Below the pieces are notes generated by a model. The model ran no database searches, had not been told where the DNA came from, and saw only the letters and a program-made list of their open reading frames with translations. This document shows, piece after piece, positions 1 through 32,017 of a stretch of DNA of 32,017 nt. Origin of the DNA: Gammaproteobacteria bacterium (GTDB lineage Bacteria; Pseudomonadota; Gammaproteobacteria; Steroidobacterales; PWYM01); contig PWZL01000044.1 of assembly GCA_003567475.1 (NCBI GenBank), forward strand, positions 1 through 32,017, read 5' to 3'. Each line of letters begins with the position of its first letter. Position 1 is the first letter of the stretch. The translations under genes and the position numbers were made by a program.

Positions 1-1
1 C

Positions 2-202
2 GCCCTGGTGCAGCTGCGCGAGGGCAGCGAGGCCAGTGAACAGGCGCTGCGCGAGCATGTCCGGGGACTGCTGGCCGATTACAAGACCCCCAAGCGCGTG
101 GTGTTTGCGACCGAGGTGCCGCGCGGTGCCAACGGCAAGGCCGACTACCGCGAGGCGCGTGTCGCGCTGGAAGCCGTTATGGTACAAAAGCAGACAGGTT
201 GA
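2..202 (+). CDS. Acyl-CoA synthetase (AMP-forming), C-terminal fragment
   Basis: This is the last 66 codons of a gene that begins before the window. The visible residues match the C-terminal lid domain of AMP-binding acyl-CoA synthetases: the stretch DYKTPKRVVF is followed by PRGANGKADY, whose lysine is the conserved catalytic (A10) lysine used in the adenylation half-reaction. Enzymes of this family activate a carboxylic acid to an acyl-AMP and then to an acyl-CoA. The reading frame ends at TGA 200-202, 65 bases before the dioxygenase start, on the same strand, so it probably heads or belongs to the same operon. The substrate cannot be judged from this fragment. Family assignment is fairly sure; the link to the downstream pathway is inference. 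Confidence 0.8.
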   Translation, partial: ALVQLREGSEASEQALREHVRGLLADYKTPKRVVFATEVPRGANGKADYREARVALEAVMVQKQTG

Positions 203-267
203 TCTGTTTTTTCGGAGGGCTGCGCTGGGGGCGCGGTTCGTCCGCCTGGCCGTCTGGGGGAGGTACC

Positions 268-1677
268 ATGGATCTCAGCCGTTTTCCGTACCTGCAGGGC
301 AACTACGCGCCGGTCGCCGAGGAGTGCGACTGGGGCCACGATCAGCTGCGCATCGAGGGGCGGGTGCCGGACACGCTCAAGGGCGCGTTCCTGCGCAACG
401 GGCCGAATCCGGCCTACGAGCCCAATCACTACGTCTACCCGCTGGATGGCGACGGCATGGTCCATGCGGTGTACTTCGATGGCGGGCGGGTGCACTACCG
501 CAACCGCTGGGTGCAGACGCCGGCGTTCAAGGCCGAGCAGCGCGCCGGAAGACGCCTCTACGGCAGTATCGGCCGGCCGCTGCCCGTGCCCGAGGAGGTC
601 ATCCGCGAAGGTGGCGATCCCAGCCCGTACAAGAACACCGCCAACACCAATATCCTCCAGCACGCCGGACACCTGTTCGCCCTCTGGGAAGGGGGCTGGC
701 CACATGCGCTGACCTCGGCACTGGACACTATCGGGCCGTACTCCGCCGACGGGCTGCTGAAACCCGGGGACAACCTCTCCGCGCATCCGAAGATCTGCCC
801 GGACACCGGCGAGATGATCACCTGCTCGCAGCCGTTTGACCGGCCGATGTACATCGTCCAGGTGTTCGACCGGGCCGGCCAGCACGTCAGGCGTATCGAG
901 GCGGCGCTGCCCTGGAAGGGCATCATCCACGACCTGCAGATCACCCGGCACCACGTGGTGATCTTCTGCGCGCCGGTGGTCACCAATCCCGCGCTGCTGA
1001 TGGAGGGCAAGTTCCCCATGCAGTGGCGCGAGGACCTGCCGATGAAGATCGGCGTGATCCCGCGTGCCGGCGGCGCTACGCGCTGGTTCGAAGCCGAGCC
1101 GTTTTTCAGCTGGCACTTCTGTAACGGCTTCGAGGACGGCAGCCGTATCGTCATCGACTATGTCTGGATCGCCAAGCTGCCGTTTGCGATGGAGATGGGC
1201 ACGGGTGTGGAGTCGCAGCCGCGGCGCCTGTATCGCCTCACGCTCGACACCGCGACTGGCGAAGTCGCCAACGAGTGTGTCGACGAGCTCTTCTGCGAGT
1301 TCACCCGCGTCGACGACCGGCGCTGCGGCCAGCGCTACCGTTACGGCTATGCCGCGGCCAGCACCATGCCGAAGCAGAGCGAGTACCACGGCTACAACGC
1401 CACCGCCCGCTTCGATCTGGACTCCGGCGAGGTCGTGCTGCACGACCATGGCGAGGATGCCAATGCCGGGGAGCCGGTGTTCGTGCCGCATGGTGAGGGC
1501 GAGACCGATGGCTACGTCATGGCCTTCGTGACGGCAGAGGGGAAGAGCAGCCTGGTCGTGCTCGATGCCGCGAAGCCAGCCGCCGATCCCGTCGCCAGGA
1601 TCCATATCCCGACCCGGGTACCCAACGGTTTCCACGCCAACTGGGCGGAGGGCCTGTCTCTGCCGGGTCGCGCGTGA
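268..1677 (+). CDS. Carotenoid oxygenase family dioxygenase (RPE65/CCO/lignostilbene type)
   Basis: The 469-residue product belongs to the retinal-pigment-epithelium/carotenoid cleavage oxygenase family, non-heme Fe(II) seven-bladed propeller enzymes that split a C=C bond of carotenoids, apocarotenoids, stilbenes or phenylpropenes into aldehydes or ketones. The family signature FLRNGPNP lies near the N-terminus. The four iron-binding histidines can be placed at H173 (AHPKICPDTGE), H221 (IIHDLQ), H283 (WHFCNGFE) and H456 (NGFHANW), so the enzyme should be active. ATG 268 is preferred over upstream alternatives because GGGGGAGG lies just before it and the family N-terminus begins there. Its stop overlaps the GTG start of the aldehyde dehydrogenase by 4 bases, implying translational coupling. 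There is no signal peptide. The substrate is unknown: a carotenoid-like or lignin-derived olefin are both possible. Confidence 0.93.
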   Translation: MDLSRFPYLQGNYAPVAEECDWGHDQLRIEGRVPDTLKGAFLRNGPNPAYEPNHYVYPLDGDGMVHAVYFDGGRVHYRNRWVQTPAFKAEQRAGRRLYGSIGRPLPVPEEVIREGGDPSPYKNTANTNILQHAGHLFALWEGGWPHALTSALDTIGPYSADGLLKPGDNLSAHPKICPDTGEMITCSQPFDRPMYIVQVFDRAGQHVRRIEAALPWKGIIHDLQITRHHVVIFCAPVVTNPALLMEGKFPMQWREDLPMKIGVIPRAGGATRWFEAEPFFSWHFCNGFEDGSRIVIDYVWIAKLPFAMEMGTGVESQPRRLYRLTLDTATGEVANECVDELFCEFTRVDDRRCGQRYRYGYAAASTMPKQSEYHGYNATARFDLDSGEVVLHDHGEDANAGEPVFVPHGEGETDGYVMAFVTAEGKSSLVVLDAAKPAADPVARIHIPTRVPNGFHANWAEGLSLPGRA

Positions 1678-3101
1678 GCGTGAGCGCGGGAATGCGCGAG
1701 ACGCTCGAGCGTCAGCGCGCCGCGGTCGCGGCGGCACTGCCCGTGCCCGCCGAGCGCCGGATCGACCGGCTGCGCCGCGCGGTCGCCCTGCTGGTCGACC
1801 ATGGCGAGCGGCTGGTCGAGGCGATGGACGCCGACTTTGCCGGCCGTTCGCGAAACATGTCCCGGGTCACCGACATCATGGGTTCGGTCAAGCCGCTGAA
1901 GCACGCTGCGGCGAACCTGCGTCGCTGGATGAAGCCAGAACGCAGAAAGCCCGAATTTCCGATGGGCCTGTTCGGGGCCCGGGCGCACGTCGAGTATCAG
2001 CCCAAGGGCGTGGTCGGCGTGATCAGCCCGTGGAATTTCCCGGTCACGCTCACCTTCACGCCGCTGGCCGGCATCCTTGCCGCCGGCAACGCGGTGATGA
2101 TCAAGCCTTCGGAGTACACACCGGCGACCTCCGAGGTGATGGCCGAGCTGTTTTCGGCGAGCTTCGATGAAGACGAGGTGGCGGTGTTCACCGGCGGGCC
2201 GGAGGTCGGTGAGGCCTTCAGCCGGCTACCCTTCGATCACCTGCTGTTCACCGGGGCGACGTCCATCGCGCGGCACGTGATGCGCGCGGCCAGCGAGAAT
2301 CTCGTGCCCCTGACCCTGGAACTCGGTGGCAAGTCGCCGGTGGTGATCGGCAGCGATGCCGATCTGGGCACCGCCGCCGAACGCCTGGTGATCGGTAAGA
2401 TGATGAACGCCGGTCAGATCTGCCTCGCACCCGACTACGTGCTGGTCCCGCGGGCGCACCGTGACGCGCTGGTGGAGCGTATCGCGGCCGTGGCCGCCGA
2501 GCTCTACCCCACGGTCGCCGACAATCCCGACTACACCTCCGTCATCCACGCGCGCCACGTGCAGCGTCTGCGGGGCTATCTCGAGGAAGCGCGCGCGGCC
2601 GGCACGTCGATTCGCGAGGTCAATCCCGCGGGCGAATCGCTTGAGGGCAGCACCGGCCAGCGTCTGCCGCTGACGCTGCTGGTCGAGCCCGACCCCTCGC
2701 TCGCGGTCATGCAGGACGAGATCTTCGGGCCGCTGCTGCCGGTGTTGGGCTACGCGACGCTCGATGAGGCCATTGACTTCATCAACGCCCGGCCACGGCC
2801 GCTGGGGCTGTATTTCTTTGGCGAGAATCGAGCCGAGACGCGCCGGGTGCTGGAACGCACCGTCTCCGGCGGGGTGACGCTCAACGACGTGATCTGGCAT
2901 GTCGGCCAGGAAGACCTGCCCTTCGGCGGCATCGGGCCCAGTGGCATGGGGGTCTACCATGGCGTCGACGGCTTCCGCGAGTTCAGCCACGCCAAGAGCG
3001 TGTTCCGCCAGAGCCGCTTCAATCTCGCGAAACTGGCGGGCCTGCGTCCGCCCTATGGTGAGCGCCTGAAGGCCACCCTGCGCCGCGAGATCCGGAAATA
3101 G
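1674..3101 (+). CDS. Aldehyde dehydrogenase, coniferyl-aldehyde-dehydrogenase-like
   Basis: This 475-residue protein is an NAD(P)-dependent aldehyde dehydrogenase of the short class-3 group that includes bacterial coniferyl aldehyde dehydrogenases. The catalytic glutamate is E216 in LELGGKSP and the nucleophile is C250 in NAGQICLAPDY; their 34-residue spacing is that of the family. GVISPWNFP is the usual cofactor-binding stretch. The C-terminus carries a basic tail after the FREFSHAKSV motif. The GTG start overlaps the stop of the dioxygenase (GTGA), and the next gene starts 2 bases after its stop. The position directly after a double-bond-cleaving dioxygenase suggests that it oxidises the aldehyde released by that enzyme. 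A start at ATG 1692 is possible and would shorten it by six residues. Confidence 0.93.
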   Translation: MSVSAGMRETLERQRAAVAAALPVPAERRIDRLRRAVALLVDHGERLVEAMDADFAGRSRNMSRVTDIMGSVKPLKHAAANLRRWMKPERRKPEFPMGLFGARAHVEYQPKGVVGVISPWNFPVTLTFTPLAGILAAGNAVMIKPSEYTPATSEVMAELFSASFDEDEVAVFTGGPEVGEAFSRLPFDHLLFTGATSIARHVMRAASENLVPLTLELGGKSPVVIGSDADLGTAAERLVIGKMMNAGQICLAPDYVLVPRAHRDALVERIAAVAAELYPTVADNPDYTSVIHARHVQRLRGYLEEARAAGTSIREVNPAGESLEGSTGQRLPLTLLVEPDPSLAVMQDEIFGPLLPVLGYATLDEAIDFINARPRPLGLYFFGENRAETRRVLERTVSGGVTLNDVIWHVGQEDLPFGGIGPSGMGVYHGVDGFREFSHAKSVFRQSRFNLAKLAGLRPPYGERLKATLRREIRK

Positions 3102-3103
3102 CC

Positions 3104-3718
3104 ATGGCGGTCGGGCAGCCGATCGAGTTCTTCTTCGATTTCATCTCGCCCTACGGCTACTACGCCAGCACCCGCATCGACGAGCTCGCCGCCAGCCACG
3201 GCCGCGAAGTGCGCTGGCGGGTGTTTTTCATGCGCGGCCTGGTGCAGGAGAAGCTCGGCATCGACACGCCGATTTTCCTGTTGCCCCTCAAGGGCGAGTA
3301 TTTCCGCCAGGACGTGCCGCGCATGGCGCGTTACTTCGAAGTGCCCTACGACCCGGTGAGCGTGCTCGATTTCAATCCGTTGCCCGCCGAGCGCGCCTTC
3401 CTGTGGATCGACGAGCGCGACCCGGCGGCGGCCCGGCAGTTCGCGAAGAACGTCTATCGTGCGACCTTCGGCGAGGCGCGCAACCTGTCGGCGCCCGAGG
3501 CCGTGGCAGCGGAAGGCGCCCGGGTCGGTATGGACGCCGCAGCGCTGCTGGCGGCCCTGGGCACGGCGGCGCTCAAGGAAAAACTGGCGGCGGCCACCGA
3601 AGCGGCTGCGGCTCGCGGTGTCTGGGGGACACCGACGTTCGTGGTCGACGGCGAGCTCTGGTGGGGCGCCGACCGGCTCGCGCTCATCGATGAATGGCTC
3701 ACCCGGGGAGGCTGGTAG
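3104..3718 (+). CDS. 2-hydroxychromene-2-carboxylate isomerase / DsbA-family protein
   Basis: The 204-residue product has the thioredoxin-like DsbA/kappa-GST fold seen in 2-hydroxychromene-2-carboxylate isomerases, glutathione-dependent enzymes of aromatic (naphthalene-type) catabolism. It opens with FFFDFISPYGYY, in which S15 takes the place of the active-site serine of this family instead of a CxxC. It ends with GVWGTPTFVVDGELWWGADR, the typical cis-Pro and C-terminal signature. ATG 3104 follows the aldehyde dehydrogenase stop by 2 bases, so it is co-translated in the same operon. The true reaction is unknown: members often act on substrates other than chromenes. The family call is firm; the substrate is inference. 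Confidence 0.9.
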   Translation: MAVGQPIEFFFDFISPYGYYASTRIDELAASHGREVRWRVFFMRGLVQEKLGIDTPIFLLPLKGEYFRQDVPRMARYFEVPYDPVSVLDFNPLPAERAFLWIDERDPAAARQFAKNVYRATFGEARNLSAPEAVAAEGARVGMDAAALLAALGTAALKEKLAAATEAAAARGVWGTPTFVVDGELWWGADRLALIDEWLTRGGW

Positions 3719-3762
3719 CGGCCCGGGCGAGGGTGATTCTGCAGACTGGACTGGGGGAGACG

Positions 3763-4944
3763 ATGAACGGACCGTTGCACGGGGTGCGGGTGCTGGATCT
3801 CAGCGCGGTGATTTCCGGACCGCTGGCCACACAGGTGTTGGCCGACCAGGGCGCCGATGTGATCAAGGTGGAGCCGCCGGGCATCGGCGACATCACCCGC
3901 CAGCTCGGCAAGCTGCACGGGGGTGTGGCGGCGCTGTTCCTCGCGGCCAACCGCAACAAACGCTCGATCGTGCTGGATCTCTCCAGGCCCGAGGGCAGAG
4001 AGGTGCTGCTGGAGATCGCCCGCGGCGTCGATGTGGTGGTCCAGAATTTCCGGCCGGGTGCCGTCGAGCGCATGGGCGTGGACTACGCGGCCCTGCGCGC
4101 GGTGAACCCCGAGGTCATCTACGCCTCGGTCTATGGTTTCGGCCAGGATGGCCCCGCGTCGTCCAAGCGCGTCTACGATCCCCTGATCCAGGCGGCCGCC
4201 GGCTATTGCGACACCCAGCGCGGGCTGGGCCGCGAGTCGCGCATCATGCGCACGCTGGTCTGCGACAAGAGTACGGCCTTCATGGCGGCCCAGGGCATCA
4301 CCGCGGCGCTCTATGCCCGTCAACAGGGGGCGGGAGGTCAGCACCTGAAGCTCTCCATGCTCGATGCCGGTGTCGCCTTCCTGTGGCCCGATGCCATGTG
4401 GAATCACACGCTGGTCGACGACCCCTCGCCGCCGCTGCCGAACCTGGGTGAAATCTATCGCATCACCCAGGTGGCGGACGGGGAAATGGTGATCCTCTCG
4501 GTCTCGGAGAAGGAGTTTGCCGGCATCTGCCGGGCCTACGGCCGCGAGGACATGCTCACCGACGAGCGCTTCGTGACCCTGGCGGCCCGCATGAAAAACG
4601 CCATGGTGCTGGTCGGGATACTGGATGCGGAGGCCGCGAAATGGCGGGTGGCGGAACTGGCGCCGCGGCTGGCCGCCGAGGAGGTGCCCTTCAGCGTGGT
4701 CAATACGCGCGCCAATCTGCACGAGGATCCGCAGATCAGGCACAACGCCACCCTGGTCGAGACCCAGCATCCCGCGGCCGGGCGGATCCGCCTGCCGCGC
4801 CACCCGTTGCGCTTCGATGGCACGCCGACGGTGCATCGGCATGACGCGCCCGCGCTCGGCGAGCACACCGACGCCGTGCTGGCCGAGGCGGGGCTTACAG
4901 CCGAGGCGATCGGGCGGCTGCGCGAGGCAGGCATCGCGGCGTGA
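3763..4944 (+). CDS. CaiB/BaiF family (family III) CoA-transferase
   Basis: A 393-residue family III CoA-transferase, which moves CoA between acyl-CoA and a free acid through an aspartyl-CoA thioester. The N-terminus LDLSAVISGPLATQ and the following ADVIKVEPP motif are classic for the group, and the catalytic aspartate is D168 in VCDKSTAF. ATG 3763 is chosen because a GGGGGAG Shine-Dalgarno sits 6 bases upstream and the family begins at this point. The gene starts 44 bases after the isomerase-like gene and is the last + gene of the block. It could activate the acid produced by the dioxygenase/dehydrogenase pair. Alternatives are an alpha-methylacyl-CoA racemase (same superfamily) or a formyl-/succinyl-CoA:acid transferase. 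The donor and acceptor cannot be read from the sequence. Confidence 0.92.
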   Translation: MNGPLHGVRVLDLSAVISGPLATQVLADQGADVIKVEPPGIGDITRQLGKLHGGVAALFLAANRNKRSIVLDLSRPEGREVLLEIARGVDVVVQNFRPGAVERMGVDYAALRAVNPEVIYASVYGFGQDGPASSKRVYDPLIQAAAGYCDTQRGLGRESRIMRTLVCDKSTAFMAAQGITAALYARQQGAGGQHLKLSMLDAGVAFLWPDAMWNHTLVDDPSPPLPNLGEIYRITQVADGEMVILSVSEKEFAGICRAYGREDMLTDERFVTLAARMKNAMVLVGILDAEAAKWRVAELAPRLAAEEVPFSVVNTRANLHEDPQIRHNATLVETQHPAAGRIRLPRHPLRFDGTPTVHRHDAPALGEHTDAVLAEAGLTAEAIGRLREAGIAA

Positions 4945-4962
4945 CGCCGGCCTCGCGGCGGT

Positions 4963-5847
4963 TCAGCCGGTGCTGCGGGCCGCCTTGTCCTTCTGGTTGG
5001 CGGCCTTGATCATGTTACGGATGTTCTCCCAGTCGTCGTCGGAGAGTTTTTGCAGGCCCCAGAAGGTGCCGCCGTTACCGCCGAGCATCGAGCCTCCATC
5101 GATGGCGATGGTCTGACCGGTGATGTACTCGCTCTGGTCGGCCATCAGGTAGGCGGCCAGGTGGCCGAGTTCCTCGAGCTTGCCGGCCCGCCCGAGCGGG
5201 ATGTCGTCGGTGTAGTCGCCCGCGCCGATCATCTTGCCGGGTGACAGCCTCGCCGAGGCGCCTTCGGTGGGGAAGGGCCCGGGTGCGATGCAGTTCACGC
5301 GGATGCCGTAGCGGCCCCACTCGGCGGCCAGCGACTTGGTCATGATGTTGACCGCTCCCTTTGACATCGCCGAGGGGACGACAAATGGCGAGCCGCTCCA
5401 CACCCAGGTGGTGGTGATCGAGAGGATCGAGCCCTTGCGCCCCGCCTCGATCAGGCGTTTACCGAAGGCGTGGGTGACGTAAAAAGTGCCATGAAAGACG
5501 ATGCTCGCGATCGCGTCGAAGCCGCGGGGCGAGAGGTCCTTGGTGGGGCTGATGAAGTTACCGGCGGCGTTGTTGACCAGCCCGTCGAGTGGCCCCTCGG
5601 CGAACGCGGCGGCCATGACGGCATCCACCGCTGCCGGGTCACGGATGTCCAGGACCCGGGTGCTGACCTGGCCGGCGCCGCGTGCGTTGATCTCGTCGGC
5701 CGTCTCCACGAGTTTGTTTTCGCGCCGGCCGCAGATGATCACGTCGGCCCCCAGCGCGGCGAAGTGTTCGGTCATGGTTCTGCCCAGCCCGGTGCCCCCG
5801 CCGGTGACCAGGAAACGCTTCCCTTTCAACAGGTCCTTCTGAAACAT
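4963..5847 (-). CDS. SDR oxidoreductase, 2,4-dienoyl-CoA-reductase-like
   Basis: This 294-residue short-chain dehydrogenase has the nucleotide-binding TGGGTGLG at residues 15-22 and NNAAGNF at 92-98. Around the usual active site it reads VVPSAMSK: the SDR tyrosine of YxxxK is a serine (S159) while K163 is kept. This pattern, together with the NAAGNF motif and [11 protein letters not shown], is that of eukaryotic and bacterial 2,4-dienoyl-CoA reductases, which reduce conjugated dienoyl-CoA with NADPH during beta-oxidation of unsaturated acids. The gene is convergent with the CoA-transferase (18 bases between stops) and could serve the same pathway. ATG 5847 is chosen because the coding signature begins there and a GGAAG/G-rich Shine-Dalgarno precedes it. 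The C-terminal 40 residues after the IDGGSM end are a lysine-rich extension. Confidence 0.88.
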
Positions 5848-5851
5848 GCTT

Positions 5852-5861
5852 CCCCCCCCCC
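5852..5861 (-). repeat. Homopolymer of ten C (G10 in the mRNA) next to the SDR start
   Basis: Ten consecutive C on the + strand lie 4 bases from the start codon of the SDR gene. On the coding strand this is a G10 run between a GGAAG element and the ATG, so it forms most of the ribosome-binding spacer. Length changes here would alter Shine-Dalgarno spacing without touching the protein. Confidence 0.9.
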
Positions 5862-5918
5862 TTCCAGGTTGGCCAGTTCGCGGTGCGACCGCAGGCCACG
5901 CGGGCATGGCGGTCGAAC

Positions 5919-5927
5919 TGCTACAAT
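5919..5927 (+). promoter_or_regulatory. Extended -10 promoter for ychF
   Basis: The stretch TGCTACAAT gives a TGn-extended -10 with hexamer TACAAT (5 of 6 to the sigma-70 consensus) about 93 bases before the ychF start. No good -35 is visible, which is usual for extended -10 promoters. Confidence 0.6.
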
Positions 5928-6019
5928 CGCGCGCCTCGGTCGGGCACGCCCCCGACCACCGTCCGGCCGGTTGCCGGAGCATCGCACAGCCCACCGGCAA
6001 ACCCAAGCAAGGCAGGACC

Positions 6020-7111
6020 ATGGGAATCAAATGCGGCATCGTCGGCCTGCCCAATGTCGGCAAGTCCACCCTCTTCAACGCGCTCACGGCCGCGGAGATT
6101 GCCGCCGAGAACTATCCGTTCTGCACCATCGACCCGAACGTCGGGGTCGTGCCGGTGCCCGATCCGCGCCTGCAGGCGCTGGCGGACATCGTCCACCCGC
6201 AGCGCCTCCTGCCGACCACCGTGGAATTCGTGGATATCGCCGGTCTGGTGAAAGGTGCCTCCAAGGGTGAAGGGCTGGGCAACCAGTTCCTGGCCAATAT
6301 CCGTGAGACCGACGCCATCGCGCATGTCGTGCGCTGTTTTGAAAATGATGACGTCATCCATGTCGAGGGTCGGGTGGACCCGGTGGACGATGCCGAGGTG
6401 ATCAACACCGAACTGGCCTTGGCGGATCTGGAAACCGTCGAGCGCAACCTGCAGCGGGCGGAGAAGACAGCCAAGACCGGCCAGAAAGACGCCCTTCAGA
6501 AGCGCGATTACCTCAAGCGTCTGCATGACCACCTGGCTGAGGGGCTGCCGGCGCGTACCGCCGAGACCAGCGAGGCGGAGCGTCCATGGCTGAAGGAGCT
6601 GCACCTGCTCACCGCCAAGCCGGTCATGTACGTCGCCAACGTCAACGAAGACGGGTTCGAGAACAATGCCTACCTCGAACGGCTGTCCGCGCTGGCCGCG
6701 CGGGAGGACGCCGAGGTGGTGGCCGTGTGCGCCGCCATCGAAGCGGAGATCGCGCAGCTCGAGGAGGTCGACAAGGCCGAGTTCCTGGCCGAGCTCGGTC
6801 AGGACGAACCCGGCCTGCACCGCGTCATCCGTGCGGCCTACCGCCTGCTCGGGTTGCAGACCTTCTTCACCGCCGGCGAAAAGGAAGTCCGCGCCTGGAC
6901 CACCCGGGTCGGCGCCACCGCGCCACAGTCCGCGGGTGAGATACACACGGATTTCCAGAAGGGCTTCATCCGCGCCGAAGTCATCGCCTACGAGGACTAC
7001 ATCACGCATCGCGGCGAGCAGGGTGCGAAGGAGGCCGGCAGGCTGCGGCTCGAGGGCAAGGACTACATCGTCCGTGAGGGCGATGTCATGCACTTCCGCT
7101 TCAACGTGTAA
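6020..7111 (+). CDS. ychF: Ribosome-associated ATPase YchF (OLA1/Obg family)
   Basis: The product is exactly 363 residues, the standard YchF length. It starts [17 protein letters not shown], with the P-loop near residues 8-16. Its G4-equivalent is NVNE (in [10 protein letters not shown]) rather than NKxD, the change that gives YchF/OLA1 preference for ATP over GTP. The C-terminal TGS-type domain contains [17 protein letters not shown], strongly conserved in the family. YchF is a cytoplasmic P-loop NTPase that binds ribosomes and has been linked to translation of leaderless mRNA and to oxidative-stress responses. ATG 6020 is the family start. It stands alone here behind its own promoter; the peptidyl-tRNA hydrolase gene often found upstream in related bacteria is missing. 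It converges on the P-type ATPase gene with 4 bases between the stops. Confidence 0.98.
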
Positions 7112-7115
7112 CCGG

Positions 7116-9842
7116 CTAGACGTTGGCCCCGGCGCGCCCGAGCAGCCGTCGGAAGATCGCCTTCTCGGTCTCCACCAGCACGAACAGCACCACGCCGAAG
7201 CCCAGGATACGCAACCAGTCATCGGCACCAATGGCGGTTGTAGAGAACAGCGTCTGCATCGGCGGTGCGTAGGTGAACAATGCCTGCAGTACCAGCAGCA
7301 GCGCTACCGCGTAGAGGACTGGCCGGCTGCCGAACAGCCCCTGGAGATTGAGCACCGAGGCGAGAATGTAACGGCTGTTCCAGAGGTAGAACACCTGGCC
7401 CATGACCAGCGTGTTGATGGCAACCGTGCGCGCAAACTCGTCGCTGACACCGGGTGTCGAAGTCAGCCAGAGGTAGTGGCCGAAGGTACCGGCTACCAGG
7501 ATGGCCGAGACGAAGCCGATCCGCCAGATCAGCAGCGGCGTGAGCAGCGGCGTCGCCGGATCACGGGGCGGGCGCTCCATCAGTCCGGGTTCCGGCGGCT
7601 CGAAGGCCAGCGCCAGGGCGAGCGTCACGGCCGTGACCATGTTCACCCACAGCACCTGCACCGGCGTCAGCGGCAGGGTCAGCCCAAGCAGGATGGCCGC
7701 GACGATGGTAAACGCCTGGCCGCCGTTGGTGGGCAGGATGAACAGGATGGCTTTCTTGAGATTGTCGTAGACCGTCCGCCCTTCCTCGACGGCGTGCTTG
7801 ATGGAGGCGAAGTTGTCGTCGGCCAGTACCATGGCCGAGGCCTCCTTGGAGGCCTCGGTCCCCTTGATGCCCATGGCGATGCCGACGTCGGCGCGCTTGA
7901 GGGCGGGGGCATCGTTGACCCCGTCACCGGTCATCGCGACCACGTTGCCGCGGGCCTGCAGCGCGCGGACCAGCCGGAGCTTATGCTCCGGCGTGGTGCG
8001 GGCGAAGACGTCGATCGTCCCGGCCTTCTCCTGCAGCACCTCATCGTCGATGCGTTCGATCTCCTGGCCGCTCATGGCGGTCGCACCGTCGCCAATGCCC
8101 AGTTGCTGGCCGATCGCCCGCGCGGTGACGCCATGGTCGCCAGTGATCATCTTCACGCGAATACCCGCCTCCCGGCAGGCGGCGACCGCGTCGATGGCCT
8201 CGCTGCGCGGCGGATCGACGATGCCGACCACTCCGAGCAGCACCAGGCCCTCGCCAACATGTTCGAAACCGAGCTCATCGCTGGCGTGCTCCGCGACGCC
8301 GCAGGCGAGCGCCAGCAGCCGCTGGCCGCGTCCTGCGACCGCGTGCATCCGCTCCTCCCAGCGATCGCGATCGAGTGCATGGTCACCGTCTTCGCGGCGT
8401 TCGTGACTGCAGGCGTCAAGCACCGCCTCCGGTGCGCCTTTCATCAGCACGACACGGCCCTCGTCAGCCCGGTGCAGCGTCGCCATGAACTTGTGTGCGG
8501 AGTCGAAGGGCAGGGTGGCGATACGTGGACGTTCGCGCTCGAGTTCGCGACCGCTCAAGCCGGCCTTCATGGCGAGGACACTCAGCGCGCCCTCGGTGGG
8601 CTCGCCGTTGAGCTGCCACTGGCCCTCCCGACATGAGACTTCCGCCTCGTTACACAGCAACGCAGCCTCCAGCAACGCCTGGAGCACACCGTGGCCATCG
8701 CCCGGCAGGACGTCGTCGTCACCGACGCTGAAGCGGCCTTCAGGGATATAGCCGACCCCCGAGACATGGTAGTGGTGGTTGGCCGTGACCACCGTCTGCA
8801 CGGTCATCTCGTTGCGGGTCAACGTGCCGGTCTTGTCGGAGCAGATGATGGTGACCGCGCCCAGCGTCTCCACCGCCGGCAGCCGGCGGATGATCGCGTT
8901 GCGCCGGGCCATGCGCTGCACGCCGATGGCCAAGGTGATGGTCATGATGGCCGGGAGGCCCTCCGGGATGGCGGCCACCGCGAGACTGACCGCCGCGAGG
9001 AACATCTCCATGCCGGCGTAGTCGCGGACCCATAGGCCGAAGGCGAAGGTGGCGCCGGCCAGCAGCAGGATGGCCAGACTCAGCCAGCGGCCGAATTGCG
9101 CCATGTCCCTGAGCAACGGCGTGGTCACCGTCTGCACATCCGAGAGCAGTTCGCTGACCTTGCCGATCTCGGTGGTGCCCCCGGTGGCCGTGACCACGCC
9201 AAGGCCGCGACCATAGGTCACCAGGGTGCCGGAGAAGGCCATGCACAGGCGGTCGCCGAGGCCGGCATCCTGCGCGACGGGGTCGGTAGCCTTGTCTACG
9301 GCCATCGATTCGCCGGTCAGCACCGCTTCGTCGATGCGCAGGCTCTGGCTCTGGAGCAGGCGAAGATCGGCCGGCACGCGATCGCCGGCCTTGAGCAGGA
9401 CCACATCGCCCGGCACGAGCTCCGCGGCGTCGATACTCAGTCGTTCCCCGCCGCGGAGCACACTTGCCTTGGGGGAGAGCATGGCGCGAATCGATTCGAG
9501 TGCCTTCTCGGCCTTGCCCTCCTGGATGACCCCGATCAGCGCATTGATCAGGACCACCGCGAGAATCACGCCGGTGTCGACCCACTCCTGGAGGACGGCT
9601 GTGCCGGCCGCGGCGACCAGCAGGATATAGATGAGGACATTGTGGAACTGCAGCGCGAACCGCTTGGCCCAGCTGTCGCGTGCGGCCACGGGGAGCTCGT
9701 TGCGACCGTGGCGGTGCAGCCGGGCCTCGACCTCCTCTTTCGTGAGGCCATCCTCACCGCTGCCGAGGTGGGAGAGGACGGCCTCGGCGTCATGGGCGTG
9801 CGGCGTGTCGCCAGCCGTCTTGCGTGTCGTGTGCCCGCTCAT
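7116..9842 (-). CDS. P2-type cation-transporting ATPase
   Basis: A 908-residue P-type ATPase with the P2A (SERCA/PMR1-like) layout: an N-terminal cation-ATPase domain, the actuator loop with LTGES, M4 with AIPEGLPAI (E294), the phosphorylation motif DKTGTLT (D336), and the hinge TGDGVNDAP. The E294-D336 distance equals that of SERCA E309-D351. Other ion ligands differ: M5 reads TNGGQ (N706, Q709 where SERCA has N768, E771) and M6 reads VNMVTA (N734, T737, A738 where SERCA has N796, T799, D800). It should therefore not be called a Ca2+ pump without test; Na+, K+, H+ or another cation are possible. It lies in the inner membrane with about ten predicted helices. The gene starts 14 bases after the glutamate dehydrogenase stop, same strand, so the two are very likely co-transcribed. 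Confidence 0.93.
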   Translation of the reverse strand: MSGHTTRKTAGDTPHAHDAEAVLSHLGSGEDGLTKEEVEARLHRHGRNELPVAARDSWAKRFALQFHNVLIYILLVAAAGTAVLQEWVDTGVILAVVLINALIGVIQEGKAEKALESIRAMLSPKASVLRGGERLSIDAAELVPGDVVLLKAGDRVPADLRLLQSQSLRIDEAVLTGESMAVDKATDPVAQDAGLGDRLCMAFSGTLVTYGRGLGVVTATGGTTEIGKVSELLSDVQTVTTPLLRDMAQFGRWLSLAILLLAGATFAFGLWVRDYAGMEMFLAAVSLAVAAIPEGLPAIMTITLAIGVQRMARRNAIIRRLPAVETLGAVTIICSDKTGTLTRNEMTVQTVVTANHHYHVSGVGYIPEGRFSVGDDDVLPGDGHGVLQALLEAALLCNEAEVSCREGQWQLNGEPTEGALSVLAMKAGLSGRELERERPRIATLPFDSAHKFMATLHRADEGRVVLMKGAPEAVLDACSHERREDGDHALDRDRWEERMHAVAGRGQRLLALACGVAEHASDELGFEHVGEGLVLLGVVGIVDPPRSEAIDAVAACREAGIRVKMITGDHGVTARAIGQQLGIGDGATAMSGQEIERIDDEVLQEKAGTIDVFARTTPEHKLRLVRALQARGNVVAMTGDGVNDAPALKRADVGIAMGIKGTEASKEASAMVLADDNFASIKHAVEEGRTVYDNLKKAILFILPTNGGQAFTIVAAILLGLTLPLTPVQVLWVNMVTAVTLALALAFEPPEPGLMERPPRDPATPLLTPLLIWRIGFVSAILVAGTFGHYLWLTSTPGVSDEFARTVAINTLVMGQVFYLWNSRYILASVLNLQGLFGSRPVLYAVALLLVLQALFTYAPPMQTLFSTTAIGADDWLRILGFGVVLFVLVETEKAIFRRLLGRAGANV

Positions 9843-9856
9843 CCTGAAGGGTCCTC

Positions 9857-11158
9857 TCAGGCGGGTTGCTGACAGTTACCGCGCGCCTGGATGGCGTCAG
9901 TCAGCCGACCGATGCCCTGCAGGTAGGCCGCCGTGCGCAGGGTCACGCCCTCGCGCTCGGCCAGCTCGAAGACCCGTTCGGCCTCCATGGCCAGGCGTGT
10001 CTCCAGCAGCCGGTTGACCGTGTCTTCATCGCGGTACTCGCCAGTTCGATTCTGCACCCATTCGAGATGACTGACGATCACGCCGCCGGCATTGGCCAGT
10101 ACATCCGGGATGACCGTCACCTCGCGCGCCTCGAGTGCCTCATCCGCCTCGCGGGTGACCGGGCCGTTGGCGATCTCGAGGATCACCTCGGCGCGGATGG
10201 CCTCGGCGTTGTCGCCAGTCACGGCATTCTCCAGCGCAGCGAGCACCAGGACGTCGCAGTCCAGCGAGAGCACATCTGCCGCCTCGCCACTCTGCGTGCC
10301 GGGCTGTTCGCAGCGTACGGCCTCGTCGCAATACACCAGACCCTTGAGCTCACGGCTGTGCTGTTTTTCCTCCCAGATCGGCCGCGGGTCCAGGCCATCG
10401 GGGTGATGCAGGGTGCGCTGCGAGTCGGCAATGGCCACCACCCGGTAACCACGTTCATGCGCCAGTCGGGCAAAGTGGTAGCCGCCGTTACCGAAACCCT
10501 GCACCGCGACCCGCAGCTCACCGGGCTCACGGCCGACGCGCTTCGCCCAGAGGTCCAGAACGCTGAGGGCACCGCGACCGGTGGCGGCAACCCGGCCGGG
10601 CGAGCCGCCCAGCGGCAAGGGTTTGCCCGTAATCACCCCCGGCACCTGGCGACGCGAGATGATGCTGTATTCGTCGGCCATCCAGCCCATGATCGTGGCA
10701 TTGGTATTGACGTCCGGGGCGGGGATGTCGCGGTCCGGGCCGATCACGTCGGCGATGGCCCGCAAATAGCCCCGCGAGAGCCGTTCGAGTTCCAGCGGCG
10801 AGAGCTGCCTGGGGTCGACGCAGACGCCACCCTTGCCACCGCCAAATGGCAGGCCGACCACCGCGCACTTCACCGCCATCCAGAAGGCCAGGGTGGTCAC
10901 CTCACCCTGGTCGACCTGAGGGTGAAAGCGGATGCCACCCTTGGCCGGGCCGCGGATGCTGTCGTACTGCACCCGCCAGCCGCGGAAGACAGCCAGCGAA
11001 CCGTCATCCCGGCGCAGGGGAATGGCCACTTCGAGAGAGAGCGCAGGCTGTGCCAGCCGGCGTCGGACCTCACCGTTGGCCTCCAGGCGCTGGAAAATCG
11101 CCTCGAGGCGTCCCTGGGCATCGTCGAACAGGGCCGTACCGGCCGTCGCATCACTCAT
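9857..11158 (-). CDS. Glu/Leu/Phe/Val family (glutamate) dehydrogenase
   Basis: This 433-residue enzyme matches hexameric glutamate dehydrogenases that interconvert glutamate and 2-oxoglutarate plus ammonium. The substrate domain carries GPAKGGIRFHP (K73), a second lysine at K97 (WMAVKCAV) and PFGGGKGGV with the catalytic-type K109; PAPDVNTN follows. The nucleotide domain starts with VAVQGFGNGG, a GxGxxG Rossmann motif, and the cofactor (NAD or NADP) is not decided. ATG 11158 is preferred because the family N-terminus begins there and a GGAG element lies 9 bases upstream; the longer in-frame extension upstream is arginine-rich and unlike the family. It is the first gene of a pair with the downstream P-type ATPase. 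Leucine or phenylalanine dehydrogenase is a less likely alternative, since those are usually shorter. Confidence 0.93.
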   Translation of the reverse strand: MSDATAGTALFDDAQGRLEAIFQRLEANGEVRRRLAQPALSLEVAIPLRRDDGSLAVFRGWRVQYDSIRGPAKGGIRFHPQVDQGEVTTLAFWMAVKCAVVGLPFGGGKGGVCVDPRQLSPLELERLSRGYLRAIADVIGPDRDIPAPDVNTNATIMGWMADEYSIISRRQVPGVITGKPLPLGGSPGRVAATGRGALSVLDLWAKRVGREPGELRVAVQGFGNGGYHFARLAHERGYRVVAIADSQRTLHHPDGLDPRPIWEEKQHSRELKGLVYCDEAVRCEQPGTQSGEAADVLSLDCDVLVLAALENAVTGDNAEAIRAEVILEIANGPVTREADEALEAREVTVIPDVLANAGGVIVSHLEWVQNRTGEYRDEDTVNRLLETRLAMEAERVFELAEREGVTLRTAAYLQGIGRLTDAIQARGNCQQPA

Positions 11159-11297
11159 CACCGCAGCTCCGTTTCCCTGGATCGGTCCCGCCGCGGCGTG
11201 TCGTCGCTCGCGGCGGGGCGTGCGTCTCAAGAGTCAAGGGAAACACCGGGCGATGCAAGGGGCGCGGGTGATCGACCCGCGGCGCAGCCCTGCTCGC

Positions 11298-11326
11298 TTG
11301 ACAGCCGGGAGGCCAGACCGGAGAAT
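11298..11326 (+). promoter_or_regulatory. Sigma-70 promoter for the tRNA gene
   Basis: A perfect -35 TTGACA (11298-11303) is separated by 17 bases from GAGAAT (11321-11326, 4 of 6). A GC-rich discriminator follows, as expected for stringently controlled tRNA promoters. The predicted start is about 30 bases before the mature 5' end of the tRNA. Confidence 0.65.
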
Positions 11327-11363
11327 TTGCGACCCCGTGCCGGCCGGCATGGCGCTCTCGCGT

Positions 11364-11440
11364 GGTGATGTAGCTCAGTTGGTTAGAGCGGCGGATTCAT
11401 AACCCGCAGGTCGGTGGTTCAATTCCACCCATCACCACCA
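11364..11440 (+). tRNA. tRNA with CAU anticodon, probably elongator tRNA-Met
   Basis: A 77-base cloverleaf with the 3' CCA encoded. The acceptor stem pairs GGTGATG with CATCACC; the D arm is GCTC/GAGC, the T arm GGTGG/CCACC with loop TTCAATT, and the discriminator is A. The anticodon CAT is at 11398-11400 in the loop TTCATAA. The anticodon stem GCGGA/CCCGC has four pairs plus an A-C mismatch next to the loop (positions 31-39). It is not the initiator, since the first pair is G-C and the three G-C pairs of initiators are absent. A CAT anticodon could also be the lysidine-modified tRNA-Ile2; elongator Met is preferred because the acceptor (A5-U68) lacks the G-C-rich pairs typical of Ile2. Confidence 0.93.
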
Positions 11441-11473
11441 TCCTCTCAGCCCCGGAGAGACGCCGTTGTCGGA

Positions 11474-12307
11474 CTAGCGCTCGGCCACGCGCATGGTGAG
11501 CGTGTTCAGGGCGTCTGCAGGCAGCAAGCCGTCGAGTTCTGGCCACTCGGGCTCGGGCAGTGCTTCGATCTCGGGGCGGGCGAACAGGTAGCCCTGAAAC
11601 AGCCGCACCCCCATGTCCTGCAGGAAGTCGAATTCCTCGAGCGTCTCGATGCCCTCGGCGATGAGCTTGATGCCCAGGCTGCGGCAGACATCGACAATGC
11701 TGCGGAAAATTGCCTGGCGCACGGGATGGGTATGGATCTCGCGGGTCAGTTCCATGTCGACCTTGAGCACGTCGGGCAAAAAGTCGGAGAGCAGGTTGAG
11801 GCCCGCGTAGCCGGCGCCGAAGTCGTCGATGGCGGTGACAAAGCCCATGGCCTTGTAGGCCGTGAAGATCTGCTGCAGATGCTCGCGATCGGTGATCTGT
11901 TCGCCTTCGGTGACCTCGAACATCAGCCGGTCGGTCGGAAAATGGCAGGCGCGTGCCGCCTTCAGGGTGGCCTGGATGCAGGTCTCGGGCCGATACACGG
12001 CGCCAGGCAGAAAGTTGATCGACAGCAGCGCGTTGCGTGCCCCAAGTCCCAGGCGGGTGGCCAGCTGAATCGCCGTGACACGGCAGGACTGGTCGAACTT
12101 GTAGCGGTTGTCGTCGTTGACCTGGGCCAGCACGTGGCCCGCGCCCTCGCCGTTGGGCCCGCGCACCAGCGCCTCGTAGGCGAACACTTCACGACTGAAG
12201 GGATTGACGATGGGCTGGAAAGCCATCGTGAAGTCGATGTCGAGGGGTTCACCCTCGACACAGGCACGGCAGCCAGCCGATAACGATTTCCGCGGGGATG
12301 CAGGCAT
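11474..12307 (-). CDS. EAL-domain cyclic-di-GMP phosphodiesterase
   Basis: The 277-residue protein is almost wholly one EAL domain, which hydrolyses the second messenger c-di-GMP to pGpG. The metal and catalytic residues appear intact: E45 of the EAL motif (YEALVRG), the asparagine of LSINFLP, the glutamate of FEVTE, the paired aspartates of IDDFGAGY, the lysine of LKVDME, the glutamate of AEGIET and the glutamine of FQGYLFARP. It should thus be catalytically competent. A short N-terminus carries C13-x-x-C16 (CRAC), which might bind a metal or sense redox state. No transmembrane or GGDEF segment is present, so it is cytoplasmic. ATG 12307 has GGAG 9 bases upstream. Neighbours give no pathway hint. 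Confidence 0.92.
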   Translation of the reverse strand: MPASPRKSLSAGCRACVEGEPLDIDFTMAFQPIVNPFSREVFAYEALVRGPNGEGAGHVLAQVNDDNRYKFDQSCRVTAIQLATRLGLGARNALLSINFLPGAVYRPETCIQATLKAARACHFPTDRLMFEVTEGEQITDREHLQQIFTAYKAMGFVTAIDDFGAGYAGLNLLSDFLPDVLKVDMELTREIHTHPVRQAIFRSIVDVCRSLGIKLIAEGIETLEEFDFLQDMGVRLFQGYLFARPEIEALPEPEWPELDGLLPADALNTLTMRVAER

Positions 12308-12429
12308 CTGGGCTCCACAGGTGGTGAGACAAGGCCGAGCGCAGGGCCCCTTTCACCCCGCATGCGGAAAGATACCAACGGCGTCTGTCCGTTGACGGCG
12401 AACTGCATCACACCCGCAGTCATGCCGAT

Positions 12430-12446
12430 GCGGGCGCGTCGCCCGC
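12430..12446 (-). terminator. GC-rich hairpin between dipeptidase and EAL genes
   Basis: GCGGGCG and CGCCCGC form perfect 7-base arms around a 3-base loop, 18 bases after the stop of the M19 dipeptidase. No T tract follows on either strand, so it is only terminator-like. Confidence 0.3.
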
Positions 12447-12464
12447 CTTCGCGATCCGTTGCGT

Positions 12465-13697
12465 TCAGTCGTCCTCGGCCTGGAGGCCTGCGGCCACTCT
12501 CTCGACCTCGCGCATCACCCTCAAGACATTGCCGCTCCAGATTTTCGCCACGTCTTCCTCGGTGTAACCGGCATCCAGCAGGGCGGCGGTGATCATCGGC
12601 AGCCCGGTGATGTCCCACAGACCCTCGACGCCGCCGCCGCCGTCCCAGTCGAGCCCGATACCGACGTGGTCGACCCCCATCACCTCAAGGGTGTGCAGCA
12701 GATGCTCCATCAGATCGTCGAAGGTGGCGACCGGCACGGGATTGTCCGATTCGATGGCGGCCCGGCGCAGCATGTAGGCGCGCAGGCGTTCGCCCGCCAG
12801 GGCGTAGAAGTCGCCGAACTCCTGACCCAGGTCGCGGAAGGCTTCCCGGCGTTCAGGGGGCAGGGCGGTGGGCACCAGGTAGGCACTGAAGGCGTTCATG
12901 TGCAGCACACCGCCGGCTTCGGCCAGCCGCTGCAGACGGGCATCATCGAGGTTTCGGGGATGGTCGTAGATGGCGCTCGCGCTGGTGTGCGAGGCGACCA
13001 CGGGGGCGACCGACAGATCGATGATCTGGTCGAAGACGTCGTCGGAGGCATGCGAGACGTCCAGAATGATGCCGAGCCGGTTGGCCTCGTGGACCATTGC
13101 CTTGCCCACCGTGCTGAGTCCGTCCCACTCGGGGCCGCCCGGGTCGGTGGCCGAGTCTGCGAGTTCGTTGTTGGCGAAATGCACCGGGCCGAACATCCGC
13201 AGGCCGAGGCGATGGAAGGTGCGCAGCAGGCGGACATCACTGCCCAGTGGATAGCCGTTCTCCATGCTGATGTAGACGACCCGGCGGCCTTCCGCGACGA
13301 TGCGCTCGGCATCATCGGCCGTGAGCGCCAGCTCGAAATGGCGATGGTTCCGGGCCACCATCTGCCGGATTTCGATCAGCCGGGTCATGGCATGATCGAA
13401 AGCTGCGGCGTGGCCCTCGTCATCGCGGGGCCCCTGTGGGGTGTAGACCACCCAGAAGCCGCCGTCGAGGCCGCCGTCGAGCATGCGCGGGTAGTCCACC
13501 TGCGAACGATCCTCGAAGTAGTTCTGGCGCTGCATGATGCTCCAGCCCGGCCGGGCGAAGTGCGCAGGCGTGTCGAGGTGAGTGTCCAGTGTGAGCGTGC
13601 GCGCATGGATCGCAGCGGCGGCCTCGCTGACTTCGACCTGGGCATGGCCGGTCAGTGGCAGAAAGACCAGGAGCAGCAGTGGCAACAGTCGGTTCAT
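12465..13697 (-). CDS. Exported membrane-type dipeptidase (peptidase M19)
   Basis: A 410-residue metallopeptidase of the renal/membrane dipeptidase family (M19, TIM-barrel amidohydrolase fold) that cleaves dipeptides, often including D-amino acid or beta-lactam-like bonds. The zinc-binding set is visible: H40 and D42 in DTHLDTP, bridging E146 in SMENGYPLG, H216 in DVSHAS, H237 in ASHTSAS and the aspartate of GIGLDWDG. The first 19 residues (MNRLLPLLLLVFLPLTGHA) form a signal peptide ending in an AxA-like site, so the enzyme is periplasmic. ATG 13697 is chosen because it starts the signal peptide directly. The gene is separated from the upstream small + gene by a 216-base divergent spacer that must hold both promoters, but I see no convincing hexamer pair there. 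Confidence 0.93.
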   Translation of the reverse strand: MNRLLPLLLLVFLPLTGHAQVEVSEAAAAIHARTLTLDTHLDTPAHFARPGWSIMQRQNYFEDRSQVDYPRMLDGGLDGGFWVVYTPQGPRDDEGHAAAFDHAMTRLIEIRQMVARNHRHFELALTADDAERIVAEGRRVVYISMENGYPLGSDVRLLRTFHRLGLRMFGPVHFANNELADSATDPGGPEWDGLSTVGKAMVHEANRLGIILDVSHASDDVFDQIIDLSVAPVVASHTSASAIYDHPRNLDDARLQRLAEAGGVLHMNAFSAYLVPTALPPERREAFRDLGQEFGDFYALAGERLRAYMLRRAAIESDNPVPVATFDDLMEHLLHTLEVMGVDHVGIGLDWDGGGGVEGLWDITGLPMITAALLDAGYTEEDVAKIWSGNVLRVMREVERVAAGLQAEDD

Positions 13698-13913
13698 GAG
13701 GGGTCCGATGCACAGGCGTGGGAAGTGCATAACATGCCGGCGACTGCGGTGTCGGTCAAATGACGGTGGCTGTCGGCGTCTGGTGCCGGGGAGTGACTGC
13801 GCCCGCGATCAGCGCCGCAGACTTGACGCGGGTAGTGGCCTCTGCTGCACTCCAGAGAGCGTCGGTCAGCCCCGGGTGTTGCGGGTGCCAGGTCCAGACA
13901 GGAGCGTGTTGCC

Positions 13914-14240
13914 GTGATCGAGACCTCAGCACCAGAGCCGCCGACGGTCACCCCGCTGCGACGCCGCACGATGGATCACTTCGGCGGCTGCCCTTTATGC
14001 GGCCATGTCAGCGGGGTCCGGACGGTCGGGCGCGCGCACTGGCTGGTCTGCGACACGCATCGGCTGAAATGGTTTGCCGGTAACATGCTCTTCCGGAGTC
14101 TGCCGCCGCAGGGGCCGGCACACTGGCTGGCCACCGCGCGCGAACTCTCCGGCTACAGTGAAGTGACGCCGGGCGATTGGCGTTGGGTGCTGATGGACGG
14201 CAGCGGCGAGCCTGATATCGCCGCGCGTATCGGCAGCTGA
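13914..14240 (+). CDS. Small uncharacterised protein, probable zinc-binding (CPLCG)
   Basis: A 108-residue protein with no assigned function. It carries C26-x-x-C29 in GGCPLCGHV and, after a short linker, H42, C46 and H49 in AHWLVCDTHRLKW. These five residues can make a compact zinc site. The pattern CP(L/I)CG...GR.HW.VC..H...W recurs, as far as I remember, in small hypothetical proteins of varied bacteria. GTG 13914 is used because AGGAGC lies about 8 bases upstream; ATG 13971 is an alternative that keeps all the cysteines and would yield 89 residues. The C-terminal part is tryptophan-rich and acidic. There is no signal peptide or membrane segment. It lies alone, divergent from the dipeptidase and convergent with the S9 peptidase. 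Function not inferred. Confidence 0.7.
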   Translation: MIETSAPEPPTVTPLRRRTMDHFGGCPLCGHVSGVRTVGRAHWLVCDTHRLKWFAGNMLFRSLPPQGPAHWLATARELSGYSEVTPGDWRWVLMDGSGEPDIAARIGS

Positions 14241-14290
14241 TCCCCGAAGCCCGCCGGCCCCGGCAGTGCGTGTCCAGTGAGCGTCCGGAC

Positions 14291-16249
14291 CTAGTCGGCG
14301 TCGAGGTGGCGGGTGAGGAAGGCGGCGACACGGCGGTACATGTCCACCCGATTCTCCAACCGGCGTACCGAATGGCCCTCGTCAGGGTGGCGCAGGTATT
14401 CCACCTCGATCCCCCGCTCGCGCAGCGCCAGCACCATGCGGTCGGACTCGGTGACCGGGTCACGCGGGTCGTTTACGCCGTGCTGGAACAGCATGGGCGC
14501 GACGATGCGATCGACCCGGCTGATGGGCGAGAGCTCGCGGAAGAACTCGCGCATCTCGGGGTCGTTGATATCGCCGTATTCGATGCGGTCGGAGGCCTGC
14601 AGGGCGGGGGCGGCTTCTTCCAGTGCCCGCACCCAGTCCGAGACGCCAACGAAGGACACGCCCGCAGCGAACGCTTCCGGGTAGCGGCCCAGCACGTCGT
14701 TGACCAGGTAGCCGCCATAGGAGCCGCCCATCACGGCGGCCCGGTCGGCATCCACCCGTCCATCCTCGCGCAGGAACGCCAGCGCATCCACCAGGTCGCG
14801 TACCGCATTCGGGCGTAGGCGCTGGTTGTCGAGGCGGGCGAAAGTCTTGCCGTAGCCGGTGGACCCACGGAAGTTCAGATCGAGGACCGCAATGCCGCGG
14901 CCCAGGAGATACTGGAAGACCGGCCTGAAGCCCGGACGGGCCTGGGCGGTCGGTCCGCCATGAACGTTCATCACCAGGGGAGGCAGCTCGCCGGTGACGG
15001 CCTCGCCGGCTGGCAGGTAGAGCAGGCCGTAGATTTCCACCCCGTCGCTGGCCGGAAAGGCCAGAGACTCCGGGGCGATCAGGCTCGCGCGGGCGATGCC
15101 GGCGAGCTCGGAGGGCGCCGCCTCGGCCAGGACCTCGGTGTCGAGATGCCAGGTCCAGATCGCACCGGGCTCATCGGGGCCGGTCACCTGAATGGCCAGC
15201 ACCGGGGCGGCGCTGGCGAAACTGATGCCATAGAGGCCTCGCGGCAGCTCGGGCACGGCCAGCGGACGTCCGGTCGAGAGATCACGGCCTTCGAGGCGTG
15301 ACCAGGCGCCATCGTTGACCGTCCAGAGCAGGTCGCGTCCATCCGGCGAGAGCGCCAGTCCGTCGATGTCCCGGCCGGCGACTTCCTCGATGATCTCCAG
15401 GGTGCCGGTCGCCAGGGCGTAATGGGCGACGACGTTGAACTCACGCTCGTGATTGGTCAGCAGGTAGAAGCCTGTGCCATCCGGTCGCCAGGCGAAGTTC
15501 GAGTAGGCGGACGGCACCTCGGGGGCGAACAGCGTCTGCAACTCGCCGGTCTCGACGTCGAGCAGGTGCAGGTCGTTGCCATCCTCGCCGCGGACCTCGC
15601 GCACCAGCACCAGGCTCCCGCCAGGCTGCCAGGCATCGGCGTAGTAGCCGAAGCTGCCCTCGTAGACCAGTGTCGATTCGCCGGTGGTGACGTCGGCGAC
15701 ATGGATGTCGAAGTCCATGCCGGTACGCAGGGTCGAGGAGTAGACGATACGGCTGCCATCGTCGTTGAAGTCGCCGAAGACGCGGAAGGCGCCGTCGAAG
15801 TCGAGGATGCGCCGCTCTTCGGTGCCATCGGCGCTGATGAACCAGTAGGCTTCGCGCTCGTCGCCCTGGCGGTCTGCAGCGTAGAGCAGTCCGGAGCCGT
15901 CCGGCAGCCAGCGATGCAGCGTGACCGCGGGGCCGAAGGTCAGCTGCTGCGGCCAGCCGCCACGGGCGCCGACCTGCCACAGCTGCGGCAGACCGGTGAC
16001 GTTGTTGCGGAACACCAAGGATTCGCCATCCGGCGACAGCGCAGCGGCGCCTGCGCCGCGGGTCAGCAGGAAACGGACGATGTCGGTCGGCGTCTCGCCC
16101 GCCAGGCCAGGGGTCACGGGCCCTGGCCGCGGGATGTCTTCGGCGTACGGCCAGTCGGCGAGATCGACCGGCTCAGCCAGTGCGCCGGGCCCCGGCAGTG
16201 CCAGGGTTGCGAGGGCGACCAGAGACAGGCAGCTTGAAATCTTGCGCAT
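14291..16249 (-). CDS. Exported S9 family serine peptidase (prolyl oligopeptidase type)
   Basis: A 652-residue enzyme with the two-part S9 layout: a beta-propeller with repeated PDG/SPDG turns (such as LSPDGESLVF and LSPDGRDLLW) over roughly residues 60-380, then an alpha/beta-hydrolase domain. The catalytic triad can be placed at S510 (GGSYGGY), D594 (HGVNDPRDP) and H626 (DEGHSVRR). The first 25 residues, ending GPGALA, look like a signal peptide, so it acts in the periplasm or outside. Family members cleave short peptides, often after proline, or act as acylaminoacyl- or dipeptidyl-peptidases. The exact specificity is open. ATG 16249 starts the signal peptide. Together with the neighbouring M19 dipeptidase it suggests use or turnover of exported peptides, though they are separate transcription units. 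Confidence 0.93.
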   Translation of the reverse strand: MRKISSCLSLVALATLALPGPGALAEPVDLADWPYAEDIPRPGPVTPGLAGETPTDIVRFLLTRGAGAAALSPDGESLVFRNNVTGLPQLWQVGARGGWPQQLTFGPAVTLHRWLPDGSGLLYAADRQGDEREAYWFISADGTEERRILDFDGAFRVFGDFNDDGSRIVYSSTLRTGMDFDIHVADVTTGESTLVYEGSFGYYADAWQPGGSLVLVREVRGEDGNDLHLLDVETGELQTLFAPEVPSAYSNFAWRPDGTGFYLLTNHEREFNVVAHYALATGTLEIIEEVAGRDIDGLALSPDGRDLLWTVNDGAWSRLEGRDLSTGRPLAVPELPRGLYGISFASAAPVLAIQVTGPDEPGAIWTWHLDTEVLAEAAPSELAGIARASLIAPESLAFPASDGVEIYGLLYLPAGEAVTGELPPLVMNVHGGPTAQARPGFRPVFQYLLGRGIAVLDLNFRGSTGYGKTFARLDNQRLRPNAVRDLVDALAFLREDGRVDADRAAVMGGSYGGYLVNDVLGRYPEAFAAGVSFVGVSDWVRALEEAAPALQASDRIEYGDINDPEMREFFRELSPISRVDRIVAPMLFQHGVNDPRDPVTESDRMVLALRERGIEVEYLRHPDEGHSVRRLENRVDMYRRVAAFLTRHLDAD

Positions 16250-16350
16250 GGAGCGGCTCCGGCTGGAGAGTGAACTGACCGGCGAAGTGTAGCCCAGGAG
16301 GGCAGCCGGCGCGGTAGCTTGCAGGCCCGTGCCGCGCCCGACCGGTGGGC

Positions 16351-17634
16351 TCAGAGCCGCACGAGTTCCACGCGACGATTGGCCTGGCGGCCCTCGGCGG
16401 TGGCGTTATCGGCCACCGGCGAATCCTCGCCACGACCGCTGAACTCCAGGCGATCGGCGGCTATCCCGTAGCCTGTGACGAGATACGCCATGACTGCCTG
16501 GGCGCGTTGCTCACTGAGTCGCAGGTTGGCCTGTGGATCGCCGACGCTGTCGGTGTGGCCCTCGATCCTCAGCCTGAGACCTGGATTCTGCTCCAGGGTC
16601 CAGCCGATTTCGGTCAGCGTGCCGGTGGACTCCGGTCGGATCGCCGCGCTGCCGGTGTCGAAGTAAATCCCCTGGGTCGACACCCTGCCGTCGGCCATCA
16701 GGCGATCGTAGAGTTCCAGTCCACCAGCAGCGATCCTGAGGTTGCCGATGTAGCTCGGCTGTTCACTGCGCCCGCCGAGGACGAAAGTGAGGAAGTCGTG
16801 ACGTTCGAGCTGCATGTTCGGGATGTTGGCGACGCGCTCCTCCTCAACGTACATGGTCGCGTAGTTGCCGTCGACGGCGATGCGGACGGGCGTGAGCCGC
16901 TCCCGATAGTCAGTGCGTGCCCGGGTGCTCTCGATCGGGCCCTGTACTCCGGCCTCTGTCCGGCCCAGCGCGAAGAAGGCACCCGGGTAGAACCGCCAGC
17001 TGCCGGGGCGCTCGACTTCAGTGGTGAACACGCCGATACGGGAACTCGTGGTTCCTCCAGACACATAGGCGTCGAACTCGATGGTGAAACGTTCGGGCAG
17101 CGGCTCGCCCAACGCGACACGGAATACACTGGCCGTGTCCGTGGATTGCAGCAATCGCCGGCCCTCCCAATCGACCACGTCCATCATGCCGCCGAGAAAT
17201 TCCAGCCGCCGGGGGAACCGTCCGATACGCTCGGCCGAGAAATCCTCGTAGAACAGAATACGGTCACCAGGAACGAAGTCGTAGTTGGCCCAAACGCCCT
17301 CACCCGGCGTCGCAGGGGGGCTCTGGCCGTCCTGGCGGGGTTCATTCACTTCCACCAGCTCGCCCTCCGAGTCCTGGAGGATCACGGGGCGTCCTTCGCT
17401 GCGTGCGTCGTCGATGCAGTTCTGGTCCGTGACGGCACACACCACCCCGTTTTCGACGCGGTCGAGGGCCGCTTCTACCGAAGCCGAGAGGCGCCGTTCG
17501 GCACGCCGTTCCACCGAGCGCTCCGCGCGGTCTAGCGCCCGTTCGAAGATCGATTGGGCCTGGGCGAGGCTCGCTGAGCCCATGGCTGTCACGCTCACGA
17601 GCGTCGCGGCGACGAGGAGTCTGGAGCCGGTCAT
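16351..17634 (-). CDS. OmpA-family protein with N-terminal jelly-roll-like domain
   Basis: The 427-residue product starts with a signal peptide ending ASLAQA, then a short arginine/glutamate-rich helix (ALDRAERSVERRAERR), a cysteine pair (VCAVTDQNC) and a proline-rich linker. Residues about 100-300 are beta-rich, with FYEDFS at the beginning and YIGNLRIAAGG at the end, like laminin-G/concanavalin-type sandwiches. The last 120 residues form an OmpA-C peptidoglycan-binding domain: IYFDTGSAAIRPES, RIEGHTDSVGDPQANLRLSEQRAQAV and ANRRVELVRL. The protein is probably periplasmic or outer-membrane attached and anchored to the cell wall. ATG 17634 is preceded by AGGGGAA. There is no OmpA beta-barrel, so it is not classical OmpA. 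Its ligand is unknown. Confidence 0.85.
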   Translation of the reverse strand: MTGSRLLVAATLVSVTAMGSASLAQAQSIFERALDRAERSVERRAERRLSASVEAALDRVENGVVCAVTDQNCIDDARSEGRPVILQDSEGELVEVNEPRQDGQSPPATPGEGVWANYDFVPGDRILFYEDFSAERIGRFPRRLEFLGGMMDVVDWEGRRLLQSTDTASVFRVALGEPLPERFTIEFDAYVSGGTTSSRIGVFTTEVERPGSWRFYPGAFFALGRTEAGVQGPIESTRARTDYRERLTPVRIAVDGNYATMYVEEERVANIPNMQLERHDFLTFVLGGRSEQPSYIGNLRIAAGGLELYDRLMADGRVSTQGIYFDTGSAAIRPESTGTLTEIGWTLEQNPGLRLRIEGHTDSVGDPQANLRLSEQRAQAVMAYLVTGYGIAADRLEFSGRGEDSPVADNATAEGRQANRRVELVRL

Positions 17635-17716
17635 GGCATTCCCCTGGGGTGGCGGTGTCAGGAGGTTCCCGAGGCTAACCCAGGGCGCCGCATCACGACA
17701 AGGCGCTGCCCCGGCA

Positions 17717-17736
17717 GTGCCGGCGGTTTCCGGCAC
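17717..17736 (-). terminator. Hairpin after the COG0523 gene
   Basis: GTGCCGG and CCGGCAC form perfect 7-base arms with a 6-base loop, 10 bases beyond the stop of the COG0523 gene. No T tract follows on the minus strand, so termination efficiency is uncertain, but it sits where the zinc-related operon should end. Confidence 0.45.
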
Positions 17737-17746
17737 CCGGTCCGGG

Positions 17747-18964
17747 TCAGGACGCCAGGGCCTCGCCGGTCCAGTCGGGGAAGGGGTCCGCCAGACGGCG
17801 CCAGGCGGCCGGGCCGCCGGCGAGCTCGGCATCGGTGAGCAGGCAGGTATCGAGCATGGCGGTCAGCTGCGCCTCGTCCATGCCGATGCCGATCAGCACC
17901 AGCTCCTGGCGCCGGTCGCCCCAGGGGTGTTCGAAGCGATCGAGCAGCGGCCCTGGCGTGGCCTCATCGTCCGGCCAGTGCTCGCGCGGCGTCGCTGCCC
18001 ACCAGTAGCCGGCCGGGCCGTGACGGCAGGCGCCGCCCGCCTGCGACCAGCTGCCGGCCAGGTCGTTGCGCGAGGCGAGCCAGAAGAAGCCCTTGGAGCG
18101 CACCACGCCCGGCCATTCACGGCTGATCAGGGCGTGGAAACGGCCAGGATGGAAGGGCCGCCGTGCCCGGTAGACGAAGCTTGCGATGCCGTATTCCTCG
18201 GTCTCCGGGATATGCTCGCCGGCGAGTTCACGGACCCAGCCCGGCGAGGCCTGGGCGCGCTCGAAATCGAAGCGCCCGGTATCGAGCACCTCAGCGAGGG
18301 CCACCTGGCCGAAGTGCGCCGGCACGATCCGCGCACCGGGGTTCAGGGTGGCGAGCAGCGACATCAGCCGCTCGGCATCCGCGGGGCTCACCAGGTCGAG
18401 CTTGTTGACGACGATCACGTCGCAGAATTCCACCTGGTCGATCAGCAGGTCGACTACCGTGCGGTCGTCCTCCTCGCCAAGCGATTCACCGCGGTCGGCG
18501 AGGAAATCGGCGGTGGCGTAGTCACGCAGGAAATTCAGTGCGTCGACCACGGTCACCATGGTGTCCAGCCGTGCGACGTCACCGAGACTGATGCCGTGTT
18601 CATCGGCGAAGGTGAACGTCTGGGCGACCGGCAGCGGTTCGGAGATGCCGGTGGACTCGATCAGCAGGTAGTCGAAGCGGCCTTCGCGGGCCAGCCCCGC
18701 GACTGCCCGCAGCAGGTCTTCACGCAGCGTGCAGCAGATGCAGCCGTTCGACATCTCCACCAGCCGTTCCTCGGTTCGCGAGAGGTTCGCATCGCCCTCG
18801 CGCACCAGCGCAGCATCGATGTTGACCTCGCTCATGTCGTTGACGATCACGGCGACGCGGCGGCCTTCGCGGTTGTTCAGTACGTGGTTGAGCAGGGTGG
18901 TCTTGCCGGCACCCAGGAAGCCGGACAGCACAGTGACGGGCAGGCGGATGGGTGTCGTGGACAT
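17747..18964 (-). CDS. COG0523 (CobW-like) GTPase, zinc metallochaperone type
   Basis: This 405-residue protein is a G3E-family GTPase of the COG0523 group. Motifs in order: Walker A GAGKTT at residues 18-23, the metal-binding GCICC with C75-x-C77-C78, the IESTGISEP switch region, and NKLD for guanine recognition. The C-terminal CobW_C domain contains GFFWLASR and, near the end, [10 protein letters not shown] and [12 protein letters not shown]0523 proteins deliver metals to client enzymes; zinc-linked members are induced under zinc shortage through Zur. ATG 18964 has GGAG 9 bases upstream, and the gene starts 17 bases after the DUF1826 stop, so both share the Zur-box promoter. That context points to zinc rather than cobalt or nickel. 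The client protein is unknown. Confidence 0.93.
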
Positions 18965-18981
18965 GCTCAGGGGCTCCAGGG

Positions 18982-19644
18982 TCAGTCCCGCCACACGGCA
19001 TCGAGGCTGAACAGCAGCCGCGGCGAGGGGTCATGAGGTGATCGGTGGATGACGCCGCCGCCCGAATTACCGGGAAACGCCTCGCCCTTGAGCAGGGCGA
19101 TCGCGCCAGCGGGGATCACCCGCAGGGCGGCTGGATCACGGATCAGTCCTGAGGTCTCGTCGGGGCGCCCGCCCGAGCCCGGCCCGAGCAGATCGCGTTC
19201 GGCCAGGGGATCGTCGAGCCACTCCGTGCCCGCGCCCGCGTAGGTGCACAGCAGCCGAAGGCCGACCCGGTCCACGTGCAGGCGCGGACACATCGGTCCG
19301 GAGCGCTGGTGCAGGCGCACGCCCAGCGCATCGGGCTCGAGGAGGCTTGCGTAGAGCTCCGCCAGCGCGCTCACGTCTTCGACGAAGGCCCGGTGGCCGG
19401 GGAGTCCGGCGTACGCCGCGAGCCAGGTCGCCCAGTCGGCGTGGTGCGCCGGCAGTACCCCGGTGAGGGCGATGGGCCGTGCGCATGCGGCGTCGGCAAA
19501 CGCCTGCACGTCAGCGGACAGCGCCCGCGGCAGGAGGCAGAGATTGACGTCGGGTTCATAAATGAGCGCCAGGTCGGCGATCGTGTCGACCTGGCGGCTG
19601 GCAGGCGCGGGGGGGTCGCCGAAGCGGTCAGGATGGGCAGCCAT
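18982..19644 (-). CDS. DUF1826 protein, candidate Fe(II)/2-oxoglutarate oxygenase
   Basis: The 220-residue protein matches the DUF1826 family, which recurs next to COG0523 GTPases. The conserved core reads [25 protein letters not shown], later [12 protein letters not shown] and [19 protein letters not shown] note H123-x-D125, then H200 and R209: the order, spacing and surroundings resemble the HxD...H...R iron and 2-oxoglutarate site of double-stranded beta-helix dioxygenases. That reading is my inference; the family has no function that I know. There is no signal peptide, so it is cytoplasmic. It is the first gene after the Zur-type operator and is followed 17 bases later by the metallochaperone gene. 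ATG 19644 is the start that fits the family length. Confidence 0.88.
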
Positions 19645-19673
19645 GGGGGTTCCGGAGTCGGACGGTACGTATC

Positions 19674-19686
19674 GTTATACTATAAC
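19674..19686 (-). promoter_or_regulatory. Zur-type operator
   Basis: GTTATACTATAAC is a perfect 6-1-6 palindrome and equals the core of the gammaproteobacterial Zur box (GTTATAnTATAAC). It lies 30 bases upstream of the DUF1826 start and covers the -10 of the predicted promoter, so zinc-loaded Zur should block transcription. The A/T bases flanking the core in the longer consensus are only partly kept. Confidence 0.85.
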
Positions 19687-19706
19687 TTATCGAGCTGCCG
19701 CGTCAC
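19679..19706 (-). promoter_or_regulatory. Promoter of the DUF1826-COG0523 operon
   Basis: Read on the minus strand, GTGACG (4 of 6 to the -35) is followed after 16 bases by TATAGT (5 of 6 to the -10, at 19679-19684). The -10 is inside the Zur-type palindrome. Confidence 0.55.
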
Positions 19707-19729
19707 CCGCGCCACCCGCCGGGCCATGC

Positions 19730-22700
19730 TCAGCGCACCGGGCTGGTCTCCGGTTGACCCACCAGCATGCGGGCCAGCCAGTCGCTGGCACCCCGGACGA
19801 TCACGAACAGGCAAGGCGCGAGAAACAGTGTCAGCAGGGTGGAAACCGCCAGTCCGCCGACCACCGCGACGGCCAGCGGGCGCATCAGTTCAGCGCCCGA
19901 GCCCATGCCGACAGCCAGTGGCAGCATGCCGCCGATGGTGGTCATCACCGTCATCAGGATCGGGCGCAGGCGGATCCGGCCAGCCTCGACCACCGCGTCG
20001 ATCAGCGCCGCGCCGCGGCGCAGGCCCCGTTCGATGTACTCGACCAGCAGAATCGCGTTGTTGACCACGATGCCGATCAGCAGGATCAGCCCGAGCTGAG
20101 CGGGCGCGCTGACGGCCGTGCCGGTGGACCAGAGCGCCAGGGCCACCCCGATCAGCGCAAAGGGCGCGGTCAGCATGATCACCAGCGGGTTGCTCAGTCG
20201 TTCGTACTGCACCACCAGCACGGCGAACACCAGGAAGGCGGCCAGCAGCACCACCTGCAGGGTTTCGCGACGGCTCTCTTCTATCGCCTCGGCCTGGCCG
20301 CCGATGATCACAGAGATGTCGTCTCGCGTCGGGGAGTCGGTCAGACGCGCCTGCAGCTCCGTGATGATGCTGTCGACGTCTGCAACCGCGGTGTTGAAAC
20401 TGCCGGTGACCCGCTGTACGCGGACCTGGTTCTGGCGCTGGATACGCGCCGGACCTTCTTCGATCTCCAGTCGTGCGACATCGCCAAGTCGTACCATGCC
20501 GACCTCGCCACTGGCGACGATCACGTCGTAGAGCAGGTCCGGGTTGTCCAGGCGCTCGCGCGGCAGGCGTACCCGCAGGTTGTAGTCGAACTGCCCGGTG
20601 GAGAAACGCGTGGGCAGGGCGCCGGTCACCGCATCGCGCAGTGCCGAGCCCACCTGCTCGACGCTGACCCCGAGCGCGGCGGCACGCTCGCGGTCGACAT
20701 GGATGCCGATCTGCGGGTTGCGGTCAGCGCCAGCGACATCGACATTCTCCAGGCCGGGAATATCCTCGATCAGGCGCACGATGCGCCGGGCTTCCTGCTC
20801 CATCAGGTCGAGATCATCACCGATGAGCAGCAGGTCGAGATCCTCACCGGCGACGCTGAAATTCAGCCCCCGGATGCGCGGTGGTGCGACGCCGATGCGG
20901 GCACCCGGGATGTCGAGGGCCGCGAGCCGTTGCCGGGCCTCGACCACCCAGCGGCCTGCCGGCCAGTCCGGACGCTCGGCCGCCGGTGTCAGCCGGAGCT
21001 CCATGATCACCAGGCCCGAGCGTTCGGTGACCACCCCTCCGAACAGTGCCCCGCCTGCGATGGTGAACACGTTATCCAGATGCGGCAGCTCGCGCAGCGC
21101 AGCCTCGACCTGGCGGGCCGCCAGGTCGGTCTGCTCCGGGGTTGACCCCTGGGGCAGCCGCATGAAGATGCGCACCTCGGCGTTGTCGAGTTGCGGCATG
21201 AACTCGGTGCCCAGGCTGTTGAACAGGCTGACCGAGGCGGCCAGCGCGGCCAGCGCGGCGACGATCACCAGCCAGCGCAACCTGATCGCACCCCGCAGCA
21301 GCCAGGCATAGCCGTCTGCGAGCGCGAGCATGCCGCGATCGATGCTTCGGAAGAAGCGCGTCTGGGCGAAGCCCGAGCGGATTTTCAGCCGTGAGAACTG
21401 CGCCGCCAGCATCGGCACCAGCGTTAGCGCCACGGCGAGCGACGCCACCACTGCAAAGGAGATGGTGATGATCAGTTCGCGGAACAGCAGCGCTGCGAAG
21501 CCGAGAACCAGCAGAAAGGGGACGACCGCGGCCAGGTTGGTCAGCGTACCGGCAACGATGGCCGAGGCGACCTCGTCGGCGCCGTCACCGGCCGCCTGGC
21601 GGGGGGGTTTGCCGAGACGGTCCTGGTGACGCGAGATGTTCTCCAGCATGACGATGGCGTTGTCGAGCAGCAGCCCCACGCCGAGCGCGAGCCCGCCAAG
21701 ACTCATGACGTTGAGCGTCAGCCCACCAAAGCCCATCAGTGCGAAGGTGGCGATGATCGCGATCGGGATCGACAGACCGATGATCAGCCCCTTGCGGAAA
21801 CTGCCCAGGAAGGCCAGGACGATCAGCAGGGCCAGCAGTCCGCCGAGGAGGGCTGCCTGCGCCACCGCCTGCACCGAACCGCGTACGAAGAACGACTCAT
21901 CGCGGGTGCTCTGCCAGTTGATGTCGGCCGGAATGAACCCCGAGGCGGCGAGCGAGTCCAGGCGGGCATTGATCGCGTCCACCACCTCGACGGTGTTGGC
22001 GTCCGGCTGCTTGAACACGGAGAGCTGCGTGGCGGGGACGCCGTCGAGGCGCACGAACACCCGCTGCTCCTGAAAGCCGTCCCGGACCTCGGCGAGATCG
22101 CCGAGGCGCACGCTGCCCCCGCCCGGCAGGGCGATGAGCACCTGCTCCACATCTGCTGCGGAGGTGAACCGACCGTCGGTGCGAGCGAGGACGTCGAAGC
22201 CCGGTGCGGTGACGCTGCCCGCGCCGATATTGCGGTTTTCACGGGCAATCCGGTCGGCCACCTCGCGGAGTGAGAGCCCATAGCTCGCCAGGCGCTGCGG
22301 GTCGAGGATCACCTCCATCTCGCGAATCTGACCGCCCACGCTCTCGATGGACGAGACGCCCGGGATGGACTGCAGCTGGGGGGCGAGGACATTGTCGACC
22401 CAGTCGCGCACTTCTCTTGGCGCGCGCGCGCTGGAGGAGAATCCGCCCTGGAGCACGGCCGAGCTGCCGGGGTCCCACTTGCGCAGCCGCGGCGGATCGA
22501 CATCGGGCGGCAATTGCGCGCGGGCGCGCTCCAGCAGGCGCGATGCATCCTGCAGGGCGGTATCCAGGTCGACACCGTAGTTGAAGACAAGGTCGAGCTC
22601 AGCGCGACCCTCGCGGGCCTCACCGGTCATCAGTACGAGGTTTTCGGTCGAGGCGAGCTGGCGTTCCAGTACGCGCGTGACCTGCTCCTCCACCACGGTC

Positions 22701-22912
22701 GGTGCCGCACCGGGGTAGCCGACGCTGATGCGGATCAGCGGGTAGACGACCTCCGGGAGCAGGTTCACCGCGATGCGGCCGGAGGCGAATACACCGATCA
22801 CCAGGATCATCGCGGTGACCGCCAGCGTGCCCAGGGGACGGTCGATGGCGATCCGCGACAGTCCCTTGAAGACCTGTGCGCCGCGGGTGGGTTCTTCCTT
22901 GGCAGCCTTCAT
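19730..22912 (-). CDS. RND efflux transporter permease (AcrB/HAE-like)
   Basis: A 1060-residue inner-membrane RND transporter with the two-fold repeat of a first helix, large periplasmic loop and helix bundle, duplicated. Recognisable stretches include an N-terminal RPLGTLAV helix, VNLLPEVVYP, GGLALGVGLLLDNAIVMLEN in TM4 and the matching IGIVVNNAILLVEY in TM10. The AcrB proton-relay residues D407/D408/K940 correspond to D417, N418 and N951, so only one acidic residue is kept. Family pumps export hydrophobic drugs, lipids or metals using the proton gradient; the motifs are of the HAE kind rather than the metal CusA kind. Its ATG overlaps the adaptor stop by 4 bases (ATGA). No outer-membrane channel gene is nearby, so it would borrow a TolC-like protein encoded elsewhere. 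Confidence 0.95.
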   Translation of the reverse strand: MKAAKEEPTRGAQVFKGLSRIAIDRPLGTLAVTAMILVIGVFASGRIAVNLLPEVVYPLIRISVGYPGAAPTVVEEQVTRVLERQLASTENLVLMTGEAREGRAELDLVFNYGVDLDTALQDASRLLERARAQLPPDVDPPRLRKWDPGSSAVLQGGFSSSARAPREVRDWVDNVLAPQLQSIPGVSSIESVGGQIREMEVILDPQRLASYGLSLREVADRIARENRNIGAGSVTAPGFDVLARTDGRFTSAADVEQVLIALPGGGSVRLGDLAEVRDGFQEQRVFVRLDGVPATQLSVFKQPDANTVEVVDAINARLDSLAASGFIPADINWQSTRDESFFVRGSVQAVAQAALLGGLLALLIVLAFLGSFRKGLIIGLSIPIAIIATFALMGFGGLTLNVMSLGGLALGVGLLLDNAIVMLENISRHQDRLGKPPRQAAGDGADEVASAIVAGTLTNLAAVVPFLLVLGFAALLFRELIITISFAVVASLAVALTLVPMLAAQFSRLKIRSGFAQTRFFRSIDRGMLALADGYAWLLRGAIRLRWLVIVAALAALAASVSLFNSLGTEFMPQLDNAEVRIFMRLPQGSTPEQTDLAARQVEAALRELPHLDNVFTIAGGALFGGVVTERSGLVIMELRLTPAAERPDWPAGRWVVEARQRLAALDIPGARIGVAPPRIRGLNFSVAGEDLDLLLIGDDLDLMEQEARRIVRLIEDIPGLENVDVAGADRNPQIGIHVDRERAAALGVSVEQVGSALRDAVTGALPTRFSTGQFDYNLRVRLPRERLDNPDLLYDVIVASGEVGMVRLGDVARLEIEEGPARIQRQNQVRVQRVTGSFNTAVADVDSIITELQARLTDSPTRDDISVIIGGQAEAIEESRRETLQVVLLAAFLVFAVLVVQYERLSNPLVIMLTAPFALIGVALALWSTGTAVSAPAQLGLILLIGIVVNNAILLVEYIERGLRRGAALIDAVVEAGRIRLRPILMTVMTTIGGMLPLAVGMGSGAELMRPLAVAVVGGLAVSTLLTLFLAPCLFVIVRGASDWLARMLVGQPETSPVR

Positions 22913-24021
22913 CCGTCTGCACCTTCCAGCCAGCCGACCACCCGCACGACCTGGCCTTCACCGAGATCCGCAGGGTTGGCGTTGACGATGACCTCGCCGG
23001 GGGCGAGACCTTCAATGATTTCCCGCCAGGTGCCGCGCGAGGGGCCGGTGACCACGGGGCGCCGCCGGAGGCGCTGGTCGTCATCGACGACCATGACGTG
23101 ACTGCCCTGGGTGCCCAGGCCGATGCTGCCCAGTGGCACGGCGAGCACGCCCTGCCGCCGCTCCACCACGACCTCCGCGCGCGCCAGGAACCCCAGGCGC
23201 AGGACCACGTCGTCGGGTGGCTCGAGCTCGACTTCCACGGTCACGAGCCGTGAGGGTCCTTCCGTCGCCGGCATGATGCGCCTGACGCGGCCGGGCAGCG
23301 GCGGGTGGCCGCGCAGCGCGTCGATGCGCACCGGGATGTCCATGCCCGGCGTGAGGCTCGCGACATCAAGCTCGGAGAATCCGAAGCGCACGACCAGCGT
23401 GGTGGTGTCGGCAATGGTCAGCAGGGACTGGTATTGGGAGACCGCTTCGCCCGGCTCGACCAGACGCTCGGTGACAATCCCGTCCAGCGTTGCTCGCAGC
23501 TCACCATAGGCCACCCGCGTCTCCCAGAGCTCGACCTCGGCACGGGTGCGTTCGAGCTGTGAGGCGGCGCGCTCGACGCTGGCGGTGTCGATCTGACCCC
23601 GCATGGCCAGCGCCTCCAGGCGCTCGAGGTTGGACGTCTCCTCGGTCAGCGCGGCCCGCACCCGTCGGAGTTCTGCACGCTGCTCGCGGACATCGATGAC
23701 GGCGACCTGCTGGCCCTGGCGAACGCGGTCGCCTTCCTCGACCTCCAGCTGCGAGATGATGCCGGAGGTGCGGGCCGCCAGGCGCACGCTGCGCAGGGGC
23801 TCGACGGTCCCGGACACCACGACACTGCGCGAGAGGTCCTGACGCTCGACCGCATAGGCCTGGACCGGCAGGGCGGGCCTGGCCTGGGGCCGTCCACCGC
23901 CCGGCGCGCCCCCTGAGGTCGATGGCGCGTCACTGCAGCCGACCAGCAGCAGGGCGAGGAGCAGTGCGAGTGCTGCCGAGACGATGGGCTGGCCGGCGGA
24001 CCGGCGGGCTGGTGCGTCCAT
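22909..24021 (-). CDS. RND periplasmic adaptor lipoprotein (MFP/HlyD family)
   Basis: The 370-residue product is a membrane-fusion adaptor. It has a lipoprotein signal with LLVGC and acylation site C29. A barrel-sandwich half VVSGTVEPLRSVRLAARTSGII comes next (around residues 68-90, quoted only as a landmark within the family pattern). EEGDRVRQGQQVAVID is the lipoyl turn. A coiled-coil hairpin spans about 115-165, and the second lipoyl half is LRATLDGIVTERLVEPGE. A beta-barrel and a membrane-proximal domain close the protein. It links the RND permease to an outer-membrane channel in the periplasm. It is the first gene of the two-gene operon, with stop and next start overlapping. ATG 24021 starts a long arginine-containing N-region before the hydrophobic helix; the alternative of a later start would shorten that region only. 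Confidence 0.94.
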   Translation of the reverse strand: MDAPARRSAGQPIVSAALALLLALLLVGCSDAPSTSGGAPGGGRPQARPALPVQAYAVERQDLSRSVVVSGTVEPLRSVRLAARTSGIISQLEVEEGDRVRQGQQVAVIDVREQRAELRRVRAALTEETSNLERLEALAMRGQIDTASVERAASQLERTRAEVELWETRVAYGELRATLDGIVTERLVEPGEAVSQYQSLLTIADTTTLVVRFGFSELDVASLTPGMDIPVRIDALRGHPPLPGRVRRIMPATEGPSRLVTVEVELEPPDDVVLRLGFLARAEVVVERRQGVLAVPLGSIGLGTQGSHVMVVDDDQRLRRRPVVTGPSRGTWREIIEGLAPGEVIVNANPADLGEGQVVRVVGWLEGADG

Positions 24022-24182
24022 GGCGATGTGGCTTACTCCCTGATCGTTATATTAGTGTTGTACGCTGCAAACACAGCCGTTGGATGTCGGCCGCGCGCCT
24101 GCGCCGTCCGCGCCCAACGTCCCATCGAAGTCCATAATGGCTGGACCGCCGTGCGCGGCGCCCAGCCCGAGGTCGCCCTCCA

Positions 24183-24929
24183 ATGACCCCACATAGGATA
24201 ATCCGTTTCACGGCCATGGTCTGGCTCGCTATCCTGCTCTCCGCCTGTGACACCCCGGAACCCCGCCCGCAGCCGCCGGCTGAGCCCCCGCTGTCCGAGC
24301 GCCCGCCCGTGTCTACGCTGCGCGCGACCGGCAACGAGCCGCCATGGTTGCTGCGGATCGACGAGACCACGGTGCAGTTGACGCTGGACTATGGCCAGCG
24401 CGTCCTCGAGGCCCCGTCACTGCCGGTCGAAGAGACGCCGGAGGGCCATCGCTGGCGTGGGGTCATCGAGGGCATGACCATTCAGGCCGTGGCCCGCGAG
24501 GAGGTCTGTCGGGACAGCATGACCGGGATGCCTCATCCGCTGAGCGTCTCGCTGCGGCTGGATGACGAACGGTGGGTCGGCTGTGGGGGCGATCCGCGGC
24601 GCCTGTTGCTCGGCGAGCCCTGGCAGGTCGAGACGATCGCGGGCGCTGCACCGGTCGAAGACGCCTCGGCCACCCTGCAGTTCGCAGCTGATGGTCGACT
24701 GTCCGGCAGCGGACCCTGCAATCGCTATACCGGGCCCTACACGCTCACCGGTGAGGGCCTCGGGATAGGGGATCTCGCCAGTACACTGATGGCCTGTACG
24801 CCGGCGAAGCTGGACCAGGAAGACACGTTCCACGGGCTGCTGCGCGAGGTCTATCGTTTCGACATCAACGCGTCCGGGGCCCTGGTGCTGCACGCGCCGG
24901 AGGGTCGGACGCTGATCGCCCGGCGCTGA
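24183..24929 (+). CDS. Lipoprotein with COG3650-like and META (HslJ-type) domains
   Basis: This 248-residue protein has a lipoprotein signal with LLSAC and acylation site C22, then a proline-rich linker. Residues about 47-140 match the COG3650-type envelope domain: RATGNEPPW near the start, VCRDSMTGMPHPLSV and WVGCGG near the end, with two cysteines that could form a disulfide. Residues about 145-248 form a META domain as in HslJ: LGEPWQVETI, the strongly typical GRLSGSGPCNRYTGPY, and LASTLMACTPAKLDQE. META proteins are linked to heat-shock-type stress and antibiotic resistance in some bacteria, but the biochemical role is unclear. ATG 24183 begins the signal directly; the Shine-Dalgarno is weak (GAGG about 10 bases upstream). 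It is divergent from the RND operon across a 161-base spacer. Confidence 0.88.
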   Translation: MTPHRIIRFTAMVWLAILLSACDTPEPRPQPPAEPPLSERPPVSTLRATGNEPPWLLRIDETTVQLTLDYGQRVLEAPSLPVEETPEGHRWRGVIEGMTIQAVAREEVCRDSMTGMPHPLSVSLRLDDERWVGCGGDPRRLLLGEPWQVETIAGAAPVEDASATLQFAADGRLSGSGPCNRYTGPYTLTGEGLGIGDLASTLMACTPAKLDQEDTFHGLLREVYRFDINASGALVLHAPEGRTLIARR

Positions 24930-24932
24930 GGC

Positions 24933-24962
24933 CCGGCGAGCCCGCCGCGGGCGTGGCGCCGG
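24933..24962. terminator. Nested hairpin between convergent genes
   Basis: Outer arms CCGGCG/CGCCGG enclose inner arms GCCCGC/GCGGGC. It fills the 34-base gap between the stops of the META lipoprotein gene and the DUF2237 gene and could terminate both, although no T tract is present. Confidence 0.45.
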
Positions 24963-24963
24963 C

Positions 24964-25356
24964 TCAGTGCGCGTCCAGCGCGTGGCGCCTGAGATCCTCC
25001 AGGCTGACGGCCGCCAGCGCGTTGCGGTGCGTGGCCGCGAGCACGACCTGGGGCGCGCAGCCCGCGTCCAGCGCCTCGCGCCAGCGAAGCGCACACAGGC
25101 ACCACTGGTCGCCCGGCTGCAGACCTGGGAAGCCGAATTCAGGACGGGGCGTCGAGAGATCATTGCCGCGGGCTTTCGAGAAGGCGAGGAAATCGGCCGT
25201 GACCCGCGCGCAGATCACGTGCAGGCCGAAGTCGTCGGGGCCGGTGTTGCAGCAGCCGTCGCGGTAAAAGCCGGTCATCGGTTCGCAGGAGCACGACGCG
25301 AGGGTCTCGCCGAGGACATTCAGCGGCGGCTCGCCGCCCGGGGGGCCTCCATCCAT
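24964..25356 (-). CDS. DUF2237 family protein
   Basis: A 130-residue protein with the hallmark sequence of DUF2237: LNVLGETLASCS, then MTGFYRDGCCNTGPDDFG, LHVICARVTADFLAFSKARGN, TPRPEFGFPGL and GDQWCLCALRW. Several cysteines are conserved across the family (CSCEP, GCCN, WCLC), suggesting metal binding or a structural disulfide, but no function is established that I know. ATG 25356 is chosen because GGAG lies 9 bases upstream and the family starts soon after; a longer cysteine-containing extension is possible but lies inside the promoter region. No signal peptide. It converges with the META lipoprotein gene and has its own predicted promoter. Confidence 0.9.
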   Translation of the reverse strand: MDGGPPGGEPPLNVLGETLASCSCEPMTGFYRDGCCNTGPDDFGLHVICARVTADFLAFSKARGNDLSTPRPEFGFPGLQPGDQWCLCALRWREALDAGCAPQVVLAATHRNALAAVSLEDLRRHALDAH

Positions 25357-25389
25357 CTGCACACACTCCACACTTCGGCAGGTGCACAA

Positions 25390-25418
25390 AGTATACGCGC
25401 CCCGCGCGCGGGCGTTAA
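25390..25418 (-). promoter_or_regulatory. Promoter of the DUF2237 gene
   Basis: On the minus strand TTAACG (4 of 6 to the -35, at 25413-25418) precedes TATACT (5 of 6 to the -10, at 25390-25395) by 17 bases, some 34 bases before the start codon. Confidence 0.55.
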
Positions 25419-25425
25419 AACGCCC
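25410..25425. promoter_or_regulatory. Perfect dyad overlapping the -35 of DUF2237
   Basis: GGGCGTT and AACGCCC are perfect 7-base arms around AA. The dyad covers the predicted -35, so it may be an operator; the regulator is unknown. The rest of the 223-base spacer up to the phosphatase stop shows nothing I can name. Confidence 0.35.
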
Positions 25426-25579
25426 CGTGCGACACGCTGCCGGTGGGGTTGGAGGTCACCGCAGGGCCGCCGGGGCGACAGTCTAAGCGTCTGACTGCAG
25501 GGCCACTATCGGCGCGAGCCGCAATAACTTTAACGACTGAATCGGGGCAGTTCGCTCAGATAGTCGGGCGTGGCGGGTG

Positions 25580-27637
25580 TCAGGCCCCGACCTTGCCTCC
25601 ATCGATGCGGCTGATCGCCAGCGTCGCCGAGCGTGGCCGGGTCGGCCCCCCGCCTGGCCAGTGCGAGGTCCACTCGCCGCGGACGAACTGCGGCCCGGTG
25701 GTGGTTTCGCCCGGATGCTGCACGTTGACGAACAGTGTCCGCTGATCCGGTGTGGCCACCACCCCGGTGATTTCCTGCCCGACCGGCCCGGTGAGAAAGC
25801 GTCGGATTTCGCCCGTTGCGGGATCGGCGCAGAGCATCTGGTTGTTGCCAAATACGGCATGCGCGCCACGATTCATCGACTCGTTGCTGATGTCGGTCTG
25901 GATCCATAGCCGGCCGTCGGGGTCGATCCACAGGCCGTCCGGCGCGGCGAAAATGTTGTCGTCGTCCAGCGGCCGGCCCTGCGCGCTACCGTGGGTGTGA
26001 TCCCCGCCGAAAACAAAGATATCCCAGCTGAAGCCCAGCGCCTCTTCGCCCTCGGTAGGCGAGGGCGTGTCCTCTCGCCAACGGATGATGTGGCCGAAGC
26101 GGTTGGGTCCGCGTGGATTGGCGGCGTCGGTGGCGGCCTCATCGCGACGTGTGTTGTTGGTGAGCGTGAAATACACCTCGCCGGTCTGCGGGTGTACGGC
26201 GCCCCATTCGGGTCTGTCCATCGGCGTCGCACCGACGCGGTCCGCCGCGGCACGGGCGTTGACCAGGACGTCTGCCTGGTCGTGAAAGCCGGCCGTGCGC
26301 GTGAGCCCGTTGCGCCCATGGACCAGGGGCAGCCAGCGTCCGCGTCCGCCGGCATCGAAGCGCGCGACATACAGCGTGCCATCGTCGAGCAGGTGCCCGC
26401 CGGCAGTCTCAGGATCGTAGGCGTTGCGGCTGACGTACTTGTAGATGTATTCGAAGCGGGCGTCGTCGCCCGAGTAGCCGACCAGGCGCCTGCCGGCCTC
26501 GGCCGGCTGGAAGACCATGCCTTCGTGCGCGAAACGCCCAAGCGCCGTGCGCTTGACCGGGACGCTGTCCGGGTCGTGCGGATCGATTTCGACGATCCAG
26601 CCGTAAGTATTGGGCTCGTTGCGGTAGTCGTCATGGGCCGTTTCGCCGCGTGGCGTGGCGTCAAAGCGTCTGCACTGCTCGTCGGCATCCTCTTCGGCGG
26701 TGACCGTGTGCCAGCCGGGAATGCTGTACCAGCCGAGTCTGCCGGGCGTGCTGCGCACGCCATAGCGGCTGTGCTCTCTTGGTGGCCGGGCCTCGCGATT
26801 GCAGAAGTAGTTCGCCCAGTTCTCTTCGCAGGCGAGATAGGTCCCCCAGGGCGTCACGCCGTGGGCGCAGTTGTTCATGGTGCCGCGCGCCCAGGTGCCG
26901 TCCGGGCTGTAGTGGGTCTGCAGCAGCGGGTGGCCCGCGGCCGGCCCGCTGATGCGCATCGGCGTCATGGCCGTGATGCGTCGGTTGCGCGGGCTTCGCA
27001 GCGCGCTCCATTGACCCAGGGAATCGCGTCGGATCTCCACCACGGCCACGCCATGCGCCGCCATCTCCTTCTGGACCTGCTCGCGTGGACGCGGCGCCGT
27101 GAGTACCGGCCCTTTCGGGTGCAGGAACAGCCAGTCGACGTACTCGTGGTTCATGACCAGCAGGCCCTCGTCCGAGCGCAGCTGGCCCTCCTCGTCGCGC
27201 GCCGGGAAGAAATGCATGCCGTCATGATTCATGCCCATCTGCTGGGCCTGGTCCTCGGCGGTGTTGCTCGCATCGAGCGGATCGAAGGTCGGATAACGGC
27301 CGGTGATCGGCTCACCCCAGGGCAGGATCACCTGCACCCGGTAGCCCTCCGGCACCACGACCGTATCGGCCTCGCTGGTCGGGATGGCCTTGAAGCCCAG
27401 CAACCCGCTGGCCTGGCCCCGGGGGGGCTGCGTCTCGGCGAAGGCGCCGGCGCCGGGGCTCAGCATCATCGCGACGGCCGCGCCCAGCCCGCCGCGCAGA
27501 AAGCCGCGCCGGGCCAGCCGGGCGTCTTCCAGAATCTCCGCGAAGGGGCGGGAATGCAGAGGGTTGCAGATCGGGTCATCGTCTTCGCTGTGGCGGGCGC
27601 GGGCGAGCAGCGTCGAGTCTTGCGGGAATACAGACAT
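25580..27637 (-). CDS. phoX: PhoX-family alkaline phosphatase (DUF839), Tat-exported
   Basis: The 685-residue product fits the PhoX family of Ca2+/Fe3+-dependent phosphatases that release phosphate from organic esters outside the cytoplasm. A twin-arginine signal RRGFLRG lies at residues 43-49, followed by a hydrophobic stretch and AFA. The iron-ligand cysteine motif is C270 in YLACEENWANYF. Further family stretches are MNHEYVDW, PWGEPITGR, YSGDDARFEYIYKYVS, NGLTRTAGFHDQADVLV and FAAPDGLWIDPDGRLWIQTD. Folding and cofactor loading before Tat export fit the metal centre. The 42 residues before the twin arginines are long but usual for this group. I see no clear Pho box in the 139 bases upstream, so phosphate control is not shown. 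Confidence 0.93.
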   Translation of the reverse strand: MSVFPQDSTLLARARHSEDDDPICNPLHSRPFAEILEDARLARRGFLRGGLGAAVAMMLSPGAGAFAETQPPRGQASGLLGFKAIPTSEADTVVVPEGYRVQVILPWGEPITGRYPTFDPLDASNTAEDQAQQMGMNHDGMHFFPARDEEGQLRSDEGLLVMNHEYVDWLFLHPKGPVLTAPRPREQVQKEMAAHGVAVVEIRRDSLGQWSALRSPRNRRITAMTPMRISGPAAGHPLLQTHYSPDGTWARGTMNNCAHGVTPWGTYLACEENWANYFCNREARPPREHSRYGVRSTPGRLGWYSIPGWHTVTAEEDADEQCRRFDATPRGETAHDDYRNEPNTYGWIVEIDPHDPDSVPVKRTALGRFAHEGMVFQPAEAGRRLVGYSGDDARFEYIYKYVSRNAYDPETAGGHLLDDGTLYVARFDAGGRGRWLPLVHGRNGLTRTAGFHDQADVLVNARAAADRVGATPMDRPEWGAVHPQTGEVYFTLTNNTRRDEAATDAANPRGPNRFGHIIRWREDTPSPTEGEEALGFSWDIFVFGGDHTHGSAQGRPLDDDNIFAAPDGLWIDPDGRLWIQTDISNESMNRGAHAVFGNNQMLCADPATGEIRRFLTGPVGQEITGVVATPDQRTLFVNVQHPGETTTGPQFVRGEWTSHWPGGGPTRPRSATLAISRIDGGKVGA

Positions 27638-27776
27638 GCCGGACGGTATCCATTGGGCGGCGCCATGCCGCAGCCGTGAGTTGAGGCGGTAAAGATACCA
27701 GCGCGGGTATTACATTGGGGTTAAAGCCGTCACGTGAAGGCGGCATCGGCGCCATGGTGTACGCCGGAGCAACGCC

Positions 27777-28534
27777 TCAGTCGCGCAGGCGATAGCCGGT
27801 GCGGAAGATCCATGCCACCACGGCGAGCGCCACGGCGAGAAACAGGGTGATCATTGTCAGACTCACCCCGACGCTGACGTCGCTGGTGCCGAAGAAGCTC
27901 CAGCGGAAGGCACTGACCAGGTAGAACACCGGGTTGAACAGGGTCACCGTCTGCCAGACCGGTGGCAGCATGTCGATCGAGTAGAACGTGCCCCCGAGGA
28001 ACACCAGCGGCAGGACCACGAGAGTCGGCACGAAGCCGAGTTTCTCGAAACCGTCCGCCCAGATGCCGACGATGAACCCGAGCAGGCTGAAGGTCACCGC
28101 GGTGAGGATCAGAAACAGCAGCATGAACACCGGGTGGGCGATCTGGTAATCGACGAACAGCGTGGCGGTGGCCAGCACCAGCAGGCCGAGGATCACCGAC
28201 TTGGTGGCCGCCGCGCCCACGTAACCGGTGACCACTTCGAACGCCGACACCGGCGCGGCGAGCACCTCGTAGATGGTGCCGGAGAATTTCGGGAAATAAA
28301 TGCCGAACGAGGCGTTCTGGGTGCTCTGCGTCAGCACCAGCAGCATGATCAGTCCCGGGACGATGAAAGCCCCGTAGCCGACCCCTTCGATCTGGTCGAT
28401 ACGCCCGCCGATCGCGGCCCCGAAGACGACGAAGTACAGGCAGGTGGTCACCACCGGAGAGATGATGCTCTGTGCCAGGGTGCGAAACATGCGGGCCATC
28501 TCGAAGGTGTAGATGGCGCGGACACCGATCAGGT

Positions 28535-28538
<4 letters not shown>
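27777..28538 (-). CDS. ABC-2 type exporter permease (YadH-like)
   Basis: A 253-residue integral membrane protein with six predicted helices and the ABC-2 pattern: an amphipathic N-terminus ([19 protein letters not shown]), [15 protein letters not shown] in the second helix region, the coupling-loop stretch [19 protein letters not shown], and [21 protein letters not shown] with the conserved F-L-x-G-x-x-Y/F element, then [14 protein letters not shown]. It pairs with the ATPase gene upstream, whose stop overlaps its start by 4 bases. Close relatives in enterobacteria are YadH-type permeases, whose substrate is not settled. Direction is export, inferred from the family. ATG 28538 is the only start that fits. 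Confidence 0.93.
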
Positions 28539-29509
<971 letters not shown>

Positions 29510-29547
29510 CCTTTCCCTCGGGCAGTCTGGGCGGGGCAAGGGGCTGG

Positions 29548-29576
29548 ATGATACGGCTCTGCCCGCAGCATCTCCA
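29548..29576 (-). promoter_or_regulatory. Promoter of the ABC exporter operon
   Basis: On the minus strand TGGAGA (4 of 6 to the -35) and TATCAT (5 of 6 to the -10, at 29548-29553) are spaced by 17 bases in the 103-base divergent gap. Confidence 0.4.
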
Positions 29577-29598
29577 GCCGCGCGTCTGCGCGCTGGTC

Positions 29599-29604
29599 TA
29601 TCAT
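29599..29604 (+). promoter_or_regulatory. -10 element directly before the DUF457 gene
   Basis: TATCAT (5 of 6) ends 8 bases before ATG 29613, so if used the transcript would be essentially leaderless. No -35 is recognisable. Confidence 0.3.
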
Positions 29605-29612
29605 CGAGAGCC

Positions 29613-30779
29613 ATGGACCCCATCGCCCACGCGTTCAGCGGCAGCGCAGCCGCCGCCGCCGGCCTGCGCCGGATCACCCCGCTGGCGACGGCGGCGCTGG
29701 TGCTGGGCGCGGTGGCGCCGGACATCGATGCGCTGTGGCTGTTCGGTGACGAGTTCGCCGCACTGGCCCACCGGCGGGGTCTGACTCACGGGATTGCCGC
29801 GGTGTTCGTGCTGCCACTGTTCATCGTCCCGCTGCTGCTGTGCTGGGATCACCGCGTACGCCGGGCGCGGGATCCGCTGGCGCCGCCAGCGCGGCCGCTG
29901 GCGCTGTATGCGCTGGCCGCTGCGGCTGTCGCTCTGCACCTTGGCTTCGACTGGCTCAACAATTATGGCGTGCGCCTGCTCATGCCGTTCGACGGGCGCT
30001 GGTTTTATGGTGATGCGCTGTTTGTCATCGATCCCTGGCTGTGGCTGCTGCTCGGCGGGGTGAGTTTCGTGGCCTGGTCGGCGCGCACACCGGCGCTGGC
30101 TGCCTGGGCCGCGCTGTGGCTGGCGCTGACGTGGCCGGTATTCGCGAGCGATCTCGTCGGCGCGTCGGTACGGACGCTGTGGGTTGTCGGCCTGGTCGGT
30201 ATCGTGGTCCTTCGCTGGCGCCTCGGGAAGCGGGCTGATGTCCGCACGCCAGGCGCTCAAGGGGCGTCTGCAGGTTCTTCGGCCCGCGTGACGCGGGTTC
30301 GGGAGAGGCTGGCGCGCGCGGGGGTGGTGCTGGCCGCGGCCTACGTGCTGCTGGCGGTGGCGGTCAACGCGCCCGCCCGCCGCGAAATCGCAGCGACGCT
30401 TGCCAGCGAGGCGGTCGGGGCGTCAGGACAGATCATGGTCGCGCCGGTGCCGGGCCGCCCGCTGGCTGGATTCGTGGTCGTCGAGACGGATGCCGGCTAC
30501 ATGCTGGGCGACTGGCACTGGCGCGCCCGTCCGCGGTTTTCGTTGCGGGAGAACGCGCTGCCGACGCAGTTCGAGCGCGCCGAAGTCGCCGCCGCCGCGC
30601 AGACGCAACAGGCCCGCGATTTCCTGGCATGGTCGCGCTTTCCGTACGCCGAGGTGGAGGCCGAGGGCGAGGTCGTGCGGGTGCACTTCCACGATGCGCG
30701 CTACGCCGGTGGTCGTGGTGGCATCCGCGGGCCGCGCATCCGGCTCGCGCGAGACACGCTCCGAGAGCTACCCCGCTGA
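29613..30779 (+). CDS. Membrane-bound metal-dependent hydrolase (YdjM/DUF457 family)
   Basis: The 388-residue protein belongs to the YdjM/YbcI-type group annotated as inner-membrane metal-dependent hydrolases. The N-terminal signature has PIAHAFSG, then APDIDAL, the histidine motif HRRGLTHG and later [11 protein letters not shown] with a DGRWFYGD stretch; these His/Asp residues would bind a metal at the membrane. About six helices occupy residues 20-250. A soluble C-terminal part of some 130 residues follows, containing [11 protein letters not shown] and [13 protein letters not shown], and probably lies on the outer face. ATG 29613 is preferred because the signature starts there; the frame continues upstream without a start that fits. 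The substrate is unknown. It precedes cfa on the same strand by 165 bases. Confidence 0.88.
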
Positions 30780-30944
30780 GCGTTGCGTCTCGATCCAGTG
30801 ACGCATCCGCGCCTCCAGCGCGGCCGGTGCTGCGCACGTTTAGCGCGGGGCGCCCGGGGGCGTGGCTTGCAGGGCGACAGCGTTTTGGCGACCATGCTTA
30901 AAAGACCGGCCATGGTGTGCGGCCGGAAAGGGGGGCCGTCGCGC

Positions 30945-32017
30945 ATGTCAGCGCGAGAGCGAGTCGTCTCCCTGCTCGGGGAGGCAGGCGTCGAGGTCGG
31001 GGGCACCCGGCCCTGGGACCTCGTTGTGCATGACGATCGTCTTTACGATCGGGTGTTCGGCGGTGGATCGCTGGCCGTCGGCGAGGCCTACATGGACCGC
31101 TGGTGGGACGCTGAGCGTCTCGATGAGTGCTTCACCCGGGTCCACCGCGCGCGGCTGGACCGGCGTCTGCGCACCCTCCCGATGCTCGTACAGATGCTGG
31201 TCAGTCGTCTGTTCAACGCCCAGAGTCGCCGCCGCTCGCGACGCGTGGCAGAGCAGCATTACGACCTCTCCACGCCGCTCTACGAGGCCATGCTCGGGCC
31301 CACCATGCAGTACACCTGTGCCTATTACGGGCCTGCAGGCGAGCTGCGTTCTCTGGATGAGGCGCAGTGGGCCAAGCTCGAGCTTGTCGCCCGCAAGCTG
31401 CATCTCGAACCCGGCATGACCGTGCTCGAGCTCGGGGGTGGCTTCGGTGAACTTGCCCGTCACCTGGCCGCTGAACACGGCTGCCGCGTCGTCAGCTACA
31501 ACATCAGTCGCGAGCAGGTCGCGTTCGGCAAGGCCCGCTGCAAGGAGCTGCCGGTGGAGTTCCGGTTGGCCGATTATCGCGATGCCGCCGCAGACAGCAC
31601 ACACTACGACCGCGTTGTCAGCGTCGGCCTGATGGAGCATGTCGGCCCGGACAACTATCGCGGGTTCTTCGAGCTGGCCGCCTCACGGCTCGCCCCCGGC
31701 GGCCTCGCGCTGGTCCACACCATCGGTGGGCGCATCAGCAAGCGCGCCACCGATCCGTGGATCGCGAAATACATCTTCCCCGGCGGGGTGATTCCCTCGG
31801 CCCGCCAGCTGACGGCAGCCATGGAGGGGCTGTTCGTGCTAGAGGACTGGCACAATTTCGGACCGGACTACGACCGCACGCTGATGGCCTGGGAGGCAAA
31901 TTTCCTCGCCGCCTGGCCGGAGCTCAGGCGCGACGGCAACTTCGACGAGCGGTTCTATCGTATGTGGCGCTATTACCTGAACAGCTGCGCGGGGGCGTTT
32001 CGCGCGCGCACGCTCAA
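30945..32017 (+). CDS. cfa: Cyclopropane-fatty-acyl-phospholipid synthase (3' end outside window)
   Basis: The frame is open to the window edge and aligns throughout with E. coli Cfa, from GGTRPWDLVVHDD near the N-terminus to NSCAGAFRAR near the C-terminus; only about 20 residues should be missing. Cfa methylates the double bond of membrane phospholipid acyl chains with S-adenosylmethionine, giving cyclopropane acids that protect against acid and stationary-phase stress. Visible motifs: the short N-terminal lid domain with GEAYMDRWWD, HYDLS, MQYTCAYY, the SAM-binding VLELGGGFG (E. coli LDIGCGWG), MEHVG and HTIG, DWHNFGPDYDRTLMAW. ATG 30945 has AAGGGGGG 9 bases upstream and is preferred; ATG 30894 would add 17 residues, and E. 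coli Cfa also has a short N-terminal extension. No frameshift is seen. Confidence 0.95.
   Translation, partial: MSARERVVSLLGEAGVEVGGTRPWDLVVHDDRLYDRVFGGGSLAVGEAYMDRWWDAERLDECFTRVHRARLDRRLRTLPMLVQMLVSRLFNAQSRRRSRRVAEQHYDLSTPLYEAMLGPTMQYTCAYYGPAGELRSLDEAQWAKLELVARKLHLEPGMTVLELGGGFGELARHLAAEHGCRVVSYNISREQVAFGKARCKELPVEFRLADYRDAAADSTHYDRVVSVGLMEHVGPDNYRGFFELAASRLAPGGLALVHTIGGRISKRATDPWIAKYIFPGGVIPSARQLTAAMEGLFVLEDWHNFGPDYDRTLMAWEANFLAAWPELRRDGNFDERFYRMWRYYLNSCAGAFRARTL

Follow-up and report, generated by a model that had tools for sequence, protein, structure and literature searches.

The window, by which we mean the whole stretch of 32,017 nucleotides analysed here, carries on its minus strand a two-gene operon behind a single operator and a predicted promoter. 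The features are as follows, in minus-strand order.

19679-19706, minus strand: predicted sigma-70 promoter, GTGACG-16-TATAGT, with 9/12 consensus matches (0.2 expected in shuffles)
19674-19686: Zur-type operator core GTTATACTATAAC, a perfect 13-base dyad that overlaps the -10
18982-19644, minus strand: DUF1826 protein, 220 aa, PF08856 at 161.5 bits (gathering score 22)
17747-18964, minus strand: ZigA-type COG0523 GTPase, 405 aa, NF038288 (ZigA) at 678.1 bits (cut-off 600), with a P-loop and GCICC

By the curated NCBIfam model, the GTPase is ZigA. Its translation contains the P-loop GFLGAGKTT and the metal motif GCICC, which is the CxCC site that a first-pass annotation of this DNA had read there. 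While the family is assigned directly, the action of the protein as a zinc-binding GTPase metallochaperone is suggested by analogy with A. baumannii ZigA, for which binding of zinc and GTP is cited as established in PMC12208494. The gap between the two genes is 17 bases, as first described, with DUF1826 ending at 18982 and the ATG of the COG0523 gene at 18964. On the same strand, an OmpA-like gene (16351-17637) begins about 110 bases past zigA, and it is kept there in the congener loci L022 and L072.

The operator and its probable place in the Zur regulon

The core GTTATACTATAAC is a perfect 6-1-6 inverted repeat, with the next base pair breaking the dyad (C versus T), and it agrees with the gammaproteobacterial Zur core at 12/12 specified bases. 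The first-pass annotation had placed a perfect 13-base palindrome on the predicted -10, and this is where we find it: the -10 hexamer of the predicted minus-strand promoter (19684-19679) lies inside the repeat. The palindrome also precedes DUF1826 as described, at a spacing of 29 bases from the ATG at 19644 and not the 30 originally given. We detect only one sigma-70-like promoter across 17500-19900, and a promoter prediction such as GTGACG-16-TATAGT is by itself no proof of function. The operator core is a rare sequence. Matches with at most one mismatch number 1 in the window versus 0 in 100 dinucleotide shuffles, and exact cores number 2 in the whole genome (3.06 Mb) versus roughly 0.004 expected from its base composition (68% GC).

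The reading of this site as a Zur operator had been made to hinge on a zur gene in the same genome, and a Zur-like gene is found there on contig C8. It is one of three Fur-family genes in the genome; the best PDB matches of its product are 7dh7 (126 bits) and E. coli Zur (4mtd, 81 bits), with Fur and PerR below 45 bits, and its top NCBIfam model is Zur at 112 bits, which is under the equivalog cut-off of that model (167). Additional candidate sites come from pattern searches with mismatches. A one-mismatch Zur box stands about 60 bases ahead of the start of the C8 zur gene and about 44 bases ahead of a divergent ABC ATPase gene adjoining a permease gene. A second exact core is found about 52 bases ahead of the gene for a TonB receptor whose best model is ZnuD, and a two-mismatch box, accepted solely for the identity of its gene, about 57 bases ahead of another COG0523 gene. 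The site in the window had been expected to rank with the other Zur sites of its genome, and it stands on a par with the best of these. Across the genome, pattern matches at 2-3 mismatches are about as many as in a reversed-pattern control; a site before a TolC-like gene on contig C11 was dropped as a Zur box because the control is equally rich at that level.

Two further observations concern the same genome. The box on C8 (C8:1401-1415, or L003:1321-1335) separates zur from the divergent ABC ATPase gene, which is LolD/FtsE-like and stands beside the permease gene, an arrangement reminiscent of PA4063-PA4066, a zinc-regulated cluster in P. aeruginosa (PMC4542158). The one ZnuA homologue of the genome, on the short contig C96 (L088), has no Zur box; this contig has 51% GC compared with about 68% elsewhere, and with such a deviation the ZnuA homologue may be foreign or misbinned.

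Now we consider how the operator behaves in relatives. The closest are gammaproteobacterial metagenome genomes, with a DUF1826 that is 79% identical. Where the operon is kept the palindrome is retained as well, as the first reading implied: the block GTTATAGTATAACGATACG is exact in two congeners, with diverged flanks on both sides, and a third congener has a degenerate box (9/12). DUF1826 is absent from one 87%-complete congener. Between the window and loci L021 and L022, DUF1826 is 79% identical versus 92-94% for ZigA and 91-97% for the upstream RND gene, so that DUF1826 is evolving faster than the genes around it.

The association extends well beyond the genus. We surveyed 59 DUF1826 loci, a set that takes in the window itself, five Aquitalea loci and duplicates (L021/L071 and L022/L072 are apparently the same genomes), with per-locus shuffles that preserve base composition only. 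A box of at least 10/12 is present at the DUF1826 start in 22/59, and 38/59 have a same-strand adjacent ZigA-type gene. A Zur box at DUF1826, an adjacent ZigA gene or both are present in 49/59, leaving 10/59 with neither. The order of genes at loci with an adjacent ZigA gene is ZigA-first in 20 and DUF1826-first in 13, and several of the ZigA-first operons carry the box at the ZigA end. Boxes occur at DUF1826 loci across Gamma- and Betaproteobacteria. Locus L045 has a tandem pair of DUF1826 genes and then a ZigA-type gene; an exact Zur core precedes the first DUF1826 gene of the pair. Plasmid copies of DUF1826 in Alphaproteobacteria and Campylobacterota adjoin AztA and metal ABC genes, AztD, zigA, pyrC or 6-pyruvoyl-tetrahydropterin synthase. 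The first-pass annotation had argued from the lack of a nearby zinc transporter to a specific client enzyme; this argument is weak, since elsewhere DUF1826 does adjoin zinc ABC transporters.

Taken together, the rarity of the core in the genome, the partner targets, the zur-like gene and the conservation in congeners support the original assignment of the operator to the Zur type. It is very improbable that GTTATACTATAAC is instead an AT-rich -10 that arose by chance or a site bound by some other regulator. Such a reading can draw on the overlap with a -10-like hexamer and on the fact that Zur binding is predicted from sequence, but it has to contend with the scarcity of the core, the identities of the other boxed genes and the conservation of the site across genus and class. 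We conclude that Zur almost certainly switches the operon on under zinc scarcity, judging by sequence and comparative evidence from which we infer repression itself.

DUF1826 as a predicted Fe(II)/2-oxoglutarate oxygenase

What might the first gene of the operon do? The AlphaFold model of the window DUF1826 has a pLDDT of 87 and a pTM of 0.83. In a Foldseek search with this model, virtually all of the best 50 matches are Fe/2OG oxygenases, with E-values from 1.5e-5 to 2e-4 and TM-scores of just about 0.35-0.50. With VIA-align, the same model reaches Z 12.0 to a Trichoplax PHD, 11.6 to human PHD2 and 11.2 to the P. putida P4H; models that have no clear match typically reach a best Z of 7-8, according to the tool's own note. 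A separate AlphaFold model of a DUF1826 protein from the alphaproteobacterium Novispirillum, 35% identical (pLDDT 87, pTM 0.86), reaches Z 10.3 to the P. putida P4H. The predicted models of two divergent DUF1826 proteins fit the double-stranded beta-helix of 2OG oxygenases above all other folds, in what is a match of predicted models to solved folds.

Conservation within the family picks out the residues that such an enzyme would need. In an alignment of 41 members, D125 and C119 are each present in 41/41, and H123, H200 and R209 are each present in 40/41, the single member that lacks H200 being a truncated frame. The full list of nearly invariant positions is C119, H123xD125, R130, K186-G187, H200-R-S-P, R209 and D215. 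R209 stands nine residues past H200, where the spacing criterion for the 2OG-binding basic residue is about 9-13, and is predicted to have that role; R383 of PHD2 is the arginine at the equivalent spacing after the distal His. The HxD...H metal motif itself consists of H313, D315 and H374 in PHD2 and of H124, D126 and H183 in PPHD (PMC6235002). At locus L057, Asn replaces the first triad His of the DUF1826 protein (FNVD), yet the gene retains a Zur-type box (10/12); this protein may be a naturally occurring inactive form.

At the level of sequence the likeness is faint. An hhalign comparison of DUF1826 with members of PF13640 (2OG-FeII_Oxy_3) is weak (P 0.036), with the HxD in register; DUF1826 matches no Pfam 2OG family, and at E 10 it finds only DUF1826 and one chance match. 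A search of PDB sequences with the DUF1826 profile gives no meaningful match, and among open-licence PMC papers we found no published statement of DUF1826/PF08856 as an oxygenase. On the strength of the modelled fold and the retained motif, the most probable identity of DUF1826 is that of a mononuclear Fe(II)/2OG-dependent oxygenase with a predicted prolyl-hydroxylase-like fold.

Other roles for this protein have to be weighed. It may have the oxygenase fold and yet serve as a zinc-binding accessory protein or metallochaperone, in which C119, H123, D125 and H200 hold zinc that is exchanged with ZigA. C119 is invariant (41/41), lies four residues before H123 and is not required by the PHD/P4H motif, and it keeps a zinc-binding role in play. 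The gene is, moreover, nearly always zinc-regulated or beside ZigA, AztD or zinc transporters, and the literature's own guess is a Zn-sparing paralog or Zn-chaperone (PMC11761036). Nevertheless, the H, D and H and the Arg that follows are all retained as in active 2OG oxygenases, and this Arg would be superfluous for a pure zinc binder, so we regard the zinc-carrying role as unlikely. We are equally doubtful that DUF1826 is the client of ZigA, with the GTPase loading or guarding the metal of the oxygenase. There is a precedent in Nha3, a COG0523 protein thought to serve an iron nitrile hydratase (PMC2770081), and the tight linkage to ZigA in either order, as counted above, would suit it; against this, the surrounding 1.5-3 kb examined lacks a ZigA gene at many of the DUF1826 loci with a box, and other clients or partners of ZigA (HutH, SltB) have been proposed in Acinetobacter. 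To the proposal of a succinylglutamate-desuccinylase-like zinc enzyme, made from domain annotation in a Francisella paper (PMC5786701), we give almost no credence: no Pfam family except DUF1826 matches above chance, and the fold matches, which are to 2OG oxygenases, had already told against it.

Returning to the oxygenase reading, we can outline how the operon may work. With ample zinc, Zn-loaded Zur would occupy the operator, covering the -10, and block transcription, a step suggested by the sequence and backed by the P. aeruginosa data described below. When zinc runs short, Zur would be released, and DUF1826 and ZigA would be co-produced from a single transcript. In DUF1826, the predicted iron ligands are H123, D125 and H200, with 2-oxoglutarate held by R209, and the enzyme would probably hydroxylate its target using iron, 2OG and oxygen. 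Most likely, such an iron-dependent hydroxylation would adjust some protein or metabolite to a shortage of zinc, perhaps on a target shared with ZigA. ZigA may serve DUF1826, act on a common target or simply be co-regulated with it. For the account as a whole, that of a Zur-repressed zinc-starvation operon encoding a ZigA metallochaperone and a predicted Fe(II)/2OG oxygenase, we put the probability at roughly 0.7. The broader idea is one that we favour with more reserve: that DUF1826, widespread in Zur regulons and beside ZigA, is an unrecognised family of Fe(II)/2OG oxygenases, through which zinc starvation would turn on a hydroxylation that depends on iron and oxygen, perhaps of a protein on which ZigA acts as well.

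Comparison with known systems

Zur control of a DUF1826-ZigA operon is already published, and the operon in the window adds a further example of it. What is new is the prediction of an iron/2-oxoglutarate oxygenase fold for DUF1826, a family that has had no function. The predicted active site makes a conserved component of the bacterial response to zinc starvation directly testable, and this component is strongly induced in P. aeruginosa too.

With the solved structures of P. putida PPHD (4j25, 4iw3) and PHD2/EGLN1, DUF1826 shares the predicted fold (Z 11.2 and 11.6) and the HxD...H motif. Identity to them is about 8-13% and the profile match is not significant; DUF1826 also differs in its invariant Cys before the HxD and in being regulated by zinc.

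As for the operon, the closest known system is PA5534-PA5535-PA5536 (dksA2) of P. aeruginosa, which shares the adjacent DUF1826 and zigA genes and control from a Zur site, and which is induced by zinc depletion in that organism. In a znuA mutant, PA5534 (DUF1826) is up 57.5-fold and PA5535 (zigA) 46.1-fold (PMC4542158). Proteomics finds both proteins more abundant in zinc-depleted cells (PMC11761036); the pair also rises with N-acetylcysteine (PMC9431628), and in cells starved of zinc cobalt represses it (PMC13083405). In the window, by comparison, DUF1826 comes first with the box directly before it, and none of dksA2, folE2, cam and pyrC2 adjoins the operon. In Francisella novicida, the DUF1826 gene FTN_1758 falls within the Zur RNA-Seq set of one study (PMC5786701); unlike in the window, the report places it away from the COG0523 gene, whose location is elsewhere with zupT.

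Haas et al. 2009 had drawn DUF1826 in Zur-regulated COG0523 clusters (Fig. 4 legend, PMC2770081), in which Zur box, COG0523 and DUF1826 occur together as they do here; the lineage of the window is a different one, and that paper gives DUF1826 no function. Finally, the GTPase of the window has the CxCC and P-loop in common with A. baumannii ZigA (NF038288, 678 bits versus 600), but here its gene comes second, after DUF1826, in the operon.
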